This document shows positions 1-64,000 of a DNA stretch of 64,000 nt, piece after piece. This stretch comes from a virus: positions 42,788 through 106,787 of the IMG/VR virus record IMGVR_UViG_3300010334_000034, one strand, 5' to 3'. Within the stretch, counting starts at the first letter, position 1. The number at the start of each line of letters is the position of its first letter. The notes beneath the pieces were generated by a model. That model was not told the origin of the DNA. It was given only the letters and a program-made list of their open reading frames with translations, and made no database searches. Made by a program: the position numbers and the translations under genes.

Positions 1-20
1 TATTATAAGTATTTTAACTT

Positions 21-3000
21 ATGGCCATGACATCTAGTGTATCTTTAAATACACAAGCCCCTCTACCTTACAAAGACTGGATAGAGTATCAAGATGCATT
101 AATACCAGAAAATGCTCAAGAAGCTTATTTAGAATATGTCCAAAGCTGGTATAAGAAACAACTTCAAGACAAAAAAATTGTAAAAGATAGTGTAAAGCAA
201 CAATTTATACAATTAGCTAAAGATCTTAGTTTCTTATTTGCAAATGCTGAAACCCAAGACCCTTTCTTAAGAAATATAGATTATAATAGTGACGAAAATT
301 TAATTTATGCAATTCCTTTCTTTGCTAAGAAATTAAGACAGATAGCCACAGTTTTACAAAACAAAAGAGAAAACGTTAAGAGAGCAAAGTTAAAATATAA
401 TTTAGTAGGTTCCAATGAGGGTTTAGAAAAATTACTTTATGAATATGTTTTAAGAGGATTTACCAATACAAAAAATTCTATTACCCAAGTACCAGCTTCA
501 CCTTTAATAAATTACTTCCCAGATCTTTCTGCTGTAAAAGACAATTTCTTTATTGAATTAGAAGAATTACATGATACTCAATCATATTTTGATTCAGACC
601 CTTCTGTTAATATAAATCAATATCTAGATATAAATTCTTTATCAAATACATTTCCTTTAGAAGGTTTAAATGAAGAAGAGATCAATACAATTATTTCTAC
701 AAAGCTTTTACCAAGAGTAGCTGATACACCTTTATCAAATATTTTTAAAGATTATGTTTTAAATACTCCATCATTATCAACAGTTTCTTTATCTTCCTTT
801 GCTACTAATTTGGTTTATAATGAAATACATGCTTCGACCAAATACCTTGGAGAACCGGTTTATGGTTTAACTGCTGTAAGATTGGAAGATGTTAATATAC
901 CTGATGTTGTTTTAAATTTAAAATTTGAGCAAGGTAATAATTGGTTCTATTGGCCAAGCGGAAATAAAATATTAAATAATGATATTTTCAATAACAATTT
1001 AGATCCAGTATACATTAATAATTCTAATTTTGTTTCTTCAAGTGCCACTGGAGGAACCAATTATACCAATTCAGATTTAATTTTTACAGATAAAAACGGT
1101 ATTGTCGAAGGAGCTTGGTTGCAAGGACCACACACAGAAAGACAAGACTTGAATATAGTTGTTAATATAAATGGAGCTTCTACTAGAGATTTTATATTTC
1201 CTTTCCCTGGTATTAAAATATCTTCTAAAGAATTAACATTCCAAGGATATGCTATAGATGATACTATTAACGAAGGTATAGATAAACTTGCTACACAATC
1301 AAAAGTTAAATTGTTAAGTGATTATTATTCTTTTTCTTTGCCTAATACTTCTAGTAATTCAATTTACATCAATCAAACAACTTTAATAGATTCGGGAGCA
1401 TATGCTTCAGAATTTTCTCCAGAAGCAGATAATATAATAAAGAAAACAAAACAAGAAGCTTCTTTACCTATTTATAGTGAAATTAATAACGGTGTAATAG
1501 ATCAATCATATTTATTTAAATTCCAAAGAACAGATTTACCAATCGCTTTAGGAGCTAATAATATTCACTGGCCTATACAAACCTTTGTTACCAGTTCTGA
1601 TAATTTGCCTATTACAATTAAAGAAGATTGTTGTTTGCCAATTATCTTAGGAAATATTAATCCAAGTTATGCTATGGTCGGAGCTGTGGCTGGATTTAAT
1701 TTTTCTGATTCAGATGTAATATATAAATTAAATAACCGAGGTGGAGATCCAATGGAAGCTGCTTGGCTAGGAGCAGGATCAATAACAAATTTAGATGCTC
1801 TAAAAGGTGCTATACAAATATATGATACACCGGCTACAAAATGTGCTACTTATATAGATGGACCAGTTCAGAATTCTTGTTCTTTTAAAGTAAACGGATC
1901 AGATAAAGTTTCTTTTGTTTGGATGGATCCAGATACTCCAGCCGACGAGGTATTTAAGTATGTAGAGCATTTACCTAATTGTCAATATGGTAAAAATTAT
2001 CCACACAATTATTATAAAGATCAAGATTATCAAAATGTAAATCCTATCAATAGTTTAGATTCTTGGACTAAATGTACTTGTAAGTCTGTACAATATTCTC
2101 CAATAGGTCATGAGGGAAATAATTTAAGAGATTATAATGGAATGGCTGATTATCTTTTTGCTGATCCAGAGGGTTACGGAGTTGATTTTGCAACTAATAC
2201 TTGGAAGGATACTAGAGGGTTGGACGTATATAATAGCCCTCAATTTAGTTATTACAAAATAACTGGAGGAGATAAACAAGTAGGATGGGGCAAAGGTTAT
2301 TGGAGGACGGGTACAGGAGCTTCTTTCATATTAAAAACCGGTAAGCGTTATACCTATTACAGATCCTCATTAAGAACTGATAAATCTAGTGGTAATGTTG
2401 CACCTTATTTTGTTTCTAATTATGCTTATAAAAATGTAAATGGTTTGTATTCTAGTTCTGAAGTTTATGATTTAGTTATAATGATAGACGTTAGTAAGTC
2501 TCAATCATATAGTTTAAGTAAAGTTAAAAATATAGTTACAACAACTATAGATAAAATTTTAAATAACAATAAAAATCAAGTTCAAATATCTGTTATAGCT
2601 TTTGGTAGTGTAGCTTCTCGTTTGAGTTGGTTGACGAAAAATTTTAGTGCTTTAGAACTTTTTGTTGATCAATTACAAGTATCAAAAGATCCAGCAGTAA
2701 ATCAAACAGATATATCAGACGCTTTATTATTAGCTCAAAATATTTTAGATACTAGAGTCGTTACTAATGATACTAAAATTAATAATAGTAATGCTTATTT
2801 AGCTAGTCTCTGTAACAACCTTGGTTATTACATTTATCAACAAACTCACAAATTAGGTACACCTCAAAACATTCCTCAAAACGGAAAAAAGAAAATATTA
2901 ATATTCAGTGACGGAGAAGAAACACTTTACAGAAACAAGAGCCATTTTGCTTTACGCCCATTTGATGATGCAGCATCAATAGCATTGGATTTAAAAAATG

Positions 3001-6000
3001 ATAAAATAGAAATATATGGAGTCAATATAGGAGAACGTTCTTATTTTGACGATACTGTAAAATCCATGTCATCCAACATGGCAGATTATTTTGATTTACA
3101 AAGATATCTAGTATCTGGAGATGGAGATGAAAATTCTTTTGCAGAATACATTTCTATGAAATTAGGTAATACAATTTCTGTTAGACCTACTTGGTACAAG
3201 GCTATAAGAGACGTTAATGGAAATTGGTCGGCTACTAATGAATTATCAGATATGATAATAACTCCAGGAGATTATTTAACATATGTACACCGATCAGCTG
3301 TTAATTATACAGCTGCAATTATTAATGCATCTTTTATAACTCCTAGTATTTCATTTACCGTAAATGTAAAATTAGATGGTTGGGATTATGACAATAGTTA
3401 TTTCACAGCATCGGCTTTAGGTGATCCCTATGGAGGCAAACCTTTCTGGGGTAAAGTATATACGTCACCAGATTCTAATTATAATTTCTTTAAAGGGGTC
3501 AATGCTTTTGGTGGTCATGTAAGATTCTTTAATGACTATACTCCTTTACATCAACCAGAAATTTCATCTTTAATTTTTAATACAGGAGATAACATACAAT
3601 ATGTAAGAAACAATAAAGATTCGCTTGTTTGGTCAGAGCCCTTAAACTTTGGTGTTTCTTTATCTTCTTATAATTGGAAACAATTGACTTTCAAAGAAGA
3701 TTATTCCAACTTACAGGATTTCTTAAGATCAGGTAAATTAGACGAGATTATAGAAGATACTAATTTACCAAGCTATCTAACATTAGAAAGTTATTCTTCT
3801 TTTAAACCAGCATATTACAATTATTATGCTAGAAACGGTTTTAACTACACTCAAGATCTTTATTATTTAAATAGATGTTTAAAGAGCTTTGTGACCTATC
3901 ACACTGGAGTAGCTATACAACCAAATGAACCATATGCACATTTAGATAATGTTCACTACCCAACTGTAGCAACAGTTTCTTTTCCTTCTCAAGCAGTTAG
4001 TGATAAGCAAGTCGGGGAATATCTATTGCCAGAAAAATTAGGAACTCCTTTTTATAGAGGAAAGGGTTATTCAATAAAATTAGATAATGAATCTTTAACA
4101 TATATAGATTCAATAAGTGCTGAAAGAATGTTTTTAGATTTAGAAAAGTTTGGTCCTAGAAATAGAGGTCTAACTAAAAAGGATCAAATAAGTCCAACCA
4201 AGATTACAAATATAACTAATAAATGGATGATGGAACCTTATAGTTCTGCTTCTAAAGGTGGTGTTATTATTAATACTTTAGAAAATCAAAAGCTTACACC
4301 ATATCAAACCAGTTATGAAGTATATGGTAAAAATCATTATGGGCTATCGAGACAAACGGATGTGTTTGAATTTTGGACACCAGCTATTCCAGGTACTTGG
4401 AATAATTCAAAAGAATATCCACTTACCTTCAGACAGGAATTACCAGCTGAACAATATGCTTTAAGAAAAGAAAAATTACTAACAAATAAAGGAAAATTAG
4501 ATAATTGGAGAACAGATATATACGGAAATGATTATGGTATATATAAACCATTCTCTCCAGTAGACGTAGATGGTTTATATATGTGGTTCTCAGCTGATAG
4601 AGGAACTATTAATCAAATAGCTTCTAGCGGTCTTCTAGATGATATTCAAGCTGAACACGGATCTAATGTCTTAAAATGGATGGATCGTAGTGGTAAAAAT
4701 AATAATCTTGTTGCTATAAGTGGAACACCTATTTTACAAATAGAAAATAATATCCATAGTATATACTTTAATTCTACCAGTAATTTTACTAATGCTTTTA
4801 ATTTAAATTTTGCTACAGCTACTATGTTCATAATAGGTTCTTATGAAAATATAGAAAATGATTATGCTTATAAAAATTATCAAGTAATGGCATCTTTCGG
4901 TCAATATGTGAGTGCCTTAGATCAAAATTATGTTACAAAAGGTTCTTTAGCCTTCGGACAAAGATATGGGGATTTTGTTTTTGACTTTGGTAACAATCAA
5001 GGATGGCCTACAAAAGTTGCTACTACAGAGTATCTATCATCAGTAGAAGAATTGCCTTATAATATGTGGGCTGTCCAATCTCTATATTGGTCTAGTACAG
5101 GTAATAATAGTTTTACAGTTCCCTCAAGAGTTACTTCCATTACTGCTTTAGTAATCGGCGGAGGTGGAGCTGGTGGCGGTAGTAATACATCTGATGCTGG
5201 TGGTCAAGGAGGCGGTGGTGGTGGTATATCTTATACAGTAATAAATATTGCTCCAGGTTCTACAATTCCTCTTAAAGTAGGTAGTGGCGGTTTAGGACTG
5301 AGTGGAAGTGCTGGTAATCCTGGTGTAGCAAGTTATTTTGGTTCTTTAACAGCTTTTGGGGGGTCTGGTGGTGGTTTAGGTTCTGCTATCTTTAATGGAA
5401 CTATGGTATTGGGTGGATCAGGTACTTTATCATATGGATCTTCTGGAGGTGCTTTTGGAACAATTGATTTTAATGCTTTAAACGGTGTAGATGGATATTA
5501 CTTTTTATCAGAGAATACCTATTTTGGAGCTGGTGGTGGTGGTGGATCTCAATCTAATTCTTTGGGTGGCTTGGGTGGCTTGGGTGGTGGAGGAGATGGT
5601 TCTAATAAATCATATCTAAACGGGTTGAGTGGTGTAGGGTATGGTAGCGGTGGTGGTGGTGGTGGTCCGTTGTCTACAGTTAATACTTTTGGAGGAAATG
5701 GATCTAATGGTTATATTAAAATATTATGGCAACAACCTACTTCTGGTCTTACTCTAACTCCAGTGGCATCTACATATCCTACAACTTTATATGAAATTGA
5801 GTTGACAGACTATTATGGTTATGTGCCCGGATTCTATCCTCCAACTTCAAGCCGTTATATGTTTGAAGCAGTCTTCAATCAACCTTATGCTCAAGCATTT
5901 ATAAACGGTAAATTATACGCTGACAATAAAGGAACTTTAGTAAAAGCTGATACCGGATTAAATTTTGATGCTCCTTTATTTTCTACTGGTGGATTCTGGG

Positions 6001-6134
6001 TTGGTTGTTATGTACAAAATAGTCTATCAACACCTTGTAAAGTGTCTGAAATTCTTTTTTATAATAGAGCTCTCTCAACAGAAGAGAGACTAAATGTTGA
6101 GAAGTATCTCAACAACAAATATAATCTTTATTAA
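21..6134 (+). CDS. Giant virion adhesin with vWA domain and Gly-rich insert in a LamG-like fold
   Basis: A 2037-residue protein, probably a tail or baseplate-peripheral adhesin. Residues 1-140 are helical and rich in Tyr, Trp and Lys. Residues about 813-1045 form a von Willebrand A domain with a complete metal-ion-dependent adhesion site: DVSKS at 823-827, Thr at about 896, and FSDGEE at about 962-967. Residues about 1513-2037 look like a LamG/concanavalin-like jelly roll, recognisable from its first strands (GLYMWFSADRG) and its end (SEILFYNRALSTEERLNVEKYL). It is interrupted at about 1692-1900 by a Gly-rich domain. The start at 21 gives MAMTSS; the Met two codons later is equally possible. 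It converges on the next gene with a four-base overlap of stop codons. The domain calls come from motifs I can see; the adhesin role is inferred from them and from the fibre genes around it. Confidence 0.75.
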   Translation: MAMTSSVSLNTQAPLPYKDWIEYQDALIPENAQEAYLEYVQSWYKKQLQDKKIVKDSVKQQFIQLAKDLSFLFANAETQDPFLRNIDYNSDENLIYAIPFFAKKLRQIATVLQNKRENVKRAKLKYNLVGSNEGLEKLLYEYVLRGFTNTKNSITQVPASPLINYFPDLSAVKDNFFIELEELHDTQSYFDSDPSVNINQYLDINSLSNTFPLEGLNEEEINTIISTKLLPRVADTPLSNIFKDYVLNTPSLSTVSLSSFATNLVYNEIHASTKYLGEPVYGLTAVRLEDVNIPDVVLNLKFEQGNNWFYWPSGNKILNNDIFNNNLDPVYINNSNFVSSSATGGTNYTNSDLIFTDKNGIVEGAWLQGPHTERQDLNIVVNINGASTRDFIFPFPGIKISSKELTFQGYAIDDTINEGIDKLATQSKVKLLSDYYSFSLPNTSSNSIYINQTTLIDSGAYASEFSPEADNIIKKTKQEASLPIYSEINNGVIDQSYLFKFQRTDLPIALGANNIHWPIQTFVTSSDNLPITIKEDCCLPIILGNINPSYAMVGAVAGFNFSDSDVIYKLNNRGGDPMEAAWLGAGSITNLDALKGAIQIYDTPATKCATYIDGPVQNSCSFKVNGSDKVSFVWMDPDTPADEVFKYVEHLPNCQYGKNYPHNYYKDQDYQNVNPINSLDSWTKCTCKSVQYSPIGHEGNNLRDYNGMADYLFADPEGYGVDFATNTWKDTRGLDVYNSPQFSYYKITGGDKQVGWGKGYWRTGTGASFILKTGKRYTYYRSSLRTDKSSGNVAPYFVSNYAYKNVNGLYSSSEVYDLVIMIDVSKSQSYSLSKVKNIVTTTIDKILNNNKNQVQISVIAFGSVASRLSWLTKNFSALELFVDQLQVSKDPAVNQTDISDALLLAQNILDTRVVTNDTKINNSNAYLASLCNNLGYYIYQQTHKLGTPQNIPQNGKKKILIFSDGEETLYRNKSHFALRPFDDAASIALDLKNDKIEIYGVNIGERSYFDDTVKSMSSNMADYFDLQRYLVSGDGDENSFAEYISMKLGNTISVRPTWYKAIRDVNGNWSATNELSDMIITPGDYLTYVHRSAVNYTAAIINASFITPSISFTVNVKLDGWDYDNSYFTASALGDPYGGKPFWGKVYTSPDSNYNFFKGVNAFGGHVRFFNDYTPLHQPEISSLIFNTGDNIQYVRNNKDSLVWSEPLNFGVSLSSYNWKQLTFKEDYSNLQDFLRSGKLDEIIEDTNLPSYLTLESYSSFKPAYYNYYARNGFNYTQDLYYLNRCLKSFVTYHTGVAIQPNEPYAHLDNVHYPTVATVSFPSQAVSDKQVGEYLLPEKLGTPFYRGKGYSIKLDNESLTYIDSISAERMFLDLEKFGPRNRGLTKKDQISPTKITNITNKWMMEPYSSASKGGVIINTLENQKLTPYQTSYEVYGKNHYGLSRQTDVFEFWTPAIPGTWNNSKEYPLTFRQELPAEQYALRKEKLLTNKGKLDNWRTDIYGNDYGIYKPFSPVDVDGLYMWFSADRGTINQIASSGLLDDIQAEHGSNVLKWMDRSGKNNNLVAISGTPILQIENNIHSIYFNSTSNFTNAFNLNFATATMFIIGSYENIENDYAYKNYQVMASFGQYVSALDQNYVTKGSLAFGQRYGDFVFDFGNNQGWPTKVATTEYLSSVEELPYNMWAVQSLYWSSTGNNSFTVPSRVTSITALVIGGGGAGGGSNTSDAGGQGGGGGGISYTVINIAPGSTIPLKVGSGGLGLSGSAGNPGVASYFGSLTAFGGSGGGLGSAIFNGTMVLGGSGTLSYGSSGGAFGTIDFNALNGVDGYYFLSENTYFGAGGGGGSQSNSLGGLGGLGGGGDGSNKSYLNGLSGVGYGSGGGGGGPLSTVNTFGGNGSNGYIKILWQQPTSGLTLTPVASTYPTTLYEIELTDYYGYVPGFYPPTSSRYMFEAVFNQPYAQAFINGKLYADNKGTLVKADTGLNFDAPLFSTGGFWVGCYVQNSLSTPCKVSEILFYNRALSTEERLNVEKYLNNKYNLY

Positions 6135-6140
6135 AGATTA
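6122..6140. terminator. Inverted repeat over a shared convergent stop
   Basis: TAATCTTTA at 6122-6130 and its exact complement TAAAGATTA at 6132-6140 flank one base. The stop codons of both converging genes lie inside, as TTAA at 6131-6134. It may act as a weak bidirectional terminator. The stem is almost all A-T and there is no long T-run, so termination is inference. Confidence 0.4.
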
Positions 6141-6592
6141 ACTAAAGAAAGAAGATAATTTGCTTTATTAAAAGCAGAAAGAATATCTTCCTTGGTATTA
6201 TTGATACCAGACTTTACAGTGGTTACATAATTATTGAACTCTAAAGAAGTTAATAGGTTTTGTGTAAATTCATTTATCTTTTTATAATTAGATAAAATAT
6301 CCTCTGCATCTCCCTTGTATTGATTTATGTCTTCTAAATTTATATTTGAATTAATACTAGGAAATAATGAATTTTGAATTCTTGATGTACCAATTATTTC
6401 TTCTTGGAGTTTGTCAAATAAACCATCTAGAGTCTCATAAAGATCTCCGAGAATTTCATGAACATTAATATCTGCTGCATACCAATGTAATAGGTGAATG
6501 GAAGAATGAATCTTCTTTAATGTAACTCCGAATTGTCTCGTTGGATCAAGAGACACACCTTCTGATTTTATTTTAATAATTTCTACTTCCAT
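6131..6592 (-). CDS. DUF5856-like small helical protein
   Basis: A 153-residue, probably all-helical protein. The segment at about 30-65 (IHSSIHLLHWYAAD followed by H, LGDLYETLDGLFDKL) resembles the phage DUF5856 family, which has a Dps/ferritin-like look with His and Glu residues spaced along helices. The family has no firm function that I know of. It is the last gene of the long minus-strand fibre block and its stop codon overlaps that of the vWA adhesin. The start codon is preceded by A-rich sequence without a Shine-Dalgarno. The family match is from memory of the motif and moderately sure. Confidence 0.5.
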   Translation of the reverse strand: MEVEIIKIKSEGVSLDPTRQFGVTLKKIHSSIHLLHWYAADINVHEILGDLYETLDGLFDKLQEEIIGTSRIQNSLFPSINSNINLEDINQYKGDAEDILSNYKKINEFTQNLLTSLEFNNYVTTVKSGINNTKEDILSAFNKANYLLSLVNL

Positions 6593-6593
6593 A

Positions 6594-7004
6594 TTATTTT
6601 CTTTTAAAGATTTGAACTCTTACTAAATGTTCTCCTATTGATTCATCTGAACTAGATATTAAGTTATATCCTGTAATAGTTTCCATCTTTGGCTTTTCAA
6701 TATTTATGGGTTCTGGTTCCTCAGGAGCTGGTTTTTTAATCTCAATATGATTATTAAGATTATATTCATCATATTCTTTTTTTAAAGATATTAAAAAACT
6801 TTCTCTATCTTTAAATCTTAATCTCCAAACCTTTATAGGAAATAAAACGTTTAAAGCATATGCTCTTTGAGAGCAAGTTTGGCAAGGTTTATCTTTTCCT
6901 GTTATAAAATGAGTTATAATACCTATAAACTTAGAATGTAAAATACATGCTACAATATCTCCCAAACCTTCAGCATTTCTTAATCTTAGTTTTGGGTGTT
7001 TCAT
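6594..7004 (-). CDS. Conserved phage protein with CxxC motif
   Basis: A 136-residue protein of unknown function. The N-terminal half carries GLGDIVACILHS (13-24) and a CQTC pair (Cys41, Cys44), followed by a short block LNVLFP. Small phage proteins of the pattern GLGD...C..C...LN.LFP are common near tail genes, and the Cys pair may bind metal. The middle is Pro/Glu-rich (PAPEEPEPINIEKP), likely a flexible linker before a short C-terminal strand region. It lies one base from its downstream neighbour, so the two are probably co-transcribed. Confidence 0.55.
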   Translation of the reverse strand: MKHPKLRLRNAEGLGDIVACILHSKFIGIITHFITGKDKPCQTCSQRAYALNVLFPIKVWRLRFKDRESFLISLKKEYDEYNLNNHIEIKKPAPEEPEPINIEKPKMETITGYNLISSSDESIGEHLVRVQIFKRK

Positions 7005-7009
7005 TTATT

Positions 7010-7366
7010 TTATTTATTATATTTTGATAAAATATCTAGTACGTCTGTACTCATTTCTTTAAAATCATTATTAAAAAGATTGGCATTTTTAGATATTAAA
7101 TGCAATTGTCTTATAATATTAGTTATTTGAATACCTAGAGGATACTTTTCTATTATTTCTTTAAGCGCCTTAGCTTCATTGTCCAATTCGATTATTTTCC
7201 TATTAGATACCATTTTACCATTATCAAAATCTCCTTCCCAATGCCACTCTTTTAGGTTTGAAAATTCTAGAGGTATTTCTTTGAGATATCCTTGAAAACT
7301 ATTATCTTCTAAAATATTAGGAGCATATCCTATTAATTGTTTATTTTTATTAAAAAGAGCTAACAT
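7010..7366 (-). CDS. Hypothetical protein, possible fibre accessory
   Basis: A 118-residue protein I cannot assign. The N-terminal part (MLALFNKNKQLIGYAP, then a WHWEGDFDNGKMV motif at about 42-54) looks like a small beta domain, and the C-terminal part (70-118) is helical. Its stop-to-start spacing with both neighbours is only a few bases, placing it in the same operon as the repeated Gly/Cys-rich virion proteins upstream. A role as an assembly helper for those proteins is possible from position alone and is not shown by the sequence. Confidence 0.45.
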   Translation of the reverse strand: MLALFNKNKQLIGYAPNILEDNSFQGYLKEIPLEFSNLKEWHWEGDFDNGKMVSNRKIIELDNEAKALKEIIEKYPLGIQITNIIRQLHLISKNANLFNNDFKEMSTDVLDILSKYNK

Positions 7367-8929
7367 TTAATTACTAATTGTTGCGCCGGTATAAATCCAG
7401 GTATTATTTTGCTGAATATATTTTAAAGTATAAACTTTTGCTACTTGCATTTCTTGGTGAGTAAAATCAACTAATATAGTTCTATAATAAGATGAACCAG
7501 CTGCATAAGAAGCTGGAGCTGGAGCTGTTGTTGTTGCATTTGATGCAATTGTAACAGAAGTTGCTGTATACACGGCATATGAGATAACAAGCAAACCGGA
7601 ATAACCATTACCAATAACTCCTCCGGTTGTACGCACATCATCAGATCCACCTCCACCAGCTCCGTAGAAAAATCCACTTACATTATGATCTCCACCACCA
7701 CCTAGACCGCCTCTGCCTGATATACGTCCACCACCACCACCAGAATATTGAGTTCCGTCATATATAGGTCCTGCTGCTCCGTCTCGTTGATCTCCACCTC
7801 CTACACCACCAGTCGCATAGTTTCCAGTACCAGGTATACCTCCTCCGCCATTTGCTGATCCAGTACCAGCTTGACCTCCATAAGCTATTATATTACCAAA
7901 TGTAGTATTGCCACCAGCTCCGGTTGCCCCAGAACTTGATATAGAACCAATACCACCAGCTCCTACGGTATAATTTATTACGCTACCAGGTGTCACGTCA
8001 ACTTTGCCAGAAGAAATACCACCACCACCACCACCACCAGCATATCCACCATTTGCATTATAAGATCCTCCAGATCCACCACCTCCAACCGCAAAAACCG
8101 TTACAGATGAAACACCAGCTGGAACTGTCCAAGATCCAGATGAAGTAAATGTTTCACTCAAATAACGAATATTATAAGAAGGTGAAGTAGGAGACGCTGC
8201 GGCTGTGCGTATGTTTGCGTTATTCGTTATATAAGTGGAACCAGAAGGAGTCAATATTGAAATACTATTATTATCACCACCAAGAGGATTTGGGGAAGAA
8301 GTATATGTATAATGAACTGTATAATCGTCTATACGGGCATCAGCTAAAATATTAGAAGCATTTGCTCCGGACCCTACGTTTAAACTGGTGGAAGGTTCTG
8401 TTGGTATATAACAAATAGAAGAATTATTATTTGTAGATTTATCTAGTAATACATTGTATATAAAAACAACAACATTAACCATAGAACCGATATTATAATT
8501 GGTTGGTGGGAAATTCGTATTTAAATAATTTAAAGAATTAGTTTGTATAGTATCTATAGTTGTACTGAGGGTGTAGGCATTGACTATAGAACCATCACTA
8601 GCATTATTAAAACTGTCTGAGTTATAATTGTTATGTTCATATTGAACTGTAAAATCTGAAGTATGCCAATATGAACTTAATGTACTAATAGACGTGTGAT
8701 TTATATTATATTTTTCCACAGCATCGTTAGAAAAATCTAATGCCATTTTATTATAAATCGTAGAATTGGCGGATATATCATTAAACCAAGTCAAGATGTT
8801 ATTTTTTTTATAAATATCTGAAGATAAATTACATACGGTTGTATCGAGAGATAATAAATTGTAATTATGTTTGGCTATAGAATCACCAACACATTCTTCT
8901 CTTTTAATTTCTAAGGTTAATGTTCTCAT
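7367..8929 (-). CDS. Paralogous virion protein A with Gly-rich insert
   Basis: A 520-residue protein and the first of three tandem paralogues. Residues 1-250 share a scaffold with the next two genes: a VGDSI...SLDT opening and a later NYLNTNFPP...VNVVVFIYNVL segment. All three end alike (here YTLKYIQQNNTWIY). Residues about 260-450 are a Gly-rich domain opening FTSSGSWTVPAGVSSVTVFAVG, typical of phage fibre tips. I chose the Met at 8929 rather than the one at 8950. It makes an ATGA overlap with the upstream stop, and the new N-terminus then aligns with that of the 269-residue paralogue. The role as a surface-exposed virion component is inferred. Confidence 0.65.
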   Translation of the reverse strand: MRTLTLEIKREECVGDSIAKHNYNLLSLDTTVCNLSSDIYKKNNILTWFNDISANSTIYNKMALDFSNDAVEKYNINHTSISTLSSYWHTSDFTVQYEHNNYNSDSFNNASDGSIVNAYTLSTTIDTIQTNSLNYLNTNFPPTNYNIGSMVNVVVFIYNVLLDKSTNNNSSICYIPTEPSTSLNVGSGANASNILADARIDDYTVHYTYTSSPNPLGGDNNSISILTPSGSTYITNNANIRTAAASPTSPSYNIRYLSETFTSSGSWTVPAGVSSVTVFAVGGGGSGGSYNANGGYAGGGGGGGISSGKVDVTPGSVINYTVGAGGIGSISSSGATGAGGNTTFGNIIAYGGQAGTGSANGGGGIPGTGNYATGGVGGGDQRDGAAGPIYDGTQYSGGGGGRISGRGGLGGGGDHNVSGFFYGAGGGGSDDVRTTGGVIGNGYSGLLVISYAVYTATSVTIASNATTTAPAPASYAAGSSYYRTILVDFTHQEMQVAKVYTLKYIQQNNTWIYTGATISN

Positions 8930-9735
8930 ATTTGTGTGCTGTATATCCATTTACAGTTTTGCATTATATACACTAAACAAGATATATTAGATGATTCATA
9001 ATTATTAGAATAATTAAAATTTAAATAAGCTCTAATAACTGGATTATAATAGTGAGTACCGGTTTGAGGGTAACTACATGGGCAGGTAGCCGATTGATTA
9101 CATCCATTAGATTGTCCATTGCAATTAAAGTCTCCATTACTGCAATATACATAACCACTATAGTGATTAGTACAATATGTTGTAATAGTTACATCATTAG
9201 TAGAACAAGCTCCGGTATCTTGTAATAATCTTACAGTTGATATGGGCGTAGATGATTCTTGTTTTAAAGCATAAACATAAGCTATTTGATTTTCTATATA
9301 TGCTGTTGATCCGCCAAGACCGGAATTTGCTGAAAAATTATCATTAAGCCATTTGGTTATTTTTTTTTCTGTTGTAGGTGCTACAGTAGCTTGTTCTATG
9401 GATCGAGACGTTACAAATCCTTCTACAGCTAAATCTGTACCAGTTAATACTACTGGATAAAAAACTACTACAGGTTCTAACCATTTAGCACTATTAATTT
9501 GAACTTGAGTCACACAATTATCCCAAGAAGGTTTCCACAATGTACCAATTGCTGCAGCATTTTTAAATAAAATACTTTTAACTTGATAGTATTCAACAAG
9601 AGGTTTCCAAAGATTTTGAGCACTTAATTGTACCGATCCAATCCAAGTATCCAAAGTTTCGTAATTCAAATTTACTGTTGATAAAGAATCTCCTATGGAA
9701 TAAGAAGTTGGTATATTGAAAAATGTGTAGCTCAT
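8926..9735 (-). CDS. Paralogous virion protein B with Cys-rich insert
   Basis: A 269-residue protein, second of three tandem paralogues. The N-terminal scaffold (SIGDSLSTVNLNYETLDTW) and the WLNDNFSA...IAYVYALKQ segment match its neighbours, as does the C-terminal YIMQNCKWIY. In place of the Gly-rich domain of the next gene it carries a Cys-rich insert at about 165-215 with about ten Cys (for example TYCTNHYSGYVYCSNGDFNC). This could form disulfides or bind metal. It overlaps the upstream gene at one base and the downstream gene by ATGA. No known family is recognised. Confidence 0.6.
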   Translation of the reverse strand: MSYTFFNIPTSYSIGDSLSTVNLNYETLDTWIGSVQLSAQNLWKPLVEYYQVKSILFKNAAAIGTLWKPSWDNCVTQVQINSAKWLEPVVVFYPVVLTGTDLAVEGFVTSRSIEQATVAPTTEKKITKWLNDNFSANSGLGGSTAYIENQIAYVYALKQESSTPISTVRLLQDTGACSTNDVTITTYCTNHYSGYVYCSNGDFNCNGQSNGCNQSATCPCSYPQTGTHYYNPVIRAYLNFNYSNNYESSNISCLVYIMQNCKWIYSTQI

Positions 9736-10553
9736 TATATTTTACTCCAAGACGAAGATCGATTATTATACTTGTATCTTACTCTTACAGATTTTGCACA
9801 GAATCTATCCGTGACATAATAATTATAAGAAGATCCATCAGATGGTATTTTTAAAGTTTTGCCACCATAACCTGGGCAAGTACAAGTAACATTAGCTCCT
9901 CCAGTTACAGTAACACTACATCCATCATAAGCATTGGTACAACCACCTTTACCAGCTTTACCTCCGTGGTGGTTGCATCCTCTGCTAGGTCTTCCACATT
10001 GACCATTACAAGTTACTGTGCCTCCACCATTCGGTACGTGGCAGTCATGAGTATATGAAGCTTTAAATCCACTTGCTAAATCAAATTGATAATTTTCGTA
10101 AAGATTTACATAAACAGAAACAATTTGATTGACTGTAAAATTTGATACGGGAAAATTAACATTTAACCAATTAAGGATGTTGTTTGTTGAATATGTTACA
10201 TTATTAGTTTTCCAGTCTTGAATTTCAAATAACGTATTGTAGTATAGAGCAAATTCATTAGCCCAAGTACCACTTAAAGATGTTACAGTTTTAAAATCTT
10301 GGATCCAAGTAGCAGAAGTATAAGCCACATTATTACTTGCTTCTATCCAAGCTGCACTATTATTAGAAAAAAGAGTATAGACTTTATTTAAATAATTTGA
10401 TGTGGTTTGAATATAGTTTATAGAAGTACTAAGATTGACTACGTTGGTATTAATAACTTTTAAAGAATTAGACAGACACAAATTTTCATCTAACAAAAAT
10501 ATGTTAGAACACGTCTGGTCTATTTTAGTAAAAAGTGTGTCGAGGTCTGCCAT
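9735..10553 (-). CDS. Paralogous virion protein C with Cys/His/Gly insert
   Basis: A 272-residue protein, third of the tandem set. Residues 1-150 contain W-x-x repeats (SAAWIEASNN, SATWIQDFK, SGTWANEF) and the shared WLNVNFPVSNFTVNQIVSVYVNLY segment. The insert at about 165-230 is rich in Cys, His and Gly (HDCHVPNGGGTVTCNGQCGRP, then CNHHGG). It ends in RVRYKYNNRSSSWSKI, equivalent to the tails of its paralogues. The insert is shorter than the Gly-rich domain of paralogue A but sits at the same place. Function unknown; probably a virion surface protein. Confidence 0.6.
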   Translation of the reverse strand: MADLDTLFTKIDQTCSNIFLLDENLCLSNSLKVINTNVVNLSTSINYIQTTSNYLNKVYTLFSNNSAAWIEASNNVAYTSATWIQDFKTVTSLSGTWANEFALYYNTLFEIQDWKTNNVTYSTNNILNWLNVNFPVSNFTVNQIVSVYVNLYENYQFDLASGFKASYTHDCHVPNGGGTVTCNGQCGRPSRGCNHHGGKAGKGGCTNAYDGCSVTVTGGANVTCTCPGYGGKTLKIPSDGSSYNYYVTDRFCAKSVRVRYKYNNRSSSWSKI

Positions 10554-10554
10554 A

Positions 10555-13500
10555 TTATTTCCAATTAATTTTGTATAAAGAAGTATTAGTAGGTGCTATT
10601 TTATTTAAATTGTTCTTGATGCCATTTTCTATTATTTGTTTAACTTGATCTGGAACATTTAAATTATGTATATTAATGTTATAATATTTACTTTTACTGC
10701 CAGGTAATTGCATTTTATACCAGTGTTTGATTTGTTCTATATAACTTCTCTCACCTACAGACATATTCCACAATAGAGACCTATCATCTGCGGCGTGTTT
10801 AGATGAAAAATATAATTGTTCTATTTCTCCTTGAGTTAAAGACTTATTATAAAGTCTTAATTCTGCAACTTGTCCAGTAAATTTGTAACCATTATCTATG
10901 GCTATAATATCATTTAAAGTTGTATTTTGTATAGTTTCACAACCTAATAATAAAGATGTTCTGTATATATAATATAATTGGTAAACGTGTGGAGAGAATG
11001 TAACAGTATCGCCTTGTTGAACAGAATCTAAATAAGCTTTGATTGTTCCATTGACACCATCAAATGCCAAAGTAAAATGATGCCACCCAGGACTTAAATT
11101 ATTAATGTCATAAGGTAATATTTTTATATTAACAGAAGGGCTTGGGTTTTTACCGTTAGGTGTAGCTAATTTAAGTTTCCAACTTAATTGTTTATTAATA
11201 CTAGCATATTTTCTAAGATATTGATATCCTGTAAAATCTCCAAAAGAAAACATATTAACATTTAAATTATTAGTTAATCCTACAAGATTTAATTTAGTTA
11301 TAATATTCCCGCTACTGTTGATAGTGTATATATTGTCATCATTCAGGTCTACCAATATGAGTCGATCTTCAGTTGATACCAAAGTCGTATTACAAGGATC
11401 TGAATTACTATCTTTAGGCACTCTTACAAAATTCATAAATCTTGTTTGTTTTGTATAATCAAAACAAGGATCAGGAGGTAATGTAGAATATTTTCCTAAT
11501 CTTTTTGAAAATATTATTTGATTATTTAAAACGTTTATTTTAGTCAAACTATCTTGTCCGTGTAATACCCAAATATAATTGTCTGCATCAAAACTTATTT
11601 GCTGCACATAACCTATATTTCCAAATATTGCTTTATTCCTATAAAGATTACCACCAATTATTTCCCATATATTGTTTTGGTTATCTACAGCAGATTGTAA
11701 ACCGAAACAAGATATTATGTTTCCATTTAAATCTATTTGAATAGAATTAACATCTTTGGATAAAGAACCGTTAGATTTGTAATTACCGTTTGTGTCTAAA
11801 ACTACATAATTTTTTGTAACATTATCAAATATATATAAGTTTTCGTATTTGTCTGTTTCTATTTGAGATATAGAACTTAATGAATTAACTAAATGAGTTT
11901 TAGCATTTAATATATTATTAGTTTGAAATAGTGGTTGATTGTTAATATCATATTTAATTCCAGCCAAACCTTTTGTATCAAAAACCCAATAGGTATAATC
12001 TATCAACCTTTGAACTATTTTATTGCCCTTAGAAAAAGATATATTTTGGGCAGTTAAATTTTCTAAATTTGAAAATCTATAATTTAGATTGTATATTTTA
12101 TTTTTGTAATTGGAAGTATCATTACTATCTACTAAGGTAATAATTGGGGTTGTTAAAGATCCTTCATTTATAAGACCAAATCCACTATCATAATAATTAC
12201 CAAATATTTGTTTTCCAGACATATTCTGCCAGTCTTCTGTATTCAACCACATAGAAACAGTTAATTGGTTTTGGGATAACAATTCTGTAGTGGCTGGAAA
12301 AAGAACGTGATTAGTTCCATCTAAATTTAAACTATCACCTAATAAATTAGATTCTTTATTAAAATATAATATACCTTCACCTTGATTAGGTGACTCATCC
12401 ATTAAAGGAGAAGAATCCCATTTAGTTACTTGTAAAATAGAATTAGAAGAAAGATGTTGAATATAATTTAATCTATTTTCTTTTCCTGTATGAAAATAAC
12501 GATATAAAACTCCAGGTTCTAAATACATTTGCGACGGCATATCAAATGTATAATTTTCTGTCGTATTTAATCTATCGTGATATACCATCAATTTAGTAGA
12601 TAGAGCTTGATCAATTGTGTAGTATGCTGGGTTATAATATCTATCCATCCATACTTTATTCCCATCCATACTACCAGATAACCAAGAACATAACCAAGTA
12701 TTACTATAGCGAGTAATAGAAGGAGGCTGAGGGGAGTCTGGTATTTTTTCAGAATAATCTTGAAGCTTGATATAAATTCTATCAGAAGCAAATGGAGTCT
12801 CACCTGGAATAGCACCATCTTCAATAAGACCGGAAGAACTTAAAGGTATTCTTTTTGATGTAGGGCCAAAATAAAATGGACTATCTTTATCAGGCGGAAA
12901 ATCCATTTCAATAGTGTCTGAAGTAAAACCTAGATAAACATTATCTAATCCTTTATCTTGGTTAGTTCCGGAATACACGTTTTCATATTTTCTTCTGATT
13001 CCTTTTTGACCCTGAACGTATTCTAGACCAAAGCTATAATTGTATTCTGGTGTTTGATAATTTTTAAGACCATGTAGAGCTAACGGATAAGTTACTCCTT
13101 GTGTTGTTTGTATATAATACTCTGGAGGAAATATTCCTAAATAATTTTGAGAGTATTGAGAGTTTATAGTACTTAAATCTAAAGTTAATGTATTTTGATT
13201 ATTTAAAGGATTAACTTTATATTTTACTAAAAAGCTATCTTTAACATCACTATTGAGAGATGGTTTTTCTTTGTATGAAATAAAATTAAGAGATGCTTCT
13301 TTTGGAAATTTATAGGCAGATGTAAGATAAGCTAAAGAACTTAATCCATAAAAATTATTACTAAATTTTACAACAGCTTGTTCAAAACGAGGTAATAATA
13401 AATCATCATTAATTCTAAATAAACTAATAGTGTCTGGTCCTAATGCATAATCAAATCTTTGAGCATCTATATAGAAATTTTTAGCACTTAAAATAGGTGT

Positions 13501-14019
13501 AATTACTGGGTGAAATATAAGACCATTAAATCCTTCAAAAAGACTTGTAAGAAGATATTTGGTTTTTACAGATTCTACTATTACAGAATTATCTGGTTGA
13601 AATACAAATCTAAATACATCATTTTGATTAAAAGAAGAAACACCAGTTACAGCCCATTGATAATTGTCTTGTACTTTTATTAACGTTAATAATTCTAAAT
13701 TATGATCTGCTACTGGACTTTTAATTAAACTTTGACCAATAACCGGACTATCTATTTCTGTTAACAGACCAGTATCTTTTGGTTTTAAATCATCTGTTAA
13801 AAATTCGGAAGCCTTTTTAGTATCGGTTAGAAATAATCCGGTTTTGTTATTAGTTGTAAAACTAATACAATTACTAAGAAATTCATCAACATTAGCTCTT
13901 AATCCATTACTAAAAATAATTGGAGTAGGGCTTGTTGTAAATTGGTTGCCTAAAATAGAAAATTTTACAGGGTTACAATTAACTGTAGATAAATTTGTAT
14001 ATAGATTTACACTTACCAT
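10555..14019 (-). CDS. Large virion protein, LamG-like fold with inserted beta-propeller
   Basis: About 1154 residues. A LamG/concanavalin-like domain starts near residue 565 (LNLDGTNHVLFPATTELLSQ, then LTVSMWLN). It resumes near 955-1075 (SPGWHHFTLAFDGVNGTIKAYLD, later AELRLYNKSLTQGEIEQLYF). Between the halves, about 680-915, lie repeats such as QIETDKYENLYIFDN and ISFDADNYIWVLHGQDSLTKI, typical of NHL/YncE-like beta-propeller blades. The C-terminus (YIEQIKHWYKMQLPG) resembles the YLEYVQSWYKKQL segment at the start of the 2037-residue adhesin. The leftmost possible start is a TTG, so I use the ATG at 14019. Probably part of the tail adhesion apparatus (inference). Confidence 0.65.
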   Translation of the reverse strand: MVSVNLYTNLSTVNCNPVKFSILGNQFTTSPTPIIFSNGLRANVDEFLSNCISFTTNNKTGLFLTDTKKASEFLTDDLKPKDTGLLTEIDSPVIGQSLIKSPVADHNLELLTLIKVQDNYQWAVTGVSSFNQNDVFRFVFQPDNSVIVESVKTKYLLTSLFEGFNGLIFHPVITPILSAKNFYIDAQRFDYALGPDTISLFRINDDLLLPRFEQAVVKFSNNFYGLSSLAYLTSAYKFPKEASLNFISYKEKPSLNSDVKDSFLVKYKVNPLNNQNTLTLDLSTINSQYSQNYLGIFPPEYYIQTTQGVTYPLALHGLKNYQTPEYNYSFGLEYVQGQKGIRRKYENVYSGTNQDKGLDNVYLGFTSDTIEMDFPPDKDSPFYFGPTSKRIPLSSSGLIEDGAIPGETPFASDRIYIKLQDYSEKIPDSPQPPSITRYSNTWLCSWLSGSMDGNKVWMDRYYNPAYYTIDQALSTKLMVYHDRLNTTENYTFDMPSQMYLEPGVLYRYFHTGKENRLNYIQHLSSNSILQVTKWDSSPLMDESPNQGEGILYFNKESNLLGDSLNLDGTNHVLFPATTELLSQNQLTVSMWLNTEDWQNMSGKQIFGNYYDSGFGLINEGSLTTPIITLVDSNDTSNYKNKIYNLNYRFSNLENLTAQNISFSKGNKIVQRLIDYTYWVFDTKGLAGIKYDINNQPLFQTNNILNAKTHLVNSLSSISQIETDKYENLYIFDNVTKNYVVLDTNGNYKSNGSLSKDVNSIQIDLNGNIISCFGLQSAVDNQNNIWEIIGGNLYRNKAIFGNIGYVQQISFDADNYIWVLHGQDSLTKINVLNNQIIFSKRLGKYSTLPPDPCFDYTKQTRFMNFVRVPKDSNSDPCNTTLVSTEDRLILVDLNDDNIYTINSSGNIITKLNLVGLTNNLNVNMFSFGDFTGYQYLRKYASINKQLSWKLKLATPNGKNPSPSVNIKILPYDINNLSPGWHHFTLAFDGVNGTIKAYLDSVQQGDTVTFSPHVYQLYYIYRTSLLLGCETIQNTTLNDIIAIDNGYKFTGQVAELRLYNKSLTQGEIEQLYFSSKHAADDRSLLWNMSVGERSYIEQIKHWYKMQLPGSKSKYYNINIHNLNVPDQVKQIIENGIKNNLNKIAPTNTSLYKINWK

Positions 14020-14024
14020 TATCA

Positions 14025-14032
14025 ATATTTAG
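14025..14032 (-). promoter_or_regulatory. TAAATA box before the LamG/propeller gene
   Basis: CTAAATAT on the minus strand ends five bases before the chosen ATG at 14019. It resembles the T4 late-promoter octamer TATAAATA, but its closeness to the start would leave almost no leader. Confidence 0.35.
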
Positions 14033-14048
14033 TGTAAAATCTTTGTTT

Positions 14049-14762
14049 TCAAAGCAGGTTTGTTATTTTGTATTGACCAAAATTATTTGCAAATGGGAGA
14101 AGAGCATTTAATGTTTCTAAAGTAAATTCTTTATGGTTAACAAAATTTAAACTCAAAAGGCCTAAAACATATGCATTATTTCTAACAACGAAAGATACAT
14201 TATATCGCTTGGTATCTCTATTATAACAAATTTTTGGTTTTTCTAAATTAGCTTTATCACCACCCCAATTATTTGCTCCTAAAAGTGGTATTGTTATATG
14301 GCTATTAAATGCCAAATATATTTCTCCATCTTTACAATCATATTCGGTTATAGTTATATAAAAATCAAAAGTCGCTTCTTCTATAGCTGTTTTAATTTGT
14401 TGAATACCAGATCTTATAGTAACAAAATAAATTTTAAAATTTGTTTCATCAAACCAATAATCTATAGGTACCTGGGATATTTTATTAAAAGAACTATTGT
14501 TTTGGAACGGTACAATAATTCCATCTGTATTAACTTTTATTTTTTCAAAAATAAACCCAGTTTCTGTTTCGACATATATTACATCATAAAATATATCAAA
14601 CTTAGAAATATTATTTGTATTTAATTCTCTATAGAATGTAGGATTAACATCTTGGTATTTTGCATATACAGCCGATAGAATTTTATTAGATGCTTCTATT
14701 TTCCCGTTTAAGGTTCTCAACCATAATTCTCCGTTATTATATTCACTACTAAATATACTCAT
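14049..14762 (-). CDS. Hypothetical structural protein
   Basis: A 237-residue protein with no family I recognise. It is rich in beta-strand-forming residues (DIFYDVIYVETETGFIFEKIKVNTDG at about 55-80; FDFYITITEYDCKDGEIYLAF near the middle) and looks like an extended beta fold. It overlaps the upstream 272-residue gene by four bases, so the two are translationally coupled. An in-gene AAAGGAG lies upstream of its start, but that stretch is coding. Position between fibre genes suggests a virion or adaptor role. Confidence 0.5.
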   Translation of the reverse strand: MSIFSSEYNNGELWLRTLNGKIEASNKILSAVYAKYQDVNPTFYRELNTNNISKFDIFYDVIYVETETGFIFEKIKVNTDGIIVPFQNNSSFNKISQVPIDYWFDETNFKIYFVTIRSGIQQIKTAIEEATFDFYITITEYDCKDGEIYLAFNSHITIPLLGANNWGGDKANLEKPKICYNRDTKRYNVSFVVRNNAYVLGLLSLNFVNHKEFTLETLNALLPFANNFGQYKITNLL

Positions 14763-15577
14763 AATAATGCTCCTTTATCCCCTGCTTTATTAGATGAAGG
14801 TACAAAATCTATCACCCTGATTTGAGGGTTTAAATTCAAACTATCTAATTCATAAGGCTGTAATAATCTATAAGGTCTTCTGTGTATTACTTTTATATTT
14901 GTATCTGCTAGTGGTGCTTTAGGAATTTCATGCCAATTAACCAACATAGGTACTATGTATTTTGGATTTTTGGTTTCAAATACATAAAGAATGTCATCAT
15001 TGGGTCCAAACATTTTAGTTGATACTAAATGCATTTCCTCAAAGAAACCACTATTTAAACCATCCATGTTCGGTGCTATAATATTTATTATATAAAAAAT
15101 ATCCACGAAATCGGGTTTGCCTAATTGATATACTTGAGCCTGAGCTGTAAATGTTTTATTAAAATATTCTGATGTAGCAAATGTTTTTGTTATAGTAAAA
15201 TTTCTAGGATCTCCTGGTTCATCTGGATAAGGCAATTTTGATGTGTCTGAAGAAGTAGGAGCATAATAAAAACTTTTTACTATATCTGGACTACCGTCAT
15301 TAAAACTCCAAACAATTCTATTAATCTTATTAGGTAATTTTATGGCGGAAGGGTTGAATGTTATAGTTGTAGGTCCAAAATTATTAATTATATAAGTACT
15401 TGCTGCTGTATAATCTAAAGCAATATATTTGGCACATAATGTACCTCTTGTTGTAGAATTACCAAATTCAATACCAGCATACGTTTCGTCAGCTAATAAA
15501 TATGGAATGGCTCTAGAACCTTCTATTCCAGCCGATAAGCCACCAGTTAATGACAACAGTATTTCTTGCGAATTCAT
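14759..15577 (-). CDS. Hypothetical virion protein with PKD-like segment
   Basis: A 272-residue protein. Residues about 55-110 (TTITFNPSAIKLPNKINRI, then VWSFNDGSPDIVKSFYY) match the W-x-F-x-DG core of PKD domains, which also occur in the 1225-residue protein of this window. The second half (FETKNPKYIVPMLVNWHEIPKAPL, then IKVIHRRPYRLLQPYEL) resembles nothing I can name. It is coupled by a four-base overlap to the 237-residue gene downstream. Probably an adaptor or spacer in the tail periphery; the PKD call is moderate because some strands are weak. Confidence 0.5.
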   Translation of the reverse strand: MNSQEILLSLTGGLSAGIEGSRAIPYLLADETYAGIEFGNSTTRGTLCAKYIALDYTAASTYIINNFGPTTITFNPSAIKLPNKINRIVWSFNDGSPDIVKSFYYAPTSSDTSKLPYPDEPGDPRNFTITKTFATSEYFNKTFTAQAQVYQLGKPDFVDIFYIINIIAPNMDGLNSGFFEEMHLVSTKMFGPNDDILYVFETKNPKYIVPMLVNWHEIPKAPLADTNIKVIHRRPYRLLQPYELDSLNLNPQIRVIDFVPSSNKAGDKGALL

Positions 15578-15589
15578 TTATTATACCTA

Positions 15590-16594
15590 TTAATTAATTA
15601 CAGAAATGGTAGGTGTAAATGCACAAGCTAAATTATTGTCTAATATATATGCTGGGTTATAGGGAGCATTAAAGCCATTAAAAACTACAAATCTACCATT
15701 ACCATAAATTACAGAGCCATATCCGCCACTAGCTAGATTAACCTTAATCCAATTTATACCATCGTAAGAGTACATTCCAGTGCTACCGTTAAATGAATGT
15801 GCTAAAAATATACCATTGCCGTAAGTTAATGATGTAAGGTTTAAACTACTATTATCATCTCCATATATTTTTCCATCCTGCCAAGTCAATCCGCCGTCAA
15901 TTGAATATGCTGGAAGGCCTCCCAAAGAACATATAGCTACGAATTTACCTCTTCCATAACTTAATCCTCTCCAATACCTAATGTTCGGATATGACCCACC
16001 AGGAAGAAGTCCTCCTTGAGACCAGGTAGCCCCTTCGTTATCTGTATAAACAACATTACCACTAACACCATTACTGGCATCAGGAATTATCATATATCTG
16101 CCATTGCCATATGCTGAACCTTTAGCTTCTACGATTGTAGGCAAATTTCCTCCCGCGGTCCAGGTAACCCCATCATTAGAATATGATGTCCATTGATAGC
16201 CAGTACCCGCTGTTGCTATAAATCTAGTACTGGCAAATCCTAATGATATATATGTATTAACGTTATATAAATTTCCACCAGCTGTCCAAGTAGCTGCATT
16301 ATCTGTGGAATATGCACAAAATTGAGTAGTATTATTGGGTTTAGTACCTATAGCAACAAATCTTCCATTACCAAATGCCGTAAAATTCCAAGTCACTGCG
16401 GACTGAGTAGCTGGCATAGCTGCTGTTGTTCCGGTCAATCCATCTTCTGTATAAACCGAATATGAATTCGTACCATCACTAGTAACAGCAACAAATTTTT
16501 TATTACCATATGAAGGAGCATTCCAGGGATATTGAGGAAATGATGTAGCTTTTACCCAATTAACATTTACATTTGTTGTTGTTAAAGTTGCCAT
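15590..16594 (-). CDS. Asp-box (BNR-like) beta-propeller protein
   Basis: A 334-residue protein built of about six repeats that carry Asp-box motifs of the S-x-D-x-G-x-T-W type: YSTDNAATWTAG, YSNDGVTWTAGG, YTDNEGATWSQGG, YSIDGGLTWQDG and YSYDGINWIKV, with a degenerate first copy YTEDGLTG. Each is preceded by AYGNGRF- or SYGRGKF-like strands. Asp-box propellers occur in sialidases and many carbohydrate-binding proteins. I see no clear catalytic Arg triad, so a sugar-binding receptor role is more likely than an enzyme. It lies between fibre genes. The repeats are seen directly; the binding role is inferred. Confidence 0.7.
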   Translation of the reverse strand: MATLTTTNVNVNWVKATSFPQYPWNAPSYGNKKFVAVTSDGTNSYSVYTEDGLTGTTAAMPATQSAVTWNFTAFGNGRFVAIGTKPNNTTQFCAYSTDNAATWTAGGNLYNVNTYISLGFASTRFIATAGTGYQWTSYSNDGVTWTAGGNLPTIVEAKGSAYGNGRYMIIPDASNGVSGNVVYTDNEGATWSQGGLLPGGSYPNIRYWRGLSYGRGKFVAICSLGGLPAYSIDGGLTWQDGKIYGDDNSSLNLTSLTYGNGIFLAHSFNGSTGMYSYDGINWIKVNLASGGYGSVIYGNGRFVVFNGFNAPYNPAYILDNNLACAFTPTISVIN

Positions 16595-16599
16595 AACAA

Positions 16600-17505
16600 T
16601 TATGTAATTTTTGTTATCTTTCTATAACTACCTGGTAAAGGATCTAAAGTGCCTCCACCTTGGTTAACAAAAACATTAAGGACTATATTGGAAGCGAGGC
16701 CTGAGGTTTTTACTAATGCTTTAATAAAAGCATTATGAGAAACAGAAGTTGTTAAAGATACTGTTCCTGGTAGGTTTACTGAATTTTTAGACGTTGCTAA
16801 AACTCCTGCAGAAGCTGCATTGCCTACAGCTGCTACACCGGTCGGTGGACCTTGATAATATTGAGAAGATATTAAATTAAGTGTATTACTAGCTGATAGC
16901 TGATATGTTACAATTCCTGCTGTATTTTTATAAAAATATAAACTATATTCTATTTCATAAACAGAATCTGGAGTTAAATAATCTATTGTAGGATATAAGG
17001 CATTAAAAAATGGTAATGGTGAAACTGATATATTTAATAATGTTGGCACCGGAGAAAGTATGGTATAAAACTTCGGAACTCCTAAAGCATATAAAGAACT
17101 ATTACCACTAAGACCCATATAAACTCCATTGTTAAAATTTAATGATAATGTATTAGGACCATTACCTGCATTATTGGTTACAAAACCGTCTGATAGTACC
17201 ATTTGATTGCCGGTTCCAAAAAATAATTTAGTAGAACTTATAGATGGAGATGTAACAGATGTTGTGAATGTACCAGTTGTGAAAGTAGCATTATCTCCAT
17301 AAACATTGCCCGTTGCTAAAAATTCACCATTGACTGTTAAAGCTCTGCTAGGTGTTGTTGCTCCTGTTGCTATGCCAACGTTAATATTAGTGGCACTTAA
17401 TAAACTTTTCAAAGCATTAGAAGCTGTTGATGCTCCAGTACCACCACCCGCTATGGATCTTACTCCATTGGTTTCAATAATAGTTGTGTTATAAAGTGTA
17501 TCCAT
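16600..17505 (-). CDS. Tail fibre-like protein
   Basis: A 301-residue fibre protein. The N-terminus has VRSIAGGGTGASTASNAL, the GGTGAST motif common in phage tail fibres. It is followed by SRALTVNGEFLATGNVYGDN and other short beta repeats, a pattern shared with the 636- and 1340-residue fibres in this window. The C-terminal half (FYTILSPVPTLLNISVSPLPF onwards) looks like a globular beta-sandwich tip. Its start overlaps the stop of the upstream 107-residue gene. Probably a receptor-binding or decoration fibre. Confidence 0.65.
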   Translation of the reverse strand: MDTLYNTTIIETNGVRSIAGGGTGASTASNALKSLLSATNINVGIATGATTPSRALTVNGEFLATGNVYGDNATFTTGTFTTSVTSPSISSTKLFFGTGNQMVLSDGFVTNNAGNGPNTLSLNFNNGVYMGLSGNSSLYALGVPKFYTILSPVPTLLNISVSPLPFFNALYPTIDYLTPDSVYEIEYSLYFYKNTAGIVTYQLSASNTLNLISSQYYQGPPTGVAAVGNAASAGVLATSKNSVNLPGTVSLTTSVSHNAFIKALVKTSGLASNIVLNVFVNQGGGTLDPLPGSYRKITKIT

Positions 17506-17828
17506 TAGAATCTAATTTGTTTATGTTCTAGACCAGAGCGACAATTTATGATACCTCTTCCGTCTGGGAGAGTAATATCAACATCTATGTGGTCTGAACC
17601 GGCTAAATAATTTGCATCATATATTTCTTGTAATCTAGCGGCATCTTCTTTAGAAGCAGCTATAAATTGAGTTTTTTGAATTTCTTTAAATACTTCTAAA
17701 ACTTCTGGATTTATTTCTCCTTCTGAATTAGTTGCTGTATTAAGAATTAATTGTTGTTGAGGTGTAGGTTGAGCATATGTTCTTTGAACCCACTTACCGT
17801 CTCTAAGAGTAAAATCTTTTTCTTCCAT
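17505..17828 (-). CDS. Hypothetical, possible fibre assembly helper
   Basis: A 107-residue protein. It opens with EEKDFTLRDGKWVQRTY, then a Gln-rich linker (PTPQQQL). A helical middle (NPEVLEVFKEIQKTQFIAASKEDAARLQEIYDANY) precedes a short basic end (GRGIINCRSGLEHKQIRF). Small proteins with an opening of this kind sit beside fibre genes in many phages and may help fibre assembly, but I recognise no characterised family. It abuts the downstream fibre gene at a single shared base. A TATAAATA octamer lies nine bases before its start. Confidence 0.45.
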   Translation of the reverse strand: MEEKDFTLRDGKWVQRTYAQPTPQQQLILNTATNSEGEINPEVLEVFKEIQKTQFIAASKEDAARLQEIYDANYLAGSDHIDVDITLPDGRGIINCRSGLEHKQIRF

Positions 17829-17837
17829 GTTATTATA

Positions 17838-17845
17838 TATTTATA
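17838..17845 (-). promoter_or_regulatory. TATAAATA octamer, T4-type late-promoter match
   Basis: A perfect TATAAATA on the minus strand, nine bases before the ATG at 17828. It fills the short gap between two genes. It matches the T4 late-promoter core exactly, but a leader this short is unusual. Confidence 0.5.
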
Positions 17846-19162
17846 TTAAGCGCTTCCGTTTACAAGTCTATTATACAAGTCTATACAATTAACAAAACAA
17901 GCTGGATTACCTAGGTCTCTGGAATTTGTTAATGTTGGTAAATTCTGATCAGAAACAATACAATTAATATATTGGCCTTTGTAGTTGCTTAAATAACCGC
18001 TTATAGCATATCCATCAGAAACAGAGCTAGATCCTTTACAAGCATTTAAATAAGCATTATTACTAGTTTGATATCCAAAGAAACCTCCACCCCAAGTAGC
18101 AGTATTGGAACCAGTGCAATTATAAAAAGTTCCAGCAATAGAAATTGATAATTTACCAACAAATCCACCACCAGCTAATCCATAATTAAACCCCTGACAA
18201 TTATAAAAAATACTATCAGACACTCCACCATTAATTCCAACAAATCCGCCACCTCCACTACCACTGTTGCTCCCAGAACAATTAGTAAAGACTGCATTTT
18301 GTATAATGGAATTATCACCACCAAATCCACCTCCACCATTATCACAAGAATTTGACCCCGAACAATTAGTAAATGTTCCAGATAAAGTAGAACCACTTCC
18401 AGCAAATCCACCTCCACTATTACTACCAGAACTTATGCCTTTGCAATTGGTAAATGTTCCAGATAAAATTGCACTACTTCCAGCAAATCCACCAGCTCCT
18501 CCATTATTTCCTATGTTTGATCCAGAACAATTAATAAAAGTTCCAATTAAATTACCACCAAAAGACCCTTGACCATTTTTTGAATTAGTTCCAGAGCAAT
18601 TAACAAATGTTCCAGAAACATTAAAAGAATATAACATATCAAAAATTATATTTTCCCAGTATAAGTTAGTAAAATTACTTCCAACAATAGCACTTATTCC
18701 AGAACCATTATTTTTGATTGTGAATCCTATACAACGAATATCATTAGCAGATTGATTTATAGTTTGGTCACTATTATTAGAAATAATATTAACATGACTA
18801 GCATCCCTAGAGAATCCTACTACATCTACATATTGAGTATCTAAATTTAAAGAGAAAGAACCGAGGTCATAAGTCCCAGGCATTAATATTAATGTTGCTC
18901 TATTAGAAGAACTTAAAGGTAATCCATTTGGAGATAATGTTTTGGCTTTTGTATAAGCTTTAAGAAGATTAGTCCCATTTGTTATTACATTATCACTAGT
19001 TGTTACATATACAAAGTTGGGTGTTGTAGTAGCTATACTTGTAGTATTGAGAGCATCTATTAAAGAGATTTTTTTTGTTATATCGTCATTAACAACTGGA
19101 AACACATCATCTGCTGTAGGAGATGTAAGTGTTGGTAAATCTATAATAGTTGTATTAGCCAT
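17846..19162 (-). CDS. Beta-helix fibre or tailspike protein 1
   Basis: A 438-residue protein and the first of three tandem paralogues. Residues 1-40 form a shared N-terminal adaptor (TIIDLPTLTSPTADDVFPVV, then TKKISLIDAL). About 60-170 is a conserved cap with SSNRATLILMPGTYDLGS and RCIGFTIKNN. About 175-400 is a chain of turns of the type GTFTNCSGSN..GGGGF.G, roughly 22-25 residues each, typical of a right-handed parallel beta-helix. It ends in CIDLYNRLVNGSA. Such folds are common in phage tailspikes that bind or cut polysaccharide. I see no clear catalytic acidic pair, so binding is the safer reading. Confidence 0.7.
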   Translation of the reverse strand: MANTTIIDLPTLTSPTADDVFPVVNDDITKKISLIDALNTTSIATTTPNFVYVTTSDNVITNGTNLLKAYTKAKTLSPNGLPLSSSNRATLILMPGTYDLGSFSLNLDTQYVDVVGFSRDASHVNIISNNSDQTINQSANDIRCIGFTIKNNGSGISAIVGSNFTNLYWENIIFDMLYSFNVSGTFVNCSGTNSKNGQGSFGGNLIGTFINCSGSNIGNNGGAGGFAGSSAILSGTFTNCKGISSGSNSGGGFAGSGSTLSGTFTNCSGSNSCDNGGGGFGGDNSIIQNAVFTNCSGSNSGSGGGGFVGINGGVSDSIFYNCQGFNYGLAGGGFVGKLSISIAGTFYNCTGSNTATWGGGFFGYQTSNNAYLNACKGSSSVSDGYAISGYLSNYKGQYINCIVSDQNLPTLTNSRDLGNPACFVNCIDLYNRLVNGSA

Positions 19163-19171
19163 ATGTTATAT

Positions 19172-21319
19172 TTAAGCGTAATAAGTTCCTGAATTTAAAA
19201 ATTCTAATATTGTATTAGATCCAACTACAGTTACTCTTGGAGAACCAGTTGTGATTCCGCTATAATAGTCCGTAGGTATAGAAAGTACAACAGCTCCGGA
19301 TCCACCTGACCCACCAATAGTGGCGGAGTAATTTCCTGCTCCACCACCACCACCACCACCTGAATTTGGAACGCCATCTTTTCCTACACTAGCATTAGTT
19401 GCTTTTCCATATCCACCAGAACCACCGCCACCAATCCCCCCAGTACCTGCGGCAGCTGCTACCCCGTTTCCAAGATTGTCAGTAAAATTAGTACCACCAC
19501 CGCCGCCACCGCCAATCCAATAAGCTCCATTTACTAATACACCTACTTTAGAACCTAAAATTGGATTTACTATACCAGCACCACCAGTACCACCAGGACC
19601 GCCACCATTGGCGTCTCCTCCAGCAGCACCAGCACCTCCTCCTCCTCCTCCAGGACTGTAAATAATATTACCAGATGATCCTCCATCATTACCTTGTCGC
19701 GATGCAACAACACTATTTCCACCAGGATAAATAAGGCCTTGAGCATCAGCAATAATACCACCACCTGCTCCACCACCACTACCCTTACTTGCTAGATCAG
19801 CGGATGAAGAATTACTGTTTCTGGTTGGTCCTCCGGTACCTCCGCCATATGCTACTAAATTGCCAAAAGATGAGTTTTGTCCTAGGGTGCCTTTACCTTG
19901 ATAAGAAGAAGCACCTTGAATAAAAACACCACCGGCACCACCGGCACCAATTGTTGCACCATAGCTTGTCCCATAATTTAATGTAGTAGTTCCACTTATA
20001 ACTCCACCGGCTCCGCCTCCTCCTGAAGAACCTCCGCCACCTCCTCCGCCTATTAATAGGTAACTAATAGTATAAGGAGATGTATTGCTTCCATTAACAA
20101 TATTACCCGAACCATCTAAACAATTAATATAAAAACCATTAACCAAAGATGGAAAAGAAGAATATGTAGTTTTATGATTTATAAAACGACCTTTTACGGT
20201 GTTACCTATACTACCAGTACAATTAAAAAATGTTCCAGAAATTGAAGAACTATATCCACCCCAATCACTAGATGCATCGTAAGAGTTAGATGCTATACAA
20301 TTATAACAATTGCTATTTAATGTACCATATAGTCCAATAAAACCACCGCCTTGAGCTCCGTTATTAGAACCTTTACAATTATAAAAAGTTCCCGAAATTA
20401 TTCCATACCATCCGGCAAATCCACCGCCATAAGTTGCTGAGTCGTTATTTGAACCAGTGCAATCTATAAATGTACCAGAAGATGTACTGGAGCTTCCTGC
20501 AAACCCTCCACCATAATTTGCTGTATTTATTCCAGTGCAATTAATAAATGTACCATTACAACTTCCACTAGATCCGGCAAATCCACCTCCTTTAAAACCA
20601 GTATCAGTATTAGAGCCAGTGCAATTAGTAAATAAACCAGATATGATACCACCATTACGCGTAAAACCTCCAGATAATCCGATGGAATTTATACCAATAC
20701 AGTCTGTAAAAATTCCAGAAGCTATACCAATATCCCAATTATTACTTGTACAATTTTTAAATGTACCTGATAAAATATCTGAAGATATAGAATTAAAAAT
20801 TATATTTTCATAATATGCTAAATTTAAATTACTATTTAAAATAACCCCTGTACCGTTTGTAAGTGCTGTATTATTTGTTGAGAATCCAACACAACGAACA
20901 TCATTAGCAGTTTGATTTATAGTTCTAGATGAATTAGAAGATGTTATAATAGTACCTTTAGGATCTCTAGTAAATCCTACTATGTCTATATATTGTGTAT
21001 CTAAATTTAAAGAAGAGGATCCTAAATCATAATTAGCTGGTGGAAGAATAATTACAAATCGATTAGAAGAACTTAAAGGTAAACCATTAGGAGTTTGAGT
21101 TTTGGCTGTTGCATAAGCATTTAAAAGTTTAGTTCCATTAGATATATTATTATTGGAAATTACTAATAAATTATAATTTGTTTTACTACCGAATGCGGAA
21201 ATACTAAAAGCGTCTGATAAAGAAATCTTTTTGGTTACATTATTATTAACAATAGGTAATATATCTGCAGGAGATGGTATTGAATTTAAAGTTAAATTAG
21301 ATATTTTTGTATCTGCCAT
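19172..21319 (-). CDS. Beta-helix protein 2 fused to a Gly-rich domain
   Basis: A 715-residue paralogue of its two neighbours. Residues 1-400 repeat their plan: adaptor (TKISNLTLNSIPSPADILPI), cap and beta-helix turns (GTFINCTGIN..YGGGFAGSS). Where the other two stop at VNGSA, this one continues from VNGSN into a Gly-rich domain at about 415-690 (YTISYLLIGGGGGGGSSGGG, then GATIGAGGAGG). That domain is related to those of the 520- and 2037-residue proteins. A short tail (VTVVGSNTILEFLNSGTYYA) follows. The fusion point is visible directly; the receptor-binding role is inferred. Confidence 0.7.
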   Translation of the reverse strand: MADTKISNLTLNSIPSPADILPIVNNNVTKKISLSDAFSISAFGSKTNYNLLVISNNNISNGTKLLNAYATAKTQTPNGLPLSSSNRFVIILPPANYDLGSSSLNLDTQYIDIVGFTRDPKGTIITSSNSSRTINQTANDVRCVGFSTNNTALTNGTGVILNSNLNLAYYENIIFNSISSDILSGTFKNCTSNNWDIGIASGIFTDCIGINSIGLSGGFTRNGGIISGLFTNCTGSNTDTGFKGGGFAGSSGSCNGTFINCTGINTANYGGGFAGSSSTSSGTFIDCTGSNNDSATYGGGFAGWYGIISGTFYNCKGSNNGAQGGGFIGLYGTLNSNCYNCIASNSYDASSDWGGYSSSISGTFFNCTGSIGNTVKGRFINHKTTYSSFPSLVNGFYINCLDGSGNIVNGSNTSPYTISYLLIGGGGGGGSSGGGGAGGVISGTTTLNYGTSYGATIGAGGAGGVFIQGASSYQGKGTLGQNSSFGNLVAYGGGTGGPTRNSNSSSADLASKGSGGGAGGGIIADAQGLIYPGGNSVVASRQGNDGGSSGNIIYSPGGGGGGAGAAGGDANGGGPGGTGGAGIVNPILGSKVGVLVNGAYWIGGGGGGGTNFTDNLGNGVAAAAGTGGIGGGGSGGYGKATNASVGKDGVPNSGGGGGGGAGNYSATIGGSGGSGAVVLSIPTDYYSGITTGSPRVTVVGSNTILEFLNSGTYYA

Positions 21320-21330
21320 AAATCTACTTA

Positions 21331-22656
21331 TTAAGCACTCCCATTAACTAGTTTGCCGGAATTATCTAAACAATTTATATAACAAGCTGGTTTGGTTGAA
21401 TCTCCGGAATTCGTAAGAGTTGGAAAATTTGTGTCATATAATAATTTACAATTAATAAAACGCCCTTTTATGATTGAAGTATAACCACCAATACCACCTC
21501 CTCCTGATGTCTCATCAATCCCTAAACTATTGGTAAAAGTTCCACTAGCCGAGCCACTTGCTCCTACAAATCCACCACCAGCATAACCAGTATTTTTTCC
21601 TATACAATTAGTAAATGTTCCAGAAGCAATACCAGCAGTGCCAACGAATCCACCACCATTACCTCCAGTATTTGTACCAGTACAATTTATAAATGTACCA
21701 GAAGCATAGCCATAACGACCAGCAAATCCCCCACCGAAGTTGTTTGCTTCACTTTTTCCGATACAATTAATAAATATTCCAGAAGCGTAACCGCCATAAC
21801 CTGTAAATCCCCCAGCACCAAGATTACTTCCAGTGTGGAATCCTTTACAATTAGTAAATGTTCCTGAAGCATCTCCAGCATTGCCAACAAATCCACCACC
21901 ATTACCTCCAGTATTAGAGCCTGTGCAATTAATAAAAATTCCAGGAGCGGTGCCACTTATTCCTGCAAACCCACCGCTCAATAGTTGAGAATTTATTCCA
22001 TTACAATTTATAAATTTACCAGCAGCAGATCCGCCATATGCACAATAAGCACCATTTGGATAATTAAGAGTTGTAGATGTACAATTTTTAAATGTGCCAG
22101 ATAAAACACCAGCATAAATAGAACCGAAAATTATATTTTCACAGTAAGCTAAATTTAAATTACTAGAAAATGCATAAGCTTCAAACGCACTAGTATTTTT
22201 AACTGTAAACCCTATACAACGGACGTCATTAGCAGTTTGGTTTATGGTTTGACCTATGGATGCTGATGTTATAATAACATGACTAGCTTCTTTGGTTAAT
22301 CCAATCAAATCTATATACTCTGTATCGAGAGTAAGAAAAGAAGTTCCTAAATCATATTTGCCCGGTGGGACAATAATAGAAACTCTATTTGTAGAACTTA
22401 ATGAAGATCCATTAGGAGTTAAAGTCTTGGCTGAAGTATATGCCGCTATAAGATTATTCCCGTTAGTAACCGCATTGTTGGTAATTGGTACATAAACATA
22501 ATTTGCTGCTTGTAAAGGTAAACTACTTAAGGACGCAACGGCATTGGCAATTGTAACTTTGGTAGTAGATCCATCACTAACTTTTATAACTGGTAATATG
22601 TCAGAAGAAGATGGATTTGTATTGTATGGTAAATTTATTATTCTTAATTCTGCCAT
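21331..22656 (-). CDS. Beta-helix fibre or tailspike protein 3
   Basis: A 441-residue paralogue of the two downstream genes. It has the same adaptor (LRIINLPYNTNPSSSDILPV), the cap with SSTNRVSIIVPPGKYDLGTS and RCIGFTVKNT, and about eight beta-helix turns such as GIFINCTGSNTGGNGGGFVG. It ends in CLDNSGKLVNGSA, almost the same as the first paralogue. The turns are close to one another in sequence, so recombination between copies or between the three genes is plausible. Spacing to the neighbours is 4 and 11 bases, consistent with one operon. Confidence 0.7.
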   Translation of the reverse strand: MAELRIINLPYNTNPSSSDILPVIKVSDGSTTKVTIANAVASLSSLPLQAANYVYVPITNNAVTNGNNLIAAYTSAKTLTPNGSSLSSTNRVSIIVPPGKYDLGTSFLTLDTEYIDLIGLTKEASHVIITSASIGQTINQTANDVRCIGFTVKNTSAFEAYAFSSNLNLAYCENIIFGSIYAGVLSGTFKNCTSTTLNYPNGAYCAYGGSAAGKFINCNGINSQLLSGGFAGISGTAPGIFINCTGSNTGGNGGGFVGNAGDASGTFTNCKGFHTGSNLGAGGFTGYGGYASGIFINCIGKSEANNFGGGFAGRYGYASGTFINCTGTNTGGNGGGFVGTAGIASGTFTNCIGKNTGYAGGGFVGASGSASGTFTNSLGIDETSGGGGIGGYTSIIKGRFINCKLLYDTNFPTLTNSGDSTKPACYINCLDNSGKLVNGSA

Positions 22657-22660
22657 ATCT

Positions 22661-22786
22661 TTAAAGTATTATCTTAGAACCATCTTCTTGAAGAAGGTAT
22701 CCAGAACCACTAGGAGTTAATAAAAGAAAAAATCTAGATTTAAGCTGCAATAATGCATCTATACCAAAACTTATATTTCTTAACAT
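22661..22786 (-). CDS. Small 41-residue protein between fibre genes
   Basis: An ATG-started reading frame of 41 codons that exactly fills the space between the 441- and 636-residue genes, with one base upstream and four downstream. The product starts MLRNISFGIDALLQLKSR and ends SGYLLQEDGSKIIL. The YLLQEDGS-type ending resembles short motifs seen in phage virion proteins. The tight fit suggests a real gene or the remnant of a fibre tip. No function can be given. Confidence 0.45.
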   Translation of the reverse strand: MLRNISFGIDALLQLKSRFFLLLTPSGSGYLLQEDGSKIIL

Positions 22787-22787
22787 A

Positions 22788-24698
22788 TTAAGCTCCTAGG
22801 TCACCAAATAAGATCCATCCACCAGTAGAACCAGCATAAAGTAAAGTTGCTGCTGAATATTGTTTATTTGTTTTCAATAACCCATCTGCTTGATTAATAG
22901 TTATACCATTAGTACCTCCAGATAGAGCAATTCTTTGTGTACCGAGTTGTAATAAAGTAACTTGGAATCCGTCTGGATATGTTCCAGTACCTACGGAAGC
23001 TGTCAAACCAGTTGTTAGGTTTGTGGAACAAATCGTATATCCTGAATCATTAGTTGAAAATGTATAAGAGGTTCCAGATTGAATATTAAGAGGCGCTAGA
23101 ACATTGCCTATCCATTGTGTACTAAATGATTGTACAGTTGTTCTTGTATCTACCCAATTGGCACTTGTATTATTGACTTTACTATAAACAGAGGCATTGT
23201 TAGCAGAAGCTGATTGTAAAAATGATATACTATTCCAATTAGCGGTGTTAGGGTTTACATAACTATAAACAGAATCCCAGTTAGCACTTGCAGAATTAAC
23301 TTTACTATAGACAGATGCATTATTAGCAGAAGCAGATTGTAAGAAAGATATACTATTCCAGTTACCTGTGTTGGCATTTACATAGCTATAAACAGAACTC
23401 CAATTGGCACTTGTAGAACTTACTTTGCTATAAACAGAACTCCAACTACCACTTAGAGAACTTACAGCACTATATACATCAGCTGATGCAGATGCTCCAA
23501 AATATGTAGAATTCCAATTGACCTTATTAGCATTTACATAATCATAAACATCACTCCAATTGGCACTTGTTGTATTAACTTTACTATAAACAGAAGCATT
23601 ATTAGCAGAAGCAGATTGTAAGAATGATATACTATTCCAGTTGGCTGTATTAGCATTTACATAGCTATAAACGGATTCATGTTTGCCACTAACACTATTA
23701 TAAGAAGTATAAACAGAATTCCAATTACCAGTATTGGCATTTACATAACTATAAACAGAATCCCAATTAGCACTTGTTGTATTAACTTTACTATAAACGG
23801 ATTCATATTTGCCGCTAGCTCCATTATAGGAACTATAAACAGAATCCCAATTAGCACTTGTGGAATTAACTTTACTATAAACACTATTCCAATTATTACT
23901 ATTTCCTTTTAGATCTGTAATAATTCCATTAGAACTAATATCACCTACAACAGAAAGTCTACTGCTAGGAGTTGAAGTACCTATGCCTATGTTTCCTGTA
24001 GAAGTTACTCTCATTCTTTCATTGGAAGCCTGAGTGCCTCCTGTGAAAAGAAGAAGATCTCCATAAGCTGTACCAGTACCGACAGCTAAATTAGCAGTCA
24101 ATGTATAAACATATGAATCATTAGCCTTTACAATATCAAATGCTGGACTATATCTAGTACCATCATATTGACTACTATTGACACCAATATCCAAATAATC
24201 TAAGCCAGTATCATTTGCTATATACAAATCACTACTTGCACTAGCACTAGGTACTGTATTTTGTATAGAACCAAATACAGAAAGTGTACTGGCATCAATT
24301 ATATTTAAAGGAGAATAATCAACATATTTTGCTGACATAGGTGTACCTAAAGTGATGTGAGGGCTTAATATATCCTTATTAGATGTTAAATTTGTAACAT
24401 ATGTATAAGGAGCCATGAAATTATTATAAGCATAATTCCATCCACCACTAGCACCTACTACAGAACTATAAACACTATTCCAATTGCCAGTTAATGATTC
24501 CATTATAGCTACACCAGCTGTGTTGGCATAAACCCAAGTGGCATAATCTAAAGTTTTAGTATAAATTCCTATATCTGCTATAGAAGTCTTTTTTGTAATT
24601 CCAGCCTGAGCTATAGCGGTTTGTTCCGTACCGTTTAATGGATCAGAATTGTATAAGCTTACAATTAATTTTACTCTATCGGAGGTAATATCAGGCAT
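22788..24698 (-). CDS. Tail fibre with tandem NW-SVY repeats
   Basis: A 636-residue fibre. The N-terminus (SDRVKLIVSLYNSDPLNG, then AGITKKTSIADIG) is an adaptor like those of the beta-helix proteins. About residues 80-250 include fibre motifs (GNIGIGTSTPSSRLSVVGDI). About 270-535 is a long run of repeats with the core SANWDSVYSYVNANTGNWNS, one Trp about every 14-15 residues, probably a trimeric fibrous shaft. The C-terminal 100 residues (SGTSYTFSTNDSGYTICSTN, ending WILFGDLGA) look like a globular tip. The same repeat recurs in the incomplete fibre at the right end of the window. Confidence 0.7.
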   Translation of the reverse strand: MPDITSDRVKLIVSLYNSDPLNGTEQTAIAQAGITKKTSIADIGIYTKTLDYATWVYANTAGVAIMESLTGNWNSVYSSVVGASGGWNYAYNNFMAPYTYVTNLTSNKDILSPHITLGTPMSAKYVDYSPLNIIDASTLSVFGSIQNTVPSASASSDLYIANDTGLDYLDIGVNSSQYDGTRYSPAFDIVKANDSYVYTLTANLAVGTGTAYGDLLLFTGGTQASNERMRVTSTGNIGIGTSTPSSRLSVVGDISSNGIITDLKGNSNNWNSVYSKVNSTSANWDSVYSSYNGASGKYESVYSKVNTTSANWDSVYSYVNANTGNWNSVYTSYNSVSGKHESVYSYVNANTANWNSISFLQSASANNASVYSKVNTTSANWSDVYDYVNANKVNWNSTYFGASASADVYSAVSSLSGSWSSVYSKVSSTSANWSSVYSYVNANTGNWNSISFLQSASANNASVYSKVNSASANWDSVYSYVNPNTANWNSISFLQSASANNASVYSKVNNTSANWVDTRTTVQSFSTQWIGNVLAPLNIQSGTSYTFSTNDSGYTICSTNLTTGLTASVGTGTYPDGFQVTLLQLGTQRIALSGGTNGITINQADGLLKTNKQYSAATLLYAGSTGGWILFGDLGA

Positions 24699-24704
24699 AT
24701 AATA

Positions 24705-24712
24705 TATTTATT
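24705..24712 (-). promoter_or_regulatory. TAAATA box before the NW-SVY fibre
   Basis: AATAAATA on the minus strand, six bases from the ATG at 24698 and just downstream of a run of seven Ts on the same strand. Seven of eight bases match the T4 late-promoter octamer. Confidence 0.4.
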
Positions 24713-24733
24713 CAAAAAAATTTAAGTTATGAT

Positions 24734-27700
24734 TTAAAATCTATAAACTTCAACTGGAGAGAAATACTGATTTGAAGTATCGCCTATTCCGACTTCTCCA
24801 TGGCCATTGTAACCACAATTATAAACTCTTCCTTCTCTTGTAATGATACTAAGAGTCAAGTAAGAAGAAGATCCATAAAATGCTACAGAGGCTGCATCGT
24901 CATTAGGAGTTCTTACATATAATAATCTATTATGAGAAGAGAAATTTGTACTTTGCCCTGTTTGACCATAACCATTATAACCACAAGCATAAACTCTTCC
25001 GTCTGTTGTTAATATTGCAAACCCATAAGTTTTAGCTATTATATCTTTGATATCGGAGAATGAAAAATTTAACGCAGTTGAAACATATGTTAGACTAGGA
25101 CCGTTAGAGTAAATACCAGGCGCATATACTTGTGAAGGGTAGGCTCTGTCTGTATTAGAAGCGTCTCCTAATTGACCATAGTTATTCCAGCCCCAACTAT
25201 ATATCTTAGTACCAACATAAGCATAGCTAGAAGGGTGCCCTCCGGGTACATTAGTTGTTCTAAATTTTTGAACAGTTGTACCTAAACTAGTTATCTGAGT
25301 TGCGTATTGTTTATTTCCAATAACATTTAAACCTAAGAAACCATATTGGTTATCACCTGTACCCCATAAGGTACCATCATTACATAAGAAATATGTTTGT
25401 CCTCGAGCACCGGCTCCTCCATTATTGCCGTGTATTTCTTTGACATTTGTTAAATTTGTAAGAGCAGCTTTTAATACTGGTCCGAATGTTGATTTAGAAG
25501 TAAAATCACCACGACCAAGTTGTCCCCAATCACCATATCCACAAGATTGAACAGTGCCATCTGCTTTTAATACGAATGACGATGATACCCACTGATTACT
25601 ATTCATGAATACATTGATATTATCAGTTCCTAAACTACTTCTAACCGTTGGAATGGAAACGGCTACATTATTTCCGGATCCTAACTGACCCCATCCATTG
25701 TATCCCCAAGTCCATATTTGACCGTTAGAGGTCATGGCTATACAAGATACTAAATTCTGTCTATCACCATCACCAGAGCAAGAGAATTTTACAACAGGAA
25801 GACCACCGACTGAAATTTTTTGAAAACTTGTTTGATGTATTGTAGTTCCTACTCCCAATTCTCCATGGACGTTTATACCAGTTCCCCATAATGTACCAGT
25901 TGAATCTAAAACATACATACGATCACCAGGCATCCAATATTTTACAATTTCATTTACATTAAGATCACTATCACTTATAGCTACAGAAACTGGTGATGAA
26001 TTATAACTTGTTCCGTAATATCCTGTAGGTAAACTGCCGTAGTAATTAAATCCAGCTACATATAATCTAGTTTGATCTGTTTGAGAAGATGCTTCTCCTA
26101 AAATTCCAGTTGCATGACTATATCTATTATTATAATAAGCATGTCCACCAATTGTAGCTATTGCGAATGCTGCAGCACCTCCACCGCCGCCGCCAACTAT
26201 GTTTATTGTAGGGTCTTCTAAATATCCTCTACCCGGGTTATCTATTACTATATTAACAACTTTTCCATTCTGAATTATTGCGTGTGCTGTTGCTTGTTCT
26301 GTGTCTGTTGTATCTGTCGGTGCGCTTATAGAAACATTAGGAGCAGAGCCATATCCAGTTCCTCCAGTTTTAATGAAGATAGCTCTTACGGTACCACTCA
26401 CCATAGCCTTGCGAGGTCTATTCTTAACAAATCCAGTGACATTAATGTCTTTATTAACAGTTAAAGTTCGAGCTACAATGTTGCCCTGAGAACTTAAATT
26501 ATTTACATAAGTGTAATTTGCTTGTGCTGTTGTTAAGTTAGAACCTAAGATAAATGTATTTTGATGATTTGTAGTATTGCAACATCCACCTAAAATACCA
26601 GTATAGTTTTGATTTGCTGTATTGCTACATCCTCCTGCCACTATAGAGAAACAACCCATTGCACAATTGATTGATCCGCCGGCTACAACAGAGCTTGTGC
26701 AACCTGTGCAATTATTTGTTCCACCACCAATTACTGTATAATTGGCATCCACTATATTATAATATCCGCCACCAATAAAAGAATTACCCGCGTCTGAAGT
26801 GGCACAATTATTAGATCCACCTATGATGGCATTGGTAGAACCGTCTGCTCTGTTAGATATACCACCTCCAATGAATGAATAAGTTGAAGTAATACAATTC
26901 AAGCGACCACCAGCAATAACAGAACAAGCATTTGCTATTTTATTATTATATCCACCACTGATTGTTGAATGCGTTTGAGATATACAATTACAACGCCCTC
27001 CACCTATAGAAGAGAAACAACCAGCAGCAGTAACACAATTACATCCATCAAATGGTTTTATAGAAGATAAAGTGCTACCAGTTGTAAAGGGACTTCCACA
27101 AGCATGAATACCAGTTAATAAAGATCCATCACCGTAATAAGTTCCACACACAGCTCCTTGAGAACTGATATTATTAACATATGTGTAATCTTTACTACTT
27201 GCAGTTAAATTAGATCCTAAAATAAATGTATTGCAATAAGCAGAAGTATTACTATTACCACCAGCAATAAATGAATAACAAGCTGATGCAGTATTGGCTT
27301 TGCCTCCTACTACGGATGTATTCTTACCAGAAGCTGTATTTTGATATCCACTTCCTACAAAGGAATAATTACCAGAAGCTGTACTATCAAACCCTCCTCC
27401 TAATGCGGCATAACAACCACTAGATACGTTAGAACAGCCGCCGCCTATATGTGAAAAATTTCCTGTGGCACAATTTAATTTTCCACCAGTTACTGATGAA
27501 GAATCTCCAGGAGAACAATTTATACAGCCACCTAATACAACGGAATGAGTTCCGTTTGATAAATTTGTTACACCGCCACCAATGAAAGAATTAGCACCAT
27601 CTGCATTATTATTACAACCACCTAACACGCTAGAGCAATTAGATGCTGAATTATTATAACCAGCTATAATACGATTATTGGCACTGATATCTCCATTGAT

Positions 27701-28756
27701 TGTTAAAACTGCATTTGGATTTGGCGTATTTATACCAATATTAGATGTGTTGGTTATTACTATAGATGAAATACTTGGTGTGGTTCCAAACACCGTTGTA
27801 ACAACAAGTTTATCTACTAATTCATCGTATTTTATATTAAATCCAGAAATAGAATTATTTAAATTTTCTCCAATAAAAATAGAAGGACTTTTAAAATCAT
27901 TGGCTTGTCCATTAACTAGATTTATACCATTAGCTGATAAAATCGTAGTCCAAATAGTAGAACTAGAACTAATATTTCCATTTACAGTTAAATTTGCATT
28001 AGGAGCAGTGCAACCAATGCCAACAAATCCTCCAGTAACATCTCCGTCTATATAAAAAGCAGTTGCAGCTTGTGCCATTGCCACAAACATTGGTTGATAA
28101 CCACTTTGTCTAAGCATTAATGTTGTCGTTGATCCACTATAATTTACAATGTCTAATCCCCTGCTACTAATCATTTCCGTTGTACTTGAAATAACACCGC
28201 CACTAAGGAAAAGATTTCCAGTTACATACGCATTGCCTTGAGTCCAAGTATTACCATTAACGTGTAATGGGTATTTTGGAACTATTGTTGCTATACCCAC
28301 ATTAGCTCCCATGAAACTAGAAGTATATGCTGAAGCGGTTGCAGTTACGGTTAATGCCCTGGAAATTGAAGCTCCTTGTGAGACACTTAAACTACCTAGG
28401 CCATATATGTTATTAGTTACAAAAAGATTTTTATTAGCTCTTAAATCGGAATTAGTTAAAAAACTACCTTGTAAAGCTAAATCTCCATCCACGTTTAAAT
28501 CTCCAGAAGCACTTACATTTCCCGCAACAGTTAATAATTGATTAGGAGAACCGGTTCCTACACCAACATTACTACCTAAGAAAACTGCAGCATAGGCACT
28601 AGTTGGAGGAACTATAGCACTAAGAGCACCTGTTAATACGAAATCACCTCTAAACGGATTATCATAACTAGCTATAGGATCGTGACCCGCATCAGGATTA
28701 GTATCTGAAGTATAGGTATGGTGATTCTGGCGGTGATATTTTGATATGGGTCTCAT
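24734..28756 (-). CDS. Giant fibre: YadA-like head repeats plus RCC1 propeller
   Basis: A 1340-residue fibre. Residues 1-370 have fibre motifs (NVGVGTGSPNQLLTVAGNVS). About 375-750 is a run of 14-15-residue repeats such as YSFVGSGYQNTASGKNTSVV, resembling the YadA/trimeric-autotransporter head, with unusually frequent Cys in the loops. About 780-860 has the GTGYGSAPNVSISAP... NPGRGY repeat known from phage fibres. About 945-1340 has seven blades with RCC1 signatures (GINVHGELGVG, GYNGWGQLGSG, GYGDWGQLGRG, GDNQYGFLG, GWNNYGQLGD, GYNGYGQTGQ, GYNGHGEVGIG). The seven-blade count matches a full RCC1 propeller. The receptor-binding role is inferred. Confidence 0.75.
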   Translation of the reverse strand: MRPISKYHRQNHHTYTSDTNPDAGHDPIASYDNPFRGDFVLTGALSAIVPPTSAYAAVFLGSNVGVGTGSPNQLLTVAGNVSASGDLNVDGDLALQGSFLTNSDLRANKNLFVTNNIYGLGSLSVSQGASISRALTVTATASAYTSSFMGANVGIATIVPKYPLHVNGNTWTQGNAYVTGNLFLSGGVISSTTEMISSRGLDIVNYSGSTTTLMLRQSGYQPMFVAMAQAATAFYIDGDVTGGFVGIGCTAPNANLTVNGNISSSSTIWTTILSANGINLVNGQANDFKSPSIFIGENLNNSISGFNIKYDELVDKLVVTTVFGTTPSISSIVITNTSNIGINTPNPNAVLTINGDISANNRIIAGYNNSASNCSSVLGGCNNNADGANSFIGGGVTNLSNGTHSVVLGGCINCSPGDSSSVTGGKLNCATGNFSHIGGGCSNVSSGCYAALGGGFDSTASGNYSFVGSGYQNTASGKNTSVVGGKANTASACYSFIAGGNSNTSAYCNTFILGSNLTASSKDYTYVNNISSQGAVCGTYYGDGSLLTGIHACGSPFTTGSTLSSIKPFDGCNCVTAAGCFSSIGGGRCNCISQTHSTISGGYNNKIANACSVIAGGRLNCITSTYSFIGGGISNRADGSTNAIIGGSNNCATSDAGNSFIGGGYYNIVDANYTVIGGGTNNCTGCTSSVVAGGSINCAMGCFSIVAGGCSNTANQNYTGILGGCCNTTNHQNTFILGSNLTTAQANYTYVNNLSSQGNIVARTLTVNKDINVTGFVKNRPRKAMVSGTVRAIFIKTGGTGYGSAPNVSISAPTDTTDTEQATAHAIIQNGKVVNIVIDNPGRGYLEDPTINIVGGGGGGAAAFAIATIGGHAYYNNRYSHATGILGEASSQTDQTRLYVAGFNYYGSLPTGYYGTSYNSSPVSVAISDSDLNVNEIVKYWMPGDRMYVLDSTGTLWGTGINVHGELGVGTTIHQTSFQKISVGGLPVVKFSCSGDGDRQNLVSCIAMTSNGQIWTWGYNGWGQLGSGNNVAVSIPTVRSSLGTDNINVFMNSNQWVSSSFVLKADGTVQSCGYGDWGQLGRGDFTSKSTFGPVLKAALTNLTNVKEIHGNNGGAGARGQTYFLCNDGTLWGTGDNQYGFLGLNVIGNKQYATQITSLGTTVQKFRTTNVPGGHPSSYAYVGTKIYSWGWNNYGQLGDASNTDRAYPSQVYAPGIYSNGPSLTYVSTALNFSFSDIKDIIAKTYGFAILTTDGRVYACGYNGYGQTGQSTNFSSHNRLLYVRTPNDDAASVAFYGSSSYLTLSIITREGRVYNCGYNGHGEVGIGDTSNQYFSPVEVYRF

Positions 28757-28765
28757 TAGTAATAA

Positions 28766-28773
28766 TATTTATC
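28766..28773 (-). promoter_or_regulatory. TAAATA box before the RCC1 fibre
   Basis: GATAAATA on the minus strand, nine bases from the ATG at 28756. It overlaps the stop codon of the upstream 1953-residue gene. Confidence 0.4.
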
Positions 28774-31700
28774 AAATTGGACTGACATTTTGATCACAAC
28801 AATGTGACGTAGCAGATCCCCAAGTATTAGAAGGGGCATATACATAAGTGCTTGGATAAGAAGACTCTAATTCTGCATAGGTAATAGGGTTGATATTACA
28901 TATTCTTACTACAGGTAAAGAGAGGTTGTAACAAGACATAGATTTCCAGGACCAACAAAATGGATCCGTGCATCCAGTATTAATTCCGCTCAAAAGTCTA
29001 ACATCTGTAATAGAAAGATATCCAGTTAAATATTGTAAAGCTTCATATATTTTTTTCAATTCTCTATTAATAACTTGAGGCACATTAAATTCATTAACGC
29101 CTACTTTTATTGTTTCATTTTCTATATCACTTGAAAATATTGGTCTACTAGCAACGGCTATTGGTGATTTGGCAAAATACCTTACAGTTCCATAAGGAGT
29201 CTGTTCTGTTGCTATAATAAAACGAGAATCCATTGTATTTCTAAAAGATTTAATATTTTGGACTAATCGAGTAAATGTTCTATTATAAACTATGTCTTGA
29301 GCAAATTCATCTCTACCTACTAGTAATTGATCTTCTGTCCAATATTCATAAGGAAGACCTTCTCCAACTTTGAATAAAGTTACTATATCCTGACATCTTA
29401 TTATACTATTATTTGTTGAAAAAGATAAAGATCTATGAGAAAAATATTTTCCAGATGTGTAATTTAATATAGCTCCATTAGAATTATTTAAACTTCCATA
29501 AGGAATGTTTACTATAGATATAAAAGTACCTACAATAGAATATTTAAATATATTTTTTGTTGTTACAACATAAAAGAAATCGCCTCCTTGATCAAATAAA
29601 ATTTTGACTATTTTATGACCTTCTGTTCTAGCTTCGTATAAAGTAAAATTACTCACAACTGATCCCATGTGATCAAATACATAAATTTTGTAATTGTTTG
29701 TGGCAACATAAGGTAATGTCGTTGTAGGGTGTATGGCTATATTAGAAGGTATATTGGTTGCAAATTCTTCTGTGTAATATGTATAAATCCAATTTAAATC
29801 TTGAGTATATTGTTTGACACAACGATTACCGTAATCCAAAACAAATACATTATCATTGCTATACAATACTTCAGAAGGGGCATTAAATTTATTAGAATCG
29901 TTTATAGTACCAAATCCACCAACAGCCAATTGAATATTAATTTCTGATATGTAATCAAAACTTAAATTAAATTTATAAACTTTGTTTTTATAGTTATCTA
30001 CCAAATATAAATTGTTATTATCTCCGTCATAATCTATAGACACTGGATTGACTAATAATTGTTTAATTTGGAGATTATTATCAAATATTATTTCCGTTGG
30101 TATTTTAGCCGCAGAAAATGCTCTTAAATTTTTACCATCTAACACTAGTATTTCATTATCTGTTTCTACGAAGTCTCTTATATTTGAAAAATAAGAAAAT
30201 CCGTTAGAAGTAGCATAATTTGTATTATTATAATGTAAATTATGGAAATCTAAAGTATGCCATTGTATGCCTCTTGCTAAATCTTTTGTATTACATCCAA
30301 GCCAACCATAATACAATGTAGGAGCATCCGTGTTAATGGTTTGTATATTATTTTTTAGATATGTTAGATTATCATTAAGACGGCTAATAGATGTATTGAA
30401 TATATCAGCTTCACCGAATTCATTAGGTTGTATATAAATTTGATCTAGTGTCCAAGGCAATGTAAGTTGAGCTTCAGACAATAAACGTATTTCAGACTGG
30501 TTATATGTTGGCCATCTATTAAAAACTGTTATAGGATGTTGTTGTAACGTAAAGCTACGAGTGAGACCATTATTATAATTTACATCATAAGAAAGTATGT
30601 AAACTCCTTTGGAATCATAAGAGTGATATACAACATCATTTATTAAATGTTGGGCAGATAATCCATCACCGAAATATATATTGTAAGATACAATTTCTAC
30701 ATTTTCAATTTCTTTTGCCAATTCTGGAGTTTCAAATTCTATTCTTATAGAGTCTCCGGTTAAAGCATAATAAGATGAAAGATATATTTCTGGTTTTACA
30801 CTAGTACTATATGCTACTAAAGAATGTCTTTCTGATGAAATTACTTGATATATTGTACTCCACAAGTCTCTACTTCCAGAATATTGAGCTGTTGTATATC
30901 CGTTAAATGTACTAGAAGGTATAGAAATTGGAACTGTAGCACTGGCTGTTAATACTAAAGAATTAAATTTATAAGGACTTACATTAAACGGTATAGAAGC
31001 GTCTCCTACGTTTAAAATAAATAAATCATACAAGCCATTAACAGCTGGTACATCAATATGACCAAGCCATCCACCTTCTTTAGAAGATAAAGTATATGTA
31101 ACTACTCCTTTATTAAAATCTTGAGTTGATCTAACAGGGCTATTAGAAGAATTTGCTGGTGTTAAAGTTTGTAATACTCCGACAAAAAGATTGTCTTCTA
31201 AATTAATAGCGGTAATAGGTGTAAATTGTACTCCTAATTGTGTTACAGTATTGTAGTCAAAAACAATGGCAGTGTCTACAGCCGAAGCTCTCAATGTCAT
31301 TGTTTGAAAATCTACAAGTCGAGGGTTTTGGTAAAAAGCACTTAAAGCACTAGTTGAACCATATATAGCATTTCTAGCTGGAATTGTTTGAGACGTTATA
31401 GCAAAATTACCTGTATAGGACCCGGTCAAACTTCCATTGCTCGTTAAACCATAATAAGTCAAACCATTGACTTTGGGAAACATCCCATTAAAAGCAGATA
31501 AAGATAAACTTATGCCGGATAGGGAATATATTTCTTGGTTATTGCGATCATATGGAATACTTGCAGAAAAATTATTAGAAGAATTAGCAGCTAAGAAAAT
31601 TTGATCAGATCCATATGTATATTCATAAGAAATTGCTACCTTGTTAGCAGAAAGATAAAAAGGTTGCGAAGAAGTCTTTGTATATCTATAAGCTGTAGGA

Positions 31701-34633
31701 GCTTGCGCTAATGTAAAATTAGAGCCATCTAATATAGTTATTAAACCACTATTGCCTTGTCGCCAGGTGTAAGGTGGATATACAATAAATTTTGTAGGTG
31801 TGAAAAATTCACTACTTGGAATTGTATAAATTGTTGTGTGAGATTTAATGTTGTGAGCAATATTCCATCCAGGAATAGTAGCATCATAAGCACTTAAACC
31901 TATTCTTGTAGTTCTAGCTCCATTTTGTATGGAATGTTTAATACTTGATATATCACTAAATTTTGTAGAAGATAAGGAATAATAATATCCTAAATCATTA
32001 GCTATAGACCATTTAAAAGAAGAAGCACTAATCTTGGGTAATACATTTGTATTACCATAAAAAGCATAATTATTTAAATTTTCTTGCGGACGAGTAACAA
32101 CATTTTTATCATTGGCGTTTGCTAAAATTAAAGAAGTTCTATCTTGATATGTTGTATTAAAATATGTATTATATATACTATTATCTGGATGATCTTTAAT
32201 TGTTAGATTTAATGTACCTAAAACATTGTTATTTTTGTAATGAGATATAGCTGATAAACTAAGATAATGATCATTGAAGGCATTTAAAGAAGAGCTTAAA
32301 CTTATAGAAAAATTTATGCCGCTTAAATTATTTGAAAAATTATTTGAGCCTTTGTATATATTATTGAAAAGGTCATATGCTGTGACGGGTGAAACTTTTT
32401 GAGAATCATATATAACGCCGTCATAACTCCAGGTCCAATACATAGGAATATCTTGGGGTATATTGTATAATGTGCCTTTAATAGGCACTGCAGCTGTTAA
32501 TGATATATTTGTAATTCTATTGGCATTAAAAGCTGATAACAATCCAACTTGAAATTTTCCTTCAGATAAATAATCAAATAGATTTGGATTAGTAATTGCT
32601 TTGGCAGTTTCGTTATATTTTTGAGAAGATAAAATTATTGTAGTTGTATCTGGTCCATATCCAGACACGGCAATTGTCCAAGTGGAGCTGTTAAATCTTA
32701 TGGCACTATTAGGACTAATAGTTGAAACAACTCTACCAGATTGATCTACAGATTGTAAAGATACTCTAGAAGAAAGAGGTGATGTTGAAGTAAAATTCCA
32801 AGATATTAAAGAGTTAGTTAAATCTCTGGCAGGAAAATTTGGAAATACAACTAAGTCTGAACAATCTAAAACAATTTTATTTTGTTCTTCTTGCAATACT
32901 TTTAAAGATATGGGATATCCAGGATTACCTTGAACAATCCCTTGACCAAATTTCAATACATTAGCGGTTGTACAATCAGATCTATAATTAAAAATTGTAC
33001 TACTTAAAGATGTTCTAAAGGTTAAATCAATTTCTCCGTGAGATGACGGGTCATAAATTAATAAAAATTGAGGAGCTTGAGTGGTAGGTACAAAGGGAGA
33101 ATTAACTAAATCATATTGCAAATCTAAATTTGAGCCATAATAACAATATACATGATTTAATAGATAAGCATTAGAAGATGATAAATCTATAACATTTAAA
33201 GAAATATAATCACTTGGTGCAAATGTTGGTAAATCCAAATTTAAAATATTAAAATTAGAAGATAAACAAGAGGATAGATAAATAGATGAAATTGTAGATC
33301 GTGTAGTCCAAGAAGAAAGAGAAAAATTTAAATTAGTTACGTCATTAACTCCTTTAAAATTGGCACTAGAAAAAGCAGTTTTAAAAGTATAATAATGTGG
33401 TGAATATGGAATTTTCCATATCATATTATCAAATGGTGTAGTACCATCCGAAATAAATGCATTAAAATCATTAAGACCAGAAGCACTTCTTAAAGTTGTT
33501 TGATTGTTATAAACCGGTGATGTTGCATCAAAATGATAAGGAGATTCTGCTACGTATTTTACTTGTACACTTTTTTCTGGAACTCCTTGAAGAATATTTA
33601 CAGGATTTCTATTAGCATCTAAATAATATAGACTTTTATATTTTAGATTAGTAGTACTTAAATTTATAGAAGCAGATAAAATACAATTAGAAATATCTTC
33701 TAAGGTCAAATCTGTATTAATACCACTTTGGATTAATTGGAATGTAGTCGTGTTAGGTGATTCTAAATTAAGATTATGAATAAAAGAAGATCTAAAACCA
33801 TGTTTTAAATTTGGGGTTTCTTCTGGATAATCTTGTCCGATATTATTAGCTTTGTCTCCATAAAAAGCTGTGTTATTAAATTTAGTAAATATAGAGTCGG
33901 CTCTTAAATTGGTTTTGTTTGGTTCTAATAAAATGTTTAAAGTTACAGGATTATAATTTTCTGTAAATTTAATAACCGGATTAATAGCTATATTTTTTGA
34001 TGCAGATAAACTATACAATAAATTAAAAGAAATGCTATTATTGCGTACACTGGTAACTGAAGGTTTTGAAGTTGTATATGCTAAATGTCTGTTATAAGCG
34101 TCTTGTTCTGCTGATGAAGAATTAAAAAAGAATGTAGTATCATTTAAAAAAACAGTTGACGTTCTTAAATAAAAAGAAGTTCCATCACTAGATAAAGCTA
34201 TTGGGTAAAGAAAAAGTTTTTGCGGATATAAAGAATAAGACTTATAATTTAATTTTGAAGTTATATCATCTTTTGTTTGTAAATCTTGTGGGCCAAAATT
34301 AATTGAAAAATAATTAAAAACCGGGCCAACATTATATTTTCTTAAAGAAGATGGTTTCCATGTAAAGGTATTATTATCTATAAAGGATGTAATTTTTGTT
34401 AAACTATTATCCGGATCTATAAAATATTGAACAGCAGGACCATAGTTAAAATCAATTTGATTATAGACATTGAGAACTTTGTTAATATCACTAATAGGAT
34501 TATTAACGAATCTAAAAAGATTTTCAGCTTGTAAGGCACTTAATCCAACTATAACACTATTATAGTAGTTTGGTACTATATTATAATACTCTTCCGGCCA
34601 ATTGCCTTGTTTTGTTATAGTATAATCTGCCAT
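28772..34633 (-). CDS. Giant virion protein with PKD-like and NHL propeller domains
   Basis: A 1953-residue protein, probably attached to the baseplate because it follows the gp25-gp6 block. The first 1300 residues are Ser/Asn/Thr-rich, repeating beta sequence. Near 1320-1360 there is a PKD-like core (YNIYFGDGLSAQHL ... YHSYDSKGVYILSYDV). About 1520-1720 is an NHL-like propeller (SIDYDGDNNNLYLVDNYKNK, then EVLYSNDNVFVLDYGNRCVK). The propeller is bracketed by two related segments: WTLDQIYIQPNEFGEADIFN near 1398 and WTEDQLLVGRDEFAQDIVYN near 1765. The last 200 residues include a Cys-rich end (GCTDPFCWSWKSMSCYNL ... SHCCDQ). No catalytic motif is visible. Confidence 0.6.
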   Translation of the reverse strand: MADYTITKQGNWPEEYYNIVPNYYNSVIVGLSALQAENLFRFVNNPISDINKVLNVYNQIDFNYGPAVQYFIDPDNSLTKITSFIDNNTFTWKPSSLRKYNVGPVFNYFSINFGPQDLQTKDDITSKLNYKSYSLYPQKLFLYPIALSSDGTSFYLRTSTVFLNDTTFFFNSSSAEQDAYNRHLAYTTSKPSVTSVRNNSISFNLLYSLSASKNIAINPVIKFTENYNPVTLNILLEPNKTNLRADSIFTKFNNTAFYGDKANNIGQDYPEETPNLKHGFRSSFIHNLNLESPNTTTFQLIQSGINTDLTLEDISNCILSASINLSTTNLKYKSLYYLDANRNPVNILQGVPEKSVQVKYVAESPYHFDATSPVYNNQTTLRSASGLNDFNAFISDGTTPFDNMIWKIPYSPHYYTFKTAFSSANFKGVNDVTNLNFSLSSWTTRSTISSIYLSSCLSSNFNILNLDLPTFAPSDYISLNVIDLSSSNAYLLNHVYCYYGSNLDLQYDLVNSPFVPTTQAPQFLLIYDPSSHGEIDLTFRTSLSSTIFNYRSDCTTANVLKFGQGIVQGNPGYPISLKVLQEEQNKIVLDCSDLVVFPNFPARDLTNSLISWNFTSTSPLSSRVSLQSVDQSGRVVSTISPNSAIRFNSSTWTIAVSGYGPDTTTIILSSQKYNETAKAITNPNLFDYLSEGKFQVGLLSAFNANRITNISLTAAVPIKGTLYNIPQDIPMYWTWSYDGVIYDSQKVSPVTAYDLFNNIYKGSNNFSNNLSGINFSISLSSSLNAFNDHYLSLSAISHYKNNNVLGTLNLTIKDHPDNSIYNTYFNTTYQDRTSLILANANDKNVVTRPQENLNNYAFYGNTNVLPKISASSFKWSIANDLGYYYSLSSTKFSDISSIKHSIQNGARTTRIGLSAYDATIPGWNIAHNIKSHTTIYTIPSSEFFTPTKFIVYPPYTWRQGNSGLITILDGSNFTLAQAPTAYRYTKTSSQPFYLSANKVAISYEYTYGSDQIFLAANSSNNFSASIPYDRNNQEIYSLSGISLSLSAFNGMFPKVNGLTYYGLTSNGSLTGSYTGNFAITSQTIPARNAIYGSTSALSAFYQNPRLVDFQTMTLRASAVDTAIVFDYNTVTQLGVQFTPITAINLEDNLFVGVLQTLTPANSSNSPVRSTQDFNKGVVTYTLSSKEGGWLGHIDVPAVNGLYDLFILNVGDASIPFNVSPYKFNSLVLTASATVPISIPSSTFNGYTTAQYSGSRDLWSTIYQVISSERHSLVAYSTSVKPEIYLSSYYALTGDSIRIEFETPELAKEIENVEIVSYNIYFGDGLSAQHLINDVVYHSYDSKGVYILSYDVNYNNGLTRSFTLQQHPITVFNRWPTYNQSEIRLLSEAQLTLPWTLDQIYIQPNEFGEADIFNTSISRLNDNLTYLKNNIQTINTDAPTLYYGWLGCNTKDLARGIQWHTLDFHNLHYNNTNYATSNGFSYFSNIRDFVETDNEILVLDGKNLRAFSAAKIPTEIIFDNNLQIKQLLVNPVSIDYDGDNNNLYLVDNYKNKVYKFNLSFDYISEINIQLAVGGFGTINDSNKFNAPSEVLYSNDNVFVLDYGNRCVKQYTQDLNWIYTYYTEEFATNIPSNIAIHPTTTLPYVATNNYKIYVFDHMGSVVSNFTLYEARTEGHKIVKILFDQGGDFFYVVTTKNIFKYSIVGTFISIVNIPYGSLNNSNGAILNYTSGKYFSHRSLSFSTNNSIIRCQDIVTLFKVGEGLPYEYWTEDQLLVGRDEFAQDIVYNRTFTRLVQNIKSFRNTMDSRFIIATEQTPYGTVRYFAKSPIAVASRPIFSSDIENETIKVGVNEFNVPQVINRELKKIYEALQYLTGYLSITDVRLLSGINTGCTDPFCWSWKSMSCYNLSLPVVRICNINPITYAELESSYPSTYVYAPSNTWGSATSHCCDQNVSPI

Positions 34634-34671
34634 GTCTATAATAATTATGAAGAAAATTCAAATTTCCCCTT

Positions 34672-37600
34672 TTAAATAAACCCTAAACCTTTATAAAATA
34701 AATATGTAAAAATAAATTCCATCATTCCATTATCGGTATCCCATTCAAGATATGAATCCGGGTAATCGCCTACTTCTTGGTTTTTTAAGAATTGTATATA
34801 ATTTTGTTTGTTTACATTAAAATTACCCCAATCTATAATATTATCGGTATTGATAATATTTTGAGATGGTAAGAATTCATAAAATTCATAAAAACTTTGC
34901 CAATCATTTCCTAAATTAAGAGAATAAGCTAAAATATCTAAGCTATAATTTTCATTACCCTTTTTGTTTAAAGATATTAAATTATAATCTTCTACGTCAT
35001 CTGGATTCAGATGTAATTGACCAGTTGGTATTAATTTATAAGAATTTAAAGATTTTGATTTGAGTAAAACTGGTGTACCTGCTGTTACAGAATAAGAAAG
35101 AGAGGATAATAACTCACCTCTATTAAAATTATGATATTTGTTATAAGAATTAAAATTAAGAGAATCATCCATTTCTCCGCCAAATAATCTGCTTTGATTT
35201 ACACTAAGAACATTCATAGCTCTCTTAATTGCTAAAGGAAAATTTAATCTAAAATCATCACTATTCATATCAACAGATGCAGCTAAATCATATAAAGAAT
35301 CTACATCACAGGTATCAACATCGGATTGATTAGATACAAAATTTGCAATCTTTTCATAAGTTAATACACCTAAGTCATCGTGTTTAAACGGTGCTTGACC
35401 GTATATATCCTTTAAGAAATTAAATAAATTTTCACTTTCTAATAATGATGGCATGAAAGCTAAAGATTTCATTTGTTCACCTAAATCAAAATTTTCATTT
35501 ATTTTAAAAATATCATAATAATTTGGAGGGTAGAATGATATATTGTTAGGTAATGTTGTTCCAGAAATAGCCTTGTAAGTTACTCCATTATAATTTATAT
35601 AAGAACTATCATTGTAATCTAGAGCTTGATATTTATTAATCCACCTAAACCCAGACCAGTCACCAACGGCTTTAGCAGACTTACTCCAAGGATTGTATTC
35701 TAATTGAGTAGGAGCTTTTTCAGCACTTAATGTATATACAAAACCTTTAGGGTTTAATCTAAATCTGTCTTCTATTACTTGAGTAGAAGAATTTATAACA
35801 AATACTTTATTTTCTATAGAATTTATAATATAGATTTTACCTAAAATATCTGATGTAATACCTTCTAAAGCAGTTTCTTCTGTATTATAATCTGGATAAA
35901 ACCAATCTGGTATTTTATCAGAATAACTATTATCTGTTACATTAATAGAAGAAAATTCTCCAGTCTGGGAGTTTATAATTCCAGCCCATTGATAACTAAA
36001 TGTAAACCAAGGATTTTGATTTACATCTAAAGTTAAATGGTTAATACCAGCAAATGGTCCGTATGAAGTCAATAAAACACCGTTGGTGTCTCTTTTTTCT
36101 AAATAGCCTCCTCCAAGAGCTAGATCTGTACAAACCCAAATGTTATTTGTGTTATCACAAACTATTTCTAAAGGAGATACATAAGCATCATATTGTACGG
36201 AATTTAATATATTACCAGAAGATAGATATTTTACCAACCATCCACTAAATGGATTAGAATAAGTAACCCATACATTGTCATTTAAATCAGTCTCTATGAA
36301 TGTAGGTTGAATTGGATAATTATCATCAGTTGCCATAGAAATGGAATATGCATCTGATTGATCTCTCCACCATTCTATAAATCTAGGATTCTCAACATTT
36401 TCTATATTATTAAAATTTGTATAGGTAATATAATTTCCTAAATTATCAAATTTAAATACATAAGGGGTGTCATGAAAAGCTACCCATATATTTTTTTGAC
36501 TATCCAATGCTATTCCCATAGGAGATACTTGATCAGGGATAAGAAAATTTGGAGCTGGTATAGAACTATATTTAAGTTTAGTTAAAACCGCATTTAAATC
36601 TATATCTATTAAAATATCACCAATAGAATTTACTCTGTATAATTTGTTTAATTCAGAATCAACCATCCAAGCATGGTAAGATGGGCCCGGTAATGCTGCT
36701 ATATTAGACACTCCGTGAAATCCAGAAACTGCAAAGGTATTAGTTGTAAAAAATGTATCGTCGTTAAAAGATTCTATAATAGGCAAATTAAAGCTGTTAA
36801 CATGGACTTTATCTAAATAATTTAAAGTTACTGCAGAAACTCCTTTATTATAATAATATTGTGCAGTCCCCATCATACCAGCCATAGGATTAGAAATCCA
36901 AAGTACTGGACTTATGTATTTGGATGATACATCTGGAATAGGAAAATATCCACTTCCTTCAATATAACAATCAATACTGCTATTTTTATTAACAAATGAT
37001 CCCTTATAATATCCGCCAGTTTTAAATCCATCTTTGTCTTTAAAATTAAATTTTATAGCTGATGGACTATATACAAAATCTAATTCTGTTCCATTTAAAT
37101 CATAAGCAGATAAAGAAACTGGTATTTTAGTAGAACTAAAAAGATCAAACATTGTTGTATCATCAAACGGTACATAATTTGGAAATTCAAATTCTGATGA
37201 TGTTTTGACACCATTACCATCTATTAAATCATCATTTATGAAAATTTTGTTAAAACCAAAATCAATCAATATAGGATTTTGTTGTCCTATAAATCTAATA
37301 TTAGAAATAGGATTTATTCCGTTTTGGGAAATTCTAATATAATCTGGTTCTCTCCAAGAGAATATATGTGGAAGAGTTACAGAAGCTAGACTATTAGAAT
37401 AACTTGGGGTTTTCTTGTCTGAATTTAAAGAGTCATGTATAGATCTTATAGCACTAGTTTGTAGAGTTGCTATAATAGTACTATACGGTTGTTTTTGTAG
37501 ATATAAATCTGAGTTATAAAGATCATCTACAAAATAGAATTGAGCAGTACCAGTGACTCCTATTACATAACCATTAGGGTTTATATTTCCAGAATCATCA

Positions 37601-38349
37601 ATTTTAATAATAGTATCTTGAGTTTTGATAGAATTAATTTGATTACCATCTAGATCTAAAAATTTCCATTGTGGTCTTAAAAATGACCAATTGTTTTCTG
37701 GTTCTTGATATTGATAAGACTTAGAGAATTGAGAACCTAGATCAATATAATGGTCTCCGGTGTCTGAAGATGTTATATTAATTTTAAAAGGATAGCGATT
37801 TAAGTGTCCAGCAAACGTAGGAGGTGGTATTATGTCAAAATATATAGATTCATTTAAAAATAAATTAACTTCTATTTGCTTGCTATAGGTATAAGAGCCT
37901 CCTGAATTTGTATAAACAGATGCGTAAACATTATATTTGCCTGGAGTCTTATATTGATGAGAAGGAAAGGGATTACGACTAGTTTCTCCATCTCCAAAAT
38001 TCCATAATACAGCTTTGTATATTTTAGCATAATTTGGATCTATTGAAAAATTAAAATTAGTTGCATTGGCATATCCAATATCTCTATCACTTAAAATTCC
38101 ATTTATGTTTACACTAGATGTTAAAAATACAGAATTACCATATGGATCCGTTGCATATAATTGGACATTAAATTTTCCAGAACTTTGATATATATGAGTT
38201 GGTGTTATATCTAAAGAATTTGTATTATCTCCAAATGACCAAACAAAATCTGTATAATTTGCTATGGTATAGTTATCCGGATAAAAGGATAAAGAAGTTG
38301 TATGAGTATATCCAAAATTAGATGGACTTATTTTAATAAAGGCAGACAT
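34672..38349 (-). CDS. Large baseplate-associated protein with PKD repeats and NHL propeller
   Basis: A 1225-residue protein directly after the gp6-like wedge gene, where T4-like genomes often carry gp7 or gp8, so it may be the analogue of a wedge protein. Residues about 28-70 and 105-160 are two clear PKD domains (FVWSFGDNTNSLDITPTHIY; LWNFGDGETSRNPFPSHQY). About 550-870 has NHL/SMP-30-like blades (GIALDSQKNIWVAFHDTPY, FIETDLNDNVWVTYSNP, IVCDNTNNIWVCTDLALGGG). The C-terminal 300 residues (SLLESENLFNFLKDIYGQAPF, MDDSLNFNSYNKYHNFNRGE) resemble no family I know. Domain calls are firm; equivalence to gp7 is only positional. Confidence 0.6.
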   Translation of the reverse strand: MSAFIKISPSNFGYTHTTSLSFYPDNYTIANYTDFVWSFGDNTNSLDITPTHIYQSSGKFNVQLYATDPYGNSVFLTSSVNINGILSDRDIGYANATNFNFSIDPNYAKIYKAVLWNFGDGETSRNPFPSHQYKTPGKYNVYASVYTNSGGSYTYSKQIEVNLFLNESIYFDIIPPPTFAGHLNRYPFKINITSSDTGDHYIDLGSQFSKSYQYQEPENNWSFLRPQWKFLDLDGNQINSIKTQDTIIKIDDSGNINPNGYVIGVTGTAQFYFVDDLYNSDLYLQKQPYSTIIATLQTSAIRSIHDSLNSDKKTPSYSNSLASVTLPHIFSWREPDYIRISQNGINPISNIRFIGQQNPILIDFGFNKIFINDDLIDGNGVKTSSEFEFPNYVPFDDTTMFDLFSSTKIPVSLSAYDLNGTELDFVYSPSAIKFNFKDKDGFKTGGYYKGSFVNKNSSIDCYIEGSGYFPIPDVSSKYISPVLWISNPMAGMMGTAQYYYNKGVSAVTLNYLDKVHVNSFNLPIIESFNDDTFFTTNTFAVSGFHGVSNIAALPGPSYHAWMVDSELNKLYRVNSIGDILIDIDLNAVLTKLKYSSIPAPNFLIPDQVSPMGIALDSQKNIWVAFHDTPYVFKFDNLGNYITYTNFNNIENVENPRFIEWWRDQSDAYSISMATDDNYPIQPTFIETDLNDNVWVTYSNPFSGWLVKYLSSGNILNSVQYDAYVSPLEIVCDNTNNIWVCTDLALGGGYLEKRDTNGVLLTSYGPFAGINHLTLDVNQNPWFTFSYQWAGIINSQTGEFSSINVTDNSYSDKIPDWFYPDYNTEETALEGITSDILGKIYIINSIENKVFVINSSTQVIEDRFRLNPKGFVYTLSAEKAPTQLEYNPWSKSAKAVGDWSGFRWINKYQALDYNDSSYINYNGVTYKAISGTTLPNNISFYPPNYYDIFKINENFDLGEQMKSLAFMPSLLESENLFNFLKDIYGQAPFKHDDLGVLTYEKIANFVSNQSDVDTCDVDSLYDLAASVDMNSDDFRLNFPLAIKRAMNVLSVNQSRLFGGEMDDSLNFNSYNKYHNFNRGELLSSLSYSVTAGTPVLLKSKSLNSYKLIPTGQLHLNPDDVEDYNLISLNKKGNENYSLDILAYSLNLGNDWQSFYEFYEFLPSQNIINTDNIIDWGNFNVNKQNYIQFLKNQEVGDYPDSYLEWDTDNGMMEFIFTYLFYKGLGFI

Positions 38350-38356
38350 ATGTCAA

Positions 38357-40153
38357 TTAAAAGTCTGCAGCTTTAATTGCTCCAGTGATTTCTTTTACAA
38401 CGATTCTAGAAGTTAGATTATCTATGTTATTGAATATAGGAAATTTAAAATAATCTAAAGTTATATTTTGACTATAAACTTGAGAATCGTTTTCTGGATA
38501 TGTATTATTCCACAACAATACGGAAATACCTTCTACGTAAGTGTCCGTATCTTTTCTGTAAGTTTGTATACGTGATACTCCGTCAATATTTAAAATGTTT
38601 GTAGACAATTGATATAAATCAATTGATTGTCCGAGATTGTTAGCTACTCTATTAAAATTAGAAGAGAATACTCTAAGAACATCAGCAAGAATGGCTGAAT
38701 CAGCTCTTCTTGTATTTCGATTTTTAGTTATTATTAATTGGCAATTATTTAAATCTTTAGGACTTGGAGTAATATTTGGATTAGCTACATAAAAATCCAA
38801 ATACATATATACCGGATCCATTGGAACTATTTGTGAAGTCAAAGTCTTATTTGAATTTAATCCGTTTAGAATTATTTCTTTTTGAGGAGAAGAAAGATAC
38901 TCTTGCAAATTACTACTAGGTACCATATACAAATAAAGATTATTAAAATTACAACTATTGGCAAAATTAATTTGATTTATTAATACTCTATTTTCTTTTT
39001 GAGGTTCATTAAGTCCTATATTATATAGATACTTGATATGACCTTTTAAATAATCATCGTTGTTTATTAATTTTAAATCTGATAAGAAATTAGAATAATT
39101 GGATCTTACATAAGATTCATAATCTGTAGTCGTAACTAATCTATATTGAGATCTAAATGCTTGAGGAGCATTTGCTCTTATGCTATCTACATTTTCTTCT
39201 TCGGAATAAACTGTAGAAGGATATTCATTATTAATCAAGGTTTGGCTTAATTGTTGAGTTGTTAAAAACTTTTGATTAACAATAATGTCTGACATTATTT
39301 CATTATAAATTTTAGAATTATAAGCAACTATAGGAGTGTTGTTTAAAGCATTGGGTCCTATGCCAGCTGCATTTTTATCAATACTGAGATAAAATATTTG
39401 AATCTGATCTCCGGTTTTTAATTTACGCCCATTAACATCATTACCAAATTTAATTTCATAATTTTTATTAGAATTAAATCTTACTTCATAAACAGAATCA
39501 GTTGCATTATAAAGGAATAATTCAGAAGCTCTTGTCCAATCTTCCCAGTGTCCAGTGTCAAAAGGTTTTACATATACAAAAATGTTAAAGTGATCTACAT
39601 TAACATTCGGAGGCAATGATAGATATATTATTTCATTATCTATACCAAAAGCAGTATAAAGAGGATATTCTTGAAATCCTCCTTGATATATTAAATGGGT
39701 ATTTGCTATATCGGAAATGGTTTCAGCTAAATCTGTATATTTTGTAAAATTAATATCGTGATTAAAAGAATATATATTATTACCTACGGTTATATTGCTA
39801 TATCTAGGTATGGTGTAATTTCCAGAAGTAATATATTCAGATGTTTTAATTGTAAAAGGAACATTTTGGCCAAGTCTTCCAACTGGATTATAACTTAATA
39901 ATTTTACAATTCTATTCATGTTCTCATAAAGTTGAGATTCTGTAAACATGGATTCCGAAGAAGTCTTATTAAGATAAAATAATAAGGTACTAAAACTATA
40001 TCCTATGATATCTATTAAAGCTGATAGATTGGATCCTTGATAATTTTGATCCGTAAAAACTTGACCTTGATTTAATTTACTAATGATTAAATCTCTGATG
40101 CTTGTTCCATCAAAGGCTACATAAGAATTGGAATTAAAAGGGTCATTGCTCAT
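38357..40153 (-). CDS. Baseplate wedge protein, gp6/baseplate J-like
   Basis: A 598-residue protein of the T4 gp6 family, which builds the baseplate wedge around the hub. The N-terminus (VFTDQNYQGSNLSALIDIIG, then TLLFYLNKTSSESMFTESQL) matches the conserved gp6 opening FTDQNYEGSNLS and the following helix. A segment near 320-360 (NAPQAFRSQYRLVTTTDYES) is the typical baseplate J core. It is shorter than T4 gp6 (660 residues). Its start overlaps the gp25-like gene by four bases, the usual coupling of these partners. Confidence 0.88.
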   Translation of the reverse strand: MSNDPFNSNSYVAFDGTSIRDLIISKLNQGQVFTDQNYQGSNLSALIDIIGYSFSTLLFYLNKTSSESMFTESQLYENMNRIVKLLSYNPVGRLGQNVPFTIKTSEYITSGNYTIPRYSNITVGNNIYSFNHDINFTKYTDLAETISDIANTHLIYQGGFQEYPLYTAFGIDNEIIYLSLPPNVNVDHFNIFVYVKPFDTGHWEDWTRASELFLYNATDSVYEVRFNSNKNYEIKFGNDVNGRKLKTGDQIQIFYLSIDKNAAGIGPNALNNTPIVAYNSKIYNEIMSDIIVNQKFLTTQQLSQTLINNEYPSTVYSEEENVDSIRANAPQAFRSQYRLVTTTDYESYVRSNYSNFLSDLKLINNDDYLKGHIKYLYNIGLNEPQKENRVLINQINFANSCNFNNLYLYMVPSSNLQEYLSSPQKEIILNGLNSNKTLTSQIVPMDPVYMYLDFYVANPNITPSPKDLNNCQLIITKNRNTRRADSAILADVLRVFSSNFNRVANNLGQSIDLYQLSTNILNIDGVSRIQTYRKDTDTYVEGISVLLWNNTYPENDSQVYSQNITLDYFKFPIFNNIDNLTSRIVVKEITGAIKAADF

Positions 40154-40656
40154 AATATTTGAATGTTATTGGAAAATATTTTCATAGGAGTTTTAAATAT
40201 ATTGTTATTACCTGCTAATTTATATATGAGTATTACGTGATACATCAATTGGTCTGGTAACGGATATACTTCTATATTTACTATAGAGACCCTAGGTTCA
40301 AAGGTGGTTATTGCTCTTAATATATCATTGCCTATAATTTTACCTCTGATATTGTCTACCTTTTCAAAAAGATATTGATTCAAATTAGAACCAAAGGAAG
40401 GTGATAATATCTTTTGTCCTGGTATAGTTGTGAATATGTTGCGTAAAGAATTTGTTATAGCTGCTACATCATTATCTACTTGAATATCATTAGAGGTTTG
40501 AGGGTTCAATCCTATTCCGACATTTTTAGCCATAGTCAAATCTAAATGCAAATCTGTATAAACAGACATCACTTTTACTGGTTCTTTTGAAGGTAAAGTG
40601 GTGGAATACTGAGTTTGGCGGGGATTAATTAAATTATCTAGGTAAATAGTTGCCAT
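40150..40656 (-). CDS. Baseplate wedge protein, gp25-like
   Basis: A 168-residue protein of the gp25 (GPW_gp25) family, a baseplate wedge component that contacts the sheath and gp6. The core (DNDVAAITNSLRNIFTTIPG, QKILSPSFGSNLNQYLFEK, ITTFEPRVSIVNIEVYPL) has the family pattern of helix, P-x-FGS turn and E-P-R strand. It is somewhat longer than T4 gp25 (132 residues) through an N-terminal extension. It shares a palindromic TAAATATTTA box with the divergent 188-residue gene. Confidence 0.88.
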   Translation of the reverse strand: MATIYLDNLINPRQTQYSTTLPSKEPVKVMSVYTDLHLDLTMAKNVGIGLNPQTSNDIQVDNDVAAITNSLRNIFTTIPGQKILSPSFGSNLNQYLFEKVDNIRGKIIGNDILRAITTFEPRVSIVNIEVYPLPDQLMYHVILIYKLAGNNNIFKTPMKIFSNNIQIL

Positions 40657-40664
40657 GTCGGAGG

Positions 40665-40674
40665 TAAATATTTA
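40665..40674. promoter_or_regulatory. Palindromic TAAATATTTA between divergent genes
   Basis: The perfect palindrome TAAATATTTA lies 8 bases from the gp25-like start (minus) and 19 bases from the 188-residue gene's start (plus). Read either way it contains TAAATA, so one element could serve both genes. Confidence 0.4.
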
Positions 40675-40693
40675 GGTCTAACATACAATATCT

Positions 40694-41260
40694 ATGAGTC
40701 AAAAATTCAACAAATTCCAAACATTATGCGAAAAGGCATTTTCCCATTTTTCTAATGGGGGTTTTCGCACTAATTCCCCAGTGAAGCTTACACCAGCTTT
40801 TTTCAAGTCAAATTTCTATAAAGAGAGATATCAGAGAGATGGTGTATTCGATCAATGGATTAAAGGTATCTTAGAATCCAATCCAGAAACCTTTTTCTTT
40901 ATTCACGAAGTTTCAAGCAATTCAACAAATGCTAGTTCTAAAGATGCTAATGATTTAGCTGGTGGTTCTGATATCTTATTAACTTTAAAAACAGATCCTC
41001 GTACATTACAATGGCCTACAGAATTCAATGAATTCACTGTGCCGGGCAATTATGAATATGTTGAAGTATTAAATTTCGGTAACAATTTACCACCAGTTCA
41101 AGGTGTTCCTAACAAGTATGAGCGTCCTATTGGTGATTCAAAGGCTACAGAATTAAAGAATGATTTTGATATTCTAAACAATCGTCCTACGGATGATTCT
41201 TTACCTAAGAAGAATACTTCTATTCCAGCTTCTCCTGCTAAGGAAAAGCGTTACGTTTAA
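40694..41260 (+). CDS. Hypothetical protein, possible virion component
   Basis: A 188-residue protein. The opening MSQKFNKFQTLCEKAFSHFS followed by GGFRTNSPVKL looks like proteins found in other T4-like genomes, but I know no function. The middle has a WPTEFNEFTVPGNYEYVEVL block. The last 60 residues are Pro/Asn/Lys-rich and likely disordered. It stands alone on the plus strand between baseplate and clamp-loader genes. It ends in a palindromic convergent junction where its stop shares four bases with that of the clamp-loader gene. Confidence 0.5.
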   Translation: MSQKFNKFQTLCEKAFSHFSNGGFRTNSPVKLTPAFFKSNFYKERYQRDGVFDQWIKGILESNPETFFFIHEVSSNSTNASSKDANDLAGGSDILLTLKTDPRTLQWPTEFNEFTVPGNYEYVEVLNFGNNLPPVQGVPNKYERPIGDSKATELKNDFDILNNRPTDDSLPKKNTSIPASPAKEKRYV

Positions 41261-41267
41261 TTAAACG
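41254..41267. terminator. Palindrome over a shared convergent stop
   Basis: CGTTTAATTAAACG is a perfect 14-base palindrome containing both stop codons of the convergent genes (TTAA at 41257-41260). It is a possible bidirectional transcription end. The T-runs are too short for a strong intrinsic terminator. Confidence 0.35.
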
Positions 41268-42192
41268 AAGCTTCTATAGCCAGTAAACAGCAGAAGAAAT
41301 TAATTTCGTGATCTAATACGAAATTATCTCTATACATATATTCACCTATGTCTATGAGGAGAATCTTCTTCTCCTTCTCTGTTAAACCTGAATCATAGAC
41401 ATAATCAAACATTTGCTTTAAAAGCAATTGGTAGTCACTATTGAATAACTTTTCTGATTCAATAACTTTCTTTCTAAGATCTAAAGAAGATGTCTTAGAA
41501 ACTGCTAATCCTTTAATAATATAAGATGCCAAATCTGATATCTGATCGTCTTCTGGAATAACTAAAGAACCTGATACAGAAAACCTTTGTAGATCATTAA
41601 TAATACGTCTAAGGTCTGGATACCTATCTGTAGTAAATTCAGCTAGTCTTTTAGAAGTATTAGCATCGACCTTGATATTTTCTTTCTTTAAAATCTCTAC
41701 AACTCTAGTAACACATCCTACTAAGTCTGGTTGTAATTTAAAAAGCATACAACGCGATCTAATAGGCTCAATTATTTTATTGAGATAATTGGCTGTAAGA
41801 ATAAATCGAGTAGTATCTACATATTCTTCCATGACATTGCGAAGAATACGTAATGCATCACCTGTAAGACCATCAGCCTCTTCTAATATTACTACTTTCT
41901 TCTTTCCATCTACTGAACGGGTCTGAGCAAAGCTAATAACTTTATTTCTAATAGTATCAATACCACTTTCATCCGAAGCATTAATATAAAGATATTGACA
42001 TTTTAAAATATCAATAACAATAATCTTAGCTAAGGTACTTTTACCAGTACCAGGAGATCCGTGAAAAAGAATATTAGGTGTATCTTCTCCGATAGTATTA
42101 AAATGTTCTCTATTCTCTTCTGTGAGAATAATGTCTTTTAATGTCTTGGGTCTGTAGCGCTCAACCCAAAGTGTTTCGTAATGATTACTCAT
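41257..42192 (-). CDS. Sliding clamp loader ATPase, gp44-like
   Basis: A 311-residue AAA+ ATPase of the RFC small-subunit/gp44 family, which opens and loads the sliding clamp on DNA. It opens LWVERYRPKTLKDIIL, the family start. It has Walker A GSPGTGKST (45-53), Walker B VVILEEAD (100-107), sensor 1 TAN (133-135) and the SRC arginine-finger motif (146-148). Length matches T4 gp44 (319). The partner small subunit is probably the 130-residue gene at 53,500. It overlaps the dUTPase gene by one base. Confidence 0.92.
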   Translation of the reverse strand: MSNHYETLWVERYRPKTLKDIILTEENREHFNTIGEDTPNILFHGSPGTGKSTLAKIIVIDILKCQYLYINASDESGIDTIRNKVISFAQTRSVDGKKKVVILEEADGLTGDALRILRNVMEEYVDTTRFILTANYLNKIIEPIRSRCMLFKLQPDLVGCVTRVVEILKKENIKVDANTSKRLAEFTTDRYPDLRRIINDLQRFSVSGSLVIPEDDQISDLASYIIKGLAVSKTSSLDLRKKVIESEKLFNSDYQLLLKQMFDYVYDSGLTEKEKKILLIDIGEYMYRDNFVLDHEINFFCCLLAIEASFN

Positions 42193-42647
42193 TAGAAGCC
42201 TGAGCTACCAAATCCATTAGCTCCGCGAGAAGTTTCGTCTGTTTCTGTTGCCCATGTAGGTTCTATGCAAAGTAATGGGAAGTAAGCAATTTGAGCTACT
42301 CTATCACCTTTGTTTACCTTGTAATCAACATCAGAAAAGTTGTAAAGCTTAACTCCTAAATCACCTCTATATTCATTATCTATAACTCCTAAATGTGGTT
42401 GTATGCTGTGTTTAAATCCCATACCTGAACGAGGAAGAATTAAATACCATAAACCTCTTTCTGTCTTTGCTACTTGTAATCCCGTAGGAACAACTGCTGA
42501 CCCTTTAGCTGGTACTACTACTTCTTCAACGGAAGAAAGATCATATCCGGTATCATTTATATTCTTCTTAGATGGAAGAATTGCATCTGGATGTGTTTTT
42601 ATAAAATGTATTCTTATTGGTTCTAACTTAAAAGGTTCTTCATTCAT
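42192..42647 (-). CDS. dut: dUTPase (deoxyuridine triphosphatase)
   Basis: A 151-residue trimeric-type dUTPase that hydrolyses dUTP to dUMP and pyrophosphate, keeping uracil out of phage DNA and supplying dTMP precursor. All five family motifs are present: I DTGYDL (32-37), II PRSGMG (72-77), III GVIDNEYRGDLGV (87-99), IV GDRVAQI (114-120) and V RGANGFGSSG (141-150). Length is normal. It is the first gene of a minus-strand pair with the clamp loader and diverges from the gp16-like gene across a 95-base gap. Confidence 0.93.
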   Translation of the reverse strand: MNEEPFKLEPIRIHFIKTHPDAILPSKKNINDTGYDLSSVEEVVVPAKGSAVVPTGLQVAKTERGLWYLILPRSGMGFKHSIQPHLGVIDNEYRGDLGVKLYNFSDVDYKVNKGDRVAQIAYFPLLCIEPTWATETDETSRGANGFGSSGF

Positions 42648-42742
42648 ATGACTATAATAAAATACATTAGACTTTTTTCAACATGGAAATATCTGAGAAG
42701 CTCCATAAGTATAATAGTAAGATATTTGTATAATAATTCAAC

Positions 42743-43216
42743 ATGGAATCAAATAATGAGATAGATGCAATTGTTGAGCAATTGCGAGCTGATTCAGTAC
42801 CTTCTAATAATCAAGTAGTTCCATCAGAAACTCCTCTTCCGGAGGTTAATGATGATAACATGAATGAATATGTTATTAAGAAGGCTACAGAAAATATAGA
42901 AGCTAGTTTAGATGCTGTTAATTCTTTAAAGGATATAGTCATTACCGGACAAAATCCACAAGAGATAGCAGCTTTAGCTTCTTTAATTAATGCAACTACC
43001 AAAGCTTTAGATTCTTTGAATAAAATTAATATGCAAAATAAGCAGATTAAAAATAATATAGAAATTAAACAGATGGAAGTATCTGCTGCCAAGAATATAA
43101 AACCTCCTACCACTAATGTGCTCATAGCAACTAGGGATGAAATAATGTCAAAATTATATGACAAAAATAAGAGGGATAAAGTAGAGTTAATACAGGATTC
43201 AGATCCTGACTTGTGA
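42743..43216 (+). CDS. Terminase small subunit, gp16-like
   Basis: A 157-residue protein that fits the T4 gp16 small-terminase plan. It has an acidic disordered N-terminus, then a helical hairpin at about 48-110 (VIKKATENIEASLDAVNSL; IAALASLINATTKALDSLNK), then a short C-terminal motif PTTNVLIATRDEIMSKLYDK. That motif parallels the T4 gp16 end (NATVFMGSPTELMDEI, from memory). gp16 recognises DNA and regulates the gp17 motor during packaging. The large subunit is not in the window. The identification rests on pattern and not on a search. Its TGA overlaps the GTG of the next small frame. Confidence 0.6.
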   Translation: MESNNEIDAIVEQLRADSVPSNNQVVPSETPLPEVNDDNMNEYVIKKATENIEASLDAVNSLKDIVITGQNPQEIAALASLINATTKALDSLNKINMQNKQIKNNIEIKQMEVSAAKNIKPPTTNVLIATRDEIMSKLYDKNKRDKVELIQDSDPDL

Positions 43217-43290
43217 GTGCTATAGAATCAATTTTTTATCTGGTTGTGATTTTATTATTAGCTAGTGTAATAATAAAACACAAAAATTAA
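43213..43290 (+). CDS. 25-residue single-pass membrane microprotein
   Basis: A GTG-started frame of 25 codons overlapping the gp16-like stop as GTGA, the usual form of translational coupling. The product (SAIESIFYLVVILLLASVII, then KHKN) is one hydrophobic helix with a basic tail, as expected of a small membrane protein. Its stop shares TTAA with the convergent 149-residue gene, like the other convergent pairs here. It could be a holin-like or other membrane peptide. No family is recognised. Confidence 0.45.
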   Translation: MSAIESIFYLVVILLLASVIIKHKN

Positions 43291-43296
43291 ATTTTT
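43282..43296. terminator. Inverted repeat over a shared convergent stop
   Basis: AAAAATT and AATTTTT flank one A, and the two stop codons (TTAA at 43287-43290) lie inside. Transcripts from either side end in a run of Ts after A/T pairing. Weak bidirectional terminator candidate. Confidence 0.4.
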
Positions 43297-43736
43297 ATTC
43301 TTCTCTTTTCTAATTCAAATTCTAATTGCTGAAGAAAGTCTGTATGTGCTTTAGGCACTGTCTTAATTTGAAAACCGTATTTTCTTTTCTTTAAGTCTTT
43401 ATAAACTTTTAAAAGTTTATTGGAATCTATAGAAGAGATATCTCCGAGATCTTCTATAGAATTATATTTCTCTTTATTGTTTTCTATGTGATCCAAGGCG
43501 TGTTCAAATTGTTGGGCCTTTTCTGGCTCTGATTTATAACCAAGCTTAGTCATTCTAAGCCAATTGTGAACCCTTCCGTAATTTTCTTTAGTAGGATGAT
43601 CATTTAAAAAATGTATTACATGAGAAATCTTTTCTGATACATCTTTAATATCTCTAGCATCTGTACGAACAATTTGCCAATTAATGTCAAACTTGTTTAC
43701 GTTCTCGTTCAAATTATAATAACTCTTAAAATCCAT
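43287..43736 (-). CDS. Hypothetical protein with LNE-type leader
   Basis: A 149-residue mostly helical protein of unknown function. The N-terminus MDFKSYYNLNENVNKFD has a Leu-Asn-Glu at 9-11, a candidate cleavage site for the gp21-type prohead protease, as in other proteins of this window. The body (VSEKISHVIHFLNDHPTKEN; YGRVHNWLRMTKLGYKSEPE) is helical and charged. It is the last of three minus-strand genes read toward the gp16 block. It may be an internal head protein, but that rests only on the leader. Confidence 0.45.
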   Translation of the reverse strand: MDFKSYYNLNENVNKFDINWQIVRTDARDIKDVSEKISHVIHFLNDHPTKENYGRVHNWLRMTKLGYKSEPEKAQQFEHALDHIENNKEKYNSIEDLGDISSIDSNKLLKVYKDLKKRKYGFQIKTVPKAHTDFLQQLEFELEKRRIKI

Positions 43737-43742
43737 TATCTA

Positions 43743-44198
43743 TTACTTATACCAATAGAAGTTATGTCTACAATCTGGCCAAATATAACCTTGGTTAATA
43801 TCTGCATATGGAAAAAGCCTACTATAATGTTCTGGAGCTTTTTTTAATAAAACACATTGATGCGAATAATGTACTTTAGCATTGCCAAACCAAAAAGGAA
43901 GCTCATTATTCTTTGAAAAAACATCCTTGTAAGCTGCTATCTTCTCTCTGCAAGTATCTTTATATCCGCGAGAGATCCATTCATCACAAGCTGCTATACC
44001 ATATTCAATTAATTGATTAAAATGACCCCACCACATCCATTTATTAGGATCTCTAAATCCAAGCTTCTTATCTTGTTCTGGATCCATTTCAAAAGACCGA
44101 AGTAATCCATAGACTTCAGCTCTTTGTTTACCTAGACGCCTCATGTCTAGACATTTAACTGACTTAGCAAAATCAGGATAAGGAAGAAAGGTTTGCAA
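43743..44198 (-). CDS. MSMEG_6728/pyrimidine-dimer-glycosylase-like protein
   Basis: A 151-residue protein opening MQTFLPYPDFAKSVKCLDMR and RLGKQRAEVYGLLRSF. This is the signature of a small family annotated MSMEG_6728-like and related to pyrimidine dimer DNA glycosylases. It continues with WMWWGHFNQLIEYGIAACDE and ends KAPEHYSRLFPYADINQGYI, WPDC. If the relation holds it may act in DNA repair, but activity is unproven for the family as far as I know. The start is TTG, one base after the stop of the upstream gene. It is supported because the family begins at exactly this MQTFLP. Confidence 0.65.
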   Translation of the reverse strand: MQTFLPYPDFAKSVKCLDMRRLGKQRAEVYGLLRSFEMDPEQDKKLGFRDPNKWMWWGHFNQLIEYGIAACDEWISRGYKDTCREKIAAYKDVFSKNNELPFWFGNAKVHYSHQCVLLKKAPEHYSRLFPYADINQGYIWPDCRHNFYWYK

Positions 44199-44199
44199 T

Positions 44200-44745
44200 T
44201 TAGTAATCGAAGTGAGGATGAATAATACCTTTAATCTTTTCTACTCTCTCTACTACAGAACCTGTTATAGTATGAAAGCTAATATTATTATTAATCATTG
44301 TGTTATATATAATATTATCTATATCTTTCTGGAATTGCTCGTCTTCTTTTCTTACACCATCTTTAATCATATCAAATTCTACTGGAATATAAAAAATATT
44401 ATCATAAAGTTTAACAAATGTGCTCATTAATTTTTCAATTACATTCATCACTTCATTTGATACTTTACCCTGATTATGCAAATACTTTGTATAAGCATAC
44501 CCATCCAAAACACTACGATCAGCAAACCAATCATCTTCACAAAATTTACTAACATGACTACATTCAACAATCATCTGAACAATATCATCCCCAGAATCAT
44601 TAATAGTCCTGCCAGAAAGCATAATCTTACGAGCATTACTACTATTAATAATAGGCTTAATTCTAGATAATTCTAGGTAATCACATAGCTCGTTGATAAT
44701 AGTAGTCTTACCAACACCATGAGACCCTGTTAATGCATATTTCAT
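44200..44745 (-). CDS. P-loop nucleotide kinase-like ATPase (AAA_28 type), copy 1
   Basis: A 181-residue P-loop protein of the NadR/AAA_28 kind. Walker A is GSHGVGKT (7-14). An ADRSVLDGYAYTKYL motif at about 80-95 is followed by a FYIPVEFDMIKDGVRKED stretch. These proteins phosphorylate small molecules or nucleosides; the substrate is unknown. I chose the Met at 44745 because the longer form would start inside the capsid terminator, and the usual M-K-x-A-L-T-G opening begins here. A paralogue lies at 59004-59633. Confidence 0.7.
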   Translation of the reverse strand: MKYALTGSHGVGKTTIINELCDYLELSRIKPIINSSNARKIMLSGRTINDSGDDIVQMIVECSHVSKFCEDDWFADRSVLDGYAYTKYLHNQGKVSNEVMNVIEKLMSTFVKLYDNIFYIPVEFDMIKDGVRKEDEQFQKDIDNIIYNTMINNNISFHTITGSVVERVEKIKGIIHPHFDY

Positions 44746-44782
44746 ACGTATAATATATAACAATATATTGGAAAATACAAGC

Positions 44783-44820
44783 AAAAAAATTGCCTACCCC
44801 GAGCAATCAAGGTAGGCAAA
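44783..44820 (-). terminator. Intrinsic terminator of the capsid gene
   Basis: On the minus strand TTGCCTACC, a 12-base loop and GGTAGGCAA form a perfect nine-base-pair stem, followed by seven Ts (44783-44789). It sits about 25 bases after the capsid stop and is the strongest terminator in the window. Confidence 0.88.
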
Positions 44821-44842
44821 ACTTTCTTACAATTTATATGGT

Positions 44843-46291
44843 TTAGATATAGATTGTTGATTGGCCATTGGCGCCGCCGGCAAAAGAGGTGCCCAATCCG
44901 CTAACGATGATTACGTGATAGTAGAGGGAAGCGCCGAAGATGTAATCTACGACTCCATAACGGGTCATCAACCCAACGCGTGGGCTGAAGTCGTTTGGTC
45001 CGACTGTTCTCTGAATCATGACAGGGATATATGGGCAGTATACGATACCTGTATCGTAATACTCTGTGCCTTTGTAACCTAAGAGGGCGTACTCGAGTGC
45101 TGTACTGCGTGCTCCTGCGAGGAATTGTGCGTCTGTACGAGTGTCACGGTAGACTGTGAAACGACCACCAAGTGTACCAACCTTGGCAATGCCAGTTGGT
45201 TGGGTGTTGATGTTGCCGTTTACAGGCATCCATTGAAACTCTGGTAACATCTCAAGGATAGCACAAACCTTTGGTGTAGCGATAATGAAATTAGCGCTGC
45301 CACGACGATTGCGGATAGCAATACGATTGGCTTGAACGATTACCTTGCTGTAGAAGTCACGATTACGCTCACCGAGCCAACGTGCGTCGGCTGATGCTGC
45401 GTACCAGAAGCTATATCCGTTTGTGGAACCGGCATTGAGAGCAGTTTGGATCATTCTGATGACCATTTCACGATCGATTTCGGCTTGAATTTCATAGCTC
45501 ATGGCATTTGTTAATTCAGAGTCGATATCGAGACCGTTCATGTTCTTAAGATCCTGTTCGAGCTCAACAGACCAGCGGGCTGCGAGACGGCGTGTGCCGG
45601 CTTCAACTGCTGTCTTACTGAACTCTACTGTGACCTGTGGAATGTTACCTGTCAACTCAAACTGACTGAGTAATGCAGCTACACCCTTATCTTCACCTAC
45701 GAAGGCGAAGTCGGAATTTCCGGAAAGTTGTGTTGCTGAAGTACCAGTGAAGCGTGTGTCGAGGTAGTTGTATCCAAGTTCAGATCCATCGGACTGACGA
45801 GGAACACCATTAGCAGCTGTTGTTGTAACACCTGTTTGATATCCATCGACGCCGTTTGCACCTAAACTGTCTGCCTCATAGCGATAACGCAATGCGAACG
45901 CGAGTCCGACCGGGCCGCTCATTGGTTGTACACCGACGATCTCATTAGTGATTAACTCAGGGAATGTACGGCGAACCATTGGGATTAATACCTTTGGTAA
46001 GCGCGCATCATTAGCTGCGTATGTATCACTAGTTGTGACGGAGCCTGGAGGATTGTAGATTGATCCGTATGAGGAGGTACCGAGGGCACCACCTGCATAT
46101 GAATTACCTGCTTCCTCTAAGCACCAACGCTCTTGGTTTTCCATCAACATTGCTGTTGAAAGACGTGCATGCTCGTCTTGGATTGGGGAAACCTTGTCAC
46201 TTGAGTAATCAAGAACAGGGGCCCACTTCTCTAAGAGCTGAGTGGCACGGGAGCGATCGATGAAACCAGGGGCTGGTTTGACATTGTTCAT
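44843..46291 (-). CDS. Major capsid protein, gp23-like
   Basis: A 482-residue protein of the T4 gp23 family, the main shell subunit. The N-terminus parallels T4: RATQLLEKWAPVL and LMENQERWCLEEAGN, matching LLNKWKPLLEG and FENQEKDF. Then comes PMVRRTFPELITNEIVGVQP, the conserved gp23 core with GVQPMSGPVGLAFALRYRY. By analogy with T4 cleavage after a hydrophobic-x-Glu site, the likely cut is after Glu60 (LEE|AGNSY). The gene has the window's only clear Shine-Dalgarno, and its G+C (27/60 and 34/60 in two sampled lines) far exceeds that of its neighbours. A strong terminator follows. Confidence 0.93.
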   Translation of the reverse strand: MNNVKPAPGFIDRSRATQLLEKWAPVLDYSSDKVSPIQDEHARLSTAMLMENQERWCLEEAGNSYAGGALGTSSYGSIYNPPGSVTTSDTYAANDARLPKVLIPMVRRTFPELITNEIVGVQPMSGPVGLAFALRYRYEADSLGANGVDGYQTGVTTTAANGVPRQSDGSELGYNYLDTRFTGTSATQLSGNSDFAFVGEDKGVAALLSQFELTGNIPQVTVEFSKTAVEAGTRRLAARWSVELEQDLKNMNGLDIDSELTNAMSYEIQAEIDREMVIRMIQTALNAGSTNGYSFWYAASADARWLGERNRDFYSKVIVQANRIAIRNRRGSANFIIATPKVCAILEMLPEFQWMPVNGNINTQPTGIAKVGTLGGRFTVYRDTRTDAQFLAGARSTALEYALLGYKGTEYYDTGIVYCPYIPVMIQRTVGPNDFSPRVGLMTRYGVVDYIFGASLYYHVIIVSGLGTSFAGGANGQSTIYI

Positions 46292-46300
46292 ATTTATAGT

Positions 46301-46306
46301 TCTCCT
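46301..46306 (-). promoter_or_regulatory. Shine-Dalgarno of the capsid gene
   Basis: AGGAGA on the minus strand, nine bases before the capsid ATG at 46291. It is worth noting because most genes in the window lack such a sequence outside coding DNA. Confidence 0.7.
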
Positions 46307-46362
46307 ATTTGAATAGAATTCGGGAAGCGCTTAATTGCTCTTCTCCAACCGGTAAAAGCGGC

Positions 46363-47244
46363 TTAGGCCTCTTTTAAAGCTGTAAGATATCCGGAGACTG
46401 GGCTATAAGCTTCTTTCTTTGACTCTGAAATTACAGCTGCTGGTACTTTAGCATCTTTAGATACTGAAGTTTGCTTAGCCTCTTCAACGAGACTTGCTGA
46501 TGTTTCTTTGTCTTCTCTCTCGAACATCTCAACGACATAGTTAAAATTCTCCGAGATATACTCAGGAGCCTTGTCGCTCAATATTTTTGTAATAAAATTC
46601 TTCTTAGCAGAACGCATACCCTTTGTCTTTTCTTCTAAAAGAAGAGATGACTTAGCATGGTTAAGCTGTTGGGTGAGGGCTAAATTTTCATTATAGGACT
46701 CATTGAGTTGAGCTTGAAGCTCATCAATCTTACCCTTTCCCTGTGAAATGAGACTCTTGACATCTTCATTTAACGAAGACGGGTCAAAAGCAAGGATGCT
46801 CTTGATTTGCTCAAGTTGCTGCTTAGCTGTTGTATTAGCAACTGCTTCATCTAATTGAACTTGTGGAACTGCCTTCTCAAGATAAAGATCTAAGAAGTTG
46901 CTGATCTCTTCAACAACCTTGTTGCTAAAGCTTTCAGCTTTCTCATTAAGAGCTGCTCTATAATAAGAAACAAGCTTTTCTAACTTTGATGTGTGACTTA
47001 AATTAATAGCCTCAACAACTGTTTCTAATTTTTGTGAGTGATCATTATCAATAGCTTCTAAAAGCTTTTCTAACTTAGAAGCATGCTCTTCATCTTGTTT
47101 ACTAAGAGCACTCTCTAATTCAAGAGAAACTTTTGCATTGACTTTTTCGTCAACTGCACTTGTAAACGCCTCAGCAATAGCTGTAGCTGTTTCTTCATTT
47201 AAAACATTACTGTCTATATTTTTGAGAATAGATGAAAGATCCAT
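46363..47244 (-). CDS. Prohead scaffold core protein, gp22-like
   Basis: A 293-residue, highly helical and charged protein directly upstream of the capsid gene, where T4-like phages carry the gp22 scaffold. It has near-repeats (KLEKLLEAIDNDHSQKLETV; VEAINLSHTSKLEKLVSYY), Gln/Glu-rich coiled-coil sequence from 130 to 210, and a compact C-terminal region (KNFITKILSDKAPEYISENF). The N-terminal 17 residues end in LNE, a likely prohead-protease site. In T4 the core is degraded by gp21 during head maturation; the same is expected here. Assignment is from context and composition. Confidence 0.82.
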   Translation of the reverse strand: MDLSSILKNIDSNVLNEETATAIAEAFTSAVDEKVNAKVSLELESALSKQDEEHASKLEKLLEAIDNDHSQKLETVVEAINLSHTSKLEKLVSYYRAALNEKAESFSNKVVEEISNFLDLYLEKAVPQVQLDEAVANTTAKQQLEQIKSILAFDPSSLNEDVKSLISQGKGKIDELQAQLNESYNENLALTQQLNHAKSSLLLEEKTKGMRSAKKNFITKILSDKAPEYISENFNYVVEMFEREDKETSASLVEEAKQTSVSKDAKVPAAVISESKKEAYSPVSGYLTALKEA

Positions 47245-47261
47245 AAAATTTATTGTTGCAA

Positions 47262-47531
47262 TTACTTACTCTTCTTGGTGGCCTTTTTGTCACCTTTTTT
47301 TACACCAGCTTTTGAAAGGGCAATAGCAACTGCTTGCTTTTGTGGATGACCTTTCTTAACTTCCTTAGAAATGTCTTTGCTGACTTTCTTTGCTTTTTGC
47401 TTTTCAGCTGTGCTCTTGATACGAGTCTTAACCTTTTCAGATACTATTGTATCTAAAGTTGTGTTAGCTGACTTGTAATCTTTTTCACAAATCTGAGCTA
47501 TGAATTTTGAAATTACGGAACGGATACTCAT
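47262..47531 (-). CDS. Small basic prohead core protein, DUF6496-like
   Basis: An 89-residue Lys-rich protein (about 24 Lys). Residues 1-45 (SVISKFIAQICEKDYKSANT) resemble small prohead core proteins of T4-like phages. The GHPQKQAVAIALSKAG motif at about 61-76 is the DUF6496 signature, and it ends in a Lys/Ser tail. ICE at 14-16 is a possible protease site. It lies between the scaffold and protease genes, the place of T4 gp67/gp68-type core components, so a role inside the prohead or in DNA binding is likely. Confidence 0.65.
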   Translation of the reverse strand: MSIRSVISKFIAQICEKDYKSANTTLDTIVSEKVKTRIKSTAEKQKAKKVSKDISKEVKKGHPQKQAVAIALSKAGVKKGDKKATKKSK

Positions 47532-47538
47532 GTTATGT

Positions 47539-47546
47539 TATTTATT
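47539..47546 (-). promoter_or_regulatory. TAAATA box before the small core gene
   Basis: AATAAATA on the minus strand, seven bases before the ATG at 47531. Seven of eight bases match the T4 late octamer. Confidence 0.35.
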
Positions 47547-47565
47547 TACCCTTGTCTGTGACAAA

Positions 47566-48240
47566 TTAAAGAGTTTTTAATGCATTAATAAAATTAATGA
47601 CTTGTTCTCTGAGATATTGATCTGACATTTTTTTAGGTAAAGATGCTATATTCTTTTCGAAATTTTCATAAGTCGGTGCAAATTGACCGTACTCATTTAA
47701 TATCCATTGCTTGGATTCTAATATACCATTAACAAAAGCAGAAGGTACTGAAGGATCAGCAACAACGTCTACTGCTACTAATCTAAAATCTGAAACTCTA
47801 TTGGTACCATTACCGTCTGGTGTAAGAGCTCCTAATGCTCTACTAGATACACCAAGACGCACTCCGTCCATTATTAATGAACGAACAATTTGACCCATAG
47901 GTGTGGAAAGTACTCTAGACTTACCTTTAAAAATATCTCCTTCTTGTCTTAGCTCTGTAACCATATGACATATTCTTTCTAAATTAACTTCTGGAGAAGA
48001 AGGGTGATTCAATTCACCGGTTGCTCTATTAGTTTCAATCATTTCAGATTGATAACGGTTAACCTCTTTAACCATTTCTTCTAATGGATAAACTCTCTTA
48101 TTCTTATTAGGCTTATTAGCCATTAAAAAATCACCTTCAATATGAAGGATAGAAGGTGTGTTTCTGTTTTTTTCTTCTATTAAATATTTGACTTCATAGA
48201 CAGGTTCTTCAACTAAAAGATTATAAACGTTTTGACTCAT
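47566..48240 (-). CDS. Prohead core protease, gp21-like
   Basis: A 224-residue serine protease of the gp21 (herpesvirus-assemblin-like) family. It cleaves scaffold, capsid and internal proteins during head maturation. Catalytic candidates: His79 in GELNHP, Ser132 or Ser133 in LGVSSRALG, and the conserved VDVVADPSVPSAFV block (157-170). The opening strands (LHIEGDFLMANKPNKNKRVY) match the family start. Length is close to T4 gp21 (212). It is preceded by a perfect TATAAATA 17 bases before the start. Confidence 0.9.
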   Translation of the reverse strand: MSQNVYNLLVEEPVYEVKYLIEEKNRNTPSILHIEGDFLMANKPNKNKRVYPLEEMVKEVNRYQSEMIETNRATGELNHPSSPEVNLERICHMVTELRQEGDIFKGKSRVLSTPMGQIVRSLIMDGVRLGVSSRALGALTPDGNGTNRVSDFRLVAVDVVADPSVPSAFVNGILESKQWILNEYGQFAPTYENFEKNIASLPKKMSDQYLREQVINFINALKTL

Positions 48241-48257
48241 AATAATATTATTGGAAA

Positions 48258-48265
48258 TATTTATA
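48258..48265 (-). promoter_or_regulatory. TATAAATA late-promoter match before the prohead protease
   Basis: A perfect T4-type TATAAATA on the minus strand, 17 bases before the ATG at 48240. It lies in a 44-base intergenic gap, the most promoter-like context of all the boxes in the window. Confidence 0.6.
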
Positions 48266-48284
48266 CTTCAAAGCGGCACAATCA

Positions 48285-48746
48285 CTAAACTAAATCCTTT
48301 TCAGTTATAATTAAAAATATATAACCTTTGTTTTTAGCCCAAGCGGTTGCTGCTTCCCATTTAGCTTGATTAAGAATATATTGGGTTTGTTCAAATAAAA
48401 TTGTTTTTTTACTTTTTCTAGGAGTAATAATTGGTTTGGCTACATATTTAGAAGGTTTTATTTCTATTAATATTTTTTTAAAAATACCTTCTTTGTCTTT
48501 TAATAGAGCAACAATGTCAACAAAATATCTATGTAATCTTCCATCTAATGGTGATTGATAAGGAATAACTACCGATTCAGAACCCCAGGTAATAACATTA
48601 ATATTATTATCCATCCACCGAAAACATTTTAATTCTAAAGATGAACGATATACAATTGGTAAAGAACCTTTATATTTGTTTGGATTCTTTGGAATAAAAG
48701 TTCCTTGAAGAAAATTTCTATTCTTCTTTTTAATTGGAATTTTCAC
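48285..48746 (-). CDS. Head completion nuclease-like protein, gp4-like
   Basis: A 153-residue protein of the T4 gp4 (gp50) head completion family. The opening FIPKNPNKYKG, LPIVYRSSLELKCFRWMD, the block VITWGSESVVIPYQSPLDGR with LHRYFVDIVAL, and ILIEIKPSKY follow gp4 closely. The RYFVD...IEIKP arrangement is that of a TnsA-like endonuclease fold (D, E-x-K). In T4 it is needed to finish filled heads before tail joining. It overlaps the gp13-like gene by four bases. Confidence 0.85.
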   Translation of the reverse strand: MKIPIKKKNRNFLQGTFIPKNPNKYKGSLPIVYRSSLELKCFRWMDNNINVITWGSESVVIPYQSPLDGRLHRYFVDIVALLKDKEGIFKKILIEIKPSKYVAKPIITPRKSKKTILFEQTQYILNQAKWEAATAWAKNKGYIFLIITEKDLV

Positions 48747-49621
48747 CCAATGAAGAATTTGGGAGGTAGAGTGTCAACCATTTTGGTTTGAATCTCTTGT
48801 TCTAATTCATCCTTTTCCTTTTCACCTTGTCTGAAAAGATCTGAGGCATTAACTGTCTGTCCTCCAAAAATATTTGTACCAGCATATTTGCTTCTCACAT
48901 GGGCTACATTTATTTTTGTTAAAGCTAATACATATCTATAAACCCACATTTGACTTACGATGTCTTTAATAGGTAAAGTCATATGACACCCAACCAATCC
49001 AAAATAAGGGGGCAATCTTTGAGGCTCGGGTATTAATTTTAATACTTGATTATGAGCATCAAATCTTATATAAGGAGTTAAAGCTAAAACTTTATCTCTT
49101 GTATCTAACCAGCTCTTCAATGCTTGCCAAGTTATTAAATCGTAACCAACATTACCTAAAAGATGACCAAAATAAGCTTGTTGTGCTATTGTATGTTCAA
49201 TAGTAAACAATGTATTAATACCTGTATTATTACCTTCTGCAAAAGAATATACATCAACAACTGGTCTATAAGCATTTCTATCCATATCCCATCCGCCACT
49301 AAGACTAGCGGTTGCCGAATCCGGATTAGCTGATTGATACATTTGTGGTGTGATATTCATCATTCTTCCGATAGGAAGACCTACACCTGGAACATATAAG
49401 TCTGATCTAAAAACTAAAAATTCTTCTGTGGTGCCAGCAAATTTAGTAAAATACTCACATGCATAATCTATATTTTCATACATTTGCTCACTGCTAACTT
49501 CTACTTGGATTAAAGGTTCTCCAAGAGCTCTTCTCACTCTCTGAGCTAAAAGATCATATGTAGTGACTTTAGGAGCAAAGGTCAATGATCCGTGAAAATT
49601 ATTTGGTATTACAGAATCCAT
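48743..49621 (-). CDS. Neck protein, gp13-like
   Basis: About 292 residues. The segment YDLLAQRVRRALGEPLIQVE with SSEQMYENIDYACEYFTKFA is typical of T4-type gp13 neck proteins, and a conserved block WVYRYVLALTKINVAHVRSK lies near the C-terminus. gp13 joins the portal collar and allows tail attachment. The leftmost possible start is a TTG within a GGATAAATATATAATA stretch; I use the ATG at 49621. The gene sits between gp4- and gp15-like genes as expected of a neck cluster. Confidence 0.72.
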   Translation of the reverse strand: MDSVIPNNFHGSLTFAPKVTTYDLLAQRVRRALGEPLIQVEVSSEQMYENIDYACEYFTKFAGTTEEFLVFRSDLYVPGVGLPIGRMMNITPQMYQSANPDSATASLSGGWDMDRNAYRPVVDVYSFAEGNNTGINTLFTIEHTIAQQAYFGHLLGNVGYDLITWQALKSWLDTRDKVLALTPYIRFDAHNQVLKLIPEPQRLPPYFGLVGCHMTLPIKDIVSQMWVYRYVLALTKINVAHVRSKYAGTNIFGGQTVNASDLFRQGEKEKDELEQEIQTKMVDTLPPKFFIG

Positions 49622-49628
49622 TATTATA

Positions 49629-49636
49629 TATTTATC
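49629..49636 (-). promoter_or_regulatory. TAAATA box before the neck gene
   Basis: GATAAATA on the minus strand, seven bases from the ATG at 49621. Seven of eight bases match the late-promoter octamer. Confidence 0.4.
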
Positions 49637-49646
49637 CAATTACAAT

Positions 49647-50453
49647 TTATATGTTAACAAAAATGGAATCATTTTCATTATTATTATTAATAATGAATAC
49701 TAAATCACCTTTATTAAAACCTTCAATAGGTTGGTTATTAGCTGCTGTTGTGTTGTTTTGAGCTGGTGTAAGCTTAACCGTAGGTTCTTGGTCTATATAT
49801 TTAGTATCAATAGTATAGATCTTCTTAACGGTTTCATCCATCTTCTTAAACAACCATCCTTTTATCGTAAAAGATGTTTCAGCTGTTAATCTCTGAGCTT
49901 GATTATTATTTAATTCTGTTGGATAAGACATATTAACAGTTCCGTTCCATAATACTTCAGAACGCAATTCATAAGGTTCTGTGTTTTTAGAAAATGAAGG
50001 TAACTTCCAAGAAATAATAATATAAGGATCACAATAGGGTATAAAATTACTAATAATTTGATCCATATCTGTTTGATACTTTGTTATAATAGTCATATTG
50101 ACTGTTATGTTTATTGGTACTGGTTGGGGTATTTTTTGTACTAGACCATTAGAATAACCAGATCCGGCATTGGCTACGAATCCTTCTATCTTATTAAAGA
50201 CTCTTGCCTGATCTCTAGCAACACTTGTTATATTAACTGCAACCACAGGTAATGTAATACCACCAGGTGCTGGAGTGTTTATGGTTTCATATACTCTTTG
50301 TTTAGGGGCATAAACAAATTTTACATAATTTCCAGATGTAGGACTTGTTAAAGTTTTATTGTTATCATATCTTTTAATGATGATATCATTGAAAGCTGAT
50401 ACAAATTGCTCTAATAAAGTTTGTATTTCAAAATTAAAAGTATATAGACGCAT
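49647..50453 (-). CDS. Tail sheath stabiliser/completion protein, gp15-like
   Basis: A 268-residue protein of the T4 gp15 family, which caps the tail and joins it to the head. The opening FNFEIQTLLEQFVSAFNDII with IKRYD, the block LPVVAVNITSVARDQARVFN and the TPVN-like core INITVNMTIITKYQTDMDQI with PYCDPYIIISW parallel gp15 (YNPSPIKMIYELSIFTRYEDDMFQI in T4 is the equivalent). It ends with ETSFTIKGWLFKKMDETVKK. The last 50 residues are an Asn-rich extension not found in T4. Confidence 0.78.
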   Translation of the reverse strand: MRLYTFNFEIQTLLEQFVSAFNDIIIKRYDNNKTLTSPTSGNYVKFVYAPKQRVYETINTPAPGGITLPVVAVNITSVARDQARVFNKIEGFVANAGSGYSNGLVQKIPQPVPINITVNMTIITKYQTDMDQIISNFIPYCDPYIIISWKLPSFSKNTEPYELRSEVLWNGTVNMSYPTELNNNQAQRLTAETSFTIKGWLFKKMDETVKKIYTIDTKYIDQEPTVKLTPAQNNTTAANNQPIEGFNKGDLVFIINNNNENDSIFVNI

Positions 50454-50464
50454 TCGTCTTATAC

Positions 50465-52135
50465 TTACTGGAATCGATCTAAAAAGTGTTTGGGTAAATT
50501 CCTTTTATTATTCATAACAGCTTTAACTGCCACCCCGTCTAGTATATAGGTAATAGAATGATCTTCTGAAGATCTAGTACATCTACCGCTCATCTGAATA
50601 AGAGAATCAAGCATCTTCATAGAATAATGTTCTTTATTCTTTTCAAACATTTTCTTAATACGTTTGGATCCAAGAGGCATATAAGGTGCTTTAATGATAA
50701 TTTGAAATCTTCCTAAATCTCCATCTAAACTTAACCCAGTATCTAGTGACGGGCTAACTAAAACTGAATCTGTATCTATTTCTTCTTTATGAATTTTTAC
50801 AATATCTTCATTAGAGGTACCTACTTCTCTAAAAAGAAATTGTCTTTTTTGATTTCTTATTTTCTTCTTTAAAGCTTCAGTGATTTGATTAGTATGAGTA
50901 TGAATGATACCCTTTTCTCCTTTGTGACTATCACATATTTGTAATGCTAAATCCAATACTCTAGGTAAATCCTTAGCCATATTAGAATAAGACAAATTGT
51001 GTTTTGTGGAACAAAATATAGGTGACTTCTGTGCCTCGAAAGTTGATTTAATTTCTATATATTCAAATTCATTTTCTTTAATGCCTAAACTTTTAGCAAA
51101 TTCTTTGGGGTTACTAATGGTTGCAGACATCATTAAAACTTTATCCGCATAATCAAATATACGCTTGGCTAATGGTCTAATATCATAAGGTGTAAATGTA
51201 ACTGATTCTGAATCTTTCTTTTCGACCATATATTCACATTCATGCCATGACTCTACTACGTCTCCTATAGTATTAACCATTCCCGTCATCTTGCTAAGTC
51301 TTTGCATCTGTTTAAATTGAATACCAGAAAAGGAATTGTTCTTTTGAGAAAGCAAAGATACTTTGTGTTTGAGATCTGCTAATTCATCTTTAAGAAGAAT
51401 ATAAATATCTTGTAACCATCTTCCGGCTTCATCAGAATCGTCTGATATTAATTTCTTAAATGGTATATCCTCTGCTGCTAAGAAAGAATAAGGAACCGTA
51501 ACTGAATATTGACCTACCAATTCATCTTCTATCTGACTAGCTTCATCACAAACAAATACTTCTCTCCTTCTCAAATAAGGAGGAAGACTAATAAGATACC
51601 TATAATTTAAAACTGAGTATTGCGATAAGAGTGCCTCATTCTTAGTCTTGTAATAAGGACACCTATTTTTACTAAAGCAATCCTCTCTTAAATTAGCAGA
51701 GAACAAGCAAGGAGCAAAGTCAACCGATAGATTCTTGTCTACATCACAATTGTAATTGTTCTTTCCTTTGGCCAATACAATGTCATTGAAGAGTTCTTTG
51801 TATTGATCTTGCAAAGATCGGGTGACTGTTAAAATGTAACTTCCATACGAAGGCTTATCATTAAAATCTTCTTCGTAAAGATAACCTCCATTACGATCTC
51901 TTTTATATATACCGTAATTTTCTAAAATAGATTTACGGTCTTGATCTACATTCTTTGTAGAAGCTGCAACTGCAACTCCTATATGTGATTTACCAGATCC
52001 TGTAGGAAGACATGCAATGACATATTTCTTACCTGCTGAAAATGCTTTATCTATTTTCTCCAAGGCTTCCTCCTGTTGAGGTCTTGGAGTTCCTGAAAAG
52101 GTTTCTAGATATTTAGAGCTTAGTAATTTCTGCAC
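50465..52135 (-). CDS. DinG/Rad3-type superfamily 2 helicase
   Basis: A 556-residue helicase. Walker A is PTGSGKS (44-50) and motif II is VCDEAS (195-200). Between them lie four Cys (130, 143, 153, 159) in the arrangement of the iron-sulfur cluster of XPD/DinG helicases. Motif III-like MSATISNPKEFAKSLGI and motif VI QMSGRCTRSSEDHS (with the conserved Arg) follow. These enzymes unwind DNA 5' to 3' in repair and restart. The start is GTG, overlapping the upstream 81-residue gene. The iron-sulfur assignment follows from the Cys spacing and family knowledge. Confidence 0.85.
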   Translation of the reverse strand: MQKLLSSKYLETFSGTPRPQQEEALEKIDKAFSAGKKYVIACLPTGSGKSHIGVAVAASTKNVDQDRKSILENYGIYKRDRNGGYLYEEDFNDKPSYGSYILTVTRSLQDQYKELFNDIVLAKGKNNYNCDVDKNLSVDFAPCLFSANLREDCFSKNRCPYYKTKNEALLSQYSVLNYRYLISLPPYLRRREVFVCDEASQIEDELVGQYSVTVPYSFLAAEDIPFKKLISDDSDEAGRWLQDIYILLKDELADLKHKVSLLSQKNNSFSGIQFKQMQRLSKMTGMVNTIGDVVESWHECEYMVEKKDSESVTFTPYDIRPLAKRIFDYADKVLMMSATISNPKEFAKSLGIKENEFEYIEIKSTFEAQKSPIFCSTKHNLSYSNMAKDLPRVLDLALQICDSHKGEKGIIHTHTNQITEALKKKIRNQKRQFLFREVGTSNEDIVKIHKEEIDTDSVLVSPSLDTGLSLDGDLGRFQIIIKAPYMPLGSKRIKKMFEKNKEHYSMKMLDSLIQMSGRCTRSSEDHSITYILDGVAVKAVMNNKRNLPKHFLDRFQ

Positions 52136-52358
52136 TCTTTATTATATCAAAGTTAATTGCTTTTCTCACGCAAGAACACACTGCATATGTATAATTTTGT
52201 GTATCCCTGCCTAAATGACCTCTGCCTTGGCATTTATTACAATTTGACTTAGGCATCTTGAGAAGAGGTAATTGGCCTATATCTAATAAAGGTACGTCTG
52301 ATTCTAAAACCTCATAGTAGGTTGCGGAAAAGACACTGTATACTAATGTTTTATTCAT
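52113..52358 (-). CDS. Small zinc-knuckle protein (DnaJ-like CxxCxGxG)
   Basis: An 81-residue protein with one zinc-knuckle-like unit: Cys40 and Cys43 in CNKCQGRGHLG, a DnaJ-type CxxCxGxG, and Cys61/Cys63 in CSCVRK. It is likely to bind one zinc ion. The N-terminal 35 residues are a short beta region. It is sandwiched between the helicase and a 119-residue gene with overlaps at both ends, so it belongs to the replication operon. Function unknown. Confidence 0.55.
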   Translation of the reverse strand: MNKTLVYSVFSATYYEVLESDVPLLDIGQLPLLKMPKSNCNKCQGRGHLGRDTQNYTYAVCSCVRKAINFDIIKSAEITKL

Positions 52359-52710
52359 TGGAAGCGTTAATAGTTAAAATGGAATCCCAAAATTTATTGT
52401 TAGATGTTTTACTTGGATATACTCGAAGATAATTTTCTATCTCTGGTGCATGTTTGGCTAATGTTTTGACTCTGTAATCAAAATATATTAAATCATCTTC
52501 TTCATGGATTTCAACTCCATAAGGAATAGGAATTTCAATTTTTTCTCTTTCCTTACGAAGTGTATCCATTATAAACATTATATAAAAATTCTTTTGATAA
52601 AAAAGAATAAGTTTTCCTTGTTTATAAATTTTATTGCCAAATTCTAAAGACACTTTTTTCTGTAAAAGAAATTTACAAGCTTCCTCTATAATTGTTCCGT
52701 TGATACTCAT
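52351..52710 (-). CDS. Hypothetical protein of the replication block
   Basis: About 119 residues and of unknown function. It opens MSINGTIIEEACKFLLQKKV and contains a beta-rich middle (GKLILFYQKNFYIMFIMDTL) and a DDLIYFDYRVKTLA segment. I use the Met at 52710, one base after the preceding stop, rather than the longer form that would overlap it by 35 bases. No motif links it to a family. Its close packing suggests it is co-expressed with the helicase. Confidence 0.45.
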   Translation of the reverse strand: MSINGTIIEEACKFLLQKKVSLEFGNKIYKQGKLILFYQKNFYIMFIMDTLRKEREKIEIPIPYGVEIHEEDDLIYFDYRVKTLAKHAPEIENYLRVYPSKTSNNKFWDSILTINASNE

Positions 52711-52711
52711 T

Positions 52712-53095
52712 TTATTTGTCCATAAATGCTGCTTTCTGAGCTGCATCCATATTTCCTATTGTTTTATTAAAATATTCCCAAAATTTTTCTGGTGGTTTAG
52801 ATGGTACAACTGACACTACTTCACAATTAGTTACAGGCACCATTCTCCAATCTTGGAAAAAAATATCCCATACAGTTAAAAGACCTTTTGAAACAGCATT
52901 ATAAGCTGGACTCTGTGTTGGTTGTTTAAAATTTAAAATTTCTCTTCCTAATTTTGAATCTAATATTCCACGATCAAGTGTTGCTAACATTCTTCTAGTG
53001 GCTGGTCTACCTGCTACTTTCATTCGTCGTACAAATTTAATTTCTACGACGTTTGATTCTAACAGACTTTTTAAACCACCAAGAGAAAGCTTCAC
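52712..53095 (-). CDS. WYL_2/DUF2693-like protein
   Basis: A 127-residue protein. The pattern VVEIKFVRRMKVAGRPATRR with MLATL, then LLTVWDIFFQDWRMVPV, resembles the phage WYL_2 (DUF2693) family. In that family a basic strand and a V-W-D...W-R motif form a small beta domain thought to relate to WYL domains, which can bind nucleic acid or ligands. No activity is known to me. It overlaps the co-chaperonin-like gene by four bases. Confidence 0.5.
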   Translation of the reverse strand: MKLSLGGLKSLLESNVVEIKFVRRMKVAGRPATRRMLATLDRGILDSKLGREILNFKQPTQSPAYNAVSKGLLTVWDIFFQDWRMVPVTNCEVVSVVPSKPPEKFWEYFNKTIGNMDAAQKAAFMDK

Positions 53096-53490
53096 TTAGT
53101 TTTCTTGCTCTTTTTAGGTTCGCAAACACCAAAGATGCGAGCTTCGTTCAAGAAAACAATGTGTTTCAGATCATTTATACTTGAAACCTGAATACCCTTA
53201 TCATTAGGGAATACTACATTATCTCCTTCCTTTACAGTTTTACAATTAGGACCAGCGAGGACTACTCTACCGATTCTCCAAACATGGTTGACGGCATTGA
53301 TAGGTAACCAAATACCATTGCGATTTACTTCTGTACCGTCTTCATTAAGGTCTATGTATTGAACCATAATGATATCATCCATGACTTTGGTTAAAGTCCA
53401 ATCATCTAATTCTAAAGAATTACTTTTGTAATTTTCTATTTGAACTAATCCGTGGATTCTATCTTCTTGTTGAGGTCTAGCAATTGTCAT
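53092..53490 (-). CDS. GroES/gp31-like co-chaperonin
   Basis: A 132-residue protein with the GroES plan. A first strand is DDIIMVQYID, and a mobile-loop-like stretch (LNEDGTEVNRNGIWLPI) carries the hydrophobic tripeptide that would contact GroEL. Then come VWRIGRVVLAGPN, the turn VKEGDNVVFPNDKG, and the last strands HIVFLNEARIFGVCEP. In T4 gp31 replaces GroES so that the host chaperonin can fold the large capsid protein. That is the likely role here. It is longer than GroES (97) through a 25-residue N-terminal extension and a Lys-rich tail. Confidence 0.72.
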   Translation of the reverse strand: MTIARPQQEDRIHGLVQIENYKSNSLELDDWTLTKVMDDIIMVQYIDLNEDGTEVNRNGIWLPINAVNHVWRIGRVVLAGPNCKTVKEGDNVVFPNDKGIQVSSINDLKHIVFLNEARIFGVCEPKKSKKTK

Positions 53491-53499
53491 ATATTAAAG

Positions 53500-53892
53500 T
53501 TATTTAAGTTTTCCATTCAATTCTGCAAGGGTTTTATTGTAGAATTCTATTTCTTTAGTTGAACATTCCATAGAAGTTGCTGTATCTGTAACATCTTCAT
53601 TATTATATTCCTTACCTGATTTCTTAATATAAGAAATCTTTTTAATGGTTTTAGGTAATACTAAATAAAAGAATTTATATATAGAATGATTGTCTTTAGC
53701 TAATTCTGTTTTATTGATCCATCTATTAGAAGTGGCATTTACAATTTGAGCTACAGAAGGGTCTGTCATAGATAGCCATCTATTGATAAGGAAAGATCCT
53801 GGTAAATTTAAATCTGTAGGAAGCTTTCCCTTCTTTTTGAGAATCCAATCTAATAGAGGAAATAATCCATCTATAGTATTTTTCTTAACCAT
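53500..53892 (-). CDS. Clamp loader small subunit, gp62-like
   Basis: About 130 residues. It resembles the small clamp-loader subunits of cyanophage-type T4 relatives: FLINRWLSMTDPSVAQIVNA followed by a KDNHSIYKFFYLVLPKTIKK block with FYLVLPK-type ending, then charged helices. It would form the gp44-gp62 complex with the ATPase at 41257-42192. I use the ATG at 53892 (TAATG overlap with the upstream stop); a longer form reads into the upstream gene. The assignment rests on remembered sequence pattern, not on a search. Confidence 0.6.
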   Translation of the reverse strand: MVKKNTIDGLFPLLDWILKKKGKLPTDLNLPGSFLINRWLSMTDPSVAQIVNATSNRWINKTELAKDNHSIYKFFYLVLPKTIKKISYIKKSGKEYNNEDVTDTATSMECSTKEIEFYNKTLAELNGKLK

Positions 53893-54464
53893 TAAATGAT
53901 TACCTTTGTAGTAGCAACAAAACAATCTTTAATAGTCTCTTGAAAAATTGCCTTAATTCTATTCGTAAGATAAGAAGCATTTGCATCATCCAACAAAAGA
54001 GAAAAGGCAAAAGAAGGAGCTTTAGGACCAGCTTTTATATTCAAGCCTAGATGACCAATGGCTACATTACCATCAATAACCTTAGTAATGCTAACACTAG
54101 CTTTTCCATATTCCTCATCTCCGGGTTTACGGATCATAATATCATCTCCATCTACTTTAACTTCAAATTTACCGTAATATCCGTTGGCTAATTCATCTCC
54201 AATATAACGTGCAAAGAGTCTTTGAAAGAAGACTGCACCAATAGGACAAATATTTGGAATCTCCCAACAGAAATTTAAAGCATCTTCTGAATAGATATAA
54301 TCATTATTTAATTTGTCTTCTAGATCAATTAAATTATCTGTAACATCCATGTTGCCGCGGAATGCAATAATAACACCAAGAGGATCATAATCCTTCTTAA
54401 AGTATTCATAACCAAATCTCTTGTGAATCAAATCACCATTATAATCTTGTTTAAAATAACTCAT
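53892..54464 (-). CDS. DUF366-like protein
   Basis: A 190-residue protein matching the DUF366 family, known mainly from archaea and some bacteria. Diagnostic blocks are VIIAFRGNMDVTDN (31-44), LIDLEDKLNNDYIYSEDALN (45-64), FFQRLFARYIGDEL, and SVSITKVIDGNVAIGHLGLN with IKAGPKAP. The family has no function that I can state with certainty. It heads the 3' part of a tightly packed set with an amidotransferase, a glycosyltransferase and QueC, three bases from its neighbour, so a link to 7-deazaguanine chemistry is a reasonable inference. The family call itself is fairly sure. Confidence 0.68.
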   Translation of the reverse strand: MSYFKQDYNGDLIHKRFGYEYFKKDYDPLGVIIAFRGNMDVTDNLIDLEDKLNNDYIYSEDALNFCWEIPNICPIGAVFFQRLFARYIGDELANGYYGKFEVKVDGDDIMIRKPGDEEYGKASVSITKVIDGNVAIGHLGLNIKAGPKAPSFAFSLLLDDANASYLTNRIKAIFQETIKDCFVATTKVII

Positions 54465-54467
54465 GTC

Positions 54468-55124
54468 TTATATAATAAAATACTTCTGTCTCTTATTCAA
54501 CCTGTTATTCTCATTTATATCAACAAATGAGATTTCATTAAATTCTTTTGTATATATAGCTCCTTGTGGCATTAAATTTTTATGTTCTTCGTCATTAACA
54601 GAAGAAAAAGAAGTCTTTTGATCATTCCAATAAACCGTATTATCACTTCTTGAAACAAAGGTGACTTTTTCATTTACATCATATAACCAAATACCGTAAG
54701 TTCCGTCTATTTCAAGCAACGTCAATTCAAATGCTCTTAGCTTATTATTATTTCTTTTAACATAATAATCATAAAGATAAGGTATCCATTGACTATCTAC
54801 ATCAAATTTTGTTCTATATTCATTTTCTAATTCTAAAGTATTAGAAATAATTCCGTTATGTGCTGCAATAGCAACGCCATATGAGAAAGGATGGCATCCT
54901 ACTAATCCCTTTCCATTTTCATCAGTAGTAGGTGCTCTGTTGTGGCCAAGATAATAATTTTTCTGAGCTATAGGATAATAAGATATCTCTTCTGAAGTTT
55001 TCTTTATCTCATATTCATCAATATCTGTTAATAAAAAACCAGTGCTATAACTTCCTCTAGATTGGTTTAATTTGTAAAGCCGATAAAATTCTGCGTAATC
55101 TAAATTTCCATATATTCCACACAT
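54468..55124 (-). CDS. Class II glutamine amidotransferase (Ntn hydrolase)
   Basis: A 218-residue stand-alone glutaminase domain. The nucleophile is Cys2 (MCGIYGN), exposed after Met removal. Supporting residues are Arg23 and the STG in SRGSYSTG, the GHNRAPT motif (60-66) and HPFSYGVAIAAHNGII (78-93). Such domains free ammonia from glutamine for a partner enzyme. None is fused here, so the partner is probably encoded nearby; QueC two genes away is the natural candidate because archaeal archaeosine synthases fuse exactly these two domains. It shares the operon with no gap to the glycosyltransferase. Confidence 0.85.
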   Translation of the reverse strand: MCGIYGNLDYAEFYRLYKLNQSRGSYSTGFLLTDIDEYEIKKTSEEISYYPIAQKNYYLGHNRAPTTDENGKGLVGCHPFSYGVAIAAHNGIISNTLELENEYRTKFDVDSQWIPYLYDYYVKRNNNKLRAFELTLLEIDGTYGIWLYDVNEKVTFVSRSDNTVYWNDQKTSFSSVNDEEHKNLMPQGAIYTKEFNEISFVDINENNRLNKRQKYFII

Positions 55125-55808
55125 TTATTGATTATACTTTAAGTTGAATCTAGCGGCACTAGAATTCCACTCTGGAGTATTCATACTGTCTCCTAAACCA
55201 AAGTGAACTACTTTAATAGGTGCTACACCCATTTTTAATTTATTATTATTAGCTCTCAAACAAAATGAAATGTCATAATGATGAAAATCAAAATCTTCAT
55301 CAAATGTAGTGTTGGTAGATAATGCTTTATCTACATCAACTGCTATAAAAAGACCATCTAATACAAGAGCTCTCGAATCTGTAGGTCCGAAAACCGTGGT
55401 CCATGTTTTACCTTCATAAGCATGTGCCACTTCACCTACTATATCTTCTTTATTAGACATTAAATGCCAAGCAGGAGGACGAGATCTGTCTATTTTTTTA
55501 GACCCGGCTAATCCTACTATGTCATATTTTTCAAAAGCTATATCTAATTTTTCTTGCCAAAAAAGATCTTCAATTAATACATCATCATGTATGAAGATAA
55601 TTTTTTTGCCTTTATGGTCTTCTGTAAAAAATTTGTTATAAACCTTTGGAAGACCTTCTTTGTTACTATAAACAATTGTATAATTTTTATAAGCAAATTT
55701 GTCTAAAAATAAATTAAATTGACTTTTCTCAAATTTATATTGAGAAAGAGGTGTAGCACAAACAAAGTGATAATGATTTACAGGACTTGGCAATTGTAAT
55801 TTTTCCAT
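55125..55808 (-). CDS. Family 2-like glycosyltransferase
   Basis: A 227-residue protein resembling the Glyco_tranf_2_5 family. It has HFVCATPLSQYKFEKSQ at the start, IIFIHDDVLIEDLFWQEKL (70-88) with the Asp pair of a metal-nucleotide site, YDIVGLAGSKKIDRSRPPAW, LDGLFIAVDV (150-159), and FDEDFDFHHYDISFCLRANN (169-188). It would transfer a sugar from a nucleotide sugar. The acceptor is unknown: it may be a modified base in phage DNA, given its position between the amidotransferase and QueC, or a virion or cell-surface molecule. The start overlaps the end of queC by 31 bases. Confidence 0.78.
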   Translation of the reverse strand: MEKLQLPSPVNHYHFVCATPLSQYKFEKSQFNLFLDKFAYKNYTIVYSNKEGLPKVYNKFFTEDHKGKKIIFIHDDVLIEDLFWQEKLDIAFEKYDIVGLAGSKKIDRSRPPAWHLMSNKEDIVGEVAHAYEGKTWTTVFGPTDSRALVLDGLFIAVDVDKALSTNTTFDEDFDFHHYDISFCLRANNNKLKMGVAPIKVVHFGLGDSMNTPEWNSSAARFNLKYNQ

Positions 55809-56494
55809 GGGATTTTATCTGATATTACATATTCTTTAGGATCAATATATCCAGCTTCTAAAAACCCTTGAATGCGTGAAGCACAAGACGAACAAGTGCC
55901 ACAAGATATTTCTTCTCCTTTGTAACACGTATGTGTATTTTTAAAATCTACACCGTTTGCTATTCCATCTTTAATAATATCAGCTTTAGAAAAGGTAATA
56001 TAAGGAGCTACTATTTCAATCTGGTGTTCTCTATTAAGAGAAATGGTCTGGTTAATATTTTTTAAGAAATCTAATGAACAATCCCAATGACCACTATGAG
56101 TGTCTACTTCCGCTGCACCATAATAAACCTTGTCCGCTCCTGCTGATTCTGCAGCTGCTGTGGCAATAGATAAAAACATCATATTCCTGTTAGGGACATA
56201 TGTTGGTGGTTGAGCATGACCTGCTATATCTTTAATGTTGGGAATTTCTTTATTGTAATCTAATAAAGCCGATGAAGATGCTATATCCTTAAAGAATGAT
56301 ATATCTAATACCTTGTGAGGTATATTTAATTTAATACAATTATCTATGGCTCTTTCTATTTCTATAGAATGTCTTTGACCATAGTTAAAGATTAAGGCTA
56401 ATGTATCTGATTCTTTATTAATTCTATACAATAAACAGGTAGAATCTAGTCCACCACTATAAATTACAATTGATTTAGGTTTTTTGACATCCAT
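55778..56494 (-). CDS. queC: 7-cyano-7-deazaguanine synthase QueC
   Basis: A 238-residue QueC, the ATP-dependent enzyme that turns 7-carboxy-7-deazaguanine into preQ0 using ammonia. It has the PP-loop SGGLDSTCLLY (13-23), NYGQRHSIEIERA (38-50), PTYVPNRNMMFLSIATAAAE (97-116) and the substrate block GAAEVDTHSGHWDCSLDFLK. Four zinc-binding Cys are at 190, 198, 201 and 204. Length and motifs are complete. It is the first gene of the DUF366-amidotransferase-glycosyltransferase set. Phage QueC usually serves 7-deazaguanine DNA modification, less often host tRNA queuosine. Confidence 0.92.
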   Translation of the reverse strand: MDVKKPKSIVIYSGGLDSTCLLYRINKESDTLALIFNYGQRHSIEIERAIDNCIKLNIPHKVLDISFFKDIASSSALLDYNKEIPNIKDIAGHAQPPTYVPNRNMMFLSIATAAAESAGADKVYYGAAEVDTHSGHWDCSLDFLKNINQTISLNREHQIEIVAPYITFSKADIIKDGIANGVDFKNTHTCYKGEEISCGTCSSCASRIQGFLEAGYIDPKEYVISDKIPWKNYNCQVL

Positions 56495-56497
56495 AAG

Positions 56498-56505
56498 GTA
56501 AATAT
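56498..56505 (+). promoter_or_regulatory. TAAATA box before the 220-residue gene
   Basis: GTAAATAT on the plus strand, 13 bases before the ATG at 56519, in the 24-base divergent gap shared with queC. Confidence 0.35.
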
Positions 56506-56518
56506 AGTATATATTCTA

Positions 56519-57181
56519 ATGAAGAACACCAAGAAAGTCAAATTTAAATTAAAAAAGAAATACGGAGTAAAGACCACCGTACCATCTAAAAATCCTAAAG
56601 TTGAAAAAGAAGTCAAGAGAATTTTAGATAGCAATTATAGACCTATGTGTAATTGTGGGGGTAATTGTGTTGGTGAGTGTAATGCTTGGTATAATGAAAA
56701 TACTGATATACCTTTCATTAGTAGATTTTTAGGAGCTTTAATTGCTGAAGCCGAAGAGCCAGAACAAATTAAAGATGAAGAAGAAGTTTCATCGGAGGTA
56801 AAGTCACCGGATGATTTTTCTCCGGAAGCTAATAAAAAAGATTTTGAAAAAGCTCTTGAGCCAGAAACCCCAAAGGATGCTTATGAGGTACAGGGTGTAC
56901 CACCTGAGGTTGCAACTAAGAATATAGAAGAGATTGAAAAATGGTCTCACAAATTAGATGAATTTACAGCTATGTTAAATGATCCTAATATAGAATCATT
57001 GCATAAATTTTTATCAGATAATGATAAAGCAGGAAGCTTACTTCGTGGTATCATGCGTAAGTCTTCTGATAATATTACTCGTACAACAGGTGAATTAGAT
57101 AAATTGAAGGAAGTATTAAATTCCTTTATTATTACAGCTCCTAAGAAATTAAGAGACACAGAGCAATCATTAACTTCCTAA
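56519..57181 (+). CDS. Hypothetical protein with Cys cluster and protease-like site
   Basis: A 220-residue protein of unknown function on the plus strand between minus-strand genes. Residues 1-40 are strongly basic (KKVKFKLKKKYGVKTTV). A Cys cluster follows (MCNCGGNCVGECNAW, 43-57), then FISRFLGALIAEAEE, whose IAE|A is a candidate prohead-protease site. The rest is acidic, then helical (VATKNIEEIEKWSHKLDEF onward). It carries a TAAATA box like other late genes and may be an internal head protein. Its stop overlaps that of the primase gene by four bases. Confidence 0.5.
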   Translation: MKNTKKVKFKLKKKYGVKTTVPSKNPKVEKEVKRILDSNYRPMCNCGGNCVGECNAWYNENTDIPFISRFLGALIAEAEEPEQIKDEEEVSSEVKSPDDFSPEANKKDFEKALEPETPKDAYEVQGVPPEVATKNIEEIEKWSHKLDEFTAMLNDPNIESLHKFLSDNDKAGSLLRGIMRKSSDNITRTTGELDKLKEVLNSFIITAPKKLRDTEQSLTS

Positions 57182-58143
57182 GAATATAAATTTTGTAAAA
57201 TAAATTTATAATCTATTTCGTCTAACTTTTCTTTAACACACCATTCATTAAAGTCTTTATATGGTTTATCAATAGGCCATTTAAAGACTTTTTGTTTATT
57301 AGAAATAAGCTTAAAGATATTTTCTTTTGCTGCTTCATCAAAGCGAGGATTGTCTAGTACCCATATCTTTTCATAAAACGGAAATTCTACTAATTGTTTT
57401 TCTTGTTCTCCAGTTAATACTAATCCTGCTACGGATATTCCATTTTTAACAAACATTGCATCCATAGGACCTTCAAACAAAAACAAATAATCTAAGGATG
57501 TGTCTATTCTATCTATACCAAAAACTGTTTTGTCATATCCAACTTTATTAAGATATCTAGGTTCTGTGCCATCTAAAGATCTTGTTTGGTAAAATACTAT
57601 TTTCTTATCACTATCATAATAAGGAACACAAAGTCTGTTCTTGTGAAAATGATCTGTAAGGCTTATATAATAGGATGAACTTTTATTAACTGCTGTATCT
57701 AATCTTCTTTCTGTAATATATTCTAATGCTTTTTGAAAATAAACATTAGTCCCATAATATTGTTTTTGTAACGGATCACTAATATTAATAGAATCTAAAG
57801 GTAAAGATGATAAGGGTTTCTTTTTGATCTTATTGTTATATTTTAAGTTATCTGTAATATCAAAAGAAGTATTACCGCTTAATACTTCTGCTTCTATCTC
57901 CTCCCTAGACATACCAGATACAGCTTCTATCCAAGCCAGAGCATGCCAGGATCTACTACAATTAAAACAATAAAAGGTGTTACTCGTAGGATAATAGTAA
58001 AGTCTTTTTTTCTTTAAAAAGCTTTTGCCTTCTCTACATATAGGACAAGAAGCATAGTAAGTGCTTGTAAATTTATTATAAGCAGGAGCACCTGAGTAGG
58101 TGTAAAACTTATTTAAAATATAACTACCAGGCAATTGTCTCAC
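57178..58143 (-). CDS. DNA primase, gp61-like
   Basis: A 321-residue primase. A zinc site is formed by Cys33/Cys36 (CPIC) and Cys59/Cys62 (CFNC), as in CHC2-type primases. The TOPRIM core has YLFLFEGPMDAMFVKNG (219-235, with the metal-binding Glu) and VLDNPRFDEAAKENI. It makes the RNA primers for lagging-strand synthesis. Length is close to T4 gp61 (342). The start is GTG preceded by AGG. The matching helicase (gp41) is not in the window. Downstream it converges on the 220-residue plus-strand gene. Confidence 0.88.
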   Translation of the reverse strand: MRQLPGSYILNKFYTYSGAPAYNKFTSTYYASCPICREGKSFLKKKRLYYYPTSNTFYCFNCSRSWHALAWIEAVSGMSREEIEAEVLSGNTSFDITDNLKYNNKIKKKPLSSLPLDSINISDPLQKQYYGTNVYFQKALEYITERRLDTAVNKSSSYYISLTDHFHKNRLCVPYYDSDKKIVFYQTRSLDGTEPRYLNKVGYDKTVFGIDRIDTSLDYLFLFEGPMDAMFVKNGISVAGLVLTGEQEKQLVEFPFYEKIWVLDNPRFDEAAKENIFKLISNKQKVFKWPIDKPYKDFNEWCVKEKLDEIDYKFILQNLYS

Positions 58144-58174
58144 CTATATAGTATATTATAAATTACCGGAAATA

Positions 58175-58987
58175 TCAATCTCCGTAGTTGTAGTTATCTG
58201 AAGAATAATCTGATGAAAGATATTCGCGATAAGCAGCTTCTACATCAGGATCATATTCTAATGCTGCTGCTCTTGCTAATTCCTTATCATGTTCTTTGTC
58301 GCCGGTTTCAATTGGTTCTTCGTCTGTATCCAAGATAGCTGCACCGGTTTCTTCTTTAGGAACTAATGTATCACCTTGTTTTTCAATTAGATTCTTAGAA
58401 ATAAGTTCTTTAATAACATCTTCTGCTTCGTTTTCTTCTTTAGCAAAAGAACCTGTAATATACTTTACAACATCTGCATATTCAGATGGCTCGTCTGCTT
58501 GGCGAACATATTCTAAAGTTTTTTCTGCAACATCTGAAAGTTCTTCTTCATCATTGGAAGCGACTTTATTTACTTGAGGTTTTTCTTCTGCTGGTGCTTC
58601 TACGGTTTTAATTAATCCAAAAGATGGATCCGTTAAAAGATTAGCTGTAACTCTTGTCATCTTTTGAACAAGATCTTTACGAGTAGGAACCCCTTCTCTT
58701 ACTTTACTTTCAATCTGTGCCCAAAGTTCTGTATAAGAACGTGGGGGATATTCTGTTAAATCCTCTGCTAAATTATTTAAAATTTCTCTTATCTTATCTT
58801 GTGGTAAATTACCAAGCCATTTCTTGGTTGACCATGCTTCAATAAGCTCATTCATGTCTCCGCCTTTTAATTTATCAGCAAAAGCAGAAGCATCTAATTC
58901 GATGTTAGAAAATTGAGCAGATTTAGGAATACGACCCTCATTCAGATCAACTAACATATTTTCTACGAGAAAGTTAAATTTAGACAT
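58175..58987 (-). CDS. Hypothetical acidic protein with LNE leader and winged-helix-like part
   Basis: A 270-residue acidic protein. Residues 1-17 (MSKFNFLVENMLVDLNE) end in LNE and resemble leaders of other head-region proteins here, suggesting prohead-protease cleavage and packaging into the head. Residues 25-120 are helical (MNELIEAWSTKKWLGNLPQD). About 160-215 looks like a small winged helix (TLEYVRQADEPSEYADVVKY, then VIKELISKNLIEKQGDTLVP). The end is Asp/Tyr/Ser-rich. Function unknown; a DNA-associated internal protein fits, but is inferred. Confidence 0.5.
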   Translation of the reverse strand: MSKFNFLVENMLVDLNEGRIPKSAQFSNIELDASAFADKLKGGDMNELIEAWSTKKWLGNLPQDKIREILNNLAEDLTEYPPRSYTELWAQIESKVREGVPTRKDLVQKMTRVTANLLTDPSFGLIKTVEAPAEEKPQVNKVASNDEEELSDVAEKTLEYVRQADEPSEYADVVKYITGSFAKEENEAEDVIKELISKNLIEKQGDTLVPKEETGAAILDTDEEPIETGDKEHDKELARAAALEYDPDVEAAYREYLSSDYSSDNYNYGD

Positions 58988-59003
58988 TTCTTTTACTTAC
59001 CAA

Positions 59004-59633
59004 TTAAGCGGGCTTAATTAGAGTATCTTCTTCACCATACTGCTTACCCTCTTTAGTTATATAAAGACTAGTAAGAACTATACGTTCTTCTGGACTGCCG
59101 TAAATGTCAATAATAGGAGCTGAATCACCTTTCTTAAAGATTCTACCATCTCCCTGAAAGAATGATTGCTGGAATACTTTAAAGATATTATCTATTTCTT
59201 CTCTAAACAAAGGATCTGTATTTCTTAATCCATCTTCAACTAATTCAACTGGTGCTGCTTTAGTTAAAGGTATGTAAAAGATAATATCAAACATGCTTAG
59301 TGTTTCTCTAACAATAATGCGAGATTCATCTAAAAACTTGTCTGAAACTTTTCCATTAAGATTTAACCAAGAAGAATATGCTAGATTGTCTAATACGCAT
59401 CTATCAAATATAACATTATCACTTTTAGAATATTCTTGAGCCTGATCAATAAGATGATCTAATATAATTTTTTGAGACTCTTCATTGCCTTCATTGCTGT
59501 GAGGAAGGTTTTTTTCTTTAATTACATCTCTATAAGATTTTTGAGGGGTTTCATACATTGGCCAAGTCTTTAAAAAATCTTGGATATATGTGCTTTTACC
59601 TACACACTGGGTTCCAGATACGCATATTTTCAT
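59004..59633 (-). CDS. P-loop nucleotide kinase-like ATPase (AAA_28 type), copy 2
   Basis: A 209-residue paralogue of the 181-residue gene at 44200. Walker A is GTQCVGKST (7-15). The FDRCVLDNLAYSSWLNLNGK segment with FDIIFYIPL aligns closely with ADRSVLDGYAYTKYLHNQGK and NIFYIPV of the other copy, so the two are clearly related. The C-terminal 40 residues (IVLTSLYITKEGKQYGEEDT) are specific to this copy. A small-molecule or nucleotide kinase role is likely, substrate unknown. It overlaps the next gene by four bases. Confidence 0.7.
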   Translation of the reverse strand: MKICVSGTQCVGKSTYIQDFLKTWPMYETPQKSYRDVIKEKNLPHSNEGNEESQKIILDHLIDQAQEYSKSDNVIFDRCVLDNLAYSSWLNLNGKVSDKFLDESRIIVRETLSMFDIIFYIPLTKAAPVELVEDGLRNTDPLFREEIDNIFKVFQQSFFQGDGRIFKKGDSAPIIDIYGSPEERIVLTSLYITKEGKQYGEEDTLIKPA

Positions 59634-59905
59634 AAATTGGGTTTATTATCTAATAGTTCAGGAAAATAATCAAGTATTTTCTTTGTGGTTGAATCAAGAT
59701 ATTCTTCTTCAAAAGCATAAATTTCTTTTAGAGGGATATTATTGGCTAATTTTCTTAAGTTTATAGCAAGGTCAACTATTTGTTCAATGTCTTTCTTATA
59801 CCAGGCACTATTTACATCAACAGAACCAGCATAAAGCAAAGCTTCTATAATCAATTTAATTTGATTATGAGTTAAATTATTAAGGTTGTAAACCTCTTCT
59901 TTCAT
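59630..59905 (-). CDS. Small helical hypothetical protein
   Basis: A 91-residue helical protein. Its core (QIKLIIEALLYAGSVDVNSA, WYKKDIEQIVDLAINLRK) resembles small phage proteins I have seen near replication genes, but I can give no function. It is coupled to the P-loop kinase gene by a four-base overlap. Just before its start an ACCCTA/TAGGGT inverted repeat could fold over the initiation region. Confidence 0.45.
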   Translation of the reverse strand: MKEEVYNLNNLTHNQIKLIIEALLYAGSVDVNSAWYKKDIEQIVDLAINLRKLANNIPLKEIYAFEEEYLDSTTKKILDYFPELLDNKPNL

Positions 59906-59942
59906 ACCCTACTTTACCACAATAGGGTTTTAATGCACTATT

Positions 59943-60287
59943 TTAGGTAGGCATGTCTACCAAGGCTATTAATTCTTCTAATAATCTTTGAGCTTCACCT
60001 ACATTAGTTAAATCAATTGGGTTAAGTTGAGCAATTTCATTAATAATAGTACGAGCTGAGGGGTTAGACTCTTCTAAATGTGTTTTGTCTATGAATAAAG
60101 CTGTTTTGGCTAATCCAACTAATTGAACCTTTAAAGCAACATCTTCTTCTTTTGGTAATTTTGAATCTTCTTTGTTGGAAACATCTACAGGAGCTGGCGT
60201 TTCAGGGGTTTCAGTTGGTGTTTCTACTTCCTCAGCTTCGTTTAATAAAGGATAAGTATTTTTTACTAAGTCTAAAAATTTGCTCAT
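59943..60287 (-). CDS. Hypothetical protein with LNE leader
   Basis: A 114-residue acidic protein. Its leader MSKFLDLVKNTYPLLNE is of the same length and ends in the same LNE (15-17) as those of the 270-residue protein and the scaffold. A Pro/Thr/Glu-rich linker (EVETPTETPETPAPVDVSN) follows, then a helical domain (KVQLVGLAKTALFIDKTHLE). A TAAATA box lies before the start, as for late genes. It may be an internal head protein; function unknown. Confidence 0.5.
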   Translation of the reverse strand: MSKFLDLVKNTYPLLNEAEEVETPTETPETPAPVDVSNKEDSKLPKEEDVALKVQLVGLAKTALFIDKTHLEESNPSARTIINEIAQLNPIDLTNVGEAQRLLEELIALVDMPT

Positions 60288-60295
60288 AATATAAT

Positions 60296-60303
60296 TTATT
60301 TAG
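60296..60303 (-). promoter_or_regulatory. TAAATA box before the 114-residue gene
   Basis: CTAAATAA on the minus strand, eight bases before the ATG at 60287, in the divergent gap shared with the portal gene. Confidence 0.35.
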
Positions 60304-60368
60304 GGTAAAAGAAACCTTCTTTTAAAGTATTTTATATAATAGGTGAAAGTTGATAGTAAGTAAACTAT

Positions 60369-60376
60369 AATAAATA
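60369..60376 (+). promoter_or_regulatory. TAAATA box before the portal gene
   Basis: AATAAATA on the plus strand, 12 bases before the portal ATG at 60389. Seven of eight bases match the late-promoter octamer. Confidence 0.45.
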
Positions 60377-60388
60377 GATAATAATATC

Positions 60389-62254
60389 ATGCCAGATCTT
60401 CTTCCCACAGCTAATAGAGTGCCAGACGCTAGTAGAAATTTTGTTAGTTCTATCCTACAAAGACTTCCTTATGTAGCTGGAGCTGTAAATGCTGATGTAG
60501 GTAATCCTAAATACGAACTCTTTGATCGTTTATCAAAGCGTACAGAGTTACGACTCATGCAACAGTCCGTTCTTACCGGGCCTTACATGAATAATGATTA
60601 TCATAATCCGGGCAGATTTGGTTCTGATCACAATTATCATCGTTACATATATGCTCAAATAGATACGGATAAAATCAGACGTCTAGCAGAATATCGTCGT
60701 ATGGCAGCATTTGCAGAAGTTGCAGATTGCTTGGATGAAATATGTGATGAATTTATTGTTAAAGATGAAAACAATGAAGTTGTTCATTTAGATTTTTCTA
60801 ATTTTTCAAATCTTCAGCATGAAGAAAAAAATGAATTAAAAAAAGAATTTGCAAAATTTATTAATGTATTTGATTTAGAACATAAAGGAAGGGCTTATTG
60901 CAGACATCTTTTAACAGAAGGTGAGATCTTTTTTGAAAATGTAACACACAACGAAAAGAAAGATTATGGTATTATTGGAGTTCTTAATATTCCAGGAGAA
61001 TTGATTAATCCTGTATACGATAACGTACAAAATAATGTTATAGAAAATTTTATTTTTCAAAAACCTATAAATCTTTTAAATAATCCTGCAGCTGCTCTTT
61101 CACAACAGCAAAGTAATATCAGCACCAATTCTTTGCAACAGCAACTTGTTACATTGCAAGGTAATCAAGTTACATATATTAATTCTGGTTTATGGAATGA
61201 AGATATGTCTATAAGAATTCCTTTCTTAGAAAATTGTCGTAGAGCTTATAAACAACTTTCTCTTTTAGAAGATTCGATTATTATCTATCGCTTAGTCAGG
61301 GCACCAGAACGTCTTAAATTTAAAATTGATGTTGGTAATATGCCACCAGCTAAAGCTGAAGCTTATGTAAAACAACTCATGCAACAATATTGGTCTAAAC
61401 AGACTTATAATGATACATCAACTTCTAGCAATACAGGTAATATCTATAATCCACAATCTATGTTGGATTCTTATTGGTTTGCAAGAAGACAAGGTGAGTC
61501 TGGTTCGGATGTAGAAGTATTACCTGGTGGTGCAAATTTAGGTACATTAGATGACTTAATGTATTTCGTTAATAAACTTTATAAGAGTCTTAAAGTGCCG
61601 CTTACAAGACTTAATCCTAATGAACCTTTCAAGGATGGATCAGAAATTCTTAGAGAAGAATTAAGATTTGCTAAATTTATTATTTCCCTTCAACAGCAAT
61701 TTGCTCAAGGTTTAAAGCAAGCATTTGTTACTCATTTAAAATTAAGAGGTTGGTGGAAAGAACTTAAGATGCATGAGTCTTATATTAATCTTGATTTTAA
61801 TCCTCCTTCTAATTTCTTTGCAGTTCGTCAACAACAATTATTTGAACTTAAGCAAAAGAATTTTAATGATTTAACTAATAATGATAGTATTTCTAAAACC
61901 TTTGCTCAGCGCCATTATCTTGATTTCTCAGACAATAAGATTAGTGAAAATATGGAATGGCTTCGTAAAGATGCAGCTCTTAAATGGGAGCTTAATCAAA
62001 TTGAAAATAATGGTCCTAATTGGAGAGAGCATATTGAATCTGCAGAAAACATAGCTGCAGGATCAGAAGCTGGTAAGAAATCAGCAGGAGGGGGGGGTGG
62101 TGGTACACCAGCAAGTGAAATTCCAGCATTTGGAGGTGGTGCACCAGAAACAGCACCAGAAGAAACTCCAGAAGCAACACCAGAAGCCGGAACAACAACC
62201 CCAACAGCTCCAGAAGCCGGAACAAAAACACCGCCTGAAGCAGAGACAGCTTAA
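60389..62254 (+). CDS. Portal vertex protein, gp20-like
   Basis: A 621-residue portal of the T4 gp20 family, the dodecameric ring through which DNA is packaged and to which the neck binds. Typical blocks: YRRMAAFAEVADCLDEICDE near 110-130, AYCRHLLTEGEIFFENV, SIIIYRLVRAPERLKFKIDV, GNMPPAKAEAYVKQLMQQYW, EVLPGGANLGTLDDLMYFVN and KSLKVPLTRLNPNEPF. T4 gp20 is 524 residues; the extra length is a C-terminal Gly/Pro/Glu/Thr tail with an eight-G tract at 62090-62097. The gene is on the plus strand, opposite the other head genes, with its own box and terminator. Confidence 0.92.
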   Translation: MPDLLPTANRVPDASRNFVSSILQRLPYVAGAVNADVGNPKYELFDRLSKRTELRLMQQSVLTGPYMNNDYHNPGRFGSDHNYHRYIYAQIDTDKIRRLAEYRRMAAFAEVADCLDEICDEFIVKDENNEVVHLDFSNFSNLQHEEKNELKKEFAKFINVFDLEHKGRAYCRHLLTEGEIFFENVTHNEKKDYGIIGVLNIPGELINPVYDNVQNNVIENFIFQKPINLLNNPAAALSQQQSNISTNSLQQQLVTLQGNQVTYINSGLWNEDMSIRIPFLENCRRAYKQLSLLEDSIIIYRLVRAPERLKFKIDVGNMPPAKAEAYVKQLMQQYWSKQTYNDTSTSSNTGNIYNPQSMLDSYWFARRQGESGSDVEVLPGGANLGTLDDLMYFVNKLYKSLKVPLTRLNPNEPFKDGSEILREELRFAKFIISLQQQFAQGLKQAFVTHLKLRGWWKELKMHESYINLDFNPPSNFFAVRQQQLFELKQKNFNDLTNNDSISKTFAQRHYLDFSDNKISENMEWLRKDAALKWELNQIENNGPNWREHIESAENIAAGSEAGKKSAGGGGGGTPASEIPAFGGGAPETAPEETPEATPEAGTTTPTAPEAGTKTPPEAETA

Positions 62255-62276
62255 AATAACTTTCTAAGTTATTTTT
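62253..62276 (+). terminator. Hairpin after the portal gene
   Basis: AAAATAACTT and AAGTTATTTT form a perfect ten-base-pair stem with loop TCT, beginning in the portal stop codon and followed by one more T and then TGGG. A plausible intrinsic terminator, weakened by its A-T-rich stem. Confidence 0.5.
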
Positions 62277-62278
62277 GG

Positions 62279-62286
62279 GATAAATA
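62279..62286 (+). promoter_or_regulatory. TAAATA box before the 113-residue gene
   Basis: GATAAATA on the plus strand, directly after the portal hairpin and five bases before the GTG at 62292. Confidence 0.4.
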
Positions 62287-62291
62287 TTATC

Positions 62292-62633
62292 GTGACTTAT
62301 AATATTCCAGCCCACAAAGCTGGAGATACTTGGCCTGGTATCTCTGGTATTACAATTTTTAGAAATGGATCTGCATTAAATCTTACCGGCGCAACAGCGA
62401 AAATGCAGGTAAGATTTAAAATTGATGCACCTTCTCTTATAGATTTTAGTACTAAAGATAATACTATAACTATTACTGCTCCTATTTCTGGAGTATTGAG
62501 TATACCACCACGTTTAGTAGATTTACCTCCCGCTACCTATCTCTATGATTTAAAAATATCACTTTCTGGAGGAGAAGTCAAAACATTTTTAGAAGGAAAT
62601 TGGCCTATTACTAGTCACGTAACAAGGTTATAA
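62292..62633 (+). CDS. Small Ig-like virion protein (BppU N-terminal-like)
   Basis: A 113-residue beta protein starting at GTG. The plan (IPAHKAGDTWPGISGITIFR, SALNLTGATAKMQVRF, ISGVLSIPPRLVDLPPATYL with YDLKISLSGGEVKTFLEG) is that of small baseplate or fibre-linked domains resembling the BppU N-terminus. Such proteins often precede fibre genes, as here, where the next ATG follows two bases after the stop. Probably an adaptor of the following fibre. The family relation is from memory. Confidence 0.5.
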   Translation: MTYNIPAHKAGDTWPGISGITIFRNGSALNLTGATAKMQVRFKIDAPSLIDFSTKDNTITITAPISGVLSIPPRLVDLPPATYLYDLKISLSGGEVKTFLEGNWPITSHVTRL

Positions 62634-62635
62634 TC

Positions 62636-64000
62636 ATGAGCGATCAAATTGTTATTAATGATAACACAGCAGGTGATTCTATTTTTGTTAATCAGCAAAC
62701 ACCATCTCAAACCATTACCGTTAATACTGGTGGAGGGGTTATTAGTGTAAATGGTCAAAACGGAATTGTTAATTTAACTAAATTTGATATAGGTTTGGGT
62801 CTAGTAGATAATACAAGAGATTTAGATAAACCTATATCTAATGCAACATTAAGTGCTTTATTATTAAAAGCAAATCTTTCAGCTTTTAATATTTTAAATA
62901 ATTTTGTATTATCTAAATACGGTTCTTGGGATAGTGTTTACAGTGTTGTCAATTTTAATTCTGGTGGCTGGACAGGTGGAGGTGGTGGTAGTTCTATATC
63001 TCCAGTTGTTAGTGGTATTTGGCAATCTAGTGCTTCGACGGTTTCATCTTTAAGTACTAATTGGAATTTGGGATACCAAGCAGTATCAACAACAAATGCT
63101 TTAGCTTTATCTTCTATTTATTGGAACACTGCTTATTCTTTAGTTAGCGGAGGAATCGTAGTTTCTTTCAGTTTACCTCAAAGTGCTAACTGGCAATCGA
63201 CTTATTCAACCGTATCTTCTTTAAGTGCTAATTGGAATTCGGTTTATACTACTTTTAATTCTAATAGTGGTTCTTTAACTATACTTTCTTCTAATTCTGC
63301 TAATTGGAATTCAGCATATCGATCTGTTTCTACAACTAATTTTTTAAATCTTTCTAGTTCGTATTGGAATACTGCATATACAATAGCTACAACATATCAA
63401 AACGCTTCTGGTTCTTTTGCCACTAATACTTTACTTCAAAGTACTTCATCATTACTAACTCCTTTAACTATTACTAATACTTTAACTGGTTTTTTAACAC
63501 CTTTAACTCTTACAAATACTCTGACAAGCCAGTTGGTTTTTAATACTGCTATTAATAGCTTAACAGGGAATTGGAATAGTGCTTATGCTTCTACTACAGC
63601 ATTAAATCTTTCTTCAAGCAATTGGAATTCAGTTTATAGTACTGTATATTATAATTCTGGAGGATGGGGAAATAGTGGTGGTGGTGGAAGTGCCTATATA
63701 ACACCAGCAGTCAGTGGTGTTTGGCAATCTAGTGCTTCAACTGTTTCATCTTTAAGTGCTAATTGGCAATCAACTTATCTAACAGTATCCTCTTTGTCTG
63801 CAAACTGGAACTTAGGTTATCAAGCTGTTTCTACAGTTAATGCATTGAGCCTTTCTGCAAATTATTGGAATAGTGCATATGCTTCTACATCAGCATTAAA
63901 TCTTGCTGGTTATGACAATGAAATACACGTTAGCCAAATAGATGGAAACGACACCACTGGTAATGGTGACTTGCTTAACCCAGTTGCTTCTATTACTAAA
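62636..64000 (+). CDS. Tail fibre with NW-SVY repeats, cut by the window end
   Basis: The first 455 codons of a longer gene, open to the window end. The opening MSDQIVINDNTAGDSIFVNQ is followed by VISVNGQNGIVNLTKFDIGL with VDNTRDLDKPIS, a standard phage-fibre motif. A shaft of repeats follows (SANWNSVYTTFNSNSGSLTI; STNWNLGYQAVSTTNALALS), related to those of the 636-residue fibre. Near the end, IHVSQIDGNDTTGNGDLLNP with VASITK is the usual opening of a pectate-lyase-like beta-helix, so a tailspike-type tip probably lies beyond the window. Confidence 0.7.
   Translation, partial: MSDQIVINDNTAGDSIFVNQQTPSQTITVNTGGGVISVNGQNGIVNLTKFDIGLGLVDNTRDLDKPISNATLSALLLKANLSAFNILNNFVLSKYGSWDSVYSVVNFNSGGWTGGGGGSSISPVVSGIWQSSASTVSSLSTNWNLGYQAVSTTNALALSSIYWNTAYSLVSGGIVVSFSLPQSANWQSTYSTVSSLSANWNSVYTTFNSNSGSLTILSSNSANWNSAYRSVSTTNFLNLSSSYWNTAYTIATTYQNASGSFATNTLLQSTSSLLTPLTITNTLTGFLTPLTLTNTLTSQLVFNTAINSLTGNWNSAYASTTALNLSSSNWNSVYSTVYYNSGGWGNSGGGGSAYITPAVSGVWQSSASTVSSLSANWQSTYLTVSSLSANWNLGYQAVSTVNALSLSANYWNSAYASTSALNLAGYDNEIHVSQIDGNDTTGNGDLLNPVASITK

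Follow-up and report, generated by a model that had tools for sequence, protein, structure and literature searches.

The window, the whole 64,000-nucleotide stretch of DNA analysed here, corresponds to positions 42788-106787 of a partial IMG/VR record of 106,787 bp, and we searched the remainder of that record as well. A DUF366/glutaminase/glycosyltransferase/QueC block that a preliminary description had located at 53892-56494 lies exactly there, its genes arranged head to tail on the minus strand (Table 1). The QueC and glycosyltransferase (GT) genes overlap by 31 bp, the GT gene abuts that of the stand-alone glutaminase (GAT), and a gap of 3 bp separates GAT from DUF366; each of the four proteins has a Pfam match that exceeds its cut-off. 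The arrangement is not a chance one, because the order QueC-GT-GAT-DUF366 recurs at 10 other IMG/VR loci, with GT identity down to about 60%. All four genes are also intact and nearly identical on three other contigs. The gene downstream of DUF366, orf141, is present at 79 of 80 DUF366 loci and is found in sister phages without the pathway too; it is a gene of the syntenic scaffold, and any membership in the pathway is putative.

Table 1. Genes of the QueC block and its downstream neighbor (positions in the window)
Gene product	Position	Strand	Length (aa)	Basis of assignment
QueC	55778-56494	minus	238	PF06508, E=1.5e-57; TIGR00364 above cut-off; motifs
GT, GT-A/GT2-like glycosyltransferase (Glyco_tranf_2_5)	55125-55808	minus	227	PF13712, 3.9e-11
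GAT, stand-alone class II glutaminase	54468-55124	minus	218	PF13522, 3.4e-7
DUF366 protein	53892-54464	minus	190	PF04017, 5.5e-20
orf141, downstream of DUF366	53500-53925	minus	141	Syntenic scaffold gene

The QueC protein, a predicted 7-cyano-7-deazaguanine synthase, scores 176.8 bits against TIGR00364 (NCBIfam; equivalog cut-off, 150.3) and is about 43% identical to the QueC of nt-1/KVP40. Compared with the canonical signature (SGGxDS, YxQxHxxE, VPxRN, YPDC, and C(x)8CxxCxxC; PMC13329287), it retains SGGLDS, YGQRHSIE, VPNRN, and the four zinc cysteines, C(x)7CxxCxxC, with a spacing of 7 instead of 8, but it has HWDC in place of YPDC. Because the Y131A variant of E. coli QueC is inactive (PMC13329287), this replacement makes preQ0 formation by the window protein less than certain. 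YPDC is absent from all of the window-clade phage QueCs examined, most of which read x-W-D-C/G/T, and the CxxCxxC zinc cysteines are lost as well in relatives G009/G010, G012, G015, and G016. Three DUF366-adjacent bacterial QueCs that we inspected have TFPDN or TFSDN where YPDC is expected. The altered motif would also suit a QueC repurposed for protein conjugation, as QueC-family enzymes are in defense systems (QatC or Cap9), with the block serving as a counter-defense or toxin-like system. We give this almost no credence: the TIGR00364 score is over its cut-off, while the QatC model NF041925 gives 20.8 bits against a cut-off of 280, and the block strictly co-occurs with QueD, QueE, FolE, and DpdA.

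Pathway genes in related phages

Whole-record search of the phage's own record found no FolE, QueD, QueE, QueF, or DpdA. The absence of DpdA, FolE, QueD, and QueE that the preliminary description reported for the window thus extends across the entire partial record; the large relatives, however, encode all of them. The absence means little, because the relatives found through DUF366 are 177-230 kb when large, and about half of the source phage genome lies outside the record. We therefore searched whole records of relatives with profiles built from the pathway families; some of these profiles include the same records, so that hits are partly by construction, whereas absences are not. FolE1 or FolE2, QueD, QueE, QueC, GAT, GT, DUF366, and DpdA are each encoded in G004, G005, G008, G010, G021, and G030 (126-230 kb), among which G004 is the closest large relative, with a DUF366 protein 84% identical to that of the window. 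The partial record G022 has QueE, QueC, GAT, GT, DUF366, and DpdA, and G020 has the whole set except GAT and GT. A Pfam search of 20 records found QueC in 16 and QueD in 14. The FolE type varies, with FolE2 (PF02649) in G004, G005, G008, and G010 and FolE1 in G012, G013, G015, G016, and G030; QueF occurs in G010, G015, and G030 and is absent from the window's subclade.

A group of syntenic sister phages has none of this. Profile searches of the sister genomes G042-G045 (195-226 kb) found no FolE, QueD, QueE, QueC, GAT, DUF366, or DpdA, and QueC was absent by Pfam from 10 of 10 syntenic sister records. In a tree of five structural and replication proteins, G042, G043, and G045 lie on the same side as the window, separated from the pathway-bearing G010 and G030, although their exact branch next to G005 is weak (support, 38). 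Coordinated loss of the pathway in the sister phages is the simplest reading. Such a loss, which probably occurred nearby, and the lack of upstream genes on the window's own record could together mean that the block is a remnant left after the source phage lost those genes. There is only a very slight chance of this, considering that three other contigs also have the four genes intact and in nearly identical form, that loss in the sisters takes QueC, GAT, and DUF366 along, and that the record spans about half a genome.

The transglycosylase of the relatives is a 286-amino-acid protein whose gene lies about 3 kb from queD in the window's subclade (88216-89076 in G005) and belongs to phrog_19058, a family with no annotated function. 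Its predicted structure has a pLDDT of 91, and the best 50 listed PDB matches are all tRNA-guanine transglycosylases (E of about 1e-8). The best named relatives are a "DNA guanine transglycosylase" of Flavobacterium phage immuto (48.5% identity) and a protein of Campylobacter phage CP220 (45.6%). The protein may belong to the "DpdA3" group, which is defined by sequence relatedness to the CP220 transglycosylase and by full replacement of guanine. Across 80 loci, its neighbors include QueF (39), QueE (20), QueD (19), FolE (12), and QueC (6). The gene is present in 8 pathway-bearing relatives and not on the window's own partial record, and we interpret it as the group's DpdA. A phmmer search with the nt-1/pf16 DpdA as the query found no match in the relatives. 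Campylobacter phages in which no DpdA was then recognized are highly modified by dADG, according to work cited in PMC6884629.

This transglycosylase bears on whether the phage instead boosts queuosine in host tRNA and leaves its own DNA unmodified. FolE2, QueD, QueE, and QueC, with or without QueF, are common to the tRNA pathway, DUF366 adjoins queC in bacteria, and such a role is raised for phages without DpdA in Hutinet 2019. We nevertheless regard it as very unlikely here: every pathway-bearing large relative has a TGT-fold protein whose best named kin are those given above, from phages immuto and CP220. The tRNA TGT model PF01702 matches none of the 20 records, but it also misses known phage DpdAs; we discarded this negative result and used the family profile in its place.

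Based on these results, we consider it probable that the block contributes the QueC end of a phage pathway that makes a 7-deazaguanine and inserts it in the phage's own DNA, with DUF366 as an accessory and GT probably not needed. The DNA 7-deazaguanine pathway proposed in the preliminary description gains support from the large relatives, which encode all of the upstream enzymes and a DpdA-type transglycosylase; it is well supported for the clade, where the genes carried, their homology and folds, and the all-or-none distribution of the pathway set are computational results, and likely for the source phage, which presumably carries the missing genes in the rest of its genome. In the proposed route, FolE2 would open GTP, and QueD and QueE would make 7-carboxy-7-deazaguanine, which QueC, with ammonia from the adjacent GAT, would turn into an amide, a nitrile, or an amidine. 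The DpdA-type transglycosylase would then put this product in place of guanine in the DNA and so protect it from restriction. DUF366 may catalyze acyl activation or transfer at the 7-substituent or may assist QueC. If this is true, the enzymes of phage DNA deazaguanines extend to a large group of uncultured aquatic phages, and the window's subclade uses FolE2.

The glutaminase and glycosyltransferase beside QueC

GAT begins with Met-Cys and retains the class II catalytic positions; Cys2, HPF, HNG, and Asp110 are kept across 15 homologues. It is a predicted supplier of ammonia. Glutaminase and QueC are two separate ORFs here and not an archaeosine-type, one-chain Gat-QueC fusion, as the preliminary description had noted; the split is not novel, being shared by Vibrio phage nt-1 and Pseudomonas phage pf16, so that the arrangement already exists in sequenced isolates. 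Their GATs (nt-1 ORF392 and pf16 gp77) are encoded immediately after QueC and are homologous to each other, to the GATs of the relatives, and to the window protein (phrog_12378). For nt-1 DNA, Table 2 of PMC6884629 gives small amounts of dPreQ0, dADG, and dG+, and that paper ascribes the dG+ to an ArcS, with no reference to the nt-1 GAT in the text consulted. GAT is not indispensable, because G020 has the pathway without it. The idea that GAT simply takes the place of QueF was also considered and dropped, since G010 and G030 have both.

The GT protein has an intact HDDV motif, and HDDV, WH, DGLF, and FHHYD are conserved. The preliminary description suggested an amidated and possibly glycosylated 7-deazaguanine in phage DNA, to which GT would add the sugar. 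Besides the intact catalytic-type motifs, this would fit the joint absence of GAT and GT from G020 and the gene order in the divergent pathway-bearing relatives G012, G015, G016, and G030, where the GT start lies inside the GAT end, near QueC; a single GNAT gene separates GAT from GT in G010. On the other hand, among the 79 closest loci of GT, 69 have no QueC, GAT, or DUF366 gene beside it, and the four large syntenic sister genomes that lack the entire pathway keep GT. The sister copies are about 60-67% identical to the window GT and occupy the same position, between primase and orf141. GT therefore needs no deazaguanine in those phages, which weakens the case for a committed deazaguanine glycosylase even though the divergent relatives retain the GT-GAT adjacency. 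We judge a glycosylated deazaguanine unlikely; a GT role on the modified base is possible but not favored, and GT is probably dispensable for the deazaguanine. DUF366 and GAT, by comparison, go with the 7-deazaguanine, because the pathway-less sisters lack both and yet keep GT.

The DUF366 protein

The preliminary description named DUF366 without explaining it, and this protein carries the strongest new evidence. It scores 72.1 bits against PF04017 (gathering cut-off, 29.9), which covers residues 6-188 of its 190. At 54 of 63 bacterial loci, DUF366 adjoins queC, mostly touching or overlapping it; these loci are mostly from Gastranaerophilales, with single cases in Bdellovibrionales and Deltaproteobacteria, and at an Armatimonadetes locus the neighbor is queE. 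The cellular loci were found with a bacterial-like copy as the query, a first DUF366 profile scan of cellular genomes having been empty; among the named control genomes, DUF366 is present in M. jannaschii and M. acetivorans only. DpdA-bearing records G023-G029 have no DUF366, which argues that it performs an accessory step, and it is probably an accessory enzyme of 7-deazaguanine metabolism. A role as a stand-in for FolE was rejected: the DUF366-bearing cell genomes lack FolE1, but 10 of 11 have FolE2, and five phage records have DUF366 together with FolE1.

The predicted DUF366 model has a pLDDT of 91 and matches PDB 2ddz best (TM, 0.75-0.77), and the DUF366 profile matches the Pyrococcus horikoshii protein of 2ddz with E=5.8e-18. 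After 2ddz, the model matches biotin/lipoate protein ligases (Foldseek probability of 1.00 to 1wnl, 3rir, and others; E from 3e-5 to 9e-4). Comparison of the DUF366 profile with LipB or BirA of E. coli, each as a single sequence (hhalign), was not significant (E of about 0.3-0.4), and the link to the ligase fold therefore rests on the model and 2ddz. These matches indicate that DUF366 shares the fold of the biotin/lipoate protein ligase superfamily and is similar in fold only. In the DUF366 alignment, K121 is invariant within GKASVSI, and a GHxGINI motif is also present; by inspection, both are reminiscent of the region around the catalytic lysine in that superfamily. The ligase-like fold and the invariant lysine hint that DUF366 might carry out acyl or adenylyl transfer at the 7-substituent, a doubtful assignment. 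Tentatively, DUF366 could be a new 7-deazaguanine enzyme, distributed over bacteria and archaea as well as hundreds of aquatic phages, whose function would be to activate or acylate the 7-substituent or to take over a part of QueC's reaction; the resulting DNA base in these phages would be undescribed and might also bear a sugar.

The enzymes reported for phage deazaguanines include DpdL, a decarboxylase acting on carboxy-deazaguanine; the formyltransferase DpdN; and the methyltransferase DpdM. Within the literature and databases that we searched, we found no function for any DUF366 member, and on this basis the linkage of DUF366 to 7-deazaguanine genes is the most useful new fact. A DUF366 structure has been solved since 2007 (2ddz); the adjacency to queC and the gain and loss together with deazaguanine genes assign the family to a pathway.

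Comparison with known systems

The dG+ pathway of Enterobacteria phage 9g/JenK1 resembles that of the window group in FolE, QueD, QueE, a glutaminase of the same class with QueC, and a DNA transglycosylase. However, 9g/JenK1 combines a Gat-QueC fusion with DpdA, whereas glutaminase and QueC are encoded separately in the window phage; the DpdA of the window group is of another subfamily, FolE2 takes the place of FolE1 in the window's subclade, and DUF366 is added. The GAT of the window group is closer to the GATs of nt-1 and pf16 than to the fused domain of 9g/JenK1. Vibrio phage nt-1 and Pseudomonas phage pf16 have, like the window phage, a stand-alone GAT of the same family, theirs directly after QueC, but unlike the window group they have a transglycosylase of their own type (phrog_10773), and neither has a DUF366 or GT match. 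The Campylobacter phage CP220 group, with its heavy dADG modification of guanine, and Flavobacterium phage immuto have a transglycosylase of the same family as the window group; their records, unlike that of the window phage, have no DUF366 or GT match. The Pyrococcus horikoshii protein of 2ddz is a DUF366 member like the window protein; in the window phage and its relatives, the family is linked to 7-deazaguanine genes.

DUF366 beside queC in cellular genomes

The 63 cellular loci with DUF366 (L240-L302) come chiefly from Gastranaerophilales, and in 54 of them queC is followed directly by the DUF366 gene. In the queC products listed from these loci, TFPDN or TFSDN replaces the canonical YPDC motif. 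Noted together with L240 and L243 was L085 (MW495066.1, 104450-128929), titled 'Microcystis phage MaAM05' in GenBank. This stretch carries secD, secF, glyS, and fabI along with a DUF366 gene that matches Vampirovibrio at 99-100% identity, and it looks like bacterial chromosome rather than phage.

Pathway genes and their neighbours in relatives

The CxxCxxC zinc cysteines are gone from QueC of the related phages G009, G010, G012, G015, and G016, even though the rest of their deazaguanine pathway genes occur wherever the record is long enough. A formyltransferase-like gene lies immediately after the DpdA-like transglycosylase gene in loci L208 and L224 and one gene further on in L202; it is possibly a preQ1 formyltransferase, an enzyme reportedly described in 2023. 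An acetyltransferase-like (GNAT) gene separates the glutaminase fragment from the glycosyltransferase gene in G010, and G005 has two QueD-like genes, one of them near dpdA.

Features in the window and its relatives
Feature	Locus	Record	Strand	Motif or family
QueC without CxxCxxC	L329, L133, L325, L326, L327	G009, G010, G012, G015, G016		
Formyltransferase-like gene	L208:8807-9376, L224:8786-9331, L202:9806-10348			LHGYLRI..NGHP
GNAT-like gene	L133:7502-7975	G010 107502-107975	minus	
Second QueD-like gene	L123:13267-13815	G005 133267-133815	minus	
GroES-like co-chaperonin		window 53092-53490		PF00166

Syntenic surroundings

In the sister subclade (L018-L070), sugar-nucleotide and glycosyltransferase-like genes form an island upstream of DUF366. 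The GroES-like co-chaperonin gene keeps its synteny both with and without the deazaguanine genes.
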